This document shows, one piece after another, positions 1-53,076 of a stretch of 53,076 bases of DNA. A program made the translations under genes and the position numbers. The stretch covers positions 1 to 53,076 of the forward strand of contig NZ_CACZDK010000021.1 of NCBI RefSeq assembly GCF_902779965.1, in the 5' to 3' direction. Each line of letters opens with the position of its first letter. The stretch's first letter is position 1. A model generated the notes under the pieces. That model ran no database searches, was not told the origin of the DNA, and saw only the letters and a program-made list of their open reading frames with translations. This DNA comes from Fibrobacter succinogenes. GTDB taxonomy: Bacteria > Fibrobacterota > Fibrobacteria > Fibrobacterales > Fibrobacteraceae.

Positions 1-93
1 TATGCGACCGCCTGGAGGTAGCTTCTTAACGATGTCCTCCGCTATCGCGGCCTTAGATCCCTTGTATGGTAAACCTAGAGTTATCTTCGCCAT
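1..93 (-). CDS. Start of the D12-class DNA adenine methyltransferase (second copy of its first 31 codons, cut by the window edge)
   Basis: These bases repeat the beginning of the gene described at 52141-53070 (start codon at 91-93 here, 53068-53070 there). It is the same gene seen twice because the circular genome is opened inside it. The start codon lies 3 bp after the stop of the small membrane-protein gene at 97-240, so on the circle the methyltransferase is the last gene of the leftward 0.1-0.9 kb cluster. Only a weak GGTG-type ribosome binding site precedes it, so translation may be coupled to the gene upstream. Confidence 0.8.
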   Translation of the reverse strand, partial: MAKITLGLPYKGSKAAIAEDIVKKLPPGGRI

Positions 94-99
94 AAGTCA
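1..99. repeat. 99-bp terminal direct repeat, left copy
   Basis: The first 99 bases are identical to the last 99 (52978-53076). An overlap this short and exact at both ends of a contig is what assemblers leave when they walk round a circular or circularly permuted molecule, and 99 is a common k-mer size. It covers the first 31 codons of the leftward adenine methyltransferase gene, so the sequence continues through the joint without a break. A true packaged terminal repeat of 99 bp is possible but would be unusually short for a myovirus. Confidence 0.9.
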
Positions 100-240
100 C
101 CACGTAACGGTTAAAGTCAAGACTCCAGCAGCCACCCAGTACACGGCATGGCGAACATCCCCTTGCACGGCGTAAGGGATGGCGGCGATAAAGTCGAGAA
201 GCATCAAAATCGTAGGAAAAACGCGCGGGTCTAGGTTCAT
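97..240 (-). CDS. Small membrane protein, 47 aa
   Basis: The 47-residue product starts MNLDPRVF and has two hydrophobic stretches, about residues 9-20 and 30-46, giving one or two membrane passes. I chose the ATG at 238-240 rather than a longer frame because an AAGGGGAGG ribosome binding site sits just upstream and the start overlaps the stop of the previous gene (ATGA). It closes a run of very short, translationally coupled genes with the methyltransferase directly after it. Size and topology would suit a small holin or an exclusion protein, but nothing in the sequence decides between them. Confidence 0.6.
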   Translation of the reverse strand: MNLDPRVFPTILMLLDFIAAIPYAVQGDVRHAVYWVAAGVLTLTVTW

Positions 241-410
241 ACGAACCTCCCCTTGCTGTATTTGTATTCGCTTATCTTCGTGTCTCGCCTGTATGGACTC
301 AAGCCCTTGTTCACGCGTTCGCGCTGCTCCGGCGTCAAGTCGTCGGAATCGTCGAAGCCGTGCTTGTACAGGCTGTTTGCTGCCCTCGGCATGTCGTTCG
401 TAGATGCCAT
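237..410 (-). CDS. Small hydrophilic protein of unknown function, 57 aa
   Basis: The frame encodes a charged 57-residue protein (starts MASTNDMPRA, ends KYSKGRFV) with no membrane segment. A GGGAGGG ribosome binding site precedes the ATG at 408-410, and the stop overlaps the next start by four bases (ATGA), the spacing seen throughout this cluster. Residues 22-38 (DSDDLTPEQRERVNKGL) look like a short acidic-then-basic helix. I do not recognise the family. The coupling on both sides and strong ribosome binding site support a real gene despite its size. Confidence 0.6.
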   Translation of the reverse strand: MASTNDMPRAANSLYKHGFDDSDDLTPEQRERVNKGLSPYRRDTKISEYKYSKGRFV

Positions 411-413
411 CGT

Positions 414-563
414 TTATCCCTCCCTGTTCAAGATGTCCTCTAGTGTCTCGCACTTTTCCGGGCTGTCGCCATTACGGTTCCTTGCGCCGAATACCTTGCC
501 GAAGAAGAAGCCGATAAGGTAGCACACAACGCCCATGCACACGATGAAGATGTCGCCCGTCAT
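414..563 (-). CDS. Small single-pass membrane protein, 49 aa
   Basis: The product starts MTGDIFIVCMGVVCYLIG, and residues 4-22 form one clear membrane helix followed by a basic stretch (FGARNRN) and an acidic tail. This predicts an N-out, C-in inner-membrane protein by the positive-inside rule. The start at 561-563 follows a GAGGAGCG ribosome binding site and overlaps the stop of the gene at 560-733 (ATGA). Longer upstream readings of the same frame are Cys- and Arg-rich and lack a ribosome binding site, so I rejected them. Function unknown. Confidence 0.6.
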   Translation of the reverse strand: MTGDIFIVCMGVVCYLIGFFFGKVFGARNRNGDSPEKCETLEDILNREG

Positions 564-733
564 TCTGCGCTCCTCAAGAACTCGCTTACAAGATGGCGTA
601 TAAGTGCGCTGGAATTTCCGGCTATATCCGGGTCGATACCCTTCTTTATTGCGGCAACCTTTGCCGACTTGACATCTTCCATGTCGATGTATAAGCATAC
701 TTTAATGAGATTTTCTCTTTTTTTTCTAGCCAT
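560..733 (-). CDS. Ribbon-helix-helix-like small DNA-binding protein, 57 aa
   Basis: After a lysine/arginine-rich start (MARKKRENLI) comes a short beta strand (KVCLYID) and two predicted helices, ending IRHLVSEFLRSAE. This strand-helix-turn-helix pattern and length are typical of ribbon-helix-helix regulators, in which a dimer inserts the paired N-terminal strands into the major groove. The gene has a perfect GGAGG ribosome binding site. It is coupled by ATGA to the next gene. It is a candidate regulator for the palindromic operators of this phage, but that link is inference only. Confidence 0.6.
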   Translation of the reverse strand: MARKKRENLIKVCLYIDMEDVKSAKVAAIKKGIDPDIAGNSSALIRHLVSEFLRSAE

Positions 734-866
734 TTAGGCCTCCTTTTTTTTTGAATTTTTCTACACGTGCCTTGCAGTCGATTCGTCCAAATTCATCTCT
801 CCAATTTGTACCGCAAAGATGATGAACTGGGCATTCGCTGCATACGGGATGCTTCTTTTCTTTCAT
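726..866 (-). CDS. Four-cysteine small protein, 46 aa
   Basis: The 46-residue product has cysteines at about residues 9, 12, 18 and 31 (CSEC, then C, then DCKAR), a spacing that could hold one zinc ion. It is basic at the C-terminus. The frame spans the ribosome binding site of the following gene and overlaps its start by a few bases, which supports coupled translation. Its own ribosome binding site (AAAGAG) is modest. There is no family I recognise. It could be a small nucleic-acid-binding zinc protein. Confidence 0.5.
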   Translation of the reverse strand: MKEKKHPVCSECPVHHLCGTNWRDEFGRIDCKARVEKFKKKGGLNG

Positions 867-896
867 AGATAAACTCTTTAGAAATTTAAAGGTCTG

Positions 897-913
897 CCGG
901 GGAACGCCCCCGG
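897..913 (-). terminator. Weak hairpin after the acidic protein gene
   Basis: CCGGGG and CCCCGG are separated by five bases and fold into a 6-bp GC stem 14 bp after the stop of the gene at 927-1514. On the leftward strand it is followed by a mixed A/T stretch rather than a clean T run, so it may attenuate transcription into the 0.1-0.9 kb cluster rather than end it. Confidence 0.35.
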
Positions 914-926
914 TGTTCGGTGTAGT

Positions 927-1514
927 CTAGTAGTTGCGAGTGAGCTCCGTCTTTTCGATTTTGGCGATAGCAGCATCGTAACGGAGTGTATCGCTATTGA
1001 CTTCAACTCCAGTATAATCTTCTTCAATGGTCATGTAATCTGCTGCTTCCTTGAGGATTTCTTCGGCTTCTGCTTCGCCGAAATTCGGCGTGAGGATAAT
1101 GTCGCCCGTAAGGTCACGATTCTGTTCTTCCTTTAGTTCGTAGCCGAGGCTGGAAGCCTTGTAAGATATGGCATTGAAAATTCGAGAAACCGAGTTTATT
1201 GCGTAATTGGGCGCTGGTGCACCTACGTGTATGTAGGTGAGTTCACGCGCGGGCTGTACAAGGATTACAAGGACGCGGTCACCGTCCTCATGTACATCGT
1301 CGAACGAAACGCTGGAATTAACAGTGATATTCGAATCGTAATCATCCTTATCCATAATCTCATAATCAACGGCTTCGTCAGAAAGACTGTATTCATCATC
1401 GGGGAGTTCTTGAATATGGTCGGTGTGATAAGAGACTTTCCCGTCCTTGAGTTCGTAAACTTCCATAACGGTGAAGTCGCCTTTGCAATTCTGCATGATT
1501 TCGTTGATAGTCAT
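927..1514 (-). CDS. Acidic early protein of unknown function, 195 aa
   Basis: This is a strongly acidic 195-residue protein, with Asp/Glu clusters at residues 26-75 and 148-175 and no membrane segment. It is the first gene after one of the best early promoters (1547-1575) and has the shared AACAAGAGGTA leader as its ribosome binding site, so it should be made early and abundantly. Very acidic, small phage proteins often mimic DNA or bind host proteins, which makes inhibition of a host nuclease or polymerase a reasonable but unproven idea. I recognise no domain. Confidence 0.75.
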   Translation of the reverse strand: MTINEIMQNCKGDFTVMEVYELKDGKVSYHTDHIQELPDDEYSLSDEAVDYEIMDKDDYDSNITVNSSVSFDDVHEDGDRVLVILVQPARELTYIHVGAPAPNYAINSVSRIFNAISYKASSLGYELKEEQNRDLTGDIILTPNFGEAEAEEILKEAADYMTIEEDYTGVEVNSDTLRYDAAIAKIEKTELTRNY

Positions 1515-1519
1515 TTTGT

Positions 1520-1615
1520 TACCTCTTGTTTATTGTTTACGTCTATAATTTATATAATTTTCGAACTAAAAACAAGGGGTGAAGCCAACATTTTTGCTTA
1601 TTTTTTACTTACATT
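1520..1615 (-). promoter_or_regulatory. Early promoter with palindromic operator and upstream element
   Basis: On the leftward strand TTGTTT (1570-1575) lies 17 bp from TAAATT (1547-1552). Overlapping and just downstream is TTATAGACGTAAA (1536-1548), a loose palindrome found in the same place at the other early promoters. The leader AACAAGAGGTA (1520-1530) contains the ribosome binding site. Farther upstream (1591-1615) is the TTTTTGCTTA-type element also present at 18.41, 19.37 and 21.37 kb. Confidence 0.65.
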
Positions 1616-1626
1616 CAAGAAAGACA

Positions 1627-1653
1627 AAAAAAGCCCGAAAAAAGGGCTTTTTT
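1627..1653 (-). terminator. Rho-independent terminator (bidirectional)
   Basis: AAAAAAGCCC and GGGCTTTTTT form a 10-bp stem with a 7-base loop, with T runs on both strands. It lies 24 bp after the stop of the leftward gene at 1677 and ends that operon before the separate early promoter at 1547-1575. Confidence 0.85.
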
Positions 1654-1676
1654 GCAAAAAATTTTCAAAAAACGGC

Positions 1677-2557
1677 CTAAAATAGCGATATTTGCCCGTT
1701 TTCGTCGCATTTTAGCGCGTTTTCAGGCGTTATTTTGGCGATTCGTGGCGCTTCTGTAGGCGCAACGGCAGGCGCCTCTTTAGGCTCGGTTCCGGGCAAT
1801 CCTGGATCCTTCTGAACAGTGGCACTATGTGGATATTTGCCTTGTCCTATGCGCCTCTTGAAGTGGGGCCATGCAATCAGGTAGGCTGGCGTGAACCACG
1901 CCTCGCGATACTCCATCGCTAGAGCGTCGCCGAGCCTGACTACAGCAGGAACGCCGAGAAGCGATAGCGTGAGGTAGGTCATGTGTACGCATCTCGGGTC
2001 TATGTCGCCGCAGTCCACAAAGACGTTCCACGCGTAATTAACGCCGTACCCGTTGAGCACGTCGATGCTTGCGAGATAAGGCCGCCTGCACCGCATGTAG
2101 GCTCGTAAAGCGAAAGAACGTGGTCCGGGTCGTTCTCGAAGCGCCCAAGAACTTCGTCCTTGTCTAGCGTGCATTCGCTCATTAGATGGCTTACGTGGTA
2201 AGGCGTAAAGAACTGCCCGGCCTTGCCGTTGCTTGTGCCGGAGTCCATGTAGATTTCTCCGGCAAAGTCGCGGAACTCGCCGGAGCCGTTCTTTGCCGCC
2301 TCAATCTCGCCCATGAACAGGCCGAGACATGACGCGAACGTTTCGAGCTGGTCCCTGGAGTATTGCTTCGCAACGTTCATGTACCGCTTTTCGAACTCAT
2401 CGCGATTCGTGAAGTCGAACGTGTTGCGTACAGAAATGGCTGAAAGCTCGAAGAAGTCGCGGACAACGGAATAGTAGTCGCGGTCACGTATCGTCTGCAA
2501 CATGCGCGGAATTTCTCGCCGTGCCTCCGTAACGGATGGCAATCGTTTGTTTGCCAT
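1677..2557 (-). pseudogene. N6-adenine DNA methyltransferase (HsdM-like), split by a frameshift
   Basis: The N-terminal frame (from ATG 2555-2557, GAGGG ribosome binding site) carries a helical region and then GQFFTPYHVS and the SAM-binding motif LYEPTCGAGGL, typical of HsdM-type N6-adenine methylases found on phages and conjugative elements. At about 2064-2072 the homology moves into the -1 frame, which continues with DVLNGYGVNYAW, VDCGDIDPRCVHM and LSLLGVPAVV and ends GQISLF. Joined, the two parts make one normal protein of about 293 aa. Either a base was lost or ribosomes shift at GCATCGAC. The ending QISLF fits a beta-clamp-binding peptide. The usual NPPY motif is not evident. Confidence 0.8.
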
Positions 2558-2567
2558 GCCTACACCC

Positions 2568-2750
2568 TCACCATTTTGCAGCGTCCCATTCGTGTCGTTC
2601 CCTGTACCACCCTTCCGGGAGTGTAGGCAGTATGCGCTTCGCCAGCTCGTAATCTTCATTTGTGAGCGTCCGGCGGTCGTTTTTCGCCATGTAGTAGTAG
2701 TCTAGTCCGAGATGCACGGCCTCGCAAATTTTGAACGTGCGTTTATCCAT
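2568..2750 (-). CDS. Small protein of unknown function, 60 aa
   Basis: The 60-residue product (MDKRTFKIC...EWDAAKW) is soluble, with a Tyr-rich patch (GLDYYYMAKNDRRT) and a tryptophan-rich end (WYRERHEWDAAKW). An AAGGAG ribosome binding site precedes the ATG. It ends 10 bp before the split methyltransferase and probably shares its mRNA. I do not recognise it. Confidence 0.65.
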   Translation of the reverse strand: MDKRTFKICEAVHLGLDYYYMAKNDRRTLTNEDYELAKRILPTLPEGWYRERHEWDAAKW

Positions 2751-2759
2751 ATTAGCTCC

Positions 2760-3239
2760 TTATAGTTTGTGTAAATCGGAGAATGACTTCCAGCCTCTCT
2801 CGGTGAATTGCGTGCTGTACACTTCACCGCGCGGCATTATAGGCTTCCACGCCTCGTCGCAGAAAAGGCGGTAGTGGTACACGCCAATCCTTTTACCGTG
2901 CTCGGAGTACGGCGGTTCGCACCACATCAGCTTTCGGTTAGAACCGAAAAGGGCGTTCAGTAGCCATTCGGTTTTCTTGAGGTTCATTCCTCCCGGATAG
3001 TCGATGGACAAGTGGTAGCAGCGTTCGTAATCGGGGTTTTTCCACCATCCGCTTGTGTGGTAGCCCACGTCGCGTGTCATCACTACTTGAGCGTCGATAC
3101 GCTCGATGTACCATCTGCACGATTCAAGGTAAGGCGTGATGTACTTGCCTTCGAAAAAGCCCTTGTTGGCGGCGTTGAAAAGACGCGAGACGATGCCTTC
3201 GGTGGGTTCGTTGCGTCCGATAATGCGGATGTTCATCAT
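2760..3239 (-). CDS. Unknown early protein, 159 aa
   Basis: This is a 159-residue soluble protein rich in aromatic residues (CRWYIERID, GWWKNPDYERCYHLSIDYPGG). It has no membrane segment or recognisable catalytic motif. It starts inside the stop of the zinc-ribbon gene upstream (ATGATG overlaps TGA) with only a weak ribosome binding site, so translation is probably coupled. I cannot assign a function. Confidence 0.7.
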   Translation of the reverse strand: MMNIRIIGRNEPTEGIVSRLFNAANKGFFEGKYITPYLESCRWYIERIDAQVVMTRDVGYHTSGWWKNPDYERCYHLSIDYPGGMNLKKTEWLLNALFGSNRKLMWCEPPYSEHGKRIGVYHYRLFCDEAWKPIMPRGEVYSTQFTERGWKSFSDLHKL

Positions 3240-3397
3240 TTGTCTTCTACCTTATCGTTCCATGGGTTCTTGACTTCGATCGGCATCATGCAGGTGTCGC
3301 AGATGCGGTGGATGTCCTCTACGCTGTGCGGCACGTCGCTGTCTCCAACTCCGTAAACAGTCCCGCAATTCGGACAGGCCACATCGCGGTAATTCAT
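3236..3397 (-). CDS. Small zinc-ribbon protein, 53 aa
   Basis: Starting at MNYRDVACPNC, the 53-residue product has two CxxC pairs (CPNC near residue 8, CDTC near residue 35), the signature of a zinc ribbon. The start at 3395-3397 is chosen because of the GGAGGAAAAG ribosome binding site immediately upstream. It overlaps both neighbours by four bases or fewer. Such miniature zinc ribbons usually bind nucleic acid or a protein partner, but the target is unknown. Confidence 0.65.
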   Translation of the reverse strand: MNYRDVACPNCGTVYGVGDSDVPHSVEDIHRICDTCMMPIEVKNPWNDKVEDK

Positions 3398-3690
3398 TTC
3401 TTTTCCTCCTGCATTTTTCCCCAATGGCCCTCGTTGACGAACTTACCTTCGGCAACGAGCTTACCTAGCGTTTGCCGTCCGTATTCTTTTATGAGGTCGC
3501 TCGCAAAATGGTATTTGCCTGTCGCAACCTCGACGTAGAACGTGTCGGCCCATCTTACGGGATTTTCCTTGCCGCACACCCTTTCTCCGTCAGCGACCGA
3601 TTCCGTTTCACGTCGGACAAGGTAAATGAGCATCGTGGCAGAGAAAATACCGATAACCCATCCGACAAAAAATCCAATGTAAAACATCAT
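3394..3690 (-). CDS. Membrane-anchored small protein, 98 aa
   Basis: Residues 2-25 (FYIGFFVGWVIGIFSATMLIYL) form one N-terminal membrane helix, followed by arginines (VRRE) and a soluble C-terminal domain of about 70 residues ending KMQEEKK. This predicts an inner-membrane protein with its domain in the cytoplasm. It overlaps the ASCH gene upstream (TGATG) and the zinc ribbon downstream (ATGA). No family recognised. Confidence 0.65.
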   Translation of the reverse strand: MMFYIGFFVGWVIGIFSATMLIYLVRRETESVADGERVCGKENPVRWADTFYVEVATGKYHFASDLIKEYGRQTLGKLVAEGKFVNEGHWGKMQEEKK

Positions 3691-4058
3691 TCCTCCCAGC
3701 TAATCACAAAGTACATCTTTCCCGGCTCGGCTCCCCATTCGGTCTTGCCCATGCCGATGCGAATGCGTGGATTCTTGAATGTAAGCCACTTGTCTTTTTC
3801 CGCTCTGCTCGGGTATGCTAGAGAAAATTCAAGCACGTCATACTTTAGATTTAAAAGCTCGCTTTCCATGCCGTTAATTTCGCCTTCATCAAAATCTATA
3901 TGAAAGTTATAGTCTCTAATCAAATCGTTTTTTAGAGTCTCAAACTTGATAAATTGACGGATGTAGTGAGGCTTGATTTCCCTATACTCCTCCTTCTTGA
4001 CTCCATCTTTTATCATGTCGAACCACTGCTTCTTCAGCGACAAAGTGAGCGTCTTCAT
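3687..4058 (-). CDS. ASCH-domain protein
   Basis: The N-terminus (LSLKKQWFDMIKDGVKKEEY followed by REIKPHY) matches the start of ASCH domains, small beta-barrel folds related to PUA that bind RNA or modified nucleotides. The family pattern of a conserved lysine, a Glu-x-Arg and later barrel strands (KWLTFKNPRIRIGMG, MYFVISWEE) is present over the whole 123 residues. Phage ASCH proteins are common, and some are amidohydrolases acting on modified cytidine. A second ASCH gene lies at 20988-21317. It is coupled to the small genes on both sides. Confidence 0.75.
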   Translation of the reverse strand: MKTLTLSLKKQWFDMIKDGVKKEEYREIKPHYIRQFIKFETLKNDLIRDYNFHIDFDEGEINGMESELLNLKYDVLEFSLAYPSRAEKDKWLTFKNPRIRIGMGKTEWGAEPGKMYFVISWEE

Positions 4059-4270
4059 TATCTCTCCTTAACTTTGTATTGCATGACGTCGATGATTTTG
4101 TCTTTTTCTTCCATTGTCAATCCACCGAGAGTGACGGTTATAGCGTTATCGATGTAGAAGGTGGCTTCAAAGGTTTTTCCGGTTTCTTTAAACGAAACCA
4201 AGGCGATTCGTTCTACAGGTACAATATTTTTAGTACCGTTACCATTAAGAATTAAGCATCTTTCTATCAT
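4058..4270 (-). CDS. Unknown small protein, 70 aa
   Basis: The 70-residue product starts MIERCLILNGNGT and looks all-beta in its first two thirds (NIVPVERIALVSFKE, ATFYIDNAITVTLGG), ending in a charged helix. The start at 4268-4270 has a GGAGGG ribosome binding site and overlaps the stop of the DUF551-like mini-gene by ATGA. A longer reading (82 aa) would begin inside that gene and is not supported. Its stop shares one base with the ASCH start codon. Confidence 0.65.
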   Translation of the reverse strand: MIERCLILNGNGTKNIVPVERIALVSFKETGKTFEATFYIDNAITVTLGGLTMEEKDKIIDVMQYKVKER

Positions 4271-4380
4271 TTTCCCTCCTTCGGAGCCGACGGCAGCGGC
4301 ATCCAATAAGTCGCATTATGCGTTACCCATTCTTCACCACCATCTTCATACTTATGAATATTTATTACCTTTTCGCTCAT
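4267..4380 (-). CDS. DUF551-like mini-protein, 37 aa
   Basis: This 37-residue frame begins MSEKVINIHK and ends TYWMPLPSAPKEGK, the conserved C-terminal signature of DUF551 proteins, which are small phage proteins of unknown role. The rest of a normal DUF551 domain is missing, so this is either a trimmed relative of the full-length copy at 12451-12732 or a minimal functional version. An AAAGGA ribosome binding site precedes the ATG, and the stop overlaps the next start (ATGA), so it is probably translated. Confidence 0.6.
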   Translation of the reverse strand: MSEKVINIHKYEDGGEEWVTHNATYWMPLPSAPKEGK

Positions 4381-4395
4381 TTATTATCCTTTGCC

Positions 4396-4782
4396 CTATT
4401 GGGCGGTTGAGTTTGTTTTGAATTTCTCGGCAATGGCGATCCAACGCTGGCGCCACTTCCACATCCTATTTGAAGCGTTGCGGTCATGTACCTCAACGTA
4501 ATACCAAGCCTTATTCAGACAACCCTCGGCATTACGCAAGCACCGCTTTTTCTTCTGATGACGGATTTCTTTTTCTTCACTATCAAATGCACGATTAAAA
4601 TTGTTTTCTTTGTCACGAATTAGACAAAGTAACTCTTTAACCTCGTTCTTTTGCTTTTCTTTCAACTCCGCAATTACCTTGTCGGCTTCGGACTTGATGT
4701 AAACTTGGGCTGCATCATCGTCGCCCGTCTTGATGTACTCTTCGTACACGTCAAAAGCGTGTACCGCTTTCATTTCGCTCAT
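4396..4782 (-). CDS. Coiled-coil early protein with the SEADxxIAELK module, 128 aa
   Basis: Residues 1-60 include the module YIKSEADKVIAELKEKQKN, continuing as a coiled coil, followed by a basic helix-rich C-terminus (RHQKKKRCLRN...WKWRQRW). The same module occurs in the products at 12732-13016 (YLKSEADKFIADLEE) and, more loosely, at 4928-5275 (ADEADAAIAELKAE). In other phages this element recurs in mosaic small proteins next to DUF551. The function is not known. The start overlaps the neighbouring stop by four bases. Confidence 0.7.
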   Translation of the reverse strand: MSEMKAVHAFDVYEEYIKTGDDDAAQVYIKSEADKVIAELKEKQKNEVKELLCLIRDKENNFNRAFDSEEKEIRHQKKKRCLRNAEGCLNKAWYYVEVHDRNASNRMWKWRQRWIAIAEKFKTNSTAQ

Positions 4783-4931
4783 TTGCGCCCCTCCAATTCT
4801 TGTTTAATCGTTCCGCATTGAGTGCACTCCCAGCAGATTCCGAAAAGACCTCCCCAAATTGGCAGCATCTTATATGCGGAATGGCTACAGGTAGCTTGTT
4901 TAAATCGTTTCTCGATATGTTCAATCGTCAT
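4779..4931 (-). CDS. Small cysteine/histidine protein, 50 aa
   Basis: The product from MTIEHIEKRF has CSHS near residue 16 and CWECTQCGT near residue 39, so four cysteines and a histidine could bind zinc. I prefer the ATG at 4929-4931. A GTG start 36 bp upstream is also open, and the AAGGAG site lies somewhat far from the ATG (14 bp). The stop overlaps the following gene by ATGA. Confidence 0.55.
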   Translation of the reverse strand: MTIEHIEKRFKQATCSHSAYKMLPIWGGLFGICWECTQCGTIKQELEGRK

Positions 4932-5275
4932 TTCGTTAATTTGTACTCCTTCGCCTTCTTGATGCACTTACTTTCCATCTTACGCCACCTTTCCGCCACG
5001 CTGTTGTCGTAACCGATTCCTTCGGTCTTCTCAAACGCCACAACATCGGCCCAATTAGCGCACGCCTTATAAAGAGCACGTTTAGTCCTGACGTTTTCGG
5101 CTCTCGCTTCCATGCACTGTTCAAACCACCTCTTTCCCACACCCTCTTTGCGAGTGATTTCAGCCTTGAGTTCCGCGATGGCTGCGTCCGCTTCGTCAGC
5201 ATCGTAGAATCGTCCTCCGCTTTGGAATGGGAAATCGGGGTCGTAATCGTAATCTTTCAGTTCATCGCACTTCAT
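4928..5275 (-). CDS. Unknown early protein with ADEADAAIAELK module, 115 aa
   Basis: The product begins MKCDELKDYDYDPDFPFQSG. Residues 24-40 carry the module YDADEADAAIAELKAEI, a relative of that in the two coiled-coil proteins of this phage. The second half is helical and basic (WRKMESKCIKKAKEYKLTK). The start at 5273-5275 has an AAAGGAG ribosome binding site and overlaps the upstream stop by ATGA. The family is unknown to me. The module suggests a common partner for all three proteins. Confidence 0.65.
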   Translation of the reverse strand: MKCDELKDYDYDPDFPFQSGGRFYDADEADAAIAELKAEITRKEGVGKRWFEQCMEARAENVRTKRALYKACANWADVVAFEKTEGIGYDNSVAERWRKMESKCIKKAKEYKLTK

Positions 5276-5694
5276 ATTATCTCCTTTGCGATTCTGTCGC
5301 ATGCCCTCTTGCAGAGCTTCAAAAGTTCCTTCGTTTCCTTCGGGTAGTTCGTCAAGTTCCCGTCATACGGTACGACCGAGTTCTTGAACGTGTCGAAAAC
5401 CATCTCCGCGAGAAATGCCGCGGAATTGTTGCGGTGGCATTCGTGGCACGGTCTGCACAGCGGGTGTCCGCATCCGTATGTGCCTGTGGAGTAATCGAAC
5501 TCGAAAAGAACGAAGTCGCCTTCAGCGACAATTTTCACCTCGACATTCACGCCCGATAGCTTGCCTTCGCGGAATCGGAAAACGTTCTCGACATACACGC
5601 CGCAATCGTTCTGTATTCCGAGCTTTCCGTTAAGCAGCCACGTCGGGTGCTCCGCATCGTCAAGCATCGGGAGTAGTGAGAGCTGGTCGGTCAT
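5272..5694 (-). CDS. Unknown early protein with QLSLL N-terminus and Cys/His cluster, 140 aa
   Basis: The N-terminus MTDQLSLLPML resembles the QLxLF peptide that binds the replication sliding clamp. Residues about 79-91 (CGHPLCRPCHECH) hold four cysteines and two histidines, a likely zinc site. I chose the ATG at 5692-5694 with a GGAGAAATC ribosome binding site over a start 21 codons upstream that lacks one. It heads the leftward 5.7-1.7 kb cluster, after a non-coding leader with inverted repeats. Confidence 0.65.
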   Translation of the reverse strand: MTDQLSLLPMLDDAEHPTWLLNGKLGIQNDCGVYVENVFRFREGKLSGVNVEVKIVAEGDFVLFEFDYSTGTYGCGHPLCRPCHECHRNNSAAFLAEMVFDTFKNSVVPYDGNLTNYPKETKELLKLCKRACDRIAKEII

Positions 5695-5787
5695 GATTTC
5701 TCCGTTGTTCAAACTTTGTCCGTCTTTATCGCTGGAACGGACAAACCAGTTTTGCACGGCTTGTGTGTAATACCCTCTTGGAGAATC

Positions 5788-5816
5788 ATCTAACGCGGGA
5801 ATTGAATTCGTTAGAT
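5788..5816. promoter_or_regulatory. Inverted repeat, candidate operator
   Basis: ATCTAACG (5788-5795) and CGTTAGAT (5809-5816) are perfect 8-base arms with a 13-base centre in the leader upstream of the gene at 5272-5694. Arm size and spacing fit a dimeric repressor site; no promoter is obvious beside it. The rest of 5695-5968 holds no gene I can support. Confidence 0.45.
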
Positions 5817-5908
5817 AATCGTTCCGTGCAAACTTTTCCCTCCGGCGGCGTTTAGAAGGGATAAATGAAATGTGATTTTGTGTCGTGCCGCCATCGGGAT
5901 TAAAGGGT

Positions 5909-5970
5909 GATTGACGGGGTCGGATGAATTCACTTTCGTGGCGCTTTCCTGTCCGTCAATCGTTTTTTTT
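5909..5970 (+). terminator. Long-loop hairpin followed by eight T on the rightward strand
   Basis: GATTGACGG (5909-5917) and CCGTCAATC (5953-5961) pair perfectly over 9 bp around a 35-base loop and are followed by eight T on the + strand (5963-5970). All nearby genes read leftward, so this would end an unseen rightward transcript. The loop is long for an intrinsic terminator, so it could instead be an RNA structure or protein site. Confidence 0.35.
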
Positions 5971-6289
5971 ATTTAAAATCTGCGTGTGGGTGGTTCCTTC
6001 GAAAAAGATTAAACCATTTTATACCAGCCTTTGTCACATGGTACACCGTTTCGCATACACTCCATTTCCCGGCGGGTTCCGATGTCATCATCCCTTTATT
6101 CACTAGGGATTCGCATGCGGCATTATCTCTTTCGTTTACTGTGGTCCCAAAGAAGTTTCGGTAGCCTCCATTTTTTCCCCATCCTCCAAATACGGGGCTG
6201 GTGTCGTAGCCAAGGGAGTGTGCAATAATCTTGATTTCTCTTACTGTGCACGTAATTCCGTTAAATGAAAGTCGTAATCCTTTTGGCAT
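5969..6289 (-). CDS. Unknown early protein, possibly winged-helix, 106 aa
   Basis: From the ATG at 6287-6289 (GAGGGAAAA ribosome binding site) the product begins MPKGLRLSFNGITCTVREIK and ends in a Lys/His-rich tail. The middle (NERDNAACESLVNKGMM) followed by two strands (GKWSVCETVYHVTKAGIKWF) resembles a helix-wing arrangement such as is seen in phage DNA-binding proteins, but the match is only structural guesswork. A TTG at 6392-6394 would extend it by 35 residues through the inverted repeat and lacks a ribosome binding site. Confidence 0.6.
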   Translation of the reverse strand: MPKGLRLSFNGITCTVREIKIIAHSLGYDTSPVFGGWGKNGGYRNFFGTTVNERDNAACESLVNKGMMTSEPAGKWSVCETVYHVTKAGIKWFNLFRRNHPHADFK

Positions 6290-6308
6290 TTTTCCCTCAA
6301 CAAGGTGT

Positions 6309-6364
6309 GCATCCTTGACGCCGTATTCCGAAGACGCCTTCTTTTCCAACAGCGTCAAGGATGC
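6309..6364 (-). promoter_or_regulatory. 13-bp perfect inverted repeat in the leader of the 5969-6289 gene
   Basis: GCATCCTTGACGC (6309-6321) pairs exactly with GCGTCAAGGATGC (6352-6364) around a 30-base loop, 20 bp upstream of the start codon. In RNA this is a strong hairpin placed to control access to the ribosome binding site. In DNA it could be an operator. Confidence 0.55.
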
Positions 6365-6394
6365 TAGATATTGGCCACTATCGTTAGCCTCCAA

Positions 6395-6918
6395 CTATTT
6401 CTCGGTAGTTAAGTCCCGTCAGGTATATCGGACCCTGCGTCGCCACTCTTTGCCTGGCGTGGAATCTTTCCCGTCTTGTTCACCGCGCTTCGCCTCGGAG
6501 TCCAACCCTTGCGGGTATATGCCCCACTGGTACATTACTGAAACAAGCAACTACTTATAGCGGTCGGTTGATGTCTCTTTGAAAGGAGTGAAGTCAACCG
6601 AAAAACAAAGCTCTCCTCTTTTTAAGCTGCCGTATGGACTCGAACCACATCTCCGGCTTATTACGTCGGTGCTCTACCATTGAGCTATGACAGCGTTGTC
6701 CACGCACGGGTTCAGCAAATTACGGGAATTATTGAAATTCACATTTTTCCCCGTGCGTGGGGTGCTTCGGGCGTGGCATCAATAATGGAGAGCTTCCTAC
6801 GTCGCAGGAGCAACGATCATCCGTGTTATTGGTTGATATTGTCCTTTGATTTGGTTACTCGTCACGCCTTCGGCTTCTCCGTGGGCTAAAGTTGGGCTCG
6901 CACGGAGAAAACTTTTGT
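6395..6918 (-). other. Non-coding structured region around the tRNA
   Basis: I see no supported protein gene in these 520 bases. Besides the tRNA-like gene (6626-6694) there are three inverted repeats. CGGTTGA/TCAACCG (6565-6600) has an inner CTC/GAG pairing. CCACGCACGGG/CCCGTGCGTGG (6700-6760) has 11-bp arms. TTCTCCGTG/CACGGAGAA (6875-6909) lies directly after the stop of the Tad2-domain gene. A 38-codon leftward frame starting with MYQWGIYPQG near 6532 has no ribosome binding site. The region reads like a processed transcript spacer carrying structured RNA. Confidence 0.5.
6626..6694 (-). tRNA. tRNA-like gene, anticodon position reads AAT (Ile?), imperfect
   Basis: On the leftward strand a 69-base cloverleaf is visible: acceptor GCTGTCA with CGGCAGC (one A-C mismatch, one G-U), D arm GCTC-AATGGTA-GAGC, T arm TGTGG-TTCGAGT-CCATA. 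The anticodon stem CCGAC/GCCGG has one A-C mismatch. The loop GTAATAA places AAT at positions 34-36, nominally isoleucine, but an unmodified A34 is very unusual for bacterial tRNA-Ile, G32 is atypical and the variable loop is short. No CCA is encoded. It may be a degenerate tRNA or a tRNA mimic. Confidence 0.6.
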
Positions 6919-7497
6919 TTATTCGGCAATCTGCCAGTCATCAGCCAGCATGTCGGTTTGGCTTGCAAGCCACCCGACAACATAGGTGTCGTCCGCTGCC
7001 TTCATGTCAATGTGAGGGGCAATGTTGCACTTTTTGCCAGTGTAAAATTCCTTTGCCGGAGCGTTACGCATAAGTTCGCCATCAACGGTAGAACCTTGCT
7101 GAAGCGTAATGAACATACCCTTGCCGTTCCAGCCCTTGCGCTGAACCTTGCGTCCTGCCTTGATCTGTTGAATCGCCCAATCAAAGCCGTGCGTGGTTTC
7201 GGGTGCTTCCATGACGGAATCTGTTTTTTCGTCAATGTCGTAGGTTTTTTCAAAGATGTCCGGCTTGCACGGATAAAGTTCGCCGTTCACGCCACGGATG
7301 ATGTAATCGCCTACGCTCGCGTGGTGGTCGCCTTCCAGCGTCTTGATGTACATCTCGCCTTGGTCTTTGAATAAGATAGTGCCATCTTCGTAGGCTTTCG
7401 CAGCCCAGTCGGGAACGTAGTATTCGCCATTGCTGTTCATGAGGTCGCCATCGTACTTGAAGCATTCGATGGTAACAGGTTTCTTTGTTGCTTTCAT
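6919..7497 (-). CDS. Phage protein fused to a C-terminal DUF2829 (Tad2-type anti-Thoeris) domain, 192 aa
   Basis: Residues 1-90 are a domain common in phages (PVTIECFKYDGD, SVGDYIIRGVNGELYPCKPD). Residues about 103-192 match DUF2829: FDWAIQQIKAGRKVQRKGWN, then GKGMFITLQ, and the closing SQTDMLADDWQIAE. DUF2829 is the fold of Tad2, which sequesters the cyclic signal 1''-3' gcADPR made by Thoeris defence and so blocks the system. Tad2 usually stands alone; here it is the second half of a fusion. An AAAGGAATAC ribosome binding site supports the start. It lies upstream of the tRNA region and downstream of SSB in the early arm, where anti-defence genes are expected. Binding activity is inferred. 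Confidence 0.8.
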   Translation of the reverse strand: MKATKKPVTIECFKYDGDLMNSNGEYYVPDWAAKAYEDGTILFKDQGEMYIKTLEGDHHASVGDYIIRGVNGELYPCKPDIFEKTYDIDEKTDSVMEAPETTHGFDWAIQQIKAGRKVQRKGWNGKGMFITLQQGSTVDGELMRNAPAKEFYTGKKCNIAPHIDMKAADDTYVVGWLASQTDMLADDWQIAE

Positions 7498-7521
7498 TTT
7501 GTATTCCTTTTATTAGTTTGT

Positions 7522-7974
7522 CTAAAATGGTAAATCCACGTCCTCGTCACCGTAACCTTGCGCCTCTTGCTGCTGGTACGCTTGGCGCTGCTGGCCTTGT
7601 CCTTGTGCGCCGTATCCACTTCCGTTCTGCGTTCCGCGCGGAGTGAGAAGCTGGAAGGTATCCATGTTGATTTCTGTGACATATCGCTTTTGACCGCTAG
7701 TCTGGTCTGTCCAGCTACGGTTGGTGAGGCGTCCTTCCACGTAGAGGCTCATGCCCTTGTGGATGCCGAGCTGTTCAACGACTTCCGCAACCTTGCCCCA
7801 GCCTACGATGTTGTGCCATTGGGTGTCTTCCTTCTGTTCGCCGTTGTTGTCGCGATAGCGGCGCGAGGTGGCGAGGGAGAAGGACACTACCTTGCGTTCT
7901 GTTTGCTGGTTGACTCGGATTTCCGGGTCCTTGCCGAGATTGCCGATCAATTGAACTTTGTTCAAATAAGCCAT
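7522..7974 (-). CDS. ssb: Single-stranded DNA-binding protein
   Basis: The N-terminal OB fold is clear (MAYLNKVQLIGNLGKDPEI, WHNIVGWGKVAEVV, KGMSLYVEGRLTNRSW) and is followed by a Gln/Gly-rich flexible linker and the acidic tip DEDVDLPF, the standard tail that recruits partners. At 150 aa it has the normal bacterial length. It coats single-stranded DNA during replication and recombination. It lies in a block with the RecT/Bet recombinase and coiled-coil protein, so these probably act together in strand annealing. Confidence 0.95.
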   Translation of the reverse strand: MAYLNKVQLIGNLGKDPEIRVNQQTERKVVSFSLATSRRYRDNNGEQKEDTQWHNIVGWGKVAEVVEQLGIHKGMSLYVEGRLTNRSWTDQTSGQKRYVTEINMDTFQLLTPRGTQNGSGYGAQGQGQQRQAYQQQEAQGYGDEDVDLPF

Positions 7975-7995
7975 GTTGTTTTATTCCTTTTTTCG

Positions 7996-8733
7996 TTAAA
8001 AATTCATTCCCATTTTTGCGCGTACCGCTGCCTTTTCCGCTTCGCGCTTGCGCTGTAGCCTTACTGCCTTCGTGATTCCCTTGTGTGCGGCGCTAAGGCG
8101 TTCGATTTGCTCCGGTGTGTAGAAGAATCCGCGTTCTTCCGCATTCCTTCGCCTTGTCTGTGCACCATTCATTGCGCTGATGTTGTCCGGGTCGTTGATC
8201 CTCCTTGTTCTCCACGTCCTCTGTCCTCTGCGCTTTGCAAGCCACGGTTTCTGCTTTTCCATCGCTATGTTCTTGTTCCGTCCGTCCTCTAATATCTTGC
8301 GGTTCATTGCGAGTATTGCCGGGTCCGAGTTTCTGCGCTTCATGAATTCTGACACGGTGACGTATTCGAGGTTGTCGAGGTTGTAGTTTTCGCGGTCGCC
8401 GTCAATGAACCAGATATTCAGCCCGTGCGGTTTTGACTGACCGAACTTTAGACGGTAGCAGTATTCTGACAGCATCAGACGCTCGTTTCCAACGTTGCCC
8501 CTGTAGTAGCCTTTCTTGCACCAGTAGAACACGTAGCCGTTGACTATCTTGTGCTTTTTCGCCTTGCATCGTTCGTGCGGTCCTGCGATGTGGAATCCAC
8601 GCTCGTGGCAATGGTCTATTACTGCCTGGTACGAACAGCCGAACTCTTTCGCGGCGCGTCTGTAGCTTCCGTACTTCTTCGCGAGAAACACCATCTCGTC
8701 GATGTCCGCGTCTGTAAAGTATCTAGTCGCCAT
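7996..8733 (-). CDS. HNH-endonuclease-like DNA-binding protein with a degenerate active site, 245 aa
   Basis: Residues 1-60 form a helix-turn-helix-like region (GSYRRAAKEFGCSYQAVIDH). Residues about 100-125 (WFIDGDRENYNLDNLEYVT) match the HNH/AP2-type homing-endonuclease signature HHIDGDxxNNxxxNLxxVT, but the leading histidines are replaced by W and F, so nuclease activity is doubtful. The C-terminus is very basic. It may be a former homing endonuclease kept as a DNA-binding protein. The start overlaps the small gene upstream by 11 bp. Confidence 0.65.
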   Translation of the reverse strand: MATRYFTDADIDEMVFLAKKYGSYRRAAKEFGCSYQAVIDHCHERGFHIAGPHERCKAKKHKIVNGYVFYWCKKGYYRGNVGNERLMLSEYCYRLKFGQSKPHGLNIWFIDGDRENYNLDNLEYVTVSEFMKRRNSDPAILAMNRKILEDGRNKNIAMEKQKPWLAKRRGQRTWRTRRINDPDNISAMNGAQTRRRNAEERGFFYTPEQIERLSAAHKGITKAVRLQRKREAEKAAVRAKMGMNF

Positions 8734-8914
8734 AGAAAGCCATGCTCACCTGTTGCAGCTTGTCCTTTTTCGTCCTGCGCTGTATTGGGGCGTACCCGTC
8801 GTATCCGTGGGATACGGCCCACTTCTCAAGCGCGTAGATGCGCTTCGCTATCTTGCTTCCTGCACCTAGCTTCTCGCGCACCATCGCGGTTGACGGGTAC
8901 TTGAGTTTCTTCAT
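8723..8914 (-). CDS. Small basic protein, 63 aa
   Basis: The product begins MKKLKYPSTAMVREKLGAG and includes two predicted helices (SKIAKRIYALEKWAVSHGY). It is lysine-rich and soluble. An AGAGGACGA ribosome binding site supports the start, and it sits 7 bp after the coiled-coil gene in the same operon. Unknown family; the charge suggests nucleic-acid binding. Confidence 0.6.
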   Translation of the reverse strand: MKKLKYPSTAMVREKLGAGSKIAKRIYALEKWAVSHGYDGYAPIQRRTKKDKLQQVSMAFYGD

Positions 8915-8921
8915 TCGTCCT

Positions 8922-9980
8922 CTAGTACATCATGACGATGTGGCGTACCTTGCCCTTGACGATGGCCGTAATGATTGCCTTCGCCTTTTCCTCGTCGATT
9001 CCGCAAGCCTTGAGGTCCTCCAGCGCTTCGCGGTTGCAAGTGCGCTTGTAGGTCTGTTGGTCTTCCGGGAAAAGCATCTCGGACTTTGTCTTTTCCGCGT
9101 CCTTGATAGCCTTCTGTGCGTCACCCTGCACGGTGACGGTGGCGTTTGCCCTTGCGGCTTCTGCCTGCTTCTTTGCTCGTTCGGCATCGGCCTTGGCTCT
9201 CGCTTCCGCTTCGGCTGCCGCCCTTGCGTCGGCTTCGGCCTTTGCCTTCGCGCGTTCGGCTTCCTCGGCCTTGCGCTTGGCTTCTTCGGCTTCAGCCTTC
9301 GCCTTGGCCGCTTCTTCCGCAAGTTGGCGGTTGCGTTTTTCCTCCTCGGCTTTCAGGCGCTCGTATTCGCGCTGCTGTTCTTCCTGCTTGAGCTGTGTTT
9401 CGAGCATGGCGTTGAGCTGGCGGCGCGACTCGTTTAGGGCTGCGACCGCTTCGGCGTAGCTTTCCTTCCAGTACGCCTCGTCGTGCGCGTGTCCTTCTAG
9501 CACGTTGATGACATCCTGGACTCCGTAGCTGTCGCAACCGATGGCGCTTGCCGGAAGGTTCGAGATTTCGATGATTTCGTTCTTGCGGTCCTCGATTTCC
9601 TTCACGGGCTTCATCACTTCATCCTGCAACATTTCGAGCGTGTCGCGCACCTCCTTGCGTGTGGCGTCGATGAGTTTCGGCTTCGCCTTGAGTGCAGCAG
9701 CAACCTTCTTGCCTTCGTCTTCGATGGCGGTCTTGAGGCTGCCAATCTTGCGGCTCAATGCCTTGCGCTGCTTTGCGCCTTCATCGGTCGTGGGGTCTGC
9801 TACAAGCCCGCGTGCAATCTTCTTGACCTGCTGAAGCATCGGGACAAAGTTTTGCTTGTCTAGGAAAATTGCTTCAAGGTTATTTTGTTCCGGTTTCTTT
9901 ACGATTTCGAAGGATTTGCCCGTATCCTTGATTTCGATTGCGTTCGTGTTGATAACTTCCGCTTCTGTGGTTTGTGCCAT
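8922..9980 (-). CDS. Recombination-locus coiled-coil protein, 352 aa
   Basis: Residues about 60-140 are helical. Residues 195-275 are an Ala/Glu/Lys/Arg coiled coil that superficially resembles TolA, and the C-terminal segment (NREALEDLKACGIDEEKAKA then VRHIVMMY) matches a short domain conserved in phage proteins encoded next to SSB and RecT/ERF genes. It most likely organises or assists single-strand annealing, not envelope transport. A GGAGAAACG ribosome binding site precedes the ATG. The repetitive coiled coil makes annotation as TolA a frequent error. Confidence 0.7.
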   Translation of the reverse strand: MAQTTEAEVINTNAIEIKDTGKSFEIVKKPEQNNLEAIFLDKQNFVPMLQQVKKIARGLVADPTTDEGAKQRKALSRKIGSLKTAIEDEGKKVAAALKAKPKLIDATRKEVRDTLEMLQDEVMKPVKEIEDRKNEIIEISNLPASAIGCDSYGVQDVINVLEGHAHDEAYWKESYAEAVAALNESRRQLNAMLETQLKQEEQQREYERLKAEEEKRNRQLAEEAAKAKAEAEEAKRKAEEAERAKAKAEADARAAAEAEARAKADAERAKKQAEAARANATVTVQGDAQKAIKDAEKTKSEMLFPEDQQTYKRTCNREALEDLKACGIDEEKAKAIITAIVKGKVRHIVMMY

Positions 9981-10089
9981 TTTTCGTTTCTCCGTTATGT
10001 TGTAAAAAAATTTGAGGGTTCTATCCTAATCTTTGGAGCTTGCCAAGTCACCCACAACCACGTTCTACCTTCTGTCGATTTAGGTCCTT

Positions 10090-11007
10090 TTAGAATAGGC
10101 TGTTGTCCACTACGCCGTTGTCCTGCTGTTCCATCGCGGTAGGGGCGCTCTGGTGCTGCTGCGCCTTCGAGATGTTCGCCACGATCGTGTTAAACACCTC
10201 TCCGCGGCGTTCCGGCGGTACGTTGTTCGCGGACTTGAAGCCTAATTCCTTCATTGTGTTTTGGTAGATTTCGGGCGACTGAGTCCAGAGACCTTTCATC
10301 CCTTCCATGAACTTCTTCGTTTCTTCGTCGATTTCCTTCTTTGCGTCCTTCGGCTTTGCTGGCGCTTGCGGCTGCGCATCCTGCGGAACTTCGGTGAGGC
10401 CTTGCTGTTCGAGCTTGTCGGCTCCGGTCATGTGGTCCGGGAGTTCGTCGTTAGTGTACGGCATGCCGCCGAAGTCAAACGGGAAAGCCTTGCGGAACGC
10501 GCTCACGATAGCCACCTTCTTGAGCATCGTGCGCGGCTTGCTCTGCCACATGGAATTTCCTTGGTCGTATTCGTCGAAGAAAACTTCCTCGCGGGTAGGG
10601 TGGGTGCGGTCCTTACGGTAGACGGTGCAGACGCAACTTACGGTTCCGTCAGGGACGAGCGCGTCAACCTGCCATGATCCGTTTTTCCCGGACTTCGTGA
10701 CCTTTCCGCGCTTGAAATCTCCCTTAAATTCGATTTCAAATCCGTCATAGTTCGGGTTGAGCTCGGCACGCTTGATGTAAGTCTCATAACCTGTGACGAT
10801 GCTCATGTCAGTGCTGCCGTCCTTATTCTTGTAGGTCACTGCGTACACTTCGCGCTTCCAGGGGTTTAGCCCGAATGTCCCGGCGACCGCGAGGAACTGC
10901 TTCGTCTGCTGTTCGTTCAAGCCCTTGTTCATGGTCTTGAGGTAATCGAGGAGCAAGTCCTGCGTCACCTTGTTTTCTTCGCTTGTAGCTACGATTTCGT
11001 TTGCCAT
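10090..11007 (-). CDS. RecT/Bet-family single-strand annealing recombinase
   Basis: The N-terminal half carries the family signature: FGLNPWKREVYAVTYKN, SIVTGYETYIKRAE and WQSKPRTMLKKVAIVSAFRK followed by AFPFDFGGMPY. These proteins form rings or filaments that anneal complementary single strands during phage recombination and replication. The last 100 residues are a linker rich in Pro, Gln and Lys plus a helical tail ending VVDNSLF. No exonuclease partner (RecE or YqaJ type) is seen nearby, so the phage may use a host nuclease or replication-generated single strands. GGAGAAAG precedes the ATG. Confidence 0.9.
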   Translation of the reverse strand: MANEIVATSEENKVTQDLLLDYLKTMNKGLNEQQTKQFLAVAGTFGLNPWKREVYAVTYKNKDGSTDMSIVTGYETYIKRAELNPNYDGFEIEFKGDFKRGKVTKSGKNGSWQVDALVPDGTVSCVCTVYRKDRTHPTREEVFFDEYDQGNSMWQSKPRTMLKKVAIVSAFRKAFPFDFGGMPYTNDELPDHMTGADKLEQQGLTEVPQDAQPQAPAKPKDAKKEIDEETKKFMEGMKGLWTQSPEIYQNTMKELGFKSANNVPPERRGEVFNTIVANISKAQQHQSAPTAMEQQDNGVVDNSLF

Positions 11008-11030
11008 TTTACTTTCTCCGTAATAGTTTG

Positions 11031-11153
11031 TTAAAGGTTGTTGTCAAGATATGCCGCAATGGACATGAGCTTGACAAAGAGGTACATGCAGCCCATTCCG
11101 ACAGCTATTAGGCCGACAAATCCGGCGATATGCTTTACATCATCGTTATCCAT
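11031..11153 (-). CDS. Small single-pass membrane protein, 40 aa
   Basis: This 40-residue frame begins MDNDDVKHIAGFVGLIAVGM and has one membrane helix (about residues 8-33). An AGGAGCC ribosome binding site precedes the ATG at 11151-11153, and it lies in the gap between the recombinase and the gene at 11163 on the same strand. Function unknown. Confidence 0.55.
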   Translation of the reverse strand: MDNDDVKHIAGFVGLIAVGMGCMYLFVKLMSIAAYLDNNL

Positions 11154-11162
11154 CGTCGGCTC

Positions 11163-11369
11163 CTATGCGTTGATTACAAGCAGGCGGGCGAAGAATCGGA
11201 GCTCCTTGGCACCGTTGCACTTGCCGTTACTTTCGCGCTGTTCGACGGCATCCTTGACGGACTTCGGGACATTGCCTGTGCATCGGATGTGGGCGCCTTC
11301 TGCATCTTCGTCTATAACGATCTGCCAATTTCCATCCTTGGAACGTATAATGTTGTCGGAAAATGACAT
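11163..11369 (-). CDS. Unknown small protein, 68 aa
   Basis: From the ATG at 11367-11369 with an AAGGGGC ribosome binding site the product reads MSFSDNIIRSKDGNWQIVID and ends KELRFFARLLVINA. It appears to be alpha/beta with no membrane segment. A longer frame of 113 aa upstream is proline- and serine-rich noise that overlaps the RHH-like gene. I do not recognise it. Confidence 0.6.
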   Translation of the reverse strand: MSFSDNIIRSKDGNWQIVIDEDAEGAHIRCTGNVPKSVKDAVEQRESNGKCNGAKELRFFARLLVINA

Positions 11370-11370
11370 T

Positions 11371-11637
11371 TTATGCCCCTTCGATAAAGTTTTTCGCGTC
11401 GCGCAAAGTTTCGCCGATGGTGGCGGTGGAGTCCACCTTGAAGCCGAGCTCCTCGGCCTTTGCGATGGTCTGGAGGTCGCTTTCACGCGAGAAAGAGCGC
11501 ACAACGGCCTCGCTGATTACGTTGGTAAGGGAAGCGGGGATTCCGCTATCCTTGCGGCGTTTCGATTCGGCGGTGGCGATTTCGTAAGCCTTCGCCGTTA
11601 TCGCCACGCTCTTGAGTGTAGTAGTTTCTGTAGCCAT
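11371..11637 (-). CDS. Small protein, possibly ribbon-helix-helix, 88 aa
   Basis: A short strand (LKSVAITAKAYEI) followed by two helices (SLTNVISEAVVRSFSRE) is compatible with a ribbon-helix-helix or antitoxin-like fold, and the C-terminal 25 residues form a further helix. AAAGGAAG precedes the ATG. Assignment to a family is uncertain. It is the second gene behind the early promoter at 11924-11952. Confidence 0.6.
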   Translation of the reverse strand: MATETTTLKSVAITAKAYEIATAESKRRKDSGIPASLTNVISEAVVRSFSRESDLQTIAKAEELGFKVDSTATIGETLRDAKNFIEGA

Positions 11638-11656
11638 TTTTTTCTTCCTTTTTTGA

Positions 11657-11899
11657 TTAAACTTCGAACGGGTGCTTTGGCAAGTAAGCCCAGAATGTCG
11701 GGGTCACGCTTTTTGCGTTGAAATGGTTTGAAAGCCTATATTCGAGCGGGAGCACCTGGAAGCCGAGCTTTACATCGTAATACCCGATGCAGACATCGTA
11801 ATCGACAATCATTAGAACCGTCGTGTTAGGCGTGGGGATTCTGTTAGGATCGTGCTCGTAGTCAATCCAAGTCACCATCTTTTTATGTTCTTTTGCCAT
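11657..11899 (-). CDS. Unknown early protein, 80 aa
   Basis: The product begins MAKEHKKMVTWIDYEHDPNR and has a probable beta-rich body (TTVLMIVDYDVCIGYYDVKL, WAYLPKHPFEV). The start at 11897-11899 is set by the AAGAGG leader shared with other early first genes. It is the promoter-proximal gene of the 11.9-6.9 kb recombination operon. No family recognised. Confidence 0.65.
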   Translation of the reverse strand: MAKEHKKMVTWIDYEHDPNRIPTPNTTVLMIVDYDVCIGYYDVKLGFQVLPLEYRLSNHFNAKSVTPTFWAYLPKHPFEV

Positions 11900-11904
11900 T
11901 TTTT

Positions 11905-11952
11905 CCTCTTGTTTACATGTGTAAATATACCTTAATTTTCCCATGTTGTCAA
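11905..11952 (-). promoter_or_regulatory. Strong early promoter with palindromic operator
   Basis: On the leftward strand TTGACA (11947-11952) and TATATT (11924-11929) are separated by exactly 17 bp, near the sigma-70 consensus. TTTACATGTGTAAA (11912-11925), a perfect palindrome with 6-base arms, overlaps the -10 and start site. The leader AACAAGAGG (11905-11913) carries the ribosome binding site. This should drive the recombination operon. Confidence 0.8.
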
Positions 11953-12003
11953 GATATTTTTTATAAAAAACTTGATTTTTATTGTAAAATGTTTGTTAAC
12001 ACG

Positions 12004-12040
12004 AAAATAGCGCCATTGCTGACGCTATTTTGGCTTTTTT
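12004..12040 (-). terminator. Rho-independent terminator (bidirectional)
   Basis: AAAATAGCG (12004-12012) and CGCTATTTT (12023-12031) form a 9-bp stem with a 10-base loop. The leftward strand ends in TTTT inside the stem and the rightward strand has a T8 tail two bases after it. It ends the leftward operon whose last gene stops at 12058. Confidence 0.75.
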
Positions 12041-12057
12041 TTGAAAAATCCGATTCG

Positions 12058-12454
12058 CTAAAGCGCCTCCAGCAGCGATTTCACGCCGTCGGCGAAAATC
12101 TTGTAGTAGTGGTGGTTGTCCTGCTCACGCGCAGATCGTTCGGCCTTTTCTAGTCGCTGGCTCACGCCTTGCGCGAAGTTGCGTAACAGGTTTATTTCTT
12201 CGTTCATCGGCGCGATGTTGTTCAAGATAAACTGCGAGAGAATCTTTTCCCACTTCGTCTTGAAACCGTCATTGCCTGCGATGCTCTTCACGTTACCGAG
12301 GAACTCCTTCCGTTCGAGGCTGGAGAGCCGTTGGATTTTCGCCTTGCGGTTCTCCTCGTCGATTTCGGCTTGCGGACGCGTGTCCGGCTTCGGCTTTCCG
12401 TAGTTCTTCCTTGATGGATACGAGGTAGCCGTTGAGTTTTCCAGGTTCAATCAT
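12058..12454 (-). CDS. Unknown helical protein; the first codons lie in a different frame
   Basis: The only start with a proper ribosome binding site (AAAGGAGAAAGC before ATG 12452-12454) opens a frame reading MIEPGKLNGYLVSIKEELRK, which dissolves into Arg/Ser-rich sequence and stops at 12293. The +1 frame becomes protein-like at the same point (PKPDTRPQAEIDEENRKAKI) and runs on to 12058 as a charged helical protein ending SLLEAL. The gene therefore appears to need a +1 shift near 12385-12395, or has lost one base there. Its product would be about 131 aa. A TTG at 12448-12450 is the only start in the second frame. Confidence 0.5.
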
Positions 12455-12732
12455 GCTTTCTCCTTTGGAGACAACGGCAGCGGCATCCATTTTGTATAAA
12501 GTTCTTGGTTCTCGACATCAAATTTGCAGGTTGTATCCCAGCGACGCAATTCAATGTATGTCCCGTATCTAGATGGATTTTCGACAAATACAAGAATCCA
12601 TTGCTTTTCTTTCGGTTTTTCCTCGCTGAACTTTCTCCAGCGGAGTTCTTCTTTCAGCTCCGCGATACGTGCTTTCAGGCGCGACATCTCGTCGTCGTGG
12701 CTGGGTGGAAAATACTCGCAATCTATAGCCAT
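12451..12732 (-). CDS. DUF551-domain protein, 93 aa
   Basis: Residues about 15-35 form a short coiled coil (MSRLKARIAELKEELRW). The rest is a full DUF551 domain: FSEEKPKEKQWILVFVEN through TKWMPLPLSPKEKA. DUF551 proteins are small, widespread in phages and of unknown function. The C-terminal signature is repeated in the mini-gene at 4267-4380. It sits between the SEAD-module gene and the frameshifted gene, sharing ATGA-type overlaps. Confidence 0.75.
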   Translation of the reverse strand: MAIDCEYFPPSHDDEMSRLKARIAELKEELRWRKFSEEKPKEKQWILVFVENPSRYGTYIELRRWDTTCKFDVENQELYTKWMPLPLSPKEKA

Positions 12733-13016
12733 TACTTTGCCTCCTCATTTTTATGCGTTTTTATCCCTTCAAGCTCGACACCACCGAAAGTTACATTCTT
12801 GATTGTAAAGCCGCCTTTTGGTTTTAGTAGTTTGTCGGCAGTCTCTACTAATTTTTTAAGTCCCGCAATCTCCATTAAGAGTTGCTCAACTTCCATCTTG
12901 TGGGACTCCTCCAAGTCAGCAATAAACTTGTCAGCTTCAGACTTGAGGTATATTAGCTCGTTGTGCCTTCCCTGCATTACAAGTTCTCTCGGTCTGTACG
13001 CTTTCAGTTCGCTCAT
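12732..13016 (-). CDS. Coiled-coil protein with the SEADxxIADLE module, 94 aa
   Basis: Residues 21-60 contain IYLKSEADKFIADLEE and a coiled coil, closely matching the product of 4396-4782 over about 30 residues. The tail is beta-rich (GGFTIKNVTFGGVELEGI). The stop overlaps the DUF551 start by one base and the start overlaps the methyltransferase stop by ATGA, so the three genes are translated as a unit. Function unknown. Confidence 0.65.
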   Translation of the reverse strand: MSELKAYRPRELVMQGRHNELIYLKSEADKFIADLEESHKMEVEQLLMEIAGLKKLVETADKLLKPKGGFTIKNVTFGGVELEGIKTHKNEEAK

Positions 13017-13840
13017 TTGTTACCACCTTTGAACGGCGGATTCATGATTGAGTTCTCGTACTTGAGCATTTGGAACATATCGGGCTCAAAACTCGCTAGA
13101 ACCTTGTCCTTTGCCGCGTTAAAAAAGTTGCGGTCAACCTCGAACCCGAACGATTTACGGCTCATTTTCTGTGCCGCAAGCAACGTGCTACCGCTTCCGC
13201 AGCAGGGGTCGATGACGGTTTCGCCTTCGTCAGTAAAGATGCTTATTAACTTCTCAAGGAGCTGGACTGGCTTTTGTGTAGGGTGGATTTTCGGCGTTTC
13301 TGTATCGCGTTTCCAGTCCATGCAGTTGAAAATCATCTTTCCGTTGTTGTTGAATTTCGGCAACTTGTCGCGGTAAAAAATAATCCCATATTCACAATTT
13401 CCGACCACCTTCATGTTCGCCTTGAGCACCTGCGCGGAAAAGTCCTTGCGGAACACAAGATTGATGTAGTTGGGGAGCCCGTATTTTTTGCCAAGTTCGA
13501 TGAACTTGAATTGTTGCTCGAACTCGCAGAACAGAATCATGCAGGGAGCCTTCCCTTTTTCTTTCGGCTCCTTGACAAGCATCTTGCTGCAAAAGTGCAT
13601 AAATTCTGCCGGTCTAAATTCGTTTTCGGAGTTGAAAAACTTTTTGCCAGCCTTTTCGCTTTCACCGTTCTTGTTGTCTCCATCCACGTACCATGACGGA
13701 TTAGAACCGTATGCGTTCGTGCCGAGGTTGTATGGCACGTCAGCGATGATGAGCTGCGCCTTCGGTATTTGGTACACCTTGTAGTTCTGGAATGAGTCCC
13801 GATAAAGGTGCATATCGTATTTATGCCATTCGTTGTCCAT
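13013..13840 (-). CDS. DNA methyltransferase, beta-class amino-MTase, 275 aa
   Basis: Motif IV (ADVPYNLGTNAYG, in place of the usual DPPY) comes first and motif I (IDPCCGSGSTLLAA) near the C-terminus, the order of beta-class N4-cytosine/N6-adenine methyltransferases. HPTQKPVQLLEKLI just before motif I is also typical. The DVPY variant is shared by a recognisable phage subfamily, so it need not be inactive. It probably protects phage DNA from restriction. The start at 13838-13840 is well spaced from GGAGAAAT. The last residues, SIMNPPFKGGNK, look like a motif IV from another methyltransferase class. Confidence 0.85.
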   Translation of the reverse strand: MDNEWHKYDMHLYRDSFQNYKVYQIPKAQLIIADVPYNLGTNAYGSNPSWYVDGDNKNGESEKAGKKFFNSENEFRPAEFMHFCSKMLVKEPKEKGKAPCMILFCEFEQQFKFIELGKKYGLPNYINLVFRKDFSAQVLKANMKVVGNCEYGIIFYRDKLPKFNNNGKMIFNCMDWKRDTETPKIHPTQKPVQLLEKLISIFTDEGETVIDPCCGSGSTLLAAQKMSRKSFGFEVDRNFFNAAKDKVLASFEPDMFQMLKYENSIMNPPFKGGNK

Positions 13841-13967
13841 TTTCATTTCTCCGTTATCATTTTGTTGATGCTAACAATATGTTTAAATTGGGTGGCCTCC
13901 GGGCGCGGTAAAAACGAGGTAAAAATGGATCATCTGTTATACGCCCATCGGCCTAAATCTTTTTTTT

Positions 13968-14432
13968 CTAAAGTTTAGACAGCCGCTCTACTTCGGCCAT
14001 AGCCTTCCTTAGCTGTCCTTCCTTCTGCGTGCGCAGGTTGTGCTCGACGTTTTCGCGTATCTTGTCGCCGAAATGCCTGTTTATGGCGCAGTAGCAAGAT
14101 ACGAGACAGTTCCACATCTTGAACTTCTCGTCATTGGACTTGGCTCTTGTTCCGTCCTTCTCATTAACAGACGATTCAAGCTTATGCTTCATGCAGTTCA
14201 ATTTCCTTTGCATGTTTTCGGAATAGTTGATAAACAGCTTCGCGATGCCGACAAGCTTTTTCTCGTTGTCCGTGGCGCCTTCCTGGAGCGTATCGACAAG
14301 TTTTCGCTTCATGTCAAAGAATTTAGCCTGTCCTTCTGTGAGTTCACAGCCCCCCCCCACATCACCTAATATTTTTAAGGCTTCCTCGAATGGCGGGTTG
14401 CCGATGCAATCGTCGAATACGTGTTGTTCCAT
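13968..14432 (-). CDS. Unknown early protein with an NPPF N-terminus, 154 aa
   Basis: It begins MEQHVFDDCIGNPPFEEALK, strikingly like motif IV of gamma-class methyltransferases, but no SAM-binding motif follows. The rest is helical and charged, with four cysteines near residues 100-115. It may be a leftover from a methyltransferase gene that has taken a new role. A run of nine G on the coding strand near 14350 encodes GGG and is a place where length errors could occur. GGAGAAACG precedes the ATG. Confidence 0.6.
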   Translation of the reverse strand: MEQHVFDDCIGNPPFEEALKILGDVGGGCELTEGQAKFFDMKRKLVDTLQEGATDNEKKLVGIAKLFINYSENMQRKLNCMKHKLESSVNEKDGTRAKSNDEKFKMWNCLVSCYCAINRHFGDKIRENVEHNLRTQKEGQLRKAMAEVERLSKL

Positions 14433-14474
14433 TGTCGTTTCTCCTGTTTTGAGTTTATACGTTTTTTTTACTAT

Positions 14475-14847
14475 TTATGCGGCAAGATTCCCGTCCGACA
14501 TGAGCAAGTTCTTTCTGGCCTTGGCCTCGGCCCTGTACTTGCGTTGCCTTGCGGCCCTCTTCGCCTTGAAATCCGGGTCGTTCTTGTGCGCGTAATAGTA
14601 AGTCATCGCCTTCTTGCGCGAGTTCTTCACGCCCTTCTCGGTGTGCCTGTAGCGTTCTCCGCGGTCGTGCATGGACTTCTTGCCGGCCTCGCTCTGCTGC
14701 CATTTCTTGCGCGATTCCTTGCGCTTTTCGTTTTTTTTCGTAGCGTTCGGAGCCGATCTTCTTCGCCCTCTTGCTAGTGTCCTCTTCCTTCGGCATCGTG
14801 GCGCACGGGCGCATTCGTGAGGCTATGAGCGATTCCCAGCTATCCAT
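14475..14847 (-). pseudogene. Basic protein gene with a frameshift at a run of eight A
   Basis: From ATG 14845-14847 the frame reads MDSWESLIASRMRPCATMPK and then KRAKKIGSERYEK. At a run of eight A on the coding strand (about 14730-14738) the sensible reading moves one frame on, giving NEKRKESRKKWQQSEAGKKS and then a Lys/Arg-rich, Tyr-containing tail ending NLLMSDGNLAA. One A fewer restores a single basic protein of about 123 aa. Transcript slippage on A8 could also do so. Repeats of charged short helices suggest a nucleic-acid-binding protein. Confidence 0.6.
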
Positions 14848-15043
14848 TGCATCCGTCCTTGCACCTGTAGACATCGTTCCCGACCTCCCGCATGTTACCG
14901 ATTTTGCGGACCTTGCCGCACCTGTAGCAAGTCGCCGTTTGTGGTATTTGGCGTCCTTCCGCTCTCGGATGCAGCAGGAGCCAGCTTGTGCGCTTCGTCT
15001 CATGCTCCGACATTTGTCGCAACTGGATTCCGTTGTAAGTCAT
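14840..15043 (-). CDS. Small zinc-finger protein, 67 aa
   Basis: CYRCGKVRKIGN near residue 39 and a later CKDGC pair give four cysteines arranged as one zinc knuckle or ribbon. The first 35 residues are basic and polar. The start overlaps the upstream stop (ATGA) with a GGGGC ribosome binding site, and the stop overlaps the next gene's start. Probable DNA- or RNA-binding protein of the replication operon. Confidence 0.65.
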   Translation of the reverse strand: MTYNGIQLRQMSEHETKRTSWLLLHPRAEGRQIPQTATCYRCGKVRKIGNMREVGNDVYRCKDGCNG

Positions 15044-15657
15044 ACGTGCCCCGCGTTTTCGTACTCGAACATCTTGCGGAAGTCGTCAACGGTTGCCGGT
15101 ATAAGTGCGAGCGATATAGGTCCGCTTGCCGGGTATCCGTTAGCTATCGGCATCTTTCGCCAGTACTTGAGATAGAGCCTGTAGATGGCCTTCTTGATGG
15201 GTAGCGTGTATGTCCTGTAGTAGCCCGGGCCGTTCGATCGTGCTGTGCAAAGGTCGAAGTACGCGTTGCCGCCGCATGCAATGGTGTAGTTCTTGACGGC
15301 CTCGTTGCAGTTGATGGCCTTCTTTACGGGTTCATGCGGTAGCCACGCGGCGCATGGGTCGTTGTACTCGATGGACTTGTTCTTGTCGTCGCTCCTGTAT
15401 TTAAGCCATTCCTCGGCATAGTTGCGCATGCACTCCTTGAGCGTCTTCTGCGTCGGGATGCTCTCGATGTCCTTCGCCCTTTTGAAAATTTCGTGTACCT
15501 GCTCCGGGCTGGAAAACTGTATAGCTTCCTGTAGAGAAGCGGATATTATGACTATCGTTTCCGGTACCTTTCGCCCTATATGTTCATAGCATAGAGCAAG
15601 TTCATTCTGTATCTGGTTGATTATAGGCTGTTCGTTAGAATGTTCCGATTGTTCCAT
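15040..15657 (-). CDS. Unknown replication-operon protein, 205 aa
   Basis: The 205-residue product is helical in its first half (IINQIQNELALCYEHIGRK, FKRAKDIESIPTQKTL) and basic/aromatic in its second (YRTYTLPIKKAIYRLYLKYW). No catalytic motif is visible. It overlaps the preceding gene by 23 bp with a GGAGAAAC ribosome binding site inside it, and so is coupled to the likely replication initiator. It might be a helicase loader or an initiator partner; that is inference from position only. Confidence 0.6.
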   Translation of the reverse strand: MEQSEHSNEQPIINQIQNELALCYEHIGRKVPETIVIISASLQEAIQFSSPEQVHEIFKRAKDIESIPTQKTLKECMRNYAEEWLKYRSDDKNKSIEYNDPCAAWLPHEPVKKAINCNEAVKNYTIACGGNAYFDLCTARSNGPGYYRTYTLPIKKAIYRLYLKYWRKMPIANGYPASGPISLALIPATVDDFRKMFEYENAGHV

Positions 15658-16489
15658 TTTTCAGTTTCTCCAGTCCGCCGTTCATGATGAACTCGGTAGA
15701 GTTTTTTAGCACCCTCGCGTTGTGTTCGCTCACAGTCTCGTACCTGTAGCGCTCCGCGTCCTCGTCCTTTTCTTCGCGCTTGTCGTCACGGTACGCGGCC
15801 CACTTGACGAGAACGGCGTAATGGTTTTTCGGCACGGGCTGGATTTCCCCGTTTTCAAGTTTCGAGCTTAGCGAGTCTATAGCACGGTTGAGCGCCTGCT
15901 GGTTCCCGAACTTCATCCCCAGCTCGTTGTACTGCTCCTGCGACAGCAGGACGTTCCCGAACTCGCCCGAATACGCGAGGTTTAGGATTTTCGGCGGTAC
16001 GGGCTGCTGCTGATTTATCGTAGATGGAGCCGTTTCCAAAGTCCCATTTGATAGGGATTTCGTCTTATTCGGAGCTTTCTGTGCTCCATCGGTCCCGTCT
16101 ATAAACTTGCGGTATTTTTTCGTCCATATAGTCTCGGTTCCTGGATGGTCTGCAAGGTAGGATTTTTCCTTCGCCTTCGCGGCAAGATATTCGTCGCCAT
16201 ACTTTTCACAGCAGGCGTCGTGAACCGCCTTATAGCTTATTTCTGTTTTCTCCATGTTTTTCGCCATGGCGCCCTCGATGCCCTGCACGTAGCATAGCGC
16301 GATGTAGTTGTCTGCATCCGCCAGCAGGTGTTCCGCATATTCGTTCTTCTGTTCGCAGAATTCCTGATAGGCGAGGGTATCGCGGAAAGACGAGAACCAT
16401 TCCCATACGTTCGACTCGTTGATATTCCGAGTCCTTGAGAGAAATTCCCGAATGACGATCCTTACGGATGAGATGTTTTTTTCAGCCAC
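15635..16489 (-). CDS. Probable replication initiator or replisome organiser, 284 aa
   Basis: The C-terminal third (VLLSQEQYNELGMKFGNQQA, then KNHYAVLVKWAAYRDD) matches a motif found at the ends of phage replisome-organiser and DnaD-like proteins. The N-terminal 120 residues are helical and a Pro/Gln/Thr-rich linker separates the two. These proteins usually bind an origin inside or beside their own gene and recruit helicase. The repeats and G-tract at 16.98-17.13 kb are well placed for that. The start is GTG (16487-16489) after AGGTAAGAA. I see no Walker motif. Confidence 0.65.
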   Translation of the reverse strand: MAEKNISSVRIVIREFLSRTRNINESNVWEWFSSFRDTLAYQEFCEQKNEYAEHLLADADNYIALCYVQGIEGAMAKNMEKTEISYKAVHDACCEKYGDEYLAAKAKEKSYLADHPGTETIWTKKYRKFIDGTDGAQKAPNKTKSLSNGTLETAPSTINQQQPVPPKILNLAYSGEFGNVLLSQEQYNELGMKFGNQQALNRAIDSLSSKLENGEIQPVPKNHYAVLVKWAAYRDDKREEKDEDAERYRYETVSEHNARVLKNSTEFIMNGGLEKLKNGTIGTF

Positions 16490-16499
16490 TTCTTACCTG

Positions 16500-16724
16500 C
16501 TATTCGATGATGTAATATCTGTTCTTTACGACCAAGTCTAGATACTTGGCGCAATCCATGGCCGTCACTCCTTCGTTCTTCATGTCGTCGATGTTTTCAC
16601 TTACGGCGTTGATGAAGGACTCCCGCATGTCGTCGAAAGTCTTTGTCCTGTTCATTGTCAGGGATAAGACACGAAACGTGCTTCTCGGTAGGAATAAGCC
16701 TTTGGGAAGTACCAGTCTAACCAT
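16500..16724 (-). CDS. Unknown small helical protein, 74 aa
   Basis: The frame opens with ATG 16722-16724, overlapping the stop of the RHH-like gene, with GGGAAGAAAG upstream. An internal methionine (MNRTKTFDDMRESFINAVSE) begins the more conserved-looking helical part but lacks a ribosome binding site. The product ends VKNRYYIIE. No family recognised. It lies directly before the probable initiator. Confidence 0.55.
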   Translation of the reverse strand: MVRLVLPKGLFLPRSTFRVLSLTMNRTKTFDDMRESFINAVSENIDDMKNEGVTAMDCAKYLDLVVKNRYYIIE

Positions 16725-16878
16725 CTTTCTTCCCGGTTACTTCGGCTTCCAGCTTCTTCACAGCCTCGGCTACGACGCGGGCCTTGCTGTCCTTTACGCC
16801 GTCGGCTTCGAGCCTCTTCTTGATGATATTCTCGATGGTCTCGTTCGTTTCGTCGCGAACTGCAATCATTACTGCCAT
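16717..16878 (-). CDS. Ribbon-helix-helix-like regulator, 53 aa
   Basis: MAVMIAVRDETNETIENIIK followed by a second helix (DSKARVVAEAVKKLEAE) gives the strand-helix-helix layout and 50-residue length of ribbon-helix-helix repressors. It is the first gene of the replication operon, directly behind a promoter with a 21-bp palindrome, so autoregulation is a reasonable guess. AAAGGAAAAAA precedes the ATG. Confidence 0.6.
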   Translation of the reverse strand: MAVMIAVRDETNETIENIIKKRLEADGVKDSKARVVAEAVKKLEAEVTGKKDG

Positions 16879-16899
16879 ATTTTTTCCTTTTTTTTAAAA

Positions 16900-16938
16900 T
16901 TATATAAAAAATTTATATAAAACTTTTTAAAAAGTCAA
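16900..16938 (-). promoter_or_regulatory. Replication-operon promoter with 21-bp palindrome
   Basis: On the leftward strand TTGACT (16933-16938) is 17 bp from TAAATT (16910-16915). Covering the -10 is a perfect palindrome, TTATATAAA-AAA-TTTATATAA (16900-16920). The palindrome would suit a small dimeric regulator such as the product of the first gene. Confidence 0.7.
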
Positions 16939-16939
16939 G

Positions 16940-17240
16940 AGATTGGCAGAAAAAAATTTATTTTTTTTTGAGTAGGGAAGATGCAGGGTTGGGGTAGGGT
17001 GTGGGTAGGGGGGGGTAGGGGGGGGGGTAGGGGGTTACTGGTAGGTGGGGGGCTATTACATTACATTACATTGCACATCATTACATGACATGACATTACA
17101 TTACATTACATTGCACATCATTACATGACAATCTTTTCCTTTTCTTTGTTTTTGTTTTTGTCTTTGTCTTTGTCTTTGTCCTTTTCTCACACACTGTCCT
17201 CACACTCTTCGTGCGTGAGAGAAAATTTTTTTTCACGACC
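16940..17240. other. Candidate replication origin: A/T tract, G-tract, direct repeats and pyrimidine tract
   Basis: These 300 bases have four blocks in order. An A/T-rich stretch (16950-16970) comes first. A strand-biased G-tract follows, with at least eight runs of three or more G (16985-17052), able to form a G-quadruplex. Then there are two exact 36-bp repeats at a 40-bp period (17055-17130), and finally a pyrimidine tract with TTTGTC repeats (17131-17186). No reading frame is supported. Iterons, an unwinding element and proximity to the probable initiator gene are the usual marks of an origin. Confidence 0.6.
17055..17130. repeat. Two exact 36-bp direct repeats (iteron-like), period 40
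   Basis: The 36 bases at 17055-17090 recur exactly at 17095-17130 with TGAC between them. Each contains TTACA steps (ATTACATTACATTACATTG) followed by CACATCATTACATGACA. Repetition of a short binding word within two larger identical units is typical of initiator-binding iterons. Confidence 0.85.
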
Positions 17241-17242
17241 TG

Positions 17243-17271
17243 TTGACCGCTGGCGAAAAATTTATTAAATT
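17243..17271 (+). promoter_or_regulatory. Rightward promoter of a small RNA
   Basis: TTGACC (17243-17248) and TAAATT (17266-17271) are exactly 17 bp apart on the + strand. No protein frame with a ribosome binding site follows; a terminator does, about 60-70 bp later. Confidence 0.65.
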
Positions 17272-17277
17272 GGAATT

Positions 17278-17348
17278 GTCCATTCAGGACTTTCTCCTTC
17301 TTGGCCCGGTTCGCTTGCTCCCCCTTGGCGACCGGGCTTTTTCTTTTC
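17278..17348 (+). ncRNA. Predicted small RNA beside the origin, about 70 nt
   Basis: A start near 17278 is set by the promoter 17243-17271. The end is a clear terminator: GCCCGGT (17304-17310) pairs with ACCGGGC (17331-17337), followed by TTTTTCTTTT. The loop is pyrimidine-rich (GCTCCCCCTTGG) and the 5' part contains TCTCCTTCTT. Both could pair with Shine-Dalgarno sequences, as C-rich loops do in several bacterial small RNAs. It reads against the general direction of the early arm. It might instead prime or regulate replication. The rest of 17349-17550 holds only a palindrome at 17506-17525. Confidence 0.55.
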
Positions 17349-17505
17349 GATCGTGTCTTATTCCGGCGTACTCCTGCACGGAATATTCCGCTTTGCTTTC
17401 GCTTTCGTTTTACGTGCGCTGTAGGCTTGTTTTTCGCTCTAGGACTATAAAGTGTATAGCAAGCAAAAATAATGGCTAGAAAGTGCGTTTCTGTGCAATT
17501 AAGCT

Positions 17506-17525
17506 ATATGCGTAAATTCGCATAT
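17506..17525. promoter_or_regulatory. Palindrome, candidate operator
   Basis: ATATGCG (17506-17512) and CGCATAT (17519-17525) are perfect arms around TAAATT, in the non-coding stretch between the small RNA and the SpoVG operon terminator. It has the size of a dimeric regulator site but no promoter is clearly attached. Confidence 0.4.
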
Positions 17526-17550
17526 TTGCATGGTTTGACGCGAAATTGAC

Positions 17551-17572
17551 GAAAAAAGCCCCGGTCGGGGCT
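17551..17572 (-). terminator. Rho-independent terminator of the SpoVG operon
   Basis: On the leftward strand AGCCCCGACCGGGGCT forms a compact GC hairpin (17557-17572) followed by TTTTTTC. It lies 26 bp after the SpoVG stop. Confidence 0.9.
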
Positions 17573-17597
17573 GTTGATATTGTGTCGATTGTGTGGA

Positions 17598-17897
17598 CTA
17601 GGCTATAGCGGCTTGGTATTTTTCCAGAACGCAGTTCTCGATGTGCTCCCGGAGCTGTCGTGTAATCGGCATCACCAGCGAGCGGAAATCTTCGCCCTTG
17701 GTGTACGGGTCAACTGGATAGCCAACGTAGAGGCCGTATTCACCATCCATCACGCGAAGCCCGCGAATCTGTATCTGGTCGTTGAGTACGATCGTGGCGA
17801 GGGCCTTCATTTTGCCCATGTTTGTCCCTTCCTTGAAGGGGAACACCTGGACGTTGGTTACCGCCAGGCAGTCGAAGAAATTGTTTTCGTTTACCAT
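17598..17897 (-). CDS. spoVG: SpoVG-family nucleic-acid-binding protein
   Basis: Over nearly its whole 99 residues it matches SpoVG: VTNVQVFPFKEGTNMGKMKA, then ATIVLNDQIQIRGLRVMDGE and GYPVDPYTKGEDFRSLVMPI. SpoVG proteins are small dimers that bind DNA or RNA and act as site-specific regulators in Firmicutes and spirochaetes; phage versions are known. The CAAGAGG leader resembles those of other early genes. It is transcribed with the 122-aa gene upstream and ends at a strong terminator. Confidence 0.9.
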   Translation of the reverse strand: MVNENNFFDCLAVTNVQVFPFKEGTNMGKMKALATIVLNDQIQIRGLRVMDGEYGLYVGYPVDPYTKGEDFRSLVMPITRQLREHIENCVLEKYQAAIA

Positions 17898-17962
17898 ATT
17901 TTCCTCTTGATTTTTGATAAAAGTTTTTTCGGGTTCAGGCGTTGCCCGCGCGCCGTGGGTGG

Positions 17963-18331
17963 TTACAGGCAGGTGCGGAGGCCGGTGGTCGTTTCGAAAA
18001 ATTCCTGCACCTGGTCTGCAAAAATGCCCTTGACTTCCTTCACCGTCACGGGCTGGAACTTCGCATCTTCGAAGCTCAAGCCCTTGATGAAGTCGTTTGT
18101 CGTGTACTTCTTCTGCTTGATGAAGTAGCAGTTGTAGAGGTCTCGACCTTCGTCAAGCTCGATCTTGAAGAGGTTCGCCTTGCGGAACATCTTGAACGAA
18201 AACTGGAAGCTGTTTTCGGTGATTTTTTCAGCCTTTGCGCCGAGCATGGCCTGGAGCCTGCCGAACCCGCCGTGGCAAATCGCCATCACCATTTCCTTGA
18301 CCATGTTGTTGATTTCTTCTTTCGTTTTCAT
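17963..18331 (-). CDS. Unknown early protein, 122 aa
   Basis: The product (MKTKEEINNMVKEMVMAICH...GLRTCL) looks alpha/beta: an N-terminal helix, a central strand-rich stretch (SFQFSFKMFRKANLFKIELD) and a C-terminal helix. No membrane segment or catalytic motif is seen. It is the first gene behind the TTGACT/TATATT early promoter and carries the shared AACAAGAGGTA leader, so it should be expressed early. Family unknown. Confidence 0.7.
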   Translation of the reverse strand: MKTKEEINNMVKEMVMAICHGGFGRLQAMLGAKAEKITENSFQFSFKMFRKANLFKIELDEGRDLYNCYFIKQKKYTTNDFIKGLSFEDAKFQPVTVKEVKGIFADQVQEFFETTTGLRTCL

Positions 18332-18336
18332 CTTTT

Positions 18337-18424
18337 TACCTCTTGTTTGTTGTTCTTTATGTCTATAATATATATAATATATAGACGCTAGTCAAGGGAT
18401 AATTACTTGTTTTTTGCTTACATT
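18337..18424 (-). promoter_or_regulatory. Early promoter with operator-like motif and upstream element
   Basis: On the leftward strand TTGACT (18390-18395), 17 bp, TATATT (18367-18372). TTATAGACATAAA lies just downstream, differing by one base from the copy at 1536-1548. The leader AACAAGAGGTA (18337-18347) gives the ribosome binding site. TTTTTGCTTACAT on the + strand (18411-18423) lies about 17 bp upstream of the -35. Confidence 0.75.
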
Positions 18425-18437
18425 TTCACCGCAAGCG

Positions 18438-18460
18438 AAAAAAAAACGGGCCTTCGCCCG
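18438..18460 (-). terminator. Rho-independent terminator after the LPD29-like gene
   Basis: On the leftward strand CGGGC-GAAG-GCCCG followed by nine T. It separates the 18469-19290 gene from the promoter at 18367-18395. Confidence 0.9.
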
Positions 18461-18468
18461 CCTTTTCT

Positions 18469-19290
18469 CTATGCCGCTTTCTTTTCGGGGAGAATTTCCC
18501 AATCTTCGTAAAATCCTACGTCGAAGTAATCCACAATCGAATTGCTCTTGTTGTAGTTAAAGGAATTGACGATTTTTGTCATTGCTTCCCAGCGGTCGAA
18601 GAACTGCGCCGTGAACATCGGGGCTTCTTCGCGCTTCAATTGCCAGCCGTGGCAAATGCTGAACGGGTAGCCTTCGGTGTAACTTTCGTATTTCTTTGAC
18701 GCCCAGAGTTCAAGCGCTCTCTGCTGCTTTTCGCCAGACCAATCAAAGAACTTGCTGGAGGGTACTTCTATGCCTTCCGCGTTGTCTGGATCCTTAACCC
18801 AGCCGGAGGTAAGATAGTGGTTGTTGTTAAGGTTCATGAGCTCGTTCTTGCAATCCTCGAACGGGCGAACGTCGCCGGAGGCGATTCTGAACTTGATCGT
18901 GACATGTGGCGTGTAACCTGCCCATTTCTTCGATACGGTCACGCCCTTGATGCCGCATGCCTTCATGATTTCTCGAATTTTAACGGTCAATTCGGAACTG
19001 CTGACTCCGCTGTTGCTTCCTTCGTAGCCGCTACCGCCAAGATAGGCTTCGACTTCCTTCGTGTAGCACTTTTTCAAGATTTCTTCTTTTTCCGTTTTCA
19101 CATCGGCTACCTTGCCGCCGAGTATTTTTTCAACGGTCGAAAGTTCGGCGCGCCCATACCAGCACTTTTTCATGCCGTGCCAGCGGAACTTGATTTCCTT
19201 GAGTGCGGAACGGATTTCTTCGGAAGGCTTTTCGTCGAAGTAGATTTCCAGGCCGTTGTGCTCTGCGTTCTTGATGATTCTGTATTCCAT
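18469..19290 (-). CDS. LPD29-like polyvalent-protein domain protein, 273 aa
   Basis: The N-terminus (IYFDEKPSEEIRSALKEIKF then RWHGMKKCWYGR) resembles a small domain found in anti-restriction and polyvalent phage proteins. Residues about 100-150 (MKACGIKGVTVSKKWAGYTP, HVTIKFRI) match the LPD29 domain of large polyvalent proteins of phages and conjugative elements. Such proteins enter the cell or are made very early and often counter host defences. It has its own promoter and terminator, so it is regulated alone. The precise activity is unknown. Confidence 0.65.
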   Translation of the reverse strand: MEYRIIKNAEHNGLEIYFDEKPSEEIRSALKEIKFRWHGMKKCWYGRAELSTVEKILGGKVADVKTEKEEILKKCYTKEVEAYLGGSGYEGSNSGVSSSELTVKIREIMKACGIKGVTVSKKWAGYTPHVTIKFRIASGDVRPFEDCKNELMNLNNNHYLTSGWVKDPDNAEGIEVPSSKFFDWSGEKQQRALELWASKKYESYTEGYPFSICHGWQLKREEAPMFTAQFFDRWEAMTKIVNSFNYNKSNSIVDYFDVGFYEDWEILPEKKAA

Positions 19291-19380
19291 TTTTGAACCT
19301 CTCTTGTTTCTTGTTTACGATGTAAATGTATATAATTTATAGATGTTTTGCAAGAGGTTTTTTATTACATTTTGCTTACT
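19291..19380 (-). promoter_or_regulatory. Early promoter with operator and upstream element
   Basis: TTGCAA (19348-19353), 17 bp, TACATT (19325-19330) on the leftward strand. TTTACGATGTAAA (19314-19326) is a 13-bp palindrome overlapping the -10. The leader is AACAAGAGAGG. TTTTGCTTACT (19370-19380) lies 17 bp upstream of the -35, the same spacing as at 18.4 kb. Confidence 0.7.
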
Positions 19381-19407
19381 TTCTTTATTTTGGCGTGTAT
19401 TTTACGC

Positions 19408-19429
19408 TTTGTAAATCAATGTTTACAAA
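19408..19429. promoter_or_regulatory. Palindrome between divergent early and middle operons
   Basis: TTTGTAAA-TCAATG-TTTACAAA is a perfect 8-base-arm inverted repeat lying between the leftward LPD29-like gene and the rightward 19489 operon. Its half-site resembles the GTAAA word in the early-promoter palindromes, so the same protein may bind here. Confidence 0.55.
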
Positions 19430-19488
19430 AAAAAAACGCCGTGTTTTAGTTATCTTTATGTTACAAACTTATTGCAATGAGGTAATCT

Positions 19489-19644
19489 ATGCCAGTCACT
19501 ACAATCTACAGGCCGATGCGCTCCCAGCCAGGCACTTATACAAGAGTCACGACCAACACGACCGGAACGGGCCGCGTTATCTCCACTCAACGTTCTGTCG
19601 TCCGTCGCGTACCGAGAGGCGCAACCGTTGCCAGTTCGGGCTAG
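19489..19644 (+). CDS. Small basic Thr/Arg-rich protein, 51 aa
   Basis: The first rightward gene encodes MPVTTIYRPMRSQPGTYTRV and a further 31 residues rich in Thr, Arg and Val, without membrane segment. A GAGGTAAT ribosome binding site precedes the ATG. It ends 6 bp before the PAPS-reductase-like gene, which has no ribosome binding site of its own and is probably translated by coupling. Unknown family. Confidence 0.55.
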   Translation: MPVTTIYRPMRSQPGTYTRVTTNTTGTGRVISTQRSVVRRVPRGATVASSG

Positions 19645-19650
19645 TCGTTC

Positions 19651-20319
19651 ATGGCTACAGACCTTCTAAAGTGCTTCAGGACTTTTCGCGACGATCCGCG
19701 GAAAGTCTCTTTTTCCTTGTCTTGCGGCAAGGATTCCGCCGTAATGCTCGACCTGGCATCGAAGTTCCTGGACCTGTCGAAGCACAGGTTCTTTTACATG
19801 AGCTTCTATCAGGAAGTTCTTCCGTACAAAAGAAAGTATCTTTGCGCTCTCGAACGTAAGTACGGCATAACAATCGACATTCATGAAAACCCCGTCAGGT
19901 ATGGGCTCAAGCAGTCCGAACTTTTCCGCAAGATCATGGAGCAGGACGGTACGCAGCTAATCGGCATCGGTTACAAGATTTACGACTCGCTCCAGCGCCG
20001 CGCAATTCTGAATTGTTCAGAGGAAAACGGCATCGCCATTAATTTCCCGTTCTTCGCTCCGCTTAGGGACTGGAAGAACAGGCAGGTCATGGCTTACGCA
20101 AAATCACACAGGCTCGCACTGTCGCCTGAATACTCTTTCGATGGCGTAAATAGCGAGTTTGACGAGTTCTGCGGGATGCGTGCCGTCGTACTTCGGCACA
20201 TGATAAGCGAAGAAGACTATCAGTGCGCCATAAGGCAGGACCCTAGAGTAGAGGTGGACTATGAAAGATTCAAGAACGACCCAGAGTGCATCGCGCTTAC
20301 AAAAGGCGCAGACCGTTAA
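19651..20319 (+). CDS. PAPS-reductase-like (IbrA-type) ATP-pyrophosphatase protein
   Basis: The PP-loop SLSCGKDSAVMLD near residue 22 is the ATP-binding signature of the PAPS reductase/adenine-nucleotide alpha-hydrolase family (usual form SGGKDS). The 222-residue length and the following ParB-like gene match the IbrA/IbrB pair found in many phages and integrative elements. Its reaction there is unknown; IbrA/B have been linked to gene regulation in E. coli, and the related DndC works in DNA sulfur modification. The C-terminus overlaps the ParB-like gene by 59 bp. No upstream ribosome binding site is visible. Confidence 0.8.
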   Translation: MATDLLKCFRTFRDDPRKVSFSLSCGKDSAVMLDLASKFLDLSKHRFFYMSFYQEVLPYKRKYLCALERKYGITIDIHENPVRYGLKQSELFRKIMEQDGTQLIGIGYKIYDSLQRRAILNCSEENGIAINFPFFAPLRDWKNRQVMAYAKSHRLALSPEYSFDGVNSEFDEFCGMRAVVLRHMISEEDYQCAIRQDPRVEVDYERFKNDPECIALTKGADR

Positions 20320-20986
20320 GATTATGAGGTCGGAAATCGACCTCGACGATTTCAACCCTCGCACAATTTCGGATAGCAACAGGAAAAGGCTGAAAAAATC
20401 CATCGAGAAGTTCGGCTGGATCGGTGCTCCCGTTTTCAACAGGCGTACCGGACACATCGTTGGCGGTCACCAGAGACTGTCCGCGCTCGATTCGCTGATG
20501 GGGAAGGCCGATTACGAGCTTGACGTTATCGAGGTCGATTTGAGCGAAAGGGAGGAGCTCAAGCTTAACGTCGCGCTGAACAATACGGACATGCAGGGCG
20601 AATACGACTTCGGGGCCATCAATTCATTATGCAAGGAATTTGACATCGACCCGGTGAACGACCTTCTATTTTCCGAAGAGCTCGCTTCCGTCGAGTTCCC
20701 AGACTTCGACTGTTCGGACGCCGGATTTGGAAGCGTCCCGAAGAAAGAAGTTTCCGAGGAGGAAAAGGAAGAGTACAGGGCCGCAAGGCGTGACCGTGCA
20801 GAAAAACACCGCAAGCACGACGAAGAATTCGGAAACTACAACATCGACGAGCTGAAGGGCGTCCTTACGGTCGTATTCAAGAGCGAAAGCGACAAGAGGA
20901 TGTTCATGTCGTCGCACGGATTGCCGGAAGAAAAAAGGGCCGTCTCTTTCGACGACCTTAAACAAATGATGAACGGCGAATTATAG
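20261..20986 (+). CDS. ParB/sulfiredoxin-fold (IbrB-type) protein
   Basis: Residues 20-110 contain the ParB-like core: DFNPRTISDSNRKRLKKSIE, FGWIGAPVFNRRTGHIVGGH and QRLSALDSL, with the GHQR motif. The end (LTVVFKSESDKRMFMSSHGL) is typical for phage versions next to PAPS-reductase-like genes and terminases. Some relatives bind nucleotides or nick DNA. I chose the start at 20261 because GAGGTGGACT precedes it, although this makes a long overlap with the previous gene. Confidence 0.8.
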   Translation: MKDSRTTQSASRLQKAQTVKIMRSEIDLDDFNPRTISDSNRKRLKKSIEKFGWIGAPVFNRRTGHIVGGHQRLSALDSLMGKADYELDVIEVDLSEREELKLNVALNNTDMQGEYDFGAINSLCKEFDIDPVNDLLFSEELASVEFPDFDCSDAGFGSVPKKEVSEEEKEEYRAARRDRAEKHRKHDEEFGNYNIDELKGVLTVVFKSESDKRMFMSSHGLPEEKRAVSFDDLKQMMNGEL

Positions 20987-20987
20987 C

Positions 20988-21317
20988 CTACTTTGCAATT
21001 TCGATGAACGTCTGCGGCCAGGATCTTATCTGGTCGCCGTTCTTTTTTCTGTAATATGCCATTGGACGCGGCTTGTCGAAGTATGCGACGACACGGGCCA
21101 CCCAGCTATAATCTTTTTCTCCGTTCTTTTCGGCACCGAAAAAGAAAATTACACCCTGCCAGGCGTAAGTTCCGCTGACGTGTACGATGGCGAGGAATGG
21201 CTCCTTCTCGTCGGTGGTCGGTGCGTACTTCCTGAACTCGATTTGCTTGTCACCGCGCAGAATCTCTTGCCAGTACTCTTTTTTAAGAGAAATTGCTATT
21301 CTTTTCATTTTTTTCAT
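20988..21317 (-). CDS. Second ASCH-domain protein
   Basis: IAISLKKEYWQEILRGDKQI followed by EFRKYAPT gives the ASCH start; the remaining strands (HVSGTYAWQGVIFFFG, SWVARVVAYF) complete the small barrel over about 108 residues. It is convergent with the ParB-like gene, one base apart. None of its possible starts (ATG 21315-21317, GTG 21318-21320, ATG 21306-21308) has a ribosome binding site, and the promoter lies very close, so the mRNA may be leaderless or nearly so. Confidence 0.7.
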   Translation of the reverse strand: MKKMKRIAISLKKEYWQEILRGDKQIEFRKYAPTTDEKEPFLAIVHVSGTYAWQGVIFFFGAEKNGEKDYSWVARVVAYFDKPRPMAYYRKKNGDQIRSWPQTFIEIAK

Positions 21318-21321
21318 CACG

Positions 21322-21380
21322 ATAAATCTAGATTTATAGCGTCTTTCTGAATATTACTAAATCATTACTTTTTGCTTACT
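21322..21380 (-). promoter_or_regulatory. Early-type promoter with 16-bp palindrome
   Basis: ATAAATCTAGATTTAT (21322-21337) is a perfect palindrome directly upstream of the ASCH gene. TTTAGT (21356-21361) and TATAAA (21333-21338) are 17 bp apart; a second, weaker pair shifted toward the gene would put the transcript start at the start codon. TTTTTGCTTACT (21369-21380) is the element seen at other early promoters. Confidence 0.6.
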
Positions 21381-21537
21381 TCATGAAAGCATAGCCCCGA
21401 TATTCACTTTTTGTTGATTTTTTTATTATAAAAAACTTATCTTTATTGCAGAAAACTCTCACACAGGGGTTGTAATATCATGTTTTTTGTAAAAATTTTT
21501 GTACCTTGTAGCGTTCAAGGTCTAACGAGGTTTTGGT

Positions 21538-22089
21538 ATGGGCAGAAAGACTAAACCTAGCGCGCGAGAAATTGCGAACTTGAAGCCCATTCGAAATCGA
21601 GAACGGGCTAAGGAGCTTAGCGCTCTCGGCCTTAAAAAAAGACTTGAAAACAAGGACAGAAAGAAGCTTCTGCTTGACGACATCCGCGAAGTTGTCACAG
21701 CAGAAATCGCTGTCCCCAAGGCGCTTTACGACTCAATGAGGGAACTCCACGTGCCTATCAAGGCAAAGGAAACGATCGACAAGGTTGTTTTCTATCGTGC
21801 CCTTTTGAGGGCTATCAAGGAAGGAAACGCGGACCAGCTTCTGAAAATTGCGGACTTCGCCGGCATGAGGTTCACGGAAGAAGAGACGAACGCTTCCGCA
21901 ATGACTCCGGACACAGAAATGATGCTGTCCACCATCTTTGCGCAGGGCCGCAAGGTCGAACCGAAGCAGCCTAAATCGAATGCGGTCGATAAAGCGGACG
22001 GAGAAAGTTCCGCAAGCAATGAATCGGCAAATGACGAGGGCGCTGTTCATTCGGAGCCTGCCATAACCGTTTTTTCCGGGCTGGGGTAA
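21538..22089 (+). CDS. Terminase small subunit (probable)
   Basis: The product is basic at the N-terminus (MGRKTKPSAREIANLKPIRN), has a helical middle and an acidic, Ser/Asn-rich tail. It sits immediately before the large terminase, ending 3 bp upstream of it, in the usual order. Small subunits bind the packaging site and are poorly conserved, so identity rests mostly on position and the helical basic region. GAGG eight bases before the ATG is the ribosome binding site. It is the first gene of the late operon. Confidence 0.65.
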   Translation: MGRKTKPSAREIANLKPIRNRERAKELSALGLKKRLENKDRKKLLLDDIREVVTAEIAVPKALYDSMRELHVPIKAKETIDKVVFYRALLRAIKEGNADQLLKIADFAGMRFTEEETNASAMTPDTEMMLSTIFAQGRKVEPKQPKSNAVDKADGESSASNESANDEGAVHSEPAITVFSGLG

Positions 22090-22092
22090 ACG

Positions 22093-23415
22093 ATGGCTTT
22101 TGTATGGACTCCGGATTTGCTTTGCAGGGTGCGCGACTATCCGCACCTTTTGGGCCACATGGTCGGAAAAACAAAGTTGACCGAACTGCACAGCGACTGG
22201 ATCAAGCTCGTATGGGACACCCAACCCGGAAAGCACTTCTCGCTCATGTCTCACCGTGGCGCCTACAAGACTACGGCGATAACGGAGATGGGCATTATTT
22301 ACCATCTGCTGTTCCATCCGTCTGACCGTATAGCGCTTATACGTGAGACATACACCGAGGCGGCAAAGACGCTCGACACGATTAAGAAGTACATGGAAAG
22401 CCCGGCGCTAAAGAGCCTTTTCGCATTCGCCCACCACAAGGAGCCATTCGCGGTGCGTTCGCCAGAAGGTTCCGTGCTTTACTCGTTCAAGAGGACTGTG
22501 ACGAAGGAGAACAGCATCGACGCATACGGAATCAACCAGGTTCCGACAGGCTCGCACTACGACCGCATACTTTGTGACGACATCGTAACGATTAATTCCC
22601 GTCTTTCGCGAGCATGCCGCGAGAGAGTGAAGCAAGGCGTCCTCGAAATCGTGACTAACATCATCGACCCGGGAAAGAGCTGTTATTTTGTCGGTACGCC
22701 GTGGCATTACGACGATGCGTGGGCGATGAAGAACGACGAGGGAAAGCTTGTCATTCCGGAAGCATTAAAGTTTAGGCCGCAGGACACGGGCATCTTGAGC
22801 CAGCAGGAACTTGCCGAGAAACGCTCGACAACTACGGCTTCTCTTTTCGCTATCAACTACATGCTTGACACTTCCGTAAAGGACGAGGGGCAGATTTTCG
22901 ACGAGCCAATCTATGGCGATTGGGATTACTCCATACGGCCTACACGCATTCACGGCCATCTTGACGCCGCGTGGGATGGAACTTGTACGAACGCGCTTAC
23001 AATCATGGCGGAGCGACCCGACGGGAAGATTCAGGCTTACGGCAAGATTTACCCCGGAACGTTCGAGGACTGCAAGGGCGACATTGCGCGCGAATGCCGT
23101 TTGCGCAACGTTCGAAATTTCCACATCGAGAAAAATCCCGACAAGGGAATGGCGGCGGGCGAGCTTCGCAAGGTGCCTGGATTCCCGACGGTTCACCCGT
23201 ATTCCGAAAGCATGAACAAGGACATCAAGATCGTGGCGTTCCTCAAGAAGTGCTGGCAGCGTATCGTGTGGGATTCGAACACCGACCCGAACTATCTTAA
23301 CCAGATAAACGACTACCGACCTGGGCAGGACCCGCGCGACGCTCCCGACAGCGCATCATCGTTGATTAGGCAGGCCATTTACAAGGGTGGCGGTCCGGGC
23401 GCTCTCTACACATGA
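22093..23415 (+). CDS. Terminase large subunit
   Basis: It has the ATPase Walker A variant SHRGAYKTT near residue 53, Walker B followed by acidic residues (DRILCDDI), the coupling motif VGTPWHYDD and, in the nuclease half, HLDAAWDGT with further acidic residues downstream. The 440-residue length fits the smaller myovirus terminases. It cuts concatemeric DNA and drives it into the prohead through the portal encoded next. GGGGTAAACG precedes the ATG. Confidence 0.9.
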   Translation: MAFVWTPDLLCRVRDYPHLLGHMVGKTKLTELHSDWIKLVWDTQPGKHFSLMSHRGAYKTTAITEMGIIYHLLFHPSDRIALIRETYTEAAKTLDTIKKYMESPALKSLFAFAHHKEPFAVRSPEGSVLYSFKRTVTKENSIDAYGINQVPTGSHYDRILCDDIVTINSRLSRACRERVKQGVLEIVTNIIDPGKSCYFVGTPWHYDDAWAMKNDEGKLVIPEALKFRPQDTGILSQQELAEKRSTTTASLFAINYMLDTSVKDEGQIFDEPIYGDWDYSIRPTRIHGHLDAAWDGTCTNALTIMAERPDGKIQAYGKIYPGTFEDCKGDIARECRLRNVRNFHIEKNPDKGMAAGELRKVPGFPTVHPYSESMNKDIKIVAFLKKCWQRIVWDSNTDPNYLNQINDYRPGQDPRDAPDSASSLIRQAIYKGGGPGALYT

Positions 23416-23448
23416 GATGGATAAATTTTTAACAAAGGAAAAACAACC

Positions 23449-24771
23449 ATGAAAAACTTATCAAGCCTATTCCGACTGGATGCGTGGAAGAACGTTCTTG
23501 CAGGCATCGGCTCTCGAAAGGACAAGTCCGCACTTCCCGTTGACTCCGTGCCCGGTTTCCCGCGCATGGTAGACGTGCAGCTTGAAGCGCTCTACTATAC
23601 CGACGGGCGCATCAAGAACGCCGTGAACATCATAGCCGAGAAGATGATGCAGAACGGCTTCGAGGTGGAAGGCGACGACGGCAGTCTCTTCAAGGCCTTC
23701 GGCAACCTTAACGGACCGGAGGCTTTCACCGAGGCGCTGAAATGGACCAGAATTTTTGGCGGTGCCATAATCGTACTCGATGTGGCAGGATCCGGTGAAT
23801 GGGATACGCCGTGGGACCCGTCCAAGGGCGGAAAGATACGAGAACTCCGCGTCTATCCGCGCACCCGCGTTGAACTCGGCATGATGGAAGCGGTCAAGAT
23901 GCCCGAATCGCTCTACTTCGAGAAGTACGAACGCTATATCCTGCGATCCGCATCGGGAACTTTCTTTACAGTCCACGCATCGCGCTGCATCATTTTCAAG
24001 TCTGTAACGAAAGTGGATGCCGCATTCCCAGGCTGGCTCGATTACGAGCGCTTCTGGGGTCTTTCGGCTATTTACGAAGGCCTTGAGGACGCCCACCACT
24101 TCGGAACGACCGTACAGGGAATTTCGCATCTCGTCAAGGAATGCTCCATCGTCAAGTACAAGATGTCCAACCTCGAACAGCTTGTTGCCGAGAACAACTA
24201 CAAGGCAATCGAGACACGCATGGAGGCCATCGACGAACAGAAGAGCATCATCAACGGCGTAATGCTTGGCGAGGGCGAAGACTGCACCCGCGAGAATTTC
24301 TCCTTTGCCGGGTTGCCAGAAATTTGGGACCGTCAGGCGATGAGCGTTGCTGGCTCCTACCGCATCCCGGTAACGTTGCTGTTCGGCCGTTCCGCCGCGG
24401 GCATGAACGCCACGGGTCAGGGCGACGACGACAACTTCAATTCATACATAGCGGGGCTACAGCAGACCCAGGTATTGCCACAGCTTCTGCAACTCATGGG
24501 AATCTTGAACGCCGGCCTAAAGGCGGTCGATGTCTCGGACGGACCGCTTACAATCAATTTCAACCCGCTCTCGAAGCGCGACCAGAAGACAGACGCCGAG
24601 ACGAGGGAAATTCAGAGCCGTACAGACAAGAACTACATGGACGCTGGTGTATTGAGCCAGGAGGAAGTGAGGAAGAACCGCTTTGTCGGCGGCTATGCGC
24701 TTGACACAAGCGTAGAAGATGAAGTTCCTCCGTCTTTCAGCCTTGAAGGCGAAGGCGGTAAGGGGGAATAG
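23449..24771 (+). CDS. Portal protein, DUF1073 family
   Basis: The sequence is typical of DUF1073 portals: LEALYYTDGRIKNAVNIIAE, ALKWTRIFGGAIIVLDV and the C-terminal PVTLLFGRSAAGMNATGQGD. At 440 residues it has normal length. The portal forms the dodecameric ring at one head vertex through which DNA is packaged. An AAAGGAAAAAC ribosome binding site lies upstream. It ends four bases before the MuF gene. An acidic Gly-rich tail follows residue 430. Confidence 0.9.
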   Translation: MKNLSSLFRLDAWKNVLAGIGSRKDKSALPVDSVPGFPRMVDVQLEALYYTDGRIKNAVNIIAEKMMQNGFEVEGDDGSLFKAFGNLNGPEAFTEALKWTRIFGGAIIVLDVAGSGEWDTPWDPSKGGKIRELRVYPRTRVELGMMEAVKMPESLYFEKYERYILRSASGTFFTVHASRCIIFKSVTKVDAAFPGWLDYERFWGLSAIYEGLEDAHHFGTTVQGISHLVKECSIVKYKMSNLEQLVAENNYKAIETRMEAIDEQKSIINGVMLGEGEDCTRENFSFAGLPEIWDRQAMSVAGSYRIPVTLLFGRSAAGMNATGQGDDDNFNSYIAGLQQTQVLPQLLQLMGILNAGLKAVDVSDGPLTINFNPLSKRDQKTDAETREIQSRTDKNYMDAGVLSQEEVRKNRFVGGYALDTSVEDEVPPSFSLEGEGGKGE

Positions 24772-24774
24772 TTT

Positions 24775-26685
24775 ATGAACCCTACAAGCAAATTCATAAA
24801 CGACCTGAAAAGGGCGGGAGGTATGACGCGAGCAAAGTTGCGCCGTTTGAAGGCGCGAACGTGGAAATATCCGCTTGCCCTTGAACGGCAATACACTTCG
24901 TCCATTTCAAGCTTCCTGCAGAAGCGGTGGAAGGCTTACGCCGCCGTTGCTGTACCGATGATGGTTCCGCGAGAAGATGCGCTTGAAGATTTGGAGCCGG
25001 AGCCGGGAACGAACGGCCCAGCCATCGGCGGTATCGTCAATATCGCAAGGACTGTTGACAAGTTCAACAAGAAAGAACTGCAGGCGTTCAAGGAAATAGC
25101 CATCGGGGAGGCGTTCGCTGAAGATGAACCGTGGGTGAAAAACGTTATAGACTCATGGTCTCGCGAACAGGTATCGCTTATAACGAAGGCTTCGCAGGAC
25201 ATGCTGGACACCGTAGCCCGCCGCATACGCGAAGGCGTTAAGTCTGGCAAGAGCGCAAGGCAGGTGACCGCCATGATAAATGCGGACCTTCCGGGAATTA
25301 GCTACCGCCGAGCCCGCATCATTGCACGTGACCAGACCGCAAAGCTGAACTCCGCGCTTACGCAGGGCCGAATGGCTGACGCCGGAATAGAGACCTACAT
25401 TTGGAGCACGTCCGAGGACGAGCGAGTAAGGGGCAATCCTACAGGCCTTTATCCTAAAGCGTTGCCGAGCCATTATGCGATGAACGGCAAAGTTTGCCGC
25501 TGGGACGATCCGACCGTATGGCTTGAGAACGGCGAGTGGGTGAAGCGTGCCGGCGATGCGCCGTATCTTCACCCCGGAATGGACATAATGTGCCGTTGCG
25601 TGGCTATACCTAACTGGGATGAGCTTGAGGGCGTCGGTGCAAGCGAATTGCCGGAACCGGAGCCTGTGGATGTTGAGCCGCCAAAAGTCGATGTGACCGA
25701 AGACCAAGGACTTTTTCAAAATGAGAAAACTTTTGTCGATAATTTGAGCTCTAGGTTCAATGTTGATGAAATAGAAACTGAACAGCTTGATAGCGCTTTT
25801 TCAATGATTAAGCGAATGCCAATAGATGCTCAAAAGGCATATGAAATGGTATTGACTCGATTTGTCGCGGACATTTCAAATGGCGGGAAGGCAGAATTTA
25901 ACACAGATTCAAAGAAAATTTTGTTATTCGCAAAAGCAAAAGGAAACGACCTTGTTCATGAAGCCGGTCATGCAATAGACAACATGATAGGTACAAAGTA
26001 TGGACGTGATTTTGCATCTGCGGTAAAACGCGGAAAATTCGGAAACCGAAACCTTGGTGAAATTGTCAAGGACGAATTCGTATCCCCGATTTTGGAAAGT
26101 GCAAAAGCATATAGGCTTGAGGCCTTGCGCGATGCAGCCAAGAAAATCACGCCAGAAGTTTTCGAAATAATAAAAAAGAATTCCGAACAATATATTCAAG
26201 CGAATAAAATACTTTTTGCCATTTCTGACATGGATGTAGATCGAGATGTGAAAGTATTTATTTTGTCTCTATTTAATTCGGATGCAGGGGATGATGTAAT
26301 AAAATCTTTGGCCGCAGGGAATACAAAAAAGTCAATAGAACATCTTGCCGTTGCGTTGAACAATCCAGATTATGGGCAATTCTTTAGTATGGTAGACTCA
26401 ATGACAAGACCTATGCGCGAATTAAAGGAACTCGCCAAAGGGTCAAGAAGCATCAACTCCATTTCCGACATGTTCGAGGCTGCGACTGGTATTCCTGGAA
26501 TTTTTGATGACTTCGGACATGGCTTTGGATATTGGGCGTTTAGCCCCGATCGAAAATCTGGCGAGGCGTTCGCTGAAATTCTCGAAATGATAGGTAGCGA
26601 TGAAAAAGGGACAAGGAAAATTCTTGACAAGTACCTTCCGACGGCACGCGACTTTGTATTAGATTTGATAAAGGAGACAAGATAA
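24775..26685 (+). CDS. MuF-like minor head protein fused to a C-terminal zincin metallopeptidase domain
   Basis: Residues 1-300 are MuF: ARIIARDQTAKLNSALTQGR and the closing HPGMDIMCRCVAIPNWDEL, as in Mu gpF and SPP1 gp7, which sit inside or on the head near the portal. From about residue 305 the DNA becomes visibly AT-richer and encodes a different domain. It carries VHEAGHAIDN (HExxH with H395, E396, H399) and, about 200 residues on, SGEAFAEILEM, whose E597 or E601 is a fitting third zinc ligand as in lethal-factor-type zincins. MuF proteins with C-terminal toxins are known polymorphic effectors that can be delivered with phage DNA. The next gene is a good immunity candidate. Protease activity is inferred. 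Confidence 0.8.
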   Translation: MNPTSKFINDLKRAGGMTRAKLRRLKARTWKYPLALERQYTSSISSFLQKRWKAYAAVAVPMMVPREDALEDLEPEPGTNGPAIGGIVNIARTVDKFNKKELQAFKEIAIGEAFAEDEPWVKNVIDSWSREQVSLITKASQDMLDTVARRIREGVKSGKSARQVTAMINADLPGISYRRARIIARDQTAKLNSALTQGRMADAGIETYIWSTSEDERVRGNPTGLYPKALPSHYAMNGKVCRWDDPTVWLENGEWVKRAGDAPYLHPGMDIMCRCVAIPNWDELEGVGASELPEPEPVDVEPPKVDVTEDQGLFQNEKTFVDNLSSRFNVDEIETEQLDSAFSMIKRMPIDAQKAYEMVLTRFVADISNGGKAEFNTDSKKILLFAKAKGNDLVHEAGHAIDNMIGTKYGRDFASAVKRGKFGNRNLGEIVKDEFVSPILESAKAYRLEALRDAAKKITPEVFEIIKKNSEQYIQANKILFAISDMDVDRDVKVFILSLFNSDAGDDVIKSLAAGNTKKSIEHLAVALNNPDYGQFFSMVDSMTRPMRELKELAKGSRSINSISDMFEAATGIPGIFDDFGHGFGYWAFSPDRKSGEAFAEILEMIGSDEKGTRKILDKYLPTARDFVLDLIKETR

Positions 26686-26927
26686 TGACAACAGACGAAC
26701 TTCTGAAAAACAGCGATCTCGAAGATTACTGCCTCTTGAACGGCTATTCAATAGTTTATAATAGATGGACCGATTCGCTTGTATTTTCCCGAGACGGTAA
26801 TGATTACATTGTCAAGGAAGAATTTTCAGACGATGATGTCTTGAAGGCAATCGACGGACTGCCCGAAGGCGATCCTCTGTTTCAGTTCCTTGAGCAATAC
26901 GAGCCGCCAGCTGACGAAATCTTGTAA
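26685..26927 (+). CDS. Small acidic protein, candidate immunity partner of the MuF zincin
   Basis: The start codon overlaps the stop of the MuF gene by one base (TAATG). The 80-residue product is markedly acidic (NSDLEDYCLLNG, EEFSDDDVLKAIDG, EQYEPPADEIL), as many immunity proteins are, and shares the AT-rich composition of the toxin domain instead of that of the structural genes around it. It is not part of the usual head-gene set at this place. I recognise no named family. Confidence 0.65.
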   Translation: MTTDELLKNSDLEDYCLLNGYSIVYNRWTDSLVFSRDGNDYIVKEEFSDDDVLKAIDGLPEGDPLFQFLEQYEPPADEIL

Positions 26928-27027
26928 TTTTGCAACGATGGACGGTTTTGAAGGCTGTGTTTTGCCGTTTTCAATGCCGTTTTTTGTACATTATGCTTAA
27001 AATTTTGTTATTATTTTCTTAAAATAA

Positions 27028-27036
27028 AATTATATT
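27028..27036 (+). promoter_or_regulatory. Late-operon promoter motif AAATTATATT, possibly giving a leaderless mRNA
   Basis: TATATT at 27031-27036 is part of AAnTTATATT, also found before genes at 32307, 39138 and 43985. Here only six bases separate it from the ATG at 27043, so transcription would begin at or next to the start codon, and no ribosome binding site is present. Confidence 0.45.
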
Positions 27037-27042
27037 TTGGGT

Positions 27043-28251
27043 ATGAACAAGAATAAAGACTCTTTGCAGGTGTCCCAAAGCCGCCTAGACTGGTACCAGG
27101 ACGCCATCGATTACGAGACGAACCCGGCTGAAAAGACCGCCGAGGGATTCTTGATTGCCCGTGCTCCGGTGACTTCCATCGGTGTTTTTTCTTACAGAAA
27201 CCCGGACGGCTCCGAACGCCGCGAGCTTCGCCTTCCCGAAGAAGTCTTTGCCGAAGAAAGCCTTGCGTCGTTAAAGATGAAGCCGCTCACGCTTCTTCAC
27301 CCAGACGAAAAGGTTACGCCCGAAAACGTCGGCAAGTTGTCCGTCGGTTCTGTAGGCTCCGACGTGACATCCGATTCATACAGAGTTTATGTGTCTTTGA
27401 GCGCGACGAAAAAAGACGCCGTTGACGCCGTTGAAAACGGTTCCGCGCGTTCACTTTCTTGCGGCTATGATTGCGACATCGAATGGACTAGCGGTACGTG
27501 GATGGGCATGAAATATGACTGCATCCAGCGCAAGATCCGCTACAATCACGTCGCTCTGGTCCCGGTTCCGCGAGCTGGCGACGGAAACGCTATCCGCATG
27601 GATTCCGCAGGAACTCCGACTCTCCCCGACATGAACAAGCACGAAAATAACACGAACCAAGAGGACAAGATGGACAAGATTCACCTTGACGGGGCTGATT
27701 ATCAGGCGGAGCCCCAGGTAATTGCCGCCTATAACAAGGCCGTGGACCGCGCCGACGGGCTTGAAAAGGAACTCGAAAAGGCGCGTAATGACGCCAAGGA
27801 ACAGCTCGACAAGCTTACCGCCGCAAAGTCCACCGTAGAAGCCGAACGCGACTCCCTCAAGGAACGCCTCGACGCAATGGAAAATGAAATGCCGGGCAAG
27901 ATTGAAAAGGCAATCAAGGACCGTCTTGAACTTGTTGGCAAGGCTACCGCCGCAGGCGTTGAAGTCAAGGCCGACATGGCCGATGCCGACATCAAGAAGG
28001 CTGTCATTTCCAAGGTATTCCCGTCCGCAAATCTTGATGGCAAGGATGATGCCTACATCGCAGCGCGTTTCGATTACGCTTGCGAACTTAGCGCCACCAA
28101 GGGAGACGAAAAGAGCCGCAAGGACGCAGCGGACATTCCGTCTGCAAATCACGAACTTTCCGCCCAGGATCAACTCGATGCCGCCAAGAAGCGTTACAAC
28201 GAACGCATGGACGGCGCCTGGAAGGATGAACCCAAGAACAAGGAGGCCTAA
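27043..28251 (+). CDS. DUF2213 prohead protease fused to a scaffold-like coiled coil
   Basis: Residues 1-195 match DUF2213 (RLDWYQDAIDYETNPAEKTA, GSARSLSCGYDCDIEWTSG, YNHVALVPVPRAGD), thought to be a capsid-maturation protease; His and Ser in NHVALVPVPRAG and ARSLSCGY are likely catalytic. Residues 215-400 are a charged coiled coil resembling a scaffold, so protease and scaffold are one polypeptide of about 402 aa. A TTG six bases earlier is an alternative start. No ribosome binding site is seen. Confidence 0.8.
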   Translation: MNKNKDSLQVSQSRLDWYQDAIDYETNPAEKTAEGFLIARAPVTSIGVFSYRNPDGSERRELRLPEEVFAEESLASLKMKPLTLLHPDEKVTPENVGKLSVGSVGSDVTSDSYRVYVSLSATKKDAVDAVENGSARSLSCGYDCDIEWTSGTWMGMKYDCIQRKIRYNHVALVPVPRAGDGNAIRMDSAGTPTLPDMNKHENNTNQEDKMDKIHLDGADYQAEPQVIAAYNKAVDRADGLEKELEKARNDAKEQLDKLTAAKSTVEAERDSLKERLDAMENEMPGKIEKAIKDRLELVGKATAAGVEVKADMADADIKKAVISKVFPSANLDGKDDAYIAARFDYACELSATKGDEKSRKDAADIPSANHELSAQDQLDAAKKRYNERMDGAWKDEPKNKEA

Positions 28252-28253
28252 TC

Positions 28254-28988
28254 ATGGCTGCTTATGGTAATATGGACAAGGGCCTGCCGGGCGAACTGGT
28301 TGGCCTCACCAACACTCATCAGATTGACTCCCGTCTTGCAAAGGGCGCCGTTCCGTTCGGTGGTCTTTGCTTTGGCACTGGCGATGGCGAACAGGTGACA
28401 GCAAAGGGTGACGGCGCCCTTCTCGGTATCGCCGCTCGCACAGCACTCGACACTCCAGAATACGTAGATGGCGAAGCCGTCAACGTTTGCCGCACCGGCA
28501 AGATTTTCGGCGTCGCTGGCGAAGCAGTATCCGCCGATGCCGAAGTGTCCGTGAACGCATCCAACGGCAAGATTGTTGCAAAGACTTCTGCCGCCGATGG
28601 CGCAAAGCGCACCGTGACTATCACGATCGCTAACACTTCCGCAACCGACAAGGTCGTGACCGTCGTTATCGGTGACAAGGTCGCACAGGTCGAAACGAAG
28701 ACCGGCACCGTCGCAGCCGCTGATGTCGCAGCCGCCTTGAAGACCGCCATCGACGCGTTGGACATTCCGTTTGTCGCAAGTGTCGCTTCCGCCGTCGTTA
28801 CCCTCACAGCAAAGGATAAGGGTGCCGCCGCCAACGACATCGCCGTGACCGGCTCCACCACCGACTCCACGCAGACCGTGACCGTTGCAAATGGCACTTC
28901 CGGTTCCGATGTTGTCCTGAACCCTGGCTGGTTCGCTCGTTCCACCGCTGAAGCTGCCAATGACTTGGTCATTGTGGACCTCGGCTAA
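28254..28988 (+). CDS. Head decoration (structural cement-like) protein with an inserted beta domain
   Basis: The ends (MAAYGNMDKGLPGELVGLTN, VDGEAVNVCRTGKIFGVAGE, NPGWFARSTAEAANDLVIVD) belong to the Gp24-like cement protein found between scaffold and capsid genes in this phage type. Between residues about 115 and 215 a Thr/Ala/Val-rich repeat-like domain is inserted (TVTITIANTSATDKVVTV, AALKTAIDALDIPFVASV), likely displayed on the outside of the head. Total 244 aa. The gene lies 2 bp after the DUF2213 stop. Confidence 0.7.
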   Translation: MAAYGNMDKGLPGELVGLTNTHQIDSRLAKGAVPFGGLCFGTGDGEQVTAKGDGALLGIAARTALDTPEYVDGEAVNVCRTGKIFGVAGEAVSADAEVSVNASNGKIVAKTSAADGAKRTVTITIANTSATDKVVTVVIGDKVAQVETKTGTVAAADVAAALKTAIDALDIPFVASVASAVVTLTAKDKGAAANDIAVTGSTTDSTQTVTVANGTSGSDVVLNPGWFARSTAEAANDLVIVDLG

Positions 28989-29006
28989 TATAAGGAGTAT
29001 TTCAAA

Positions 29007-29933
29007 ATGCCTGAACAGAATATGAGACTCGATGCTAACGAACAGGTGTTCTTTGACAACCAGCTTGCTCTTGTCAAGAGCCGCACCTACGACGTGCAGC
29101 ACAAGGCCCTCAAGGCCTTACAGCTTCTCCCGGTGTCCACTGAACAGGATCCGGGCGCAACCCACATCATTTGGCGTTCTTACGACAAGGTGGGCATGGC
29201 AAAAATTATCGCCGACTATGCAAACGACTTCCCGCGCGCAGACATTGGCGGTACGGAACACTCCAGCCCGGTCAAGGACATCGGCGCTTCCTACGGCTAC
29301 TCCGTCAAGGAAATCCGCCGCGCACAGAAGGCTGGCATTTCTCTCGACACCAAGCGTGCAGAAGCCGCCCGACGTGCTATCGACGAAAAGCAGGACTCCA
29401 TCGCTTGGAAGGGTGACGCAAAGGCCAAGCTTCCGGGTTTCTGGAATGCCGAAGGCATCACTGAATACGTTGCCGCAAACAATGCCGGCGGTACGTCCAA
29501 GGCATGGGCCGACAAAACCGCAGACGAAATGGTCGCCGACTTCTCCGGCCTCGTTTCCGCAGGTCCGGAATCCACCAACGGCATCGAACAGCCGGATACG
29601 GTTATCCTTCCGTTGTCGCTCTACTTGAAGCTCCAGAACACGCCTTACGGTTCCAACCGCGACAAGACCGTTCTCGGCTTCATCCGCGAAAACTTCCCGC
29701 AGATTACCCGCATCGACTGGGTTGCCGACCTCGCTACAGCAGGTGCAGGCGGTGTGTCCCGCGTTGTCGCATACGCACGCGACCCGATGAAGGTCGAAGT
29801 GCAGATTCCGCAGCGCTTCGAACAGATGCCGCCGCAGCTCAACGGCATGGTGTACGACATCCCGTGCTTGCAGTCTACCGGTGGTACCATCGTGTACTAC
29901 CCGATGTCCGTCGTGTTCTGCGACGGTCTCTAA
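29007..29933 (+). CDS. Major capsid protein, DUF2184 family
   Basis: The 308-residue product matches DUF2184 capsids: DPGATHIIWRSYDKVGMAKI, YGYSVKEIRRAQKAGISLD, and the end FEQMPPQLNGMVYDIPCLQS. These adopt the HK97/encapsulin fold and form the icosahedral shell. TAAGGAGTAT is a strong ribosome binding site and codon usage is strongly biased, as expected for the most abundant virion protein. A perfect terminator follows at 30024-30059. Confidence 0.9.
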   Translation: MPEQNMRLDANEQVFFDNQLALVKSRTYDVQHKALKALQLLPVSTEQDPGATHIIWRSYDKVGMAKIIADYANDFPRADIGGTEHSSPVKDIGASYGYSVKEIRRAQKAGISLDTKRAEAARRAIDEKQDSIAWKGDAKAKLPGFWNAEGITEYVAANNAGGTSKAWADKTADEMVADFSGLVSAGPESTNGIEQPDTVILPLSLYLKLQNTPYGSNRDKTVLGFIRENFPQITRIDWVADLATAGAGGVSRVVAYARDPMKVEVQIPQRFEQMPPQLNGMVYDIPCLQSTGGTIVYYPMSVVFCDGL

Positions 29934-30023
29934 TAGAGTCTCCTGTGTAGAGACAACCCACGGCATACGGGGATGCAAGATTTAACGGTTTTGTATAAAA
30001 TAGTATGCCAAACCTTTAATTTG

Positions 30024-30059
30024 GGTGTAGGGTCATGCCCGGCCCTACACCTTTTTTTT
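30024..30059 (+). terminator. Rho-independent terminator after the capsid gene
   Basis: GGTGTAGGG (30024-30032) pairs perfectly with CCCTACACC (30043-30051), followed by eight T. It should reduce transcription into the neck and tail genes, a common way to keep capsid protein in excess. Confidence 0.95.
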
Positions 30060-30094
30060 AACAAAGGGCTATTATCTAAACAGGAGATAATATT

Positions 30095-30481
30095 ATGTTG
30101 GTTAATTACAAGAACGCAAACATGCTTGTTGTCGAAATGGGTAACGGCAAGCAGAAACTCATGCTCGTTCCCGGCATCAATGTCCTCGATGACAAGGTTT
30201 GGGAATGCGCGAAGGCTACTCTTGACGCAAAGATCAAGGCCGGAGTTGTCGTTCCCATCTACAAGACCACGAAGAAGGACGGCAAGGAAATCGAAGAGCC
30301 GTGCAAGCCCGATGAAATTCCTAACGACAAGCTCGATGGCGTCGTGAACGAAATCCAGTCTGAAGCACAGGCGGACAAGTTTGTCGAGGCATCCACAAAA
30401 GAATCCGTGCGAGCAAAGGGTATGAACCGCAAGAACGCAATCGCCAAGGAACTCAAGGACCGCGAAAGCGAAAACAAGTAA
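30095..30481 (+). CDS. Head-tail region protein of unknown function, 128 aa
   Basis: MLVNYKNANMLVVEMGNGKQ and the rest give a small beta-rich N-terminal part and a lysine/glutamate-rich helical tail. Genes like this commonly follow DUF2184 capsids and precede DUF4054 adaptors. CAGGAGATAAT is the ribosome binding site. The exact role in the neck is unknown. Confidence 0.65.
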   Translation: MLVNYKNANMLVVEMGNGKQKLMLVPGINVLDDKVWECAKATLDAKIKAGVVVPIYKTTKKDGKEIEEPCKPDEIPNDKLDGVVNEIQSEAQADKFVEASTKESVRAKGMNRKNAIAKELKDRESENK

Positions 30482-30499
30482 TAACGATGGGGAAAGACC

Positions 30500-30916
30500 A
30501 TGAGCGTAAATCCTTTGTCTGTTGAACAGTATATCCAGGCCGTGGCTCCTGCATTGATGCAGGACCCGTCTTTGAACGTGTTTATCGAGATGGCGAAGGA
30601 ACGCACCGACCGTGAATTTTACGGCGTTAAGTACAACCACGCCGTAGCGCTCATGGCTGCCCATATTGCTTTCCTATTGGGTTCTGGAACTCTTGGGGCT
30701 GGATCCGGTAATGCCGAGGGCGGCTCCACGGGCTCCATTACTTCCAAGCGTGAAGGCGATTTGTCCGTTTCTTATGGCTCCGGTGCCGTTTCCGCTTCTG
30801 CAGGTAATCTTGGCGATGCGGAACTTTCGCAGACCCGCTGGGGCCTAATGCTCATTTCGTTACGCAAGGGTTGCAAGCCGTTCTTTGGCGTTTGCGGCTC
30901 AAGGGGCTGCAGATAA
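30500..30916 (+). CDS. DUF4054 head-tail adaptor
   Basis: It matches DUF4054: an N-terminal helix (LSVEQYIQAVAPALMQDPSL), KYNHAVALMAAHIAFLLGSG, a glycine/serine loop (GSGNAEGGSTGSITSKREGD), and LSVSYGSGAVSASAG. These adaptors dock on the portal and connect it with the neck. 138 residues is normal. The stop overlaps the next start by one base (TAATG). Confidence 0.8.
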   Translation: MSVNPLSVEQYIQAVAPALMQDPSLNVFIEMAKERTDREFYGVKYNHAVALMAAHIAFLLGSGTLGAGSGNAEGGSTGSITSKREGDLSVSYGSGAVSASAGNLGDAELSQTRWGLMLISLRKGCKPFFGVCGSRGCR

Positions 30917-31383
30917 TGTCCGTTTCGTTCGTAAGCAGGGATTTGGGCAAGGCGAAGATAGAGAGCGAGCTAAAGAAGGCCCGTCGTCTCGTCGCACTTG
31001 TCGGTATTCCAAGCGACTCCGAACCTGAAAAGGACTCTGACATCCCGCTTGCGACAATCGCATACATTAACGAAAAGGGCTCGACCGTGAACAAGATACC
31101 GCCGCGCCCGTTCATGAAGCAGACTAGGGAGAGGGCTGAACGCGGCAATTTTCCAAAGTTCATGCGCAAGCTGCTGAAAGGACTTTCTAGCGGATCCGTA
31201 ACGGCAGAAAAGGCTATAAAAAGGCTCGGCGCAGATTACGAAGGGCGCATGAAGGACATATTCATCCACGGCTCGTTTGTCGAAAACGCAGAAATCACTA
31301 AAAAGCGCAAGAAAAGCTCAAGACCTCTTATCGACACCGGCCATTTGCGCCAGTCCATCAAGTACAAGGTGGTAAATCTATGA
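30916..31383 (+). CDS. HK97-gp10-like neck / tail-completion protein
   Basis: From MSVSFVSRDLGKAKIESEL the 155-residue product contains KIPPRPFMKQTRERAE and ends IDTGHLRQSIKYKVVNL, the signature of gp10-like or virion-morphogenesis proteins at the head-tail junction. The start at 30916 has AAGGGGC 12 bases upstream and overlaps the previous stop; a longer reading would lie inside the DUF4054 gene. Confidence 0.75.
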   Translation: MSVSFVSRDLGKAKIESELKKARRLVALVGIPSDSEPEKDSDIPLATIAYINEKGSTVNKIPPRPFMKQTRERAERGNFPKFMRKLLKGLSSGSVTAEKAIKRLGADYEGRMKDIFIHGSFVENAEITKKRKKSSRPLIDTGHLRQSIKYKVVNL

Positions 31384-31724
31384 GCACGCTTTTCCCTAGA
31401 ACTATATCTATCTTGCGCCGTGTCGGTTCTCGCGTAAACGGCCGTTGGACTTCCGAAGAGACGTCAATGAATGTTACAGGTTCCGTACAGCCAGTAAGCG
31501 GCAAGGATACGCAGTTCCTTCCGGAAGGACGACGCGATGTCGGAACGGTTAAGGTCTATTGTAACGAGCGCCTGAACGTAAGCGTTGAGGGGTCTGAAAA
31601 TTCAGGCGATGTAGTCATTTGGCGAGGAAAGAAATGGGAGGTTTTCCAGGAGCTTGACTTTGCCAACGACATAATCAACCATTACAAGTATCTAGCAGGT
31701 TACATCGGGGAGGCATCCTTATGA
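31380..31724 (+). CDS. Head-tail joining protein (probable), 114 aa
   Basis: This small beta-rich protein (VTGSVQPVSGKDTQFLPEGR, VVIWRGKKWEVFQELD) has the size and fold pattern of neck proteins such as head-tail joining factors, including the tryptophan-containing strand WRGKKWEV. It overlaps both neighbours by four bases (ATGA). Assignment rests on pattern and position between gp10-like and neck-terminator genes. Confidence 0.65.
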   Translation: MSTLFPRTISILRRVGSRVNGRWTSEETSMNVTGSVQPVSGKDTQFLPEGRRDVGTVKVYCNERLNVSVEGSENSGDVVIWRGKKWEVFQELDFANDIINHYKYLAGYIGEASL

Positions 31725-32254
31725 GCGTTACAGACAACACTCAACTTTGGGATGTCCTTTATTCGTGGGCAAGCTCCGTCTTGATCGGAGTCGAAGTAAC
31801 CGAGAGCCACGAAAACGCACCGACGCCGATCGGAAACTTTGTCTGCATAGACTATGCTGGATCATGGGAACTCGCCGGGACAACCGCTTCACGGATGAAC
31901 GTGAACGATACTGAACATGTGGCGCCTCGAATATATGTGTACAAGGGAGAAATCGAGATAAGGGATGTTGACGGCAACGGCGACAACCTTATGAAACTTG
32001 TGGAATCGCTCGAAACGCAAGCGGTGCTAGACTTGTTCGCAAACGCAGGAATCAGCGTGCTAAAGACGAACGGTCCTAATGAATTGCCGGCATTGCAGCA
32101 GACGAAATGGAGGCGAGAGAGCGTCCTCACTCTTGAAATGACTTGGGCCAGGGGATATGCCGGCGATACTCTTGCGATGGAGTCCGTAGATATTGAACAG
32201 CACGACCACGACAACCCGCAGGAAGTGATTAACGAAATTTTTGTAGAAAGTTGA
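31721..32254 (+). CDS. Neck/tail terminator protein, gp12-like (LIC_12616 family)
   Basis: LWDVLYSWASSVLIGVEVTE and NFVCIDYAGSWELAG begin a domain of the LIC_12616 type, followed by IEIRDVDGNGDNLMKLVESL and WRRESVLTLEMTWARGY. Such proteins cap the tail tube and join it to the head. The last 25 residues are an acidic tail. It lies directly before the sheath gene, the usual place. Confidence 0.75.
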   Translation: MSVTDNTQLWDVLYSWASSVLIGVEVTESHENAPTPIGNFVCIDYAGSWELAGTTASRMNVNDTEHVAPRIYVYKGEIEIRDVDGNGDNLMKLVESLETQAVLDLFANAGISVLKTNGPNELPALQQTKWRRESVLTLEMTWARGYAGDTLAMESVDIEQHDHDNPQEVINEIFVES

Positions 32255-32306
32255 TTTTTGGACATTCAAAAAGATTAAATTTATATTGAACAATAGGAGG
32301 CCACAA

Positions 32307-33356
32307 ATGGCACTAAAAGACATCGTAGAAGTGAACATCACAAGGCAGACAACCTCTGTCGCGGTTGCGGCCTTCAATGTCCCGCTTATTCTTTCCCAAT
32401 TCGCTACGAACAAGACCACCACGGCGTTTACACGCGCCCGCGTCTATGGCAGCGTTGCAGAAATGGCAAGCGACGGATGGACAAGTTCCGACGCAGTTTA
32501 CAAGATCGCAAACGCCATCTTTTCGCAGAACCCGAGCGTAAACAAGATTGTCGTGGGCCGCAAGGACTCGAACGACGCAACAATCGATGCCGCGCTCAAC
32601 GCAATCGCAAACGAGAACAACGACTGGTACGGTATTGTTGTTGACCAGTCATTGGTCTCCAGCTTCGCTGACGTTGCTTCCTGGGTCGAAACGGCAAAGA
32701 AGTTCGCTACCTTCTGGATTACGGACGTGAACGCATACGACCCGAGCAAATCTACGGACTTGGCATCCGTCCTCAAGCTCGCCAATCGCAACCGTTCCGC
32801 TGTCGTTTGGCACGCAACTCCGGCTGGTGGCGCAGACTATCCCGATGCCGCTTGGATGGGCGAAGGATTCCCGTATGAACCTGGTACATCTACATGGGCG
32901 TACAAGACGCTCAACGGCGTTACTCCCGATACGCTTCTTGCAAGCCAGGAAACCGCGCTCAAGAACAAGAACTGCAACTACTACATGACCGTCGGCGGCG
33001 TGTCCATCACGCAGGAAGGCAAGGTTGCAAGCGGCGAATACATCGACATCATCATCGGTACGGATTGGATCGAAGCCCGTCTCCGTGAAGCTGTATATTC
33101 CGCACTTGTGAACAACCGCAAGATTCCGTATGACGACACGGGCATCGCCATGATTGAAGGTCTTGTCAAGGGAGTCCTCAACGAAGCCGCAAGCAAGGGC
33201 ATCTTGCAGGCGGATTCAATCGCCGTTACCGTTCCGAAGTACGAGGACATCCCGCAAGCAGACAAACTTGCAAGAAAGTTGCCCGATGTCAAGTTCTCTG
33301 CACTCTATCAGGGCGCAATCCACAGCGTAACAATCAACGGCACGATTTCCGTGTAA
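32307..33356 (+). CDS. Contractile tail sheath protein, DUF3383 family
   Basis: The product begins MALKDIVEVNITRQTTSVAV and contains PLILSQFATNKTT, WYGIVVDQSL, and the C-terminal KFSALYQGAIHSVTINGTIS, as in DUF3383 sheaths. At 349 residues it is normal. Contraction of the sheath drives the tube through the envelope, so this gene defines the phage as a myovirus. AGGAGGCCACAA precedes the ATG; a longer reading from 32286 has no ribosome binding site. The AATTTATATT motif is 20 bp upstream. Confidence 0.9.
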   Translation: MALKDIVEVNITRQTTSVAVAAFNVPLILSQFATNKTTTAFTRARVYGSVAEMASDGWTSSDAVYKIANAIFSQNPSVNKIVVGRKDSNDATIDAALNAIANENNDWYGIVVDQSLVSSFADVASWVETAKKFATFWITDVNAYDPSKSTDLASVLKLANRNRSAVVWHATPAGGADYPDAAWMGEGFPYEPGTSTWAYKTLNGVTPDTLLASQETALKNKNCNYYMTVGGVSITQEGKVASGEYIDIIIGTDWIEARLREAVYSALVNNRKIPYDDTGIAMIEGLVKGVLNEAASKGILQADSIAVTVPKYEDIPQADKLARKLPDVKFSALYQGAIHSVTINGTISV

Positions 33357-33373
33357 ACTAAAAGGAGTCTATC

Positions 33374-33805
33374 ATGGCAGACTTGACCGTAAAGACTTAC
33401 GACCCGAAGCAGGTCGTCATTACATTCGGCGTAATTCCAATCAGCGGTTATGCCGATGGAACGTTTGTTTCCGTCAACCGCTCGGGCGATGCTTTCACCA
33501 AGAAAAAGGGCGCAGCCGGAGATGTCGAACGCGTGAACAAGAACCAGGGCGATTTCGAAGTCACAGTTACGCTCTTGCAGACAGCGGCTGTCAATGCCGA
33601 ACTGTCCGCAGCTCTCGCCGCAGACCAGCTCACCAACGCGGGCGTTTTCCCGCTCACTATCAAGGACCTGCTCGGCAATACGTTGTTCTTTGCTCCGCAG
33701 GCCTGGATCCGCAAGGACCCGGAATGGGAAGATGGTGACGATACGAACAGCCGTGCATGGGTCTTTGACACCGGCATCGGTTCAAACCTCGTCGGAGGTA
33801 ACTAG
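33374..33805 (+). CDS. Tail tube protein, DUF3277 family
   Basis: It matches DUF3277: VVITFGVIPISGYADGTFVS, AFTKKKGAAGDVERVNKNQG and QAWIRKDPEWEDGDD. These proteins stack as hexameric rings to form the inner tube of contractile tails. 143 residues; AAAGGAGTC ribosome binding site. Confidence 0.9.
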   Translation: MADLTVKTYDPKQVVITFGVIPISGYADGTFVSVNRSGDAFTKKKGAAGDVERVNKNQGDFEVTVTLLQTAAVNAELSAALAADQLTNAGVFPLTIKDLLGNTLFFAPQAWIRKDPEWEDGDDTNSRAWVFDTGIGSNLVGGN

Positions 33806-33807
33806 TA

Positions 33808-34311
33808 ATGCTCTCCCCGATTACTAAGGACATTTCCGACTACTCCGTCCATTTCAGACCGCTTCCGGCAACAAAGGCTTTCGTTCTTGCAAAGAGGGTG
33901 GGCGCCTTTGCGCTTCCCGTCTTGAAGTCTATCGACCTCTCGAACCTTGGTGGCGAAATCGACTTAAACAAGATAATCGACGGAATTTCGAACGCGCTTG
34001 CATCGTTGCCCGATGACGAGGCCGTTGACATCATCGTTGACAGCCTTCGCGGTTCCACTATCACGGCGACCGGACAGGCCCCGGTCGAGATTACAGACAG
34101 GGCACAAGTCGATGCGCTTTTTGCAGGCGACCTTGAAACCATGTACCAGATTGTTTTTGAGGCGTGGAAATACAACAAGCTCGCCCCTTTCAAGTTGGCG
34201 GCTCGCTTTGGTCTGCAAACGAAAGTAACAGATACCTCAAGCGAAGCCGCAGGCACAGAGACGAAACGTGGGCCGCGATTGGCAATGTCGGGAGTCTCGC
34301 CGATGAAGTAG
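33808..34311 (+). CDS. Tail assembly chaperone, upstream frame (gpG-like)
   Basis: This 167-residue protein follows the tube gene and precedes the tape measure, the fixed place of tail assembly chaperones. Its first part (HFRPLPATKAFVLAKRVGAF, LPVLKSIDLSNLGGEIDLN) matches chaperones of Mu/Pam3-like phages. A second frame in the -1 register overlaps its end for 148 bp, as in the G/GT pair of lambda. The stop at 34309-34311 is used when no shift occurs. Confidence 0.75.
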   Translation: MLSPITKDISDYSVHFRPLPATKAFVLAKRVGAFALPVLKSIDLSNLGGEIDLNKIIDGISNALASLPDDEAVDIIVDSLRGSTITATGQAPVEITDRAQVDALFAGDLETMYQIVFEAWKYNKLAPFKLAARFGLQTKVTDTSSEAAGTETKRGPRLAMSGVSPMK

Positions 34312-34508
34312 AGGACAGGTGGCCCATATTGCGTTTGGTCGTAGATATGGGCGTTTCCTTGTCCGAGGTCGAGAAATGGGACCTTGACGATATAAGGCAC
34401 TTCAATTCGATCCTTGACATGCGGCAGGATTGCGAGAGCGCGGCTGACGCATACCAGGCAGAACAGATGAAGAAGTCGCAACAACAGAGCAACGAACGGA
34501 GACGCTAG
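34164..34508 (+). CDS. Tail assembly chaperone, downstream frame (gpT-like), probably made by -1 frameshift
   Basis: In the -1 frame relative to the chaperone gene the sequence becomes protein-like at about DETWAAIGNVGSLADEVEDR and runs to 34508 (LRLVVDMGVSLSEVEKWDLD, then a Gln/Lys/Arg-rich end). No start codon with a ribosome binding site opens this frame; a GTG at 34164 is the only formal one. A gpG-gpT-type fusion is therefore likely. I do not see a classic X-XXY-YYZ slippery heptamer in the overlap, so the shift site is undecided. Confidence 0.65.
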   Translation: MEIQQARPFQVGGSLWSANESNRYLKRSRRHRDETWAAIGNVGSLADEVEDRWPILRLVVDMGVSLSEVEKWDLDDIRHFNSILDMRQDCESAADAYQAEQMKKSQQQSNERRR

Positions 34509-34510
34509 GC

Positions 34511-36118
34511 ATGGTTATCGAGGAACTATTTACACGGCTCGGCTTTCAGGTAGACCCGAAGGGAATCGACAAGGCGAAGGACGCGCTTGGTAGTTTCAAG
34601 AAGTGGGTCGGCGGTCTCGCTCTAGGCGCTGGCCTGATTTCTCTTGCAAAGACGGGCGTAGAAGCAGCAATGACGATGGAAGGGCTAAACGCCCAATTTA
34701 CCGTCATGACCGGGAGCGCTGAAAAGGCGCGTGACGTAATCGCACAGATTGCGGACTTTGCGGCACATACTCCGTTCGACAAGCTCGGTCTTTCAAGTGC
34801 AGCAAAGACGTTGATGGCGTTCGGCCTTGAATCCGAAAAGGTGGTCCCGACGCTAAAGATGCTCGGTGACGTTGCTGGTGCGGATCAGAACAAGCTAAAC
34901 GGTCTCGCTCTCGTTTTCGGGCAAATTCAGAGCACGGGCAAGCTGATGGGGCAGGACTTGCTCCAGCTCATCAACCAGGGCTTCAACCCTCTTACGGAAA
35001 TATCGAAGCAGACCGGCATTTCTGTAGCCGACCTCAAGGACAAGATGTCGCAGGGCGCAATTAGCGCCGACATGGTGACGCTCGCATTCAAGAGCGCCAC
35101 AAGCGAGGGTGGCCTGTTCTACGGCAACCTCGAATCACAGAGCCAGACCTTGCAGGGCCGCATTTCGACGCTAAAGGACAACTTTGTTACGGCGTTGCAG
35201 AACATGGCGGAGGCGTTCCTTCCGCTGCTAAAGAACGGCGTCGATATGCTTGTTGCGTATGATTGGACGCCCATTGTCGAAACGGTAAAATCCTTCGGCA
35301 ACGCCTTGACTTCAATTCCGTTCGAGACCGTCCTTACATGGGTTAGGCGTCTTTCTATCGCCGTGATAGCATTTGCGACAAGGGATTTGCAGAGGACCTT
35401 GGTAACGTCTTTTGCAAGGGCGGCAGAAGCCGGAATGACGGCTTTCAGCAATCTTACTTTGTCTTTTACAAGTTTCAAGGGCATTGCCGTTGGCGGTATA
35501 AAGTCTATCGGAATCGCCATGAAAACGGCACTAGGCCCGATCGGTATTGCGTTGGTCGCTATAGAAGGCTTTGTAGCTGCGTACAACTGGCTTGAAGGAA
35601 AGTCTAGGGAAAAGGCAACGGAGGAACAACGGGAATCCGCAAGACGCTATATAGCGCAGAACGTAGCCAAGGGACAAAAGACACGCGAACAGGTTGTTAG
35701 CGAAGTTGTAGTCCAGCAGGAAGGAATGAAGGCTATGGCTAAGAAACTGCAGGAGCGTGCCGCTATGGGCGGCGAGGAAGGAAAAGAAGCGTCCAAGGAA
35801 CTTGAGTCTTTACAGATGAACATCCGTAAACGAGAATCCTTTGTAAACGCATTGAAGGATGTTTACAAGGAAAAGACAGGCATGGAGTTTGAAGTAAAGG
35901 CTGGTGTAGTCAAGTCTCCGTTATCCGGCAGTTCCGACTTGGCGAAGCAAATCGCCGAAATGACGAAGGCGCTAAACGAAAGTTCTAAATCGACGAAAAA
36001 GAACACGAAGGCGGTCGAGGACAACACGCGCAAGTTCAACATTAGCGATATTTCCCGACAGGCTTTCGATGCCGCATTCAATACAAAGCTCAAGGAAGCC
36101 TTCATAACTACAATCTAG
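34511..36118 (+). CDS. Tape measure protein
   Basis: The N-terminus has the tape-measure domain (LNAQFTVMTGSAEKARDVIA, GLSSAAKTLMAFGLESEKVV, LMGQDLLQLINQGFNPLTEI). Hydrophobic segments lie near residues 30-45 and 335-365, and a charged coiled coil covers 395-510. It sets tail length and enters the cell ahead of the DNA. At 535 aa it is short, implying a short tail of roughly 80 nm by the usual 1.5 Angstrom per residue rule (inference). It begins 3 bp after the chaperone stop. Confidence 0.9.
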   Translation: MVIEELFTRLGFQVDPKGIDKAKDALGSFKKWVGGLALGAGLISLAKTGVEAAMTMEGLNAQFTVMTGSAEKARDVIAQIADFAAHTPFDKLGLSSAAKTLMAFGLESEKVVPTLKMLGDVAGADQNKLNGLALVFGQIQSTGKLMGQDLLQLINQGFNPLTEISKQTGISVADLKDKMSQGAISADMVTLAFKSATSEGGLFYGNLESQSQTLQGRISTLKDNFVTALQNMAEAFLPLLKNGVDMLVAYDWTPIVETVKSFGNALTSIPFETVLTWVRRLSIAVIAFATRDLQRTLVTSFARAAEAGMTAFSNLTLSFTSFKGIAVGGIKSIGIAMKTALGPIGIALVAIEGFVAAYNWLEGKSREKATEEQRESARRYIAQNVAKGQKTREQVVSEVVVQQEGMKAMAKKLQERAAMGGEEGKEASKELESLQMNIRKRESFVNALKDVYKEKTGMEFEVKAGVVKSPLSGSSDLAKQIAEMTKALNESSKSTKKNTKAVEDNTRKFNISDISRQAFDAAFNTKLKEAFITTI

Positions 36119-36127
36119 GAGCGGGTC

Positions 36128-36805
36128 ATGGTTAGCGTACTCAATTCTATTTTTGGCGACAGGCTCGACATAAAGTCTCTTATACCTACAAGCCTATTTT
36201 ACCCGAAAGAAGGCTACAGCGTAGGCGAAATTGACATTGACCTTATACTTGACGAGAACCATTCGAAACACGCCGTAGTGACGGAGAATCCGTTACAGGA
36301 CGGGCGCGCTGTTAGCGATGGCATTTATCTACAGCTCCGCGAAGGCTCACTCACTGCTCTTGTGTCTAACCATTCATTGAAGCACGTTCAGAAAATCGAC
36401 GATGAAAAACAGAACGCCGAGACATTGATGAACATGGCGCAATGGAAATACCAGCTCAAGAACCGCGCTAGAGACGCATGGAACGACTTGAAGGACTTGA
36501 TGGACAAGAAACAGACTGTCAAGATCGTTACATCGCTCGAAACTTACGACAACGTAGTCATTACTGACATCGAGACTGATCGAGACGAGGAAACGGGCGA
36601 AGCGCTCGAAATAAAGATAAATTTCAAGCAGATTCAGACGGTAAGCCTAACGGAGACTGTAGTATCGGGGCCGGTTCAGCCGAAGGATATGAAGTCCGGC
36701 ATAAACCGTTCTGCGGCGGTCGGCGTGAACAACGGACAAAAGGTAGCTGCGGAGCCGAGCGAGGCCGACAAGAATCAACTTATCATAGGCACAATAGTTC
36801 CGTGA
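36128..36805 (+). CDS. Dit-like baseplate/tail protein
   Basis: The N-terminal 150 residues (DLILDENHSKHAVVTENPLQ, DGRAVSDGIYLQLREGSLTA, WNDLKDLMDKKQTVKIVTSL) match the Dit-like N-terminal domain of myovirus baseplate proteins. It surrounds the end of the tail tube. The last 55 residues are a flexible Lys/Gly/Ala-rich tail. GGAGCGGGTC precedes the ATG. Confidence 0.75.
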   Translation: MVSVLNSIFGDRLDIKSLIPTSLFYPKEGYSVGEIDIDLILDENHSKHAVVTENPLQDGRAVSDGIYLQLREGSLTALVSNHSLKHVQKIDDEKQNAETLMNMAQWKYQLKNRARDAWNDLKDLMDKKQTVKIVTSLETYDNVVITDIETDRDEETGEALEIKINFKQIQTVSLTETVVSGPVQPKDMKSGINRSAAVGVNNGQKVAAEPSEADKNQLIIGTIVP

Positions 36806-36815
36806 GGCTTTTACA

Positions 36816-37172
36816 ATGTTGCGTATTCCGTTTAATCCTTCCGTAAGTGCAGACCAGACCGTAAGCGTACTTATTCCAGAACAGCTTGTAATGACATTGC
36901 GCCTGGTATGGAGCGAACGCGCAAAGGCGTGGGACATCGTTGTTTCATCCGACAACGGGGAACTGGGCATGTTCCGCATTACGGATCGGTTCCCAATATT
37001 GTACGAGCACAGGGCCATTTCACCGATAAAGGGCGATATAATCGCGCTTCCGTTGTCCGAAGGAAAGGGCAAGCCGCTTTCCGATTATGACGCTCTTGGC
37101 GATTCATGGGGCTTGTTCTACATCGACGAGAACGACTTGAAGGCATGGGAGAAGGCTAATGGCTTGGGGTAG
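36816..37172 (+). CDS. Baseplate plug protein (Pam3 gp18-like)
   Basis: LRIPFNPSVSADQTVSVLIP, LRLVWSERAKAWDIVVSSDN and GDIIALPLSEGKGKPLSDYD match the small beta domain of the cyanophage Pam3 baseplate plug. It closes the tube at the hub. The start lies 11 bp after the Dit-like stop, and the end overlaps the hub gene by 14 bp. Confidence 0.75.
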   Translation: MLRIPFNPSVSADQTVSVLIPEQLVMTLRLVWSERAKAWDIVVSSDNGELGMFRITDRFPILYEHRAISPIKGDIIALPLSEGKGKPLSDYDALGDSWGLFYIDENDLKAWEKANGLG

Positions 37173-38130
37173 AGTTGTACGCCTTGTGGCACAGAACCGA
37201 GACATGGTGCAGGTCGATGTTTCGGCATTGCGTATTGACGCACGCTGCGTCCGTTCTCGCGTTTTCAACGATAACGAGATGGAGTCGACAATTCTAAACG
37301 CCAACAGCGACACTATATCGAAGTTCCTGCAACGCGGTACTAACATAATGCTTTACGCAGGCTACGAGCAGGGCGGTGAACCCGGTCTCATGTGGCAGGG
37401 TAACATTATAGACTCAAAGACTATGAGCAACGGAACGGACACGGTGACTACTATACGATCCATAGCCTTGCGCTCTCTAAAGCGCCCGTTCACTTGCACG
37501 CCCGTATGTCTTGGATTCAAGCCCGGTGCAACCGCTGCCGATGTAATCGACTCCATTTGCGCCATATTGGGGCTTGTGCCGTATGGAAAGGAAATGGCTA
37601 CAGAAGTTTCTTTCCCGTCCGGGTGGACTTTTGTAGGAAACGTGATTAACGCCATGAAGAAGCTTGCGCAGGATTTGGAAACAAAGGGCATGGGCATATA
37701 TGTAGACCTTGCCGAAATGGTCGTTTTCCGTCACAGGACGGACAGTTCCTATTCCATTGCGTACCTTACTCCAGACAGCGGCCTTCTTAACCTCGAAAAC
37801 ACCACAGACTATGTAGGCTTCGCGAGGACAAGCATTGACGACATGGCAAGCAAGGTAGGCGAGAAGCCGAAGAGTGGCGAAGTAGTCTTGAAGCCAGAAG
37901 ATGTAGACGATGTTTACTCGCAACTGGACAAGATTTTCACTAACATGAAAAAGACTTATTCCGCGAAAACGATGGTCATCCCGAAATTGCGCCCTAACGC
38001 TCTTGTGCGTATAAACGACGAACGGCGCGGGGTGCATGACGGCCTGTTCGTGGTTGACAAGATGGAGGTAAGCGTTGGCAACGGCCCAAATTCTGCCTTC
38101 TCGATGGACCTTAACCTGATTGAGGCGTAG
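37159..38130 (+). CDS. Baseplate hub protein (Mu gp44 / T4 gp27-like)
   Basis: The 323-residue product lies between plug and spike, where gp44/gp27-type hubs are found. It contains beta-rich segments (WQGNIIDSKTMSNGTDTVTT, TMVIPKLRPNALVRINDERR) and a helical insertion (VGNVINAMKKLAQDLETKG). It likely trimerises to join the tube with the spike. Sequence identity to known hubs is low, so position is an important part of this call. Confidence 0.7.
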   Translation: MAWGRVVRLVAQNRDMVQVDVSALRIDARCVRSRVFNDNEMESTILNANSDTISKFLQRGTNIMLYAGYEQGGEPGLMWQGNIIDSKTMSNGTDTVTTIRSIALRSLKRPFTCTPVCLGFKPGATAADVIDSICAILGLVPYGKEMATEVSFPSGWTFVGNVINAMKKLAQDLETKGMGIYVDLAEMVVFRHRTDSSYSIAYLTPDSGLLNLENTTDYVGFARTSIDDMASKVGEKPKSGEVVLKPEDVDDVYSQLDKIFTNMKKTYSAKTMVIPKLRPNALVRINDERRGVHDGLFVVDKMEVSVGNGPNSAFSMDLNLIEA

Positions 38131-38132
38131 CT

Positions 38133-38738
38133 ATGAGTTTGCCATCAATGCTAGACGCTTATTTAGCGAACGCCTTGAGTGGAGTCCACACATCGCTTGT
38201 GGCTACTGTCACGGCATACGACGAGAAAACGCATAGGGCCACGGTAAAGCCTTCCGTGCGCATGCTGATGGATAACGGAATACAGATTGAATTGCCGGAG
38301 CTTGTAGATGTCCCGGTGGTGTTCCCCAGTTCAAAGGCGTTTGACATGGAGTTTCCTTTGGACAAGGGCGACGGGGTGCTTCTCGTATTCCAGGAGCAGG
38401 ATATTTCCGCGTGGAAAAACGGAGACAAGAACGCGGCTCCATCCGTATCTTCGAGATTCGGCCTTGATGCCGCCATTGCCATTCCTGGCTGTTTTCAAAA
38501 GCCGACGAAGGGAAAGGCGCGCATTGTGGTGGACTCGGACGGGGTGATTACATGGGAAGCGAAGAAGATCGTATTCAACGAGCAAGTCGTTTTCAACGAT
38601 GATGTAATCGCCCGTACTGACGTGTACGTAGGCGCTGGGGTCGGCCCTGGCGTATCGCTCAAGCAGCACACGCACATAACGCCTGCGGGACCGTCTAACG
38701 CACCGTCACCTCTTACACCCATACCGCCGGAGAAATAG
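38133..38738 (+). CDS. Gp138-type membrane-puncturing spike
   Basis: MLDAYLANALSGVHTSLVAT and HRATVKPSVRMLMDNGIQIE begin an OB-like domain of the Gp138/gp45 family, followed by a beta-helical segment (ARIVVDSDGVITWEAKKIVF, NEQVVFNDDVIARTD) and the tip LKQHTHITPAGPSNAP, whose HxH can bind the iron ion seen in such spikes. It pierces the outer membrane during injection. 201 residues. Confidence 0.85.
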   Translation: MSLPSMLDAYLANALSGVHTSLVATVTAYDEKTHRATVKPSVRMLMDNGIQIELPELVDVPVVFPSSKAFDMEFPLDKGDGVLLVFQEQDISAWKNGDKNAAPSVSSRFGLDAAIAIPGCFQKPTKGKARIVVDSDGVITWEAKKIVFNEQVVFNDDVIARTDVYVGAGVGPGVSLKQHTHITPAGPSNAPSPLTPIPPEK

Positions 38739-38741
38739 AAC

Positions 38742-39008
38742 ATGGCATTGAACTTGACACAATTCAAGGCAGACCTAAAGGCGTCAATGAAAGCCGCCGC
38801 AGAGTCCAACAAGGAACTTTCTCCGAACGACCCGGCAGCGGCTCTAGACAAGGCGATGGAAAACATTGCGAACGCCATAGCGGAAAAGGTGGACGCCTAC
38901 ATAAAGACAATGACGATAACGCTTGACATTGGAGTCGTGCAAGTCGAGGGATCCGCAACTGCACAGAAAAACTTGTCTCCGATTGTAGTCGAAAACGGCG
39001 TATCATGA
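38742..39008 (+). CDS. Small baseplate-region protein, 88 aa
   Basis: The first 60 residues are helical and alanine/lysine-rich (FKADLKASMKAAAESNKELS, MENIANAIAEKVDAYIKTM); the end is beta-rich. Similar genes follow the Gp138 spike in related myoviruses. Function unknown. It is the last gene before the hairpin cluster at 39017-39076. Confidence 0.65.
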   Translation: MALNLTQFKADLKASMKAAAESNKELSPNDPAAALDKAMENIANAIAEKVDAYIKTMTITLDIGVVQVEGSATAQKNLSPIVVENGVS

Positions 39009-39016
39009 CGGATTAA

Positions 39017-39076
39017 GTCCGGGCAGGGTGAGCGCCAGCCCGGATTCGGGAGGCCATCTTGTCCGGGCGTCTTTTT
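39017..39076 (+). terminator. Two mutually exclusive hairpins ending in T5, attenuator-like
   Basis: GTCCGGGC occurs at 39017-39024 and again at 39061-39068, with GCCCGGA at 39038-39044 between. The middle segment can pair with either neighbour. Pairing with the downstream copy puts the stem directly before TTTTT (39072-39076), a terminator; pairing with the upstream copy would prevent it. It lies between two baseplate gene groups, upstream of a promoter motif (39111-39120). Confidence 0.6.
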
Positions 39077-39110
39077 AGGTAACAAATTTTGTCATATATA
39101 GGCACGAAAT

Positions 39111-39120
39111 AAGTTATATT
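39111..39120 (+). promoter_or_regulatory. Late promoter motif AAGTTATATT
   Basis: One of four AAnTTATATT sites in the late operon; it ends 17 bp before the start of the gp25-like gene. No convincing -35 at 17 bp is present, although TTGTCA lies 20 bp upstream. Confidence 0.45.
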
Positions 39121-39137
39121 TAAAACCGGATAAGACT

Positions 39138-39500
39138 ATGGAACTATCACTCGACAAAGCCACATGGGACTTGCATCTTGACGCAACAGGCAATATCGCC
39201 ACCGTTGGCGAAGCCGATTTTCCGGCGTTGCTTTCGCAGCGCATTACGCACAGATTGCAGACTTTCAAGGGCGAGTGCTTCCTTGACCGTGAAATAGGGG
39301 TACCCTATTATGAGGAAATCCTAAAGAAAAACCCGGACCTTGGACGCATACGCTCGCTTCTATCTTCCGTAATTTCGGGTGTTGACGGAGTGGACAAGAT
39401 ACTATCGCTTGATTTGTCGTTTGACAGAAAAACAAGACTGCTGTCTGTCACATTCCGAGTACTGGGTCAAGACGGATCAATCGCTACAGGAGAAGTTTAG
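39138..39500 (+). CDS. Baseplate wedge protein, gp25-like
   Basis: AQRITHRLQTFKGECF-like sequence (LLSQRITHRLQTFKGECFLD) and REIGVPYYEEILKKNPD are typical of gp25/W-type wedge proteins and the related DUF2634. The 120-residue length fits. These proteins link the sheath to the baseplate wedges. It lies three bases before baseplate J in the standard order. Confidence 0.85.
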   Translation: MELSLDKATWDLHLDATGNIATVGEADFPALLSQRITHRLQTFKGECFLDREIGVPYYEEILKKNPDLGRIRSLLSSVISGVDGVDKILSLDLSFDRKTRLLSVTFRVLGQDGSIATGEV

Positions 39501-39503
39501 ATT

Positions 39504-40931
39504 ATGGGAACTTATGTAACCGAAAGCGGTCTCAAGAGAAAAACCTTGCAGGAATGCCGCGCCGAAATCGAAAACGCATTAAAGCAGGCTTTCGGACCTT
39601 CCTTCGAGACATCAGCCGATAGTCCGAACGGACTTTTGATTAGCCAGCTCGCTCTCGGATTCTCGAACGCCTGGGAACTCGCCTTCGAGGTATTCTCAAG
39701 CCGAGACCCGGCGCAAGCTGTAGGCGTCTCGCTTGACTTCGCGGCGGCCCTTAACGGCATTACGAGACAGTCTGCGAGGGCGTGCTCCGTGAACGCAGTC
39801 GCCTTCACGCTCGATTCGTCGGCTACTATCCCTCAAGGTGCTACAGCCGTAAGGACACGCGGCAACCTTGACTTTACTCTTGATTCTTCCGTTACCGTAA
39901 GCCGTTCGGCTTGCGAAAAGCTCATGATTGAAGATGACGGAAGCCAGAAGAACACTGACTACGTATTCCATTTCACTTTTGGCGATGTTACGCTTAACAA
40001 CTCGACAGAACAGAGCAACCTTTACAGGCTACGCCAGCTTATCATTGTAGCCGGAGGCAAGGCCGAATTTTACGGCGGACGGCTCGCCGTATGGGTTGAC
40101 GATTCTACAGTAGGAATAACGGGCCAGCTACCGGACGATTTCAACATCTATGCCGGAAATACCGGTTCTTTTACTGCTGTAACCGAAGGCTTGCAGACTT
40201 GCGACATAGGGGAACTCGATGCCGTTAGAGGCTCCGTTACCGGTTTTGACGCGGTGTATAATTTTGTTGTTGGCGTTCCAGGACGTGATGCGGAAACGGA
40301 CGAGGAACTTCGCGTAAGGCGCGCAATCTATGCGCAATCCATCAAGTCCTGCGGCACAGACCCGTCAATCGAGGCGCACCTTCTTAACGATGTTCCGGGC
40401 GTAACGGCGGCATCCGTAACAAGCAACCGCAACATGACAACGGACAACGAGGGGCGACCTCCGAAGAGCTTCGAGGCGCTTGTAGGTGGCGGCGAGGATT
40501 ACGATGTAGCAATGTGCGTTTGGAAGAACCAGCCGAGCGGAATACAGCCATACGGCAACACGTCCGTAGAAATTGTTGACGAAGATGGCGACAGGCAGAT
40601 GATCTCGTTTTCGAGACCACGCGCAAAATATCTTTGGGTGCGCATAACGTACAGACTCTATGACGAAGAGACGTTCACAGGCATAGAAACGCTCAAGGCG
40701 GCAATCTTGCAGTGGGCAGACATCGAGTACAATATCGGAAAGGACGTAATTCCAGACCGAATCTATCAAGGCATTTACGGCGTTCCTGGAGTTGGCCAAT
40801 GCTCGATAGAGGTCGCATTGACGGAAAATCCGACGGACAGCCCAAACTATGAGACGGACACTATACCCGTTTCAAGCACGGATTACGCCGTTCTTTCTAC
40901 CGACCGAATAACGCTAACGCCGGCAACGTAA
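39504..40931 (+). CDS. Baseplate assembly protein J-like
   Basis: The 475-residue protein begins with the J domain (RKTLQECRAEIENALKQAFG, SADSPNGLLISQLALGFSNA), has a middle insertion of beta structure, and then GRDAETDEELRVRRAIYAQS and GYPGVGQCSIEV-like strands (IYGVPGVGQCSIEVALTENP). J proteins form the wedge arms of Mu- and P2-like baseplates. It starts 3 bp after the gp25-like stop. Confidence 0.9.
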   Translation: MGTYVTESGLKRKTLQECRAEIENALKQAFGPSFETSADSPNGLLISQLALGFSNAWELAFEVFSSRDPAQAVGVSLDFAAALNGITRQSARACSVNAVAFTLDSSATIPQGATAVRTRGNLDFTLDSSVTVSRSACEKLMIEDDGSQKNTDYVFHFTFGDVTLNNSTEQSNLYRLRQLIIVAGGKAEFYGGRLAVWVDDSTVGITGQLPDDFNIYAGNTGSFTAVTEGLQTCDIGELDAVRGSVTGFDAVYNFVVGVPGRDAETDEELRVRRAIYAQSIKSCGTDPSIEAHLLNDVPGVTAASVTSNRNMTTDNEGRPPKSFEALVGGGEDYDVAMCVWKNQPSGIQPYGNTSVEIVDEDGDRQMISFSRPRAKYLWVRITYRLYDEETFTGIETLKAAILQWADIEYNIGKDVIPDRIYQGIYGVPGVGQCSIEVALTENPTDSPNYETDTIPVSSTDYAVLSTDRITLTPAT

Positions 40932-40965
40932 ATCGTTGATAATAGTCTTACAGGAGTTTATTGCA

Positions 40966-43950
40966 ATGGAAACGATAGTACCTTACAAGGAAGAGTTCAA
41001 GAAGTACATCCCGGAACAGTACAAGAACAGCGAGAAACTTCTGGCTCTCGTCAATTCCTGCATGGCGCAATTTGACGACCTTGAGACGGCATTTTTTGAA
41101 ATTCTGCAAGCCTTGAACATTGCCGATGCCATAGGACCCGCATTGGACTACTTGGGCGCAATCGTCGGCGTAAAGCGCAATCCTGGCGAAAGCGACACGC
41201 AATACCGCGAACGGATCGTAAGCGGTTTGAACCTGTTGAACCTTCCGGGGCCGGAAGCGTTGCGCATGGTTATAAAGTTCCTCACGGATGTAGATTCAGT
41301 CGGCCTTTTCCCGAACTGGCCTGCAGAAATGTACTACGTTCTTGACGGTGGAACGGACGCGAACTTGTCGAACCTTGAGAAGAACAGCATGACAAGCGGC
41401 GCCTCTCTTGTTCGTGGAACGTTTCTTTGTGCCGAAGAGGGCGAAGGCGGCTACATCGTGAATGATGATAACGGGATGCCGTTTGTGGTCGATTACTTGG
41501 ATATTATGGATATACCTGACAACGTTTTCCGTTTCACTTTCAGCAAGCTTGATTATGACCCGACCGTTGCAGGCGTTGGAACGCATGGCACATGGACAAA
41601 GGTAGAGTCCATCAACCAAAACGAATGGGACTGGACCACGGAAGGCGTTAGCACTTCCGGGGAATTTAAGAATGCGTTTCACGATTCCGCAAATCTTGTA
41701 AGTGTCCGGTGTAAAGTCTTTGAAAGTTCGTTAAATGCGTATGAATTATTTTATAATAATTCTTCGCTAATAAACGCCGATTTACAGAATGTCTCGGGAA
41801 TTTATGGCTCCGCAATATCATTTTTCGAAGGGTGCACAAATTTAAAAAATATTGTTCTTACGGGTGCGAACAACATAGAAACCACCTCGTACTTCGCAGG
41901 ATATTGCTCAAATCTTGAGAGCATATATATTGATTCTCTTGAAAATTGCGTGTCTTTAAATGCAGCATTTACAAATTGTACGCAATTAAAAGATGTACGC
42001 ATTGGTAATATTCCAAACGTAATAAATTTATATACAACGTTTAGAAATTGCTCAAACCTTGAAAGTGTGTATCTAGATATTCCAAGTGTTACAACATGCT
42101 ACCAAGCGTTTTATGGATGTTCAAAGTTAAAAAACGTTGTTCTAAAAAATACGGGTAATGTAGAAAATTTAAACGGTTCATTTAGTCAGTGTGTTGCGTT
42201 GGAAACGGCGCCCGATTTGGATACTTCATCGTGTACTAATTTTAACAGCCTATTTTTTAACTGTGAATCTTTGAAGGAAGTTCCGGTCTACGAAACTTCA
42301 AATGGCACCGATTTCAATTCGGCGTTTAAACAGTGCGAAAATCTAGAGTATATAAGAATAGATGTGTCTAGTGCGTTATCTATAGAATCAATGCTCGAAG
42401 ATTGTACAAGTTTAAGAAATGTAGAATTTATTGGAAACACGGGAAATGTTGAAAATTTCAAACAACTTTTCAGTAATTGTAGTTCTTTGAAGAATCTTCC
42501 GTTCTTTGATACATCAAGCGCTGTAGATGTAACTAGAATGTTTAACGGGTGTCTAAATGTAGAATTCGGTTCGGTTGAAATGTATGAACAAATGGGCGCC
42601 TCTGTTAGCATTTCCAATCATGTAGACTGTTTTACCAACTGTGGCATAAACACCATTAGTGGCATTGGCGACCTCACGAAGATTCCGACAAGCTGGGGTG
42701 GCCTCGGAGCTATCCCGGCAAATTCTCTATTGTTCAACTTCGGCGACTCAAACTACAACCCGAATGAAACGACCACAAGCAACCACGGAACTTGGACAAG
42801 TTATAGCACGGGATATGCAGACAACACGTTCAATCTTTGGCTTTGGATTTATGACGGCAACGAATACGGATGGGCTAAAGAGTTCATGCCAAATAATTTC
42901 AGCAGTTATCTATCCGATTTCGATAATAACCCGGTGGACGTTGTTGCTCATGGCGACTTGACGGACATCAAGTGCTACGCGGACCTTTTCTGTAGGGCGT
43001 CCGCATTGCGTTATTGTTGCGACTTTGTTATCCCGGATGCTTCCGTAAATTTCCCCGACTATAGTGGTTCATTACAAGGTATGTTCTCAAGGTGCGACAA
43101 TCTTGAAGTTTTCCCGCATATAGACATTACAAACCTTAAAGGCGGAATCTTTTTCATTGCGGATAACTGCACCAAATTGACTACAATAAATCCTCCCACT
43201 ATACGTTCAATAGTTGGAAATGACATTGATGCTAGAAACGCATTTGAAAATTGCCCGAACGTGGAACATGGTGCAGCAGAGACATACGCGGTTCTAAAAA
43301 ATATCACGTATGACGCGACCGACTGCTTTACGAATTGCGGCGTGAATAAATTAACGGGCGTTTCCGACTTGTTCAAGATTCCGGCAAATTGGGGCGGTTT
43401 AGGACTGGTTTCGGAAAAAGCCATTGTCTTTGCGTTCGGTGACGAAAATTTCAACCCGTCAACCGCAGGTGTTGGCGCCGGTGGTACATGGACGGCGCTT
43501 GCCGATAACCCGACAGATTTCAATATTTGGACGTGGACAAAGTCCAGTAACGACTGGAGCGGCGAATTTGAAAACGCATTTACAGACGAAGGAAATAAGC
43601 CGTACATACTCGCGATAGGCTCAACAGGAAGCGTTTCAAACGTTGATAATTTCCTCAAGGGAAGCACGTATGTTCGCCACGGCGCACTCGATATGTACCG
43701 CCAAATGAGCGGACAGGCAACGCCTCCGAGCAATCACGAAAAGACGTTCCACGATTGCGGAAAACTTACGGAGCAGGGGCTTTTCGAACTTTTGCAAATT
43801 CCGGTAAATTGGGGCGGCGATGTTTTGACATTCTGTATTGAGAACAACCTTGTCGCATACTTGCCGGACGAAAATCAGACGGAAGTTCTCGTTCAAAGCA
43901 TACGTTATTATCAAGACGTTTTCCGCATGATGAAGAATAGCGATTTGTAA
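40966..43950 (+). CDS. DUF2612-type baseplate connector fused to a BspA-like leucine-rich-repeat tail fibre, 994 aa
   Basis: Residues 1-190 are DUF2612 (IADAIGPALDYLGAIVGVKR, YRERIVSGLNLLNLPGPEAL), the part that attaches to the baseplate. Residues about 235-560 are cysteine-containing leucine-rich repeats of BspA type, repeating a pattern like FxxCxNLxxVxL (YGCSKLKNVVLKNTGNVENL), known in adhesins of gut bacteria and protozoa. Further repeats and glycine/tryptophan-rich blocks (NPxxxxGxHGTWT) recur at about 200, 610 and 840. The repeat part is AT-richer than the ends. It probably binds the host surface. Start set by CAGGAG nine bases upstream. Confidence 0.8.
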   Translation: METIVPYKEEFKKYIPEQYKNSEKLLALVNSCMAQFDDLETAFFEILQALNIADAIGPALDYLGAIVGVKRNPGESDTQYRERIVSGLNLLNLPGPEALRMVIKFLTDVDSVGLFPNWPAEMYYVLDGGTDANLSNLEKNSMTSGASLVRGTFLCAEEGEGGYIVNDDNGMPFVVDYLDIMDIPDNVFRFTFSKLDYDPTVAGVGTHGTWTKVESINQNEWDWTTEGVSTSGEFKNAFHDSANLVSVRCKVFESSLNAYELFYNNSSLINADLQNVSGIYGSAISFFEGCTNLKNIVLTGANNIETTSYFAGYCSNLESIYIDSLENCVSLNAAFTNCTQLKDVRIGNIPNVINLYTTFRNCSNLESVYLDIPSVTTCYQAFYGCSKLKNVVLKNTGNVENLNGSFSQCVALETAPDLDTSSCTNFNSLFFNCESLKEVPVYETSNGTDFNSAFKQCENLEYIRIDVSSALSIESMLEDCTSLRNVEFIGNTGNVENFKQLFSNCSSLKNLPFFDTSSAVDVTRMFNGCLNVEFGSVEMYEQMGASVSISNHVDCFTNCGINTISGIGDLTKIPTSWGGLGAIPANSLLFNFGDSNYNPNETTTSNHGTWTSYSTGYADNTFNLWLWIYDGNEYGWAKEFMPNNFSSYLSDFDNNPVDVVAHGDLTDIKCYADLFCRASALRYCCDFVIPDASVNFPDYSGSLQGMFSRCDNLEVFPHIDITNLKGGIFFIADNCTKLTTINPPTIRSIVGNDIDARNAFENCPNVEHGAAETYAVLKNITYDATDCFTNCGVNKLTGVSDLFKIPANWGGLGLVSEKAIVFAFGDENFNPSTAGVGAGGTWTALADNPTDFNIWTWTKSSNDWSGEFENAFTDEGNKPYILAIGSTGSVSNVDNFLKGSTYVRHGALDMYRQMSGQATPPSNHEKTFHDCGKLTEQGLFELLQIPVNWGGDVLTFCIENNLVAYLPDENQTEVLVQSIRYYQDVFRMMKNSDL

Positions 43951-43956
43951 CAAAAA

Positions 43957-43966
43957 AACTTATATT
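43957..43966 (+). promoter_or_regulatory. Late promoter motif AACTTATATT
   Basis: AAnTTATATT motif 19 bp before the tail-fibre gene at 43985, just after the long fibre gene. It may give the receptor-binding block its own transcript. Confidence 0.45.
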
Positions 43967-43984
43967 ACTACTAGGAGATTTGAT

Positions 43985-45073
43985 ATGCCATACCCGCCAA
44001 GACAAATTCCGGATGCACCGGTTCCAATGTCGATGATTCCGCAAGCTGAAACGCTTTCAGGAAACGATATTGTTGTAATAGTTCAGCCGCTGAACGCACC
44101 TGGGCAAAAATGCCGTTCTATGACACTTTCGCAGCTTGCCTCGTTCATTGCCTCCGGGGAGCTTGGAGAAATCGTTTTCGTGAACGTGAACGGCTTTCGC
44201 TCCACGGTTGGAAAGAACGGCTATAACTATCACCATGATGCGGACCAATCATACAATGCAAATCTCGATTACGGAATTGATAGCAACGGAATTCATGCGG
44301 TTCTTGCCACTTCGGGATATACAATGCGCTTTGAAGCGAACGGGAACAAAGTGTTATTTTCGAAGACAACAAGCGGGCTTGTGGACAAGGTAGAAATCTT
44401 CGAGAACTACATACAGATTTCGCACCAAACCCGGAACGGCGCCAATGTAATCACGCATACAAGCCGCATCGCTTGGGACCACATGAGGACGCCTGAAGTG
44501 CGTGTCATGCAGGACGAAAACAACTACATCCCGATAAAGTGGGACTCCGCAAATAACGAGTTTGTCATTTGGCAAAGGGCAAATAGCGGGACGGTAGCTG
44601 TTCCGAAGCTCCATGTTTACGGCACTTTGCTTGTAGAGAAAGATACGACTATTGATGCAGACCTTTTCGTAAACAAGACGCTTCATGTGATGCAAGGCTC
44701 AACTTTTGGGGATATGGCGGAGTTCAACGGCTACGTCATTTCCAAGCGGGGCCTTGACTCAAGAGGAACGAGTGTGTTCGAGCGAATTAACGCCGGAAGT
44801 TCAAAAAGCTATTTTGAAGTTGAAACGGATACCGACATTAATACACTTCTCACTGGTTCGACTATCACTACGTCAAAAGGCGATATTGTAACTATCCATA
44901 ATAAGGGTATAAATGACATTACGGTTACAATGGGTCAAAACAATGTAAGTTCGCAAACAGTGTATAAAAGAATGACGTTGAAGGCTCAATGTGCCATGCC
45001 ATTTATATGCTTTATAAATAATGGTCAAAATATTTGGTCGCCCCTTGGAAATGTAACGGTAACTTGGTCGTAA
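43985..45073 (+). CDS. Tail fibre protein, 362 aa
   Basis: An N-terminal proline-rich segment (MPYPPRQIPDAPVPMSMIPQ) and SGNDIVVIVQPLNAPG precede long beta-rich shaft stretches (VPKLHVYGTLLVEKDTTIDA, DLFVNKTLHVMQGSTFGD) and an end domain (FICFINNGQNIWSPLGNVTV). This layout is that of a trimeric fibre. AGGAGATTTGAT is the ribosome binding site. It lies between the baseplate-attached fibre and three fibre genes with a common N-terminus. Confidence 0.75.
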   Translation: MPYPPRQIPDAPVPMSMIPQAETLSGNDIVVIVQPLNAPGQKCRSMTLSQLASFIASGELGEIVFVNVNGFRSTVGKNGYNYHHDADQSYNANLDYGIDSNGIHAVLATSGYTMRFEANGNKVLFSKTTSGLVDKVEIFENYIQISHQTRNGANVITHTSRIAWDHMRTPEVRVMQDENNYIPIKWDSANNEFVIWQRANSGTVAVPKLHVYGTLLVEKDTTIDADLFVNKTLHVMQGSTFGDMAEFNGYVISKRGLDSRGTSVFERINAGSSKSYFEVETDTDINTLLTGSTITTSKGDIVTIHNKGINDITVTMGQNNVSSQTVYKRMTLKAQCAMPFICFINNGQNIWSPLGNVTVTWS

Positions 45074-45085
45074 AGGAGATAAAAT

Positions 45086-45517
45086 ATGGCGAGTATATCC
45101 GGTGAATTTAGTGTAGTTCATTACTTTGATGCTGAAAAGAATGATCTTATGTTTGTCCGTTTTTGGGTAAACGGTCATGAGGTTCTAATGCCTTTGTCTG
45201 AACTTGTGTACGGACTGAAAGACGGTAAAGACATCGAAGCTGTAATACCAAATGATACAAGTGAAGATAACAAGCTCGTAAACATGAACGAAGTCCTTGA
45301 GGCTATCGGGCGCTTGCAGGAAGTGACAACGCTTGCGGTTGCCAACAGAAAGGCGGTTGAAGCTACAAGGAAGAAGGCGCTTGAAGAAAGCAAGAAGAAT
45401 TTGAACTTGAAGGACACCGCCGAAATTGAAGGCGTTGAACCCGGTACGGATACCGAAGAAATTAAGGTTTCCGAAACAAAGAAATTAAACAAAGTACAGG
45501 AGGCAGAAAATGTCTAG
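45086..45517 (+). CDS. Short tail protein: common fibre anchor with a coiled-coil tail, 143 aa
   Basis: Residues 5-70 (GEFSVVHYFDAEKNDLMFVR, GHEVLMPLSELVYG, VIPNDTSEDNKLVN) are the anchor module repeated at the start of the two following fibre proteins. Instead of a receptor-binding part it has a Lys/Glu-rich coiled coil and acidic tail. It may be an adaptor or chaperone for the fibres, or a fibre that lost its end. It overlaps the next gene by 8 bp. AAAGGAGAT precedes the ATG. Confidence 0.65.
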   Translation: MASISGEFSVVHYFDAEKNDLMFVRFWVNGHEVLMPLSELVYGLKDGKDIEAVIPNDTSEDNKLVNMNEVLEAIGRLQEVTTLAVANRKAVEATRKKALEESKKNLNLKDTAEIEGVEPGTDTEEIKVSETKKLNKVQEAENV

Positions 45518-46994
45518 CAACAACATATTGCCGCAGACAAGCGGAGACTTGAGCATCGTACACTATGCTGACGCTCAAGGCAACGAAAACTTTTTTATCC
45601 GTGCATGGGCGAAAGGCAGCAAAGTACTTATCCCGTTGAAGGAAGTGATGGACGATGTGAACTCGTCAATCGAAAACATCAAGAAACTTATCCCGGAAGG
45701 AACAAGCGAACAGAACCCGCATGTAAACAACTTAAAGCTCTACAAGGAGTTGCACCGCGTACCCAACGGCGGCACCTTGCTTGCAGGTGCGAAAGTTGGC
45801 GACATCCTTTGGGTGGACCCGGAAAACGGCGACAAGTACTTCTTTGACAAAGCCGTCTATCCTGTATCGCAGGCAGTCGCTGACGGGCTTGAATCCGTTG
45901 GCGTGGTGGCGGACGTTGACGGGCGAAAGCTTCTTATTCTCCACAAGGACGAATCCACCGATTTGCAGTTCGCCAACTGCTGGTTGTTCAAGGTAACCGG
46001 CATACATCTTGATGGCACGACCAACACGCTCAATATGCAGCAACACGCATCTAACGATTCCGCGGTTCCGGCAGGAACATTCACGGACAACATGTCCACC
46101 ACGCTTGCCGAGTTCTGTACGGCGCTTGATACGTGGCTCCGCGAGCACCAAACCGTGGCGGGCGCTTCCGAAACAAATTGGCATTGTGAACTCATGCCGG
46201 ACGCTGACGGTGTGGACTCTTGCTTCATCGTTGTCGATACTAACCGTTGGCAAAACCGTCTTTCGCCGATTGCAAGCGGTTCAACGGCAACAGCTGAATT
46301 CTATATGTGGCAATTTGTAAAGCAGAACACAGACCGAACTACGTTATTACGCAACAACGGGTCTAACGTTTATTACGCCGGATGGAACAAGGAACAACTT
46401 ATCGAGTGGTTCAGCGACCAAACACATTCCTCCATTTCCCCGACAGATGACCCGAACGGCACGGGACTTCTAAACAAGTCGGACTTCGAAGGCTCAAGTT
46501 ATCCGAATGTCAAGGCGGCATATAACAACGACTATACAACATACATCGAAGCCATGATGATGAAGTGGCCTAGCGCAACGGGTTCGCAAGCAGTATTTGA
46601 TGGAACAGGTCCAGCTATCGGTGCCGCTCTCGGAACTCATACCCACAAGAACCTTAGTGGAGAAACTGTCTACACGTTCACCGCTAACAGATACTCTTAT
46701 ACGAGAGCCACGGAAGCGACACGAAAGAGCGATGACCTGGGCGATGGTAGTTGGTATTTGCCGGACGTTGTAGACTCGTTTAAGGTGTTTTCAAAGATGA
46801 AAGTTGACGGTACGGACGCTATAAATGATAGTTTGTCTGAAATTTCATCGCGGCGCTCGTTGTCGGTGTCACGCTGGTGTTGCTCGCGTTCTTTCAGTGT
46901 TTCCGGTTGGATAACACACTTAGGGGGCCATTTAAATTATCCGAGCTTCGATGCCAAAAGTAGGGTTTGTGCTGTTGCGCTGTTGGAATATTAA
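45510..46994 (+). CDS. Tail fibre with anchor module and a lectin-like C-terminus, 494 aa
   Basis: The anchor is GDLSIVHYADAQGNENFFIR, then SKVLIPLKEVMDDV and IPEGTSEQN. Middle residues hold a capping domain (NGGTLLAGAKVGDILWVDPE). The end (GDGSWYLPDVVDSFKVFSKM ... SRVCAVALLEY) resembles the C-type-lectin/FISUMP fold used as a receptor-binding tip, with a Ser/Arg/Cys/Trp-rich variable-looking stretch (SRWCCSRSFSVSGWITH). AGGAGGCAGAAA is the ribosome binding site. Confidence 0.75.
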   Translation: MSSNNILPQTSGDLSIVHYADAQGNENFFIRAWAKGSKVLIPLKEVMDDVNSSIENIKKLIPEGTSEQNPHVNNLKLYKELHRVPNGGTLLAGAKVGDILWVDPENGDKYFFDKAVYPVSQAVADGLESVGVVADVDGRKLLILHKDESTDLQFANCWLFKVTGIHLDGTTNTLNMQQHASNDSAVPAGTFTDNMSTTLAEFCTALDTWLREHQTVAGASETNWHCELMPDADGVDSCFIVVDTNRWQNRLSPIASGSTATAEFYMWQFVKQNTDRTTLLRNNGSNVYYAGWNKEQLIEWFSDQTHSSISPTDDPNGTGLLNKSDFEGSSYPNVKAAYNNDYTTYIEAMMMKWPSATGSQAVFDGTGPAIGAALGTHTHKNLSGETVYTFTANRYSYTRATEATRKSDDLGDGSWYLPDVVDSFKVFSKMKVDGTDAINDSLSEISSRRSLSVSRWCCSRSFSVSGWITHLGGHLNYPSFDAKSRVCAVALLEY

Positions 46995-47012
46995 CTTATA
47001 AGGAGAGACACT

Positions 47013-48488
47013 ATGCAAAAACAAAATTTTTTGGACCCGCAAATCAGCGGAAACAACAACATCGTTAAACTTACAGACGCACTTGGAAATCCAAATTACT
47101 TTGTGCGCTCTTTCAAGCAAGGCGCCGAGGTACTTATTCCTTTGGCGGATGTTATCGGGTATGTTAATGCTAGTACGCAAGACATAAAAAGCGTCATCCC
47201 ACCCGACACATCGGCAGAAAACCAGCTCGTCAACGAAAAAATATTAAACAACATTGCGCCTGATTTTAAACCGTCTGTAGCTTGCGAAGTTGGTAAAACT
47301 TATTGGTACAAAGGAAACTTGTACGAATGTGTTACTGCTCACACAGGCCCGTGGGTTGCGGAGCATTTTTCTCAAACGAGTGTTGATGCGCTGTTTGCTA
47401 AAAATTTTACAATAATAGATCTCAACGATATTAGCTATTGGGTTAATGGCGAAGTCAAATCTGGAACGGGTTACGTAAACCCCGATAATCATACACGACT
47501 AGCCACTAAGATGATACAGTTTGACCCGACTGCTGTACTATCGTTTGTTAAAAAAGAAGGGGTGTCGTTCGACTATTCGATATATTGCTATGACAAATAT
47601 AAGAGATACTTGGGCCATAAGGATGGGAAGTTATCCATAAGCGAAGCAGTGCATGACTATCCTGCTGCTGTTTGGTTTAGGCTCGGTCTGATCCAAGTTA
47701 GCGGTGTTACCCCGGTAAGTGCCGCCAATATCGGTAATATCGCCGTATTCGAAAAAACGCCATCAAAAAAATATGCGCTAATGTCCGAATTTTCAGCGTT
47801 AGAGAGTTCGGATAAGCTGTCCGGTAAAATTTGGTACGCTTGCGGCGATAGTTTTACAGAAGGCGCGGTGGATGATTCGCCAATGCCAAGTGGCATGTAT
47901 GCGGGCAAAAAACAAGTGTATCCATACTTTATAGGCAATAGGACTGGAATGGAAGTGCACAACATTGCCGTGAGTGGAAGCACGATTGCATATATAGAAG
48001 GGACATCGACAGCGTCTAATTGCTTTACTTATCCTATAACCGGTAAACTATACACTATTCCAGAATACGCAGAATACATCACGCTGAAATTTGGTATAAA
48101 CGACAGTCACCAAAATGTGCCGATAGGTACGATTGACGATGATACAAATGCGACACTATATGGAGCGTGGAATGTCGCTATATCATACCTTTTGAACAAG
48201 TGCCCGTTTGCGAAAATTGGCGTCATTGTGACGAACGGGTGTGATTCTCCCGAGTATTCCCAGGTGGGAAAAGACATCGCTAAAAAGTGGGGTCTTGCTT
48301 ACCTTGATGAAAATTTTGGATACGAAGTACCTCTCTTGCATAGAGTAAACGGAAAACCATTGGTATGTGCAGAAGCGCACCAAAATCGCCTAGAAAATTT
48401 CCGAGTGTCTGAAGTTAATACTCACCCAAATGATAAGGCTCACGAGTACGAAAGTACATTTGTTGAAGCTTGGCTCCGAACGTTGTAA
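47013..48488 (+). CDS. Tail fibre with anchor module and SGNH/GDSL hydrolase domain, 491 aa
   Basis: Anchor module at residues 8-75 (SGNNNIVKLTDALGNPNYFV, AEVLIPLADVIGYV, VIPPDTSAENQLVN). From about residue 270 an SGNH hydrolase is clear: YACGDSFTEGA (nucleophile Ser), a block with SGSTIAY, KFGINDSHQN (GxND) and NTHPNDKAHEY (catalytic Asp/His). Such domains de-esterify or deacetylate surface polysaccharide during adsorption. It is AT-richer than its neighbours, suggesting recent exchange. AAGGAGAGAC precedes the ATG. Confidence 0.85.
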   Translation: MQKQNFLDPQISGNNNIVKLTDALGNPNYFVRSFKQGAEVLIPLADVIGYVNASTQDIKSVIPPDTSAENQLVNEKILNNIAPDFKPSVACEVGKTYWYKGNLYECVTAHTGPWVAEHFSQTSVDALFAKNFTIIDLNDISYWVNGEVKSGTGYVNPDNHTRLATKMIQFDPTAVLSFVKKEGVSFDYSIYCYDKYKRYLGHKDGKLSISEAVHDYPAAVWFRLGLIQVSGVTPVSAANIGNIAVFEKTPSKKYALMSEFSALESSDKLSGKIWYACGDSFTEGAVDDSPMPSGMYAGKKQVYPYFIGNRTGMEVHNIAVSGSTIAYIEGTSTASNCFTYPITGKLYTIPEYAEYITLKFGINDSHQNVPIGTIDDDTNATLYGAWNVAISYLLNKCPFAKIGVIVTNGCDSPEYSQVGKDIAKKWGLAYLDENFGYEVPLLHRVNGKPLVCAEAHQNRLENFRVSEVNTHPNDKAHEYESTFVEAWLRTL

Positions 48489-48512
48489 TGATATTAACAA
48501 AACGGTGAATCT

Positions 48513-48797
48513 ATGTCAAATTCCAATTACAACGAAAACGAAAAGTGGCGCAAGTTCTTACAGCCTGTCATCACCGGCCTTATAGCTATGATGACCGCGG
48601 TTGTGGGTTACTTGCAGTATTTGCAGAAACAAGAGAGCGACAGGCGTGATTCCCGAATTGCCGTTCTCGAAGTGCAGGTAAGCGAGCAATCAAAGCGCAG
48701 CGACAAGTTTGATGTCGATATAGACAACTTCAAGGCTCTACTATCGGACATACGTTCGGACGTGTCATTTATCCGAGGGAAGATGGAGAAGCGCTGA
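48513..48797 (+). CDS. Holin-like small membrane protein with coiled coil, 94 aa
   Basis: Residues 14-33 (FLQPVITGLIAMMTAVVGYL) form one membrane helix, followed by a coiled coil (QKQESDRRDSRIAVLEVQVS) to the C-terminus. This is like XhlA-type or other class III-like lysis proteins, though there the order of helix and coil may differ. It is the first gene of the lysis block, just before two tiny nested frames. Confidence 0.6.
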   Translation: MSNSNYNENEKWRKFLQPVITGLIAMMTAVVGYLQYLQKQESDRRDSRIAVLEVQVSEQSKRSDKFDVDIDNFKALLSDIRSDVSFIRGKMEKR

Positions 48798-48889
48798 TGT
48801 GGATTATTACGCTGCTCATGGTGCTAGGCACGCTAAACGCGGAGTTTACCGATGATAAAGAAAGCCTTGATAACGTCAAACGCGATTAA
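48797..48889 (+). CDS. Tiny lysis-region protein, 30 aa
   Basis: MWIITLLMVLGTLNAEFTDD and ten further residues: a signal-like hydrophobic start with Ala-Glu after residue 15. It has GGAG eight bases before the ATG, inside the end of the holin-like gene, and its start overlaps that gene's stop by one base. It could be a small exported lysis factor (Rz1-like in position, but without a lipobox Cys). Confidence 0.45.
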   Translation: MWIITLLMVLGTLNAEFTDDKESLDNVKRD

Positions 48890-48929
48890 CTTGGTCATGT
48901 TCGTGTACTTTATCCTGGAGGAATTATGA
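48852..48929 (+). CDS. Tiny nested membrane protein, 25 aa
   Basis: MIKKALITSNAINLVMFVYF and five more residues, one short membrane helix, encoded in a different frame inside the previous small gene. GCGGAG lies eight bases before its ATG and its stop overlaps the DUF1353 start (ATGA). Two overlapping small frames with ribosome binding sites in the lysis block recall nested spanin genes, but the homology is not demonstrable. Confidence 0.4.
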   Translation: MIKKALITSNAINLVMFVYFILEEL

Positions 48930-49441
48930 GTAGAACAAAATGCACGGTCAAAAGCGTAAAGGCTTCGCCGTTCATTACAACATCCGGTCGCCCGTTTACA
49001 TTCTTGGGTACCGCGTGTATTTCAATAGAACTGGTACGAACCTATACGGACGACAAAACCGAAAAAGCGTTGCTTAACATAAAAATTCGTCCCGGCTACA
49101 AAACGGACGGGGCAAGCACATTTTTTCCGATTTCGTTGCTTGTGCCGCAATGGGTTCCAGGTGACGACAATTACAACGCCGCCCCGGTTGCTCACGATGT
49201 GCTGTACATGCTCGGCGGTATAGTCGATGGTGTACACGAGCCCGTGAAGTTAAGCCGCGAAGAAGTGGACGACATTTTGCGCGGCGTTTGGCGTTGCTGG
49301 GGAATGTCCCGCTTTGTTGCAGGGTGCGCAGACAAGGGCGTCGAGGTTTTCGCGGGAGGAAAATATCACTGGGGCAATGATTGCTATAACGTGCGCCAAT
49401 TTGTTGATGTAAAATGGGAGGTGGCTGCATGCTCACGCTAG
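48926..49441 (+). CDS. DUF1353 protein, 171 aa
   Basis: The motif pair IRPGYKTDGASTFFP and NAAPVAHDVLYMLGG, followed by SREEVDDILRGVWR, is the DUF1353 signature; the conserved Asp, His and Asp could form an active site. DUF1353 genes are common next to phage lysis genes and have been suggested as accessory cell-wall or virion proteins. It is preceded by CTGGAGGAATT and overlaps the DUF5675 gene by 13 bp. Confidence 0.75.
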   Translation: MSRTKCTVKSVKASPFITTSGRPFTFLGTACISIELVRTYTDDKTEKALLNIKIRPGYKTDGASTFFPISLLVPQWVPGDDNYNAAPVAHDVLYMLGGIVDGVHEPVKLSREEVDDILRGVWRCWGMSRFVAGCADKGVEVFAGGKYHWGNDCYNVRQFVDVKWEVAACSR

Positions 49442-49830
49442 TCCGCTATACTCGAACAGAAACGGCCATTCTAGGCTCTCTTTACCTGAATGGTGCTTTT
49501 GTCTGCTACACGCTCGAAAACGAAGCCAAGGCGATTCCGTGCGGCATGTACACCGTGCATAACAGTAAGTCACCGAAGTTCAAGCGCGAGCTTCCGCTTC
49601 TTACTTCGGGCAAGGTAAGCGCAAGCCGCGGGATTCGTATTCACGTTGGGAACACGGCTAAGGACTCGCAGGGTTGTGTGCTCGTTGGCATGACAAGAGA
49701 GGTACACCTTCTCGGAGGCTCGAAGCTCAATGAGTCAAAGAACGCCGAGACGATGGTAACGATGATTTGCCGTAACGAATCGAATCTTGTCATTGTCGAT
49801 AACTACAAGCAGGGAATGACGGATAAATGA
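49429..49830 (+). CDS. DUF5675 protein, candidate cell-wall enzyme
   Basis: ETAILGSLYLNGAFVCYTLE, IPCGMYTVHNSKSPKF and especially RGIRIHVGNTAKDSQGCVLV match DUF5675, whose HxGN...DSxGC pattern resembles the catalytic site of L,D-transpeptidases. In phages it often stands where an endolysin would be. The start at 49429 has GGGAGGTGG; a reading five codons longer is less likely. No other lysin is visible, so it is the best endolysin candidate, with low certainty on activity. Confidence 0.75.
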   Translation: MLTLVRYTRTETAILGSLYLNGAFVCYTLENEAKAIPCGMYTVHNSKSPKFKRELPLLTSGKVSASRGIRIHVGNTAKDSQGCVLVGMTREVHLLGGSKLNESKNAETMVTMICRNESNLVIVDNYKQGMTDK

Positions 49831-50210
49831 TATTCACGATTCCTTACGACACGCCGAGCAAGAAGAACAGCCGCATAGTAAACAGAAGGACTGGCCGTAG
49901 CTTTCCAAGCAAGGCTTACAGCGATTGGCATGTTAAGGCCTCTCTTTGGATAAGGACGCACTACTCGATCAATGCTTTGGGCAACGGGCCGTTCTCGGTC
50001 AGCATGGCTTTCAATCACGGCACGTTGCGCAGGTGCGACAGTGACAACAAGGCAAGCTCCATTCTGGACTTGCTTGTCGATTTGGGCGTGATAGAGGACG
50101 ATAGCTGGCAGGTAGTCCGCAGCCTTAGCGTAACGAACTATTACGAGAAGGCTATGCCTAGCGTAACGGTGAAGATTTTCCCATATACGGAAGAATTTAT
50201 AAGCAAGTAG
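49827..50210 (+). CDS. rusA: RusA-family Holliday-junction resolvase
   Basis: IPYDTPSKKNSRIVNRRTGR at the N-terminus and RRCDSDNKASSILDLLVDLG followed by VIEDDSWQVV give the RusA fold with its catalytic aspartates (DSDN and EDD). It resolves branched DNA so that it can be packaged. It is 127 residues, normal for the family. It lies at the very end of the late operon, overlapping DUF5675 by ATGA, while RusA is more often in the early region. Confidence 0.9.
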   Translation: MIFTIPYDTPSKKNSRIVNRRTGRSFPSKAYSDWHVKASLWIRTHYSINALGNGPFSVSMAFNHGTLRRCDSDNKASSILDLLVDLGVIEDDSWQVVRSLSVTNYYEKAMPSVTVKIFPYTEEFISK

Positions 50211-50241
50211 AAACCAGTAGTCGGGGAGACTACAAAAAAAG

Positions 50242-50272
50242 GCCCTCGGTGGGAAACCATCGGGGGCTTTTT
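50242..50272 (+). terminator. Terminator of the late operon
   Basis: GCCCTCGGTGG (50242-50252), loop GAAA, CCATCGGGGGC (50257-50267): an 11-bp stem with two G-U pairs and a GNRA tetraloop, followed by five T. It ends the rightward late transcript 32 bp after the RusA stop. Confidence 0.9.
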
Positions 50273-50278
50273 GCGTAC

Positions 50279-50359
50279 AAAAAAAACGCTCGACAATTAG
50301 TATTGTCAAGCGTCAATTAACAAGAGGTATCAAACAATATAGTCATTGCTGATGATTGA
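50279..50359 (-). ncRNA. Predicted leftward small RNA complementary to early-gene leaders, about 80 nt
   Basis: It starts near 50359 behind a near-consensus promoter and ends at a terminator made of CGCTTGACAAT-ACTA-ATTGTCGAGCG followed by eight T on the leftward strand (50279-50312). It contains no convincing reading frame. Bases 50319-50329 encode TACCTCTTGTT, exactly complementary over 11 bases to the ribosome binding site leader AACAAGAGGTA of the early genes at 927-1514 and 17963-18331, and 9 bases to that at 11657-11899. It could silence early genes late in infection. Alternatively the segment is a decayed early leader on the + strand. Confidence 0.5.
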
Positions 50360-50394
50360 TAAATCAATATAGCAACGTAAACTTTATTTGTCAA
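50355..50394 (-). promoter_or_regulatory. Near-consensus promoter of the leftward small RNA, with palindrome
   Basis: On the leftward strand TTGACA (50389-50394), 17 bp, TATATT (50366-50371). ATTGAT-AA-ATCAAT (50355-50368) is a palindrome across the -10 and start site, so the RNA is probably regulated. Confidence 0.7.
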
Positions 50395-50444
50395 GCGTGC
50401 CTTTCTCGTCCTGGAAAACGAAAGGTAAATTTAAATGAATAAAA

Positions 50445-50831
50445 TCATTTGCCCGTCGAATTAGTTACGTAAACATGAAGCGGTTTAATGTCAGGTCCTT
50501 GACTTAGCACAGTACCGACAACAGCAGTGACAAAAACTAAAACAAGAAGCGCTAAAATGACGGCTATAATAGTTTCTTTTTCTGCTCTGACATGATATTC
50601 TTCGCATCCAAGTTTTTCAGCTTCCGAAATACGTTCTATTGCTTCTTTTTCAATTTCTTTTTTATCAATTCTAAAATTTTCGTTATTACGCTTCAATAGT
50701 GCGTTATCTTCTTCTAGCTGTGCTATCCTTGCATTCAGCTCGTCCGCATACTGCTTGCGCATGACGAGCGTGCTTTGAGGGTATTTGGCGTAAGCATCGC
50801 CAAGCGTCTCGAAATTGTCATTTTCTGCCAT
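50445..50831 (-). CDS. Coiled-coil membrane protein, 128 aa
   Basis: Residues 25-85 are a long coiled coil (YADELNARIAQLEEDNALLK) and residues 88-112 one membrane helix (TIIAVILALLVLVFVTAVVG), with a short C-terminal tail. The predicted topology is a cytoplasmic coiled coil anchored in the inner membrane. It is the last gene of the leftward 52.1-50.4 kb early operon. Unknown family; anchoring of phage components or superinfection exclusion are possible. Confidence 0.65.
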   Translation of the reverse strand: MAENDNFETLGDAYAKYPQSTLVMRKQYADELNARIAQLEEDNALLKRNNENFRIDKKEIEKEAIERISEAEKLGCEEYHVRAEKETIIAVILALLVLVFVTAVVGTVLSQGPDIKPLHVYVTNSTGK

Positions 50832-50844
50832 AACCTAACCTTCT

Positions 50845-51207
50845 TTACTTTTCCCCATTATCCGATGACGTTCCCCATTCGCCGGAGTAGATGCCGTAAA
50901 TGTTCATGCAATGCGGGGCGTTTGTCTCGCCTGCGTAACGTTCCGTAAGGACGCGGACTTGAAGCCTGCTGGGGCGTGTATAGGTTCTGTGGATTCTGTA
51001 CCACGTTTCGCGGCAAATGTTGACGAGTTCCGCATGGTCGTTCTCGATGTCGATCGTTACGGCTTGCGGCTCTGCATTATCCGTCCTTACCGTTTCCGTT
51101 GTCTGTTGTTGCTCCTGCTTTAATTTGCTTGCGAGAGCGTTTGTGAAGAATTGTGCGTTGGCGAAAGTGGCGAGCAATGCCACGGTCATTATCAATTTGG
51201 TTCTCAT
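50845..51207 (-). CDS. Secreted or periplasmic early protein, 120 aa
   Basis: The N-terminus MRTKLIMTVALLATFANAQF is a good signal peptide with an ANA-Q cleavage site near residue 18. The mature part starts with a Gln-rich stretch and contains two cysteines (NICRETWY, PHCMNIYG) that might form a disulfide. The start at 51205-51207 follows AAAGGAGAAAAT; a longer reading has no signal peptide at its start. An exported early phage protein suggests a role at the envelope, such as exclusion of other phages. Confidence 0.65.
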   Translation of the reverse strand: MRTKLIMTVALLATFANAQFFTNALASKLKQEQQQTTETVRTDNAEPQAVTIDIENDHAELVNICRETWYRIHRTYTRPSRLQVRVLTERYAGETNAPHCMNIYGIYSGEWGTSSDNGEK

Positions 51208-51422
51208 TGAATTTTCTCCTTTATTTTCAGCCGTTCTTTGAACGTAATAATCTTTTCCAGGTCTTGGCAGGCATGCCAAGGATTAATCCAGCGGTTAATC
51301 ATGAGGACAAGCTGTACATCGCTCGGGCATTCGTTCTGGTGGTCCATGCGGTGAGGAGCTACAATTGCATAAAGCTTCTTTGCTTTTTCTAGACGCTGTT
51401 TATCATATTCTGTTAGCGCCAT
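51204..51422 (-). CDS. Small helical protein, 72 aa
   Basis: The product (MALTEYDKQRLEKAKKLYAI...) is charged and helical with one tryptophan/histidine-rich stretch (INRWINPWHACQDLEK). AAGGAACGG precedes the ATG, and the stop overlaps the next start by ATGA. Unknown function. Confidence 0.6.
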   Translation of the reverse strand: MALTEYDKQRLEKAKKLYAIVAPHRMDHQNECPSDVQLVLMINRWINPWHACQDLEKIITFKERLKIKEKIQ

Positions 51423-51425
51423 TGT

Positions 51426-51653
51426 TTACCGTTCCTTCTTGAAAAATAGTTTTCCTTCTGGAGTTATCCATAATGACGGCCTGTTTCCGTCAGCCAGCTC
51501 GTTAGCGTTTTCGTGGCACAGCTTGAGCCATTGAATCGTATTCTTTGCGACTACTTTCGCCTTCTTGTCCTTTGCCATGCCTTCGGATTGCTCAATAAGC
51601 ATGCGAATTGCGGCTCTGTAGCCTTCCATGAAGGCGATGTTTATGCGTTGCAA
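51426..51653 (-). CDS. Small helical protein, TTG start, 75 aa
   Basis: A strong GGAGGTG ribosome binding site stands before a TTG start (51651-51653): MQRINIAFMEGYRAAIRMLI. The protein is mostly helical with a basic middle (KDKKAKVVAKN). A later ATG (codon 9) lacks a ribosome binding site. Unknown function. Confidence 0.6.
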   Translation of the reverse strand: MQRINIAFMEGYRAAIRMLIEQSEGMAKDKKAKVVAKNTIQWLKLCHENANELADGNRPSLWITPEGKLFFKKER

Positions 51654-51781
51654 ATCTTCACCTCCGTTATTTTTTCCCTAAATCCGTTTGCGCAGCATTC
51701 GCACAACGGCACGAACACGCGCATCCATCGCATGCGATACTCCTTGCACTTGCGTTCACGTCTGAACCACCAGCAATTCAT
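51641..51781 (-). CDS. Small basic cysteine-rich protein, 46 aa
   Basis: MNCWWFRRERKCKEYRMRWM followed by CECCANGFREK: five cysteines near residues 3, 12 and 27-30 and a very basic middle. GGGGAATGACGC precedes the ATG at 51779-51781. It overlaps the following gene by 13 bp, covering its ribosome binding site. It might bind zinc and nucleic acid. Confidence 0.5.
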   Translation of the reverse strand: MNCWWFRRERKCKEYRMRWMRVFVPLCECCANGFREKITEVKICNA

Positions 51782-51784
51782 GCG

Positions 51785-52060
51785 TCATTCCCCAGTGTGG
51801 ATGATTACCGGCTTTACACCGCCTTCTATGGCGCGGATAGCGTCAAGTAGTGCATCTTCAAGGTCAAGATCAACGGCGCATATTCTATCAATCGAAGGCC
51901 TGCAAGCCGCCTTGTCGTAATCGTACACGCCTACTACTGCTGTCCTTGATTCTTTCGGGATTGTGTAGCCGACAATCGCATGGTCGAAATTATCCGGAAG
52001 AAGGACGGCGTTGCCTTCGATGGCTTCAGCTGCCTTGAGTACCATTTCTCGTTTATTCAA
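51785..52060 (-). CDS. Unknown early protein, TTG start, 91 aa
   Basis: AAGGAGTTCAGA lies before the TTG at 52058-52060, giving MNKREMVLKAAEAIEGNAVL. The middle is beta-rich (HAIVGYTIPKESRTAVVGVY) and the C-terminus has an acidic helix (VDLDLEDALLDAIRAIEGG). It is the first gene behind the 52.1 kb promoter. No family recognised. Confidence 0.65.
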   Translation of the reverse strand: MNKREMVLKAAEAIEGNAVLLPDNFDHAIVGYTIPKESRTAVVGVYDYDKAACRPSIDRICAVDLDLEDALLDAIRAIEGGVKPVIIHTGE

Positions 52061-52073
52061 TCTGAACTCCTTT

Positions 52074-52108
52074 TTTACACATAAAACTAGAATATGCGGA
52101 GGATGCAA
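52074..52108 (-). promoter_or_regulatory. Probable early promoter with operator-like motif
   Basis: TTGCAT (52103-52108) is 17 bp from TTTATG (52080-52085), a weak -10, on the leftward strand. TTTTATGTGTAAA (52074-52086) resembles the palindromes of the other early promoters in sequence and place. A/T-rich GTAATG words lie upstream. Confidence 0.45.
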
Positions 52109-52140
52109 GAAATTACTTTTTTATTACAAAAACATTACAT

Positions 52141-53070
52141 TCAGAAAAGAGACTGCTGGCAGTCCTTTTGTGATCCATCGTCGTAGAATCTCCCCATAAG
52201 TTCGCGGTATTCGTCCGCCGTGCCGTTGAAGTAGAGCTTTTCCTTCGTCGTAGATTTTGACGAGCCGACCGAAGCCGCCATCAACTGCGTTTTTTCAAAT
52301 TAAGCGACGCAAGTAAACGGGGCATCGTATTCACTTAAAAATGCGTTGATTTTTTAGTCTGTTTTAAGTGACTTGAAAAGGTCATAGAATCTGTCGTGAT
52401 CGAACTCAAAATCGTACTTGTTTGTACCCTTGTACGGTGGGTCGAAATAGACTACATCGAACCCCTTATAGTCGATGTCGAAGATGTCCAAGCGTTCCAA
52501 GCGTTCCAAGCGTTCCAAGCGTTCCAAGCGTTCCAAGCTCTGTAATCTTTGCACGAACTCCAATTTTTGAAGGCGTCCGTCGTCATCTTTCTTTGTCATG
52601 ATGTCAAAGAACTTTCTGTAATTGCTTCGTCTTTCGGATAATGTCGGAGCGGTAAGCATCTTTTCTGCTATCAGCTTGTAATCTTCGATTTGTTCGCCGT
52701 ACAGATACGTTTTCCCGTCGTTTCCGAAGCTCGCGCAATACTTGTTCAAGCAGTCCTGGATGTCGAAGTCGCCGTTCTCGATGCGTTGAAGGCTGTTGTA
52801 AAAGTCAACGCGAGAGCACGGTGCTGGGTGCTCGTAGTCGATTTGCCCCTTGTGTATAAGTACCGCGTCAAGCAAGGTAATCGTTGCCTTGTTCAAGTCG
52901 TTTCCGACAACGGAATCCCATTTTAGGCTCATTGCCGCCGCCATGAGGAAAGCACCGCCTCCACAGCAGGCGTCTAGTATGCGACCGCCTGGAGGTAGCT
53001 TCTTAACGATGTCCTCCGCTATCGCGGCCTTAGATCCCTTGTATGGTAAACCTAGAGTTATCTTCGCCAT
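52141..53070 (-). pseudogene. D12-class DNA adenine methyltransferase interrupted by two in-frame TAA codons
   Basis: Motif I is ILDACCGGGAFLMAA and the catalytic motif IV VVYFDPPYKGTNKYD, the order of D12/Dam-type N6-adenine methyltransferases. The frame stops after LFKSLKTD (TAA 52354-52356), but the same frame goes on with INAFLSEYDAPFTCVA, a second TAA (52300-52302), and FEKTQLMAAS followed by TTKEKLYFNG to a stop at 52141. The continued part is the normal D12 C-terminus (SEY-aP and KEKL words) and ends CQQSLF, a clamp-binding-like peptide. The full frame is 310 codons. The protein may be truncated, made by readthrough, or dead. Confidence 0.8.
52488..52538 (-). repeat. 9-bp tandem repeat inside the methyltransferase gene
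   Basis: CCAAGCGTT is repeated five times (52488-52532) with a partial sixth copy. On the coding strand each unit encodes Leu-Glu-Arg, giving a charged helical spacer between two methyltransferase motifs. The 9-bp unit keeps the frame, so copy number can change without breaking the gene. Confidence 0.95.
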
Positions 53071-53076
53071 AAGTCA
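52978..53076. repeat. 99-bp terminal direct repeat, right copy
   Basis: Identical to 1-99. It covers the first codons of the methyltransferase and its upstream bases; counted once, the circle is 52,977 bp. Confidence 0.9.

Follow-up and report, generated by a model that had tools for sequence, protein, structure and literature searches.

The window, by which we mean the entire 53,076-nucleotide stretch of DNA analysed, is one contig of a 4.09-Mb bacterial genome assembly comprising 76 contigs, and carries genes for terminase, portal, tail sheath, tape measure and baseplate proteins. An exact direct repeat of 99 bases is present at both ends (1–99 and 52978–53076), indicating a circular assembly and a phage genome of ∼52 977 bp. 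Neither an integrase nor a repressor was detected among the proteins scanned, which represent part of the total. On the circle, a rightward block extends from 19326 to 50210 and a leftward block from 19290 across the junction to 50445. The latter encodes RecT, a single-strand binding protein, SpoVG and methyltransferases and, judging from this gene content and its position, is presumably the ‘early’ block. It also contains a tRNA gene (6625–6694, minus strand; Rfam RF00005) and an intergenic stretch (16879–17100) in which the leftward strand shows recurring TGTAATG units and long runs of C. The SpoVG-family protein of this block (17598–17897, minus strand; Pfam PF04026) is preceded by a variant, ATCAAGAGGAA, of the early leader described below, and homologous DNA of its gene was found in relatives.

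The locus studied here sits where the two blocks converge, and consists of a promoter, a short gene-free interval and a terminator, all directed leftward, as the original prediction had stated. The promoter (50366–50394, minus strand) reads TTGACA-17-TATATT with a TG before the −10 box and agrees with the consensus at 11 of 12 bases. Sites of the form TTGACA-N16..18-TATATT occur twice in the whole window against 0.01 expected, the second one, again with a spacing of 17, being located upstream of the early gene 11657–11899. The intrinsic terminator (50279–50314, minus strand) is composed of a 13 bp stem with five G-C pairs and a loop of four (50285–50314), followed by T8; the terminator itself was thus correctly foreseen, whereas the stem of 11 bp ascribed to it was a slight undercount. 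About 45 bases, devoid of any gene, separate the two elements. The window contains a single instance of a promoter with at least 11 of 12 consensus bases followed by a strong terminator within 130 nt, and 100 Markov surrogates gave none. The intrinsic terminator is likely to end the leftward early block as well, and a second stop for leftward transcripts is provided by a two-sided terminator (50234–50274, both strands), which marks the late/early block boundary and is conserved in relatives.

The predicted small RNA (50279–50360, minus strand), the start of which was deduced from the promoter and the end from the T-run, would be ∼80 nt long and comprises a weak 5′ hairpin, an exposed anti-leader segment and the terminator. 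Its fold is strong (z = −5.4), mostly owing to the terminator. In the folding analysis, the core of the anti-leader segment UUUGAUACCUCUUGUUAAUUG (50314–50334, minus strand) was unpaired with a probability of >0.9, and ACCUCUUGUU, placed between the weak 5′ hairpin and the terminator, was free with a probability of at least 0.9. The promoter palindrome noted earlier is indeed present, as a 12 bp sequence TTGATTTATCAA at 50356–50367 that overlaps the downstream promoter end, but an operator role finds no support in the frequency of such sites, which is not above chance (two in the window versus 2.3 expected, with one mismatch allowed). The overlap of this palindrome with the start site could point to a protein-binding promoter element, and an ATG-initiated frame of nine codons with a stop inside the RNA (MTILFDTSC) could point to a peptide-encoding unit; as such palindromes are at chance level in the window and the ATG lacks a preceding ribosome-binding site, we regard both as very improbable.

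The anti-leader segment is complementary to the leaders of early genes located elsewhere in the window. As predicted, TACCTCTTGTT is the exact complement of AACAAGAGGTA at two early genes (1520–1530 and 18337–18347), with shorter matches of nine bases at 11905–11913 and of eight bases before the gene 18469–19290. With the leader of gene 927–1514, 19 of 21 positions are complementary (50314–50334 versus 1515–1535; CAATTAACAAGAGGTATCAAA versus CAATAAACAAGAGGTAACAAA), so that the match originally reported as 17 of 20 was real but understated. Pairing energies with the 21-mer seed were −21.1 kcal/mol for this leader, −17.7 kcal/mol for the leader of 18469–19290 (19291–19311), −16.7 kcal/mol for that of 17963–18331 (18332–18352) and −13.5 kcal/mol for that of 11657–11899 (11900–11920), all on the minus strand, the last being proposed as a weaker target. 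The interaction prediction suggested for all leaders was carried out with 82 predicted starts, and the top four by pairing energy of the 21-mer seed, the boundaries of which had been set after the match was known, were exactly these four promoter-proximal early leaders. All four directly follow promoters that, as read from the sequence, belong to the TTGnnn-17-TAnATT class.

The energy summed over the best four leaders was reached by none of 1000 dinucleotide and one of 1000 mononucleotide shuffles, although the four targets are not independent, since the early leaders resemble one another. When the whole 5′ part was used instead of the seed, duplex energies with the leaders were no better than those of shuffles; complementarity of the accessible segment to distant mRNAs thus exceeds chance with the seed but not with the whole 5′ part. 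The 11-mer match is weak when taken alone, because 5.7% of shuffled 46-mers contain an 11-nt complement to some leader (n = 82). A best 21-nt match of at least 18 positions was obtained with three of 5000 shuffles, seven of 5000 genomic 46-mers and 23 of 1500 GC-matched 46-mers. Furthermore, a search of 80 host-genus genomes located the 18-mer ACAAGAGGTAACAAAATG in this phage and nowhere else.

Bacterial small RNAs such as RoxS and mmgR (Rfam RF00519) pair with Shine-Dalgarno sequences through an exposed pyrimidine-rich stretch. These are host-encoded, C-rich anti-Shine-Dalgarno RNAs, whereas the RNA predicted here is phage-encoded, and no match to RF00519 was obtained with the 50.3-kb RNA. 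A second cassette of the same architecture is located at 17243–17345 (plus strand), with a TTGACC-17-TAAATT promoter, an exposed CUUUCUCCUUCUU and a C-rich terminator loop. It scored 21.7 bits with RF00519, far below the threshold of 41 bits. Seeming host homologues of this cassette were situated inside coding genes and were dismissed as chance matches. The exposed sequence of the second cassette is a general anti-Shine-Dalgarno stretch, and its leader complementarity was not above chance. This would be in line with a reading in which the 50.3-kb RNA is real but acts mainly on host mRNAs or another RNA, its leader match reflecting a general anti-Shine-Dalgarno character; the segment does resemble the anti-Shine-Dalgarno tail, and among known phage RNAs PreS, for one, targets mRNAs of the host (PMC12197685). 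The complementarity of the segment, however, continues on either side of the Shine-Dalgarno core, and among the 82 predicted starts the early leaders of the phage rank first, so that we consider such a reading quite unlikely.

We favour, with a confidence a little better than even, the interpretation that 50360–50279 (minus strand) specifies a phage small RNA which occludes the ribosome-binding sites of the early operons and serves as a co-expressed brake. Host RNA polymerase would transcribe the ∼80-nt RNA from its own near-consensus promoter, beyond the last leftward early gene, and the intrinsic terminator would end it. In the cell, the single-stranded ACCUCUUGUU together with flanking bases would then pair in trans with the 5′ leader AACAAGAGGUA shared by the four promoter-proximal early operons, and by covering the Shine-Dalgarno sequence would lower their translation. 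For the central proposal of the original prediction, a short RNA whose sequence complements the ribosome-binding leader found on several early mRNAs, support comes from the anatomy of the unit, the ranking of the leaders and the anti-leader RNA of relatives (see below). The early-to-late switch proposed along with it is not supported, as the promoter shares the TTGnnn-17-TAnATT class with the early-operon promoters and no sign of late timing was seen; a promoter of early class fits better with a co-expressed brake, i.e. damping or feedback, than with a late switch.

Searches for homologues of the 50.2–50.45 kb segment revealed none in the genome of the window (itself apart) or in 60 related genomes, and none was found in phage records for the stretch around it. 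The loci fetched showed the conserved terminator and short pattern matches, and otherwise no homologue of the segment. Contigs retrieved by DNA patterns were rejected, as they share just 17–22 bases with it, and pattern matches in genome contigs came from unrelated bacteria. The neighbouring gene 50445–50831 has no relative in IMG/VR. The two-sided terminator 50234–50274 is kept in seven IMG/VR phages; beyond it, where readable, leftward genes follow at once and the promoter-RNA segment is absent, as it also is from contigs found via the neighbouring gene 49414–49830. One relative (G089, a 20-kb fragment) carries the leader AACAAGAGG before two genes, and yet the segment is missing at its junction. 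The 50.3-kb RNA corresponded to no Rfam family, including c4, at the curated threshold, the best weak match being His_leader with 29.5 versus 49 bits. As far as visible from the sequences at hand, the promoter-RNA segment thus appears specific to this phage.

This lack of conservation would also suit a different origin, in which the plus-strand AACAAGAGGTA copy is an early-leader duplicate that has been displaced and is decaying, with the terminator belonging to the leftward early operon and the promoter being fortuitous or unimportant. The identity of 19 of 21 positions, ending just before the start codon, has the look of a copied leader, and the terminator is placed where the leftward block ends. 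On the other hand, the plus-strand copy has neither an early-type −10 box in front nor a gene remnant behind. In the relatives read, no plus-strand gene, which the original prediction had named as the sign of a decayed leader, is present at this position. Moreover, a decayed leader accounts for the origin of the 19/21 match but not for its framing by a near-consensus promoter and a terminator on the opposite strand, and we consider it unlikely. An inverted leader copy is at the same time a plausible origin for an anti-leader RNA such as the one we propose.

Phages sharing the leader were found with the early protein 18469–19290 as query, which yielded L124 (record G092) and L125 (record G093); a pattern scan added L132. 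In these three IMG/VR phages, a TTGAC-...-TATATATAG promoter and the leader AAAACAAGAGGTAACAAAATG precede several early genes, the leader sequence common to them and the window phage being AACAAGAGGTAACAAAATG. Each carries a three-hairpin RNA of ∼150 nt with a closing T-run (L126 10929–11083, minus strand; L129 14593–14740, minus strand; L132 867–1017, plus strand), in all three cases downstream of a small gene and just upstream of an early promoter. In all three, hairpin 1 has a large loop complementary to the leader, and in two of them doubly so. In G093, the loop GTTACCTCTTAAAACGTACCTCTTGTTTTA offers 13 nt complementary to AAAACAAGAGGTA and 10 nt complementary to AAGAGGTAAC, and in G092 the loop has diverged with 12 nt kept (TTTTGTTACCTC versus GAGGTAACAAAA). 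The two loop modules together were equalled in 0, 0 and 1 of 5000 shuffles. Four base pairs are changed on both sides with pairing kept, as judged from three sequences, two of which were found by pattern or leader neighbours. The three-hairpin RNA matched no Rfam family at threshold. The corresponding model, R1, matched nothing in 61 genomes of the genus and nothing at 50.3 kb, which indicates that the RNA of the relatives is not a sequence homologue of the segment in the window; its sole match in the window (17258–17346, E = 0.17) fell on the cassette at 17243–17345.

It is evident from the comparison that phages with this leader possess sequences which, judged by their complementarity, are directed against it, and that, as in the window, these follow early genes and are oriented in the early direction. 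We put forward, more tentatively than the function of the single RNA and as a possibility we rather doubt, that this phage lineage uses one standard early leader and brakes the whole regulon with dedicated, independently built anti-leader RNAs, in some members a three-hairpin RNA and in this phage a short promoter-terminator unit.

Phage antisense RNAs that block a ribosome-binding site are already known. In P1 and P7, the c4 antisense RNA blocks the ant mRNA in the region of the ribosome-binding site, and the sequences that pair are probably located in loops (PMC12197685). The loop RNA found in relatives (L126, L129 and L132) is most alike to c4 in proposed action. c4 has this one target, whereas one segment of the window fits four early leaders. 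In length (∼70–80 nt), phage origin and the proposed repression of phage genes by pairing, the RNA predicted here resembles sar of P22 (68/69 nt), which pairs with ant mRNA, and OOP of lambda (77 nt), which pairs with cII (PMC12197685). Each of these acts on one phage mRNA, in contrast to an RNA that fits several and is encoded away from its proposed targets. VpdS of VP882 and PreS of lambda act in trans (PMC12197685), as we propose for the RNA of the window, but they do so with Hfq and with host RNAs involved, while the targets proposed here are early leaders of the phage itself. Most of the phage antisense RNAs covered by that review either silence a single phage gene or have host RNAs as their targets (PMC12197685). 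What would be new, provided that the RNA is expressed, is one RNA against the leader of several early operons. The early programme as a whole would then be set post-transcriptionally by one leader-recognizing RNA, and phage gene expression would become addressable through it in a group of bacteria for which few genetic tools exist. The three-hairpin RNA with its anti-leader loop represents a directly testable RNA family absent from Rfam.

A promoter/terminator scan of relatives, serving to find candidates only, detected a further cassette in four late-region relatives (G069, at L107 4150–4230, G078, G082 and G068), in a similar intergenic setting. It consists of a TTGACG-17-TATATT promoter, followed by an RNA part with UGUUCUCCUUUUGUAGGUUUUUCGCUUUG (UGUUCUCCUUUUGUAGG...) and a terminator with the loop UCCUCC. 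The RNA part is identical in the four relatives and the flanks vary, but as G068 and G078 are near-identical over the stretch shown, these amount to about three independent sequences. No leader matching this cassette was found in those relatives, and target pairing is unsupported there. Two other structured elements were observed in the phages with the three-hairpin RNA. At L132 500–630, a structured stretch (GGTGGTGCCCATCCAAGTTAAGAAACGCTCC ... TTTTTTTT) precedes the small gene that lies before the three-hairpin RNA, and is similar in the other two. At L126 13284–13364 and L129 16978–17063 (both minus strand), a TTGAC-16-TATATT promoter is followed by a pseudoknot-like RNA (ACCACC ... GGGTGGTGCC), the helices of which differ between the two by matching changes.
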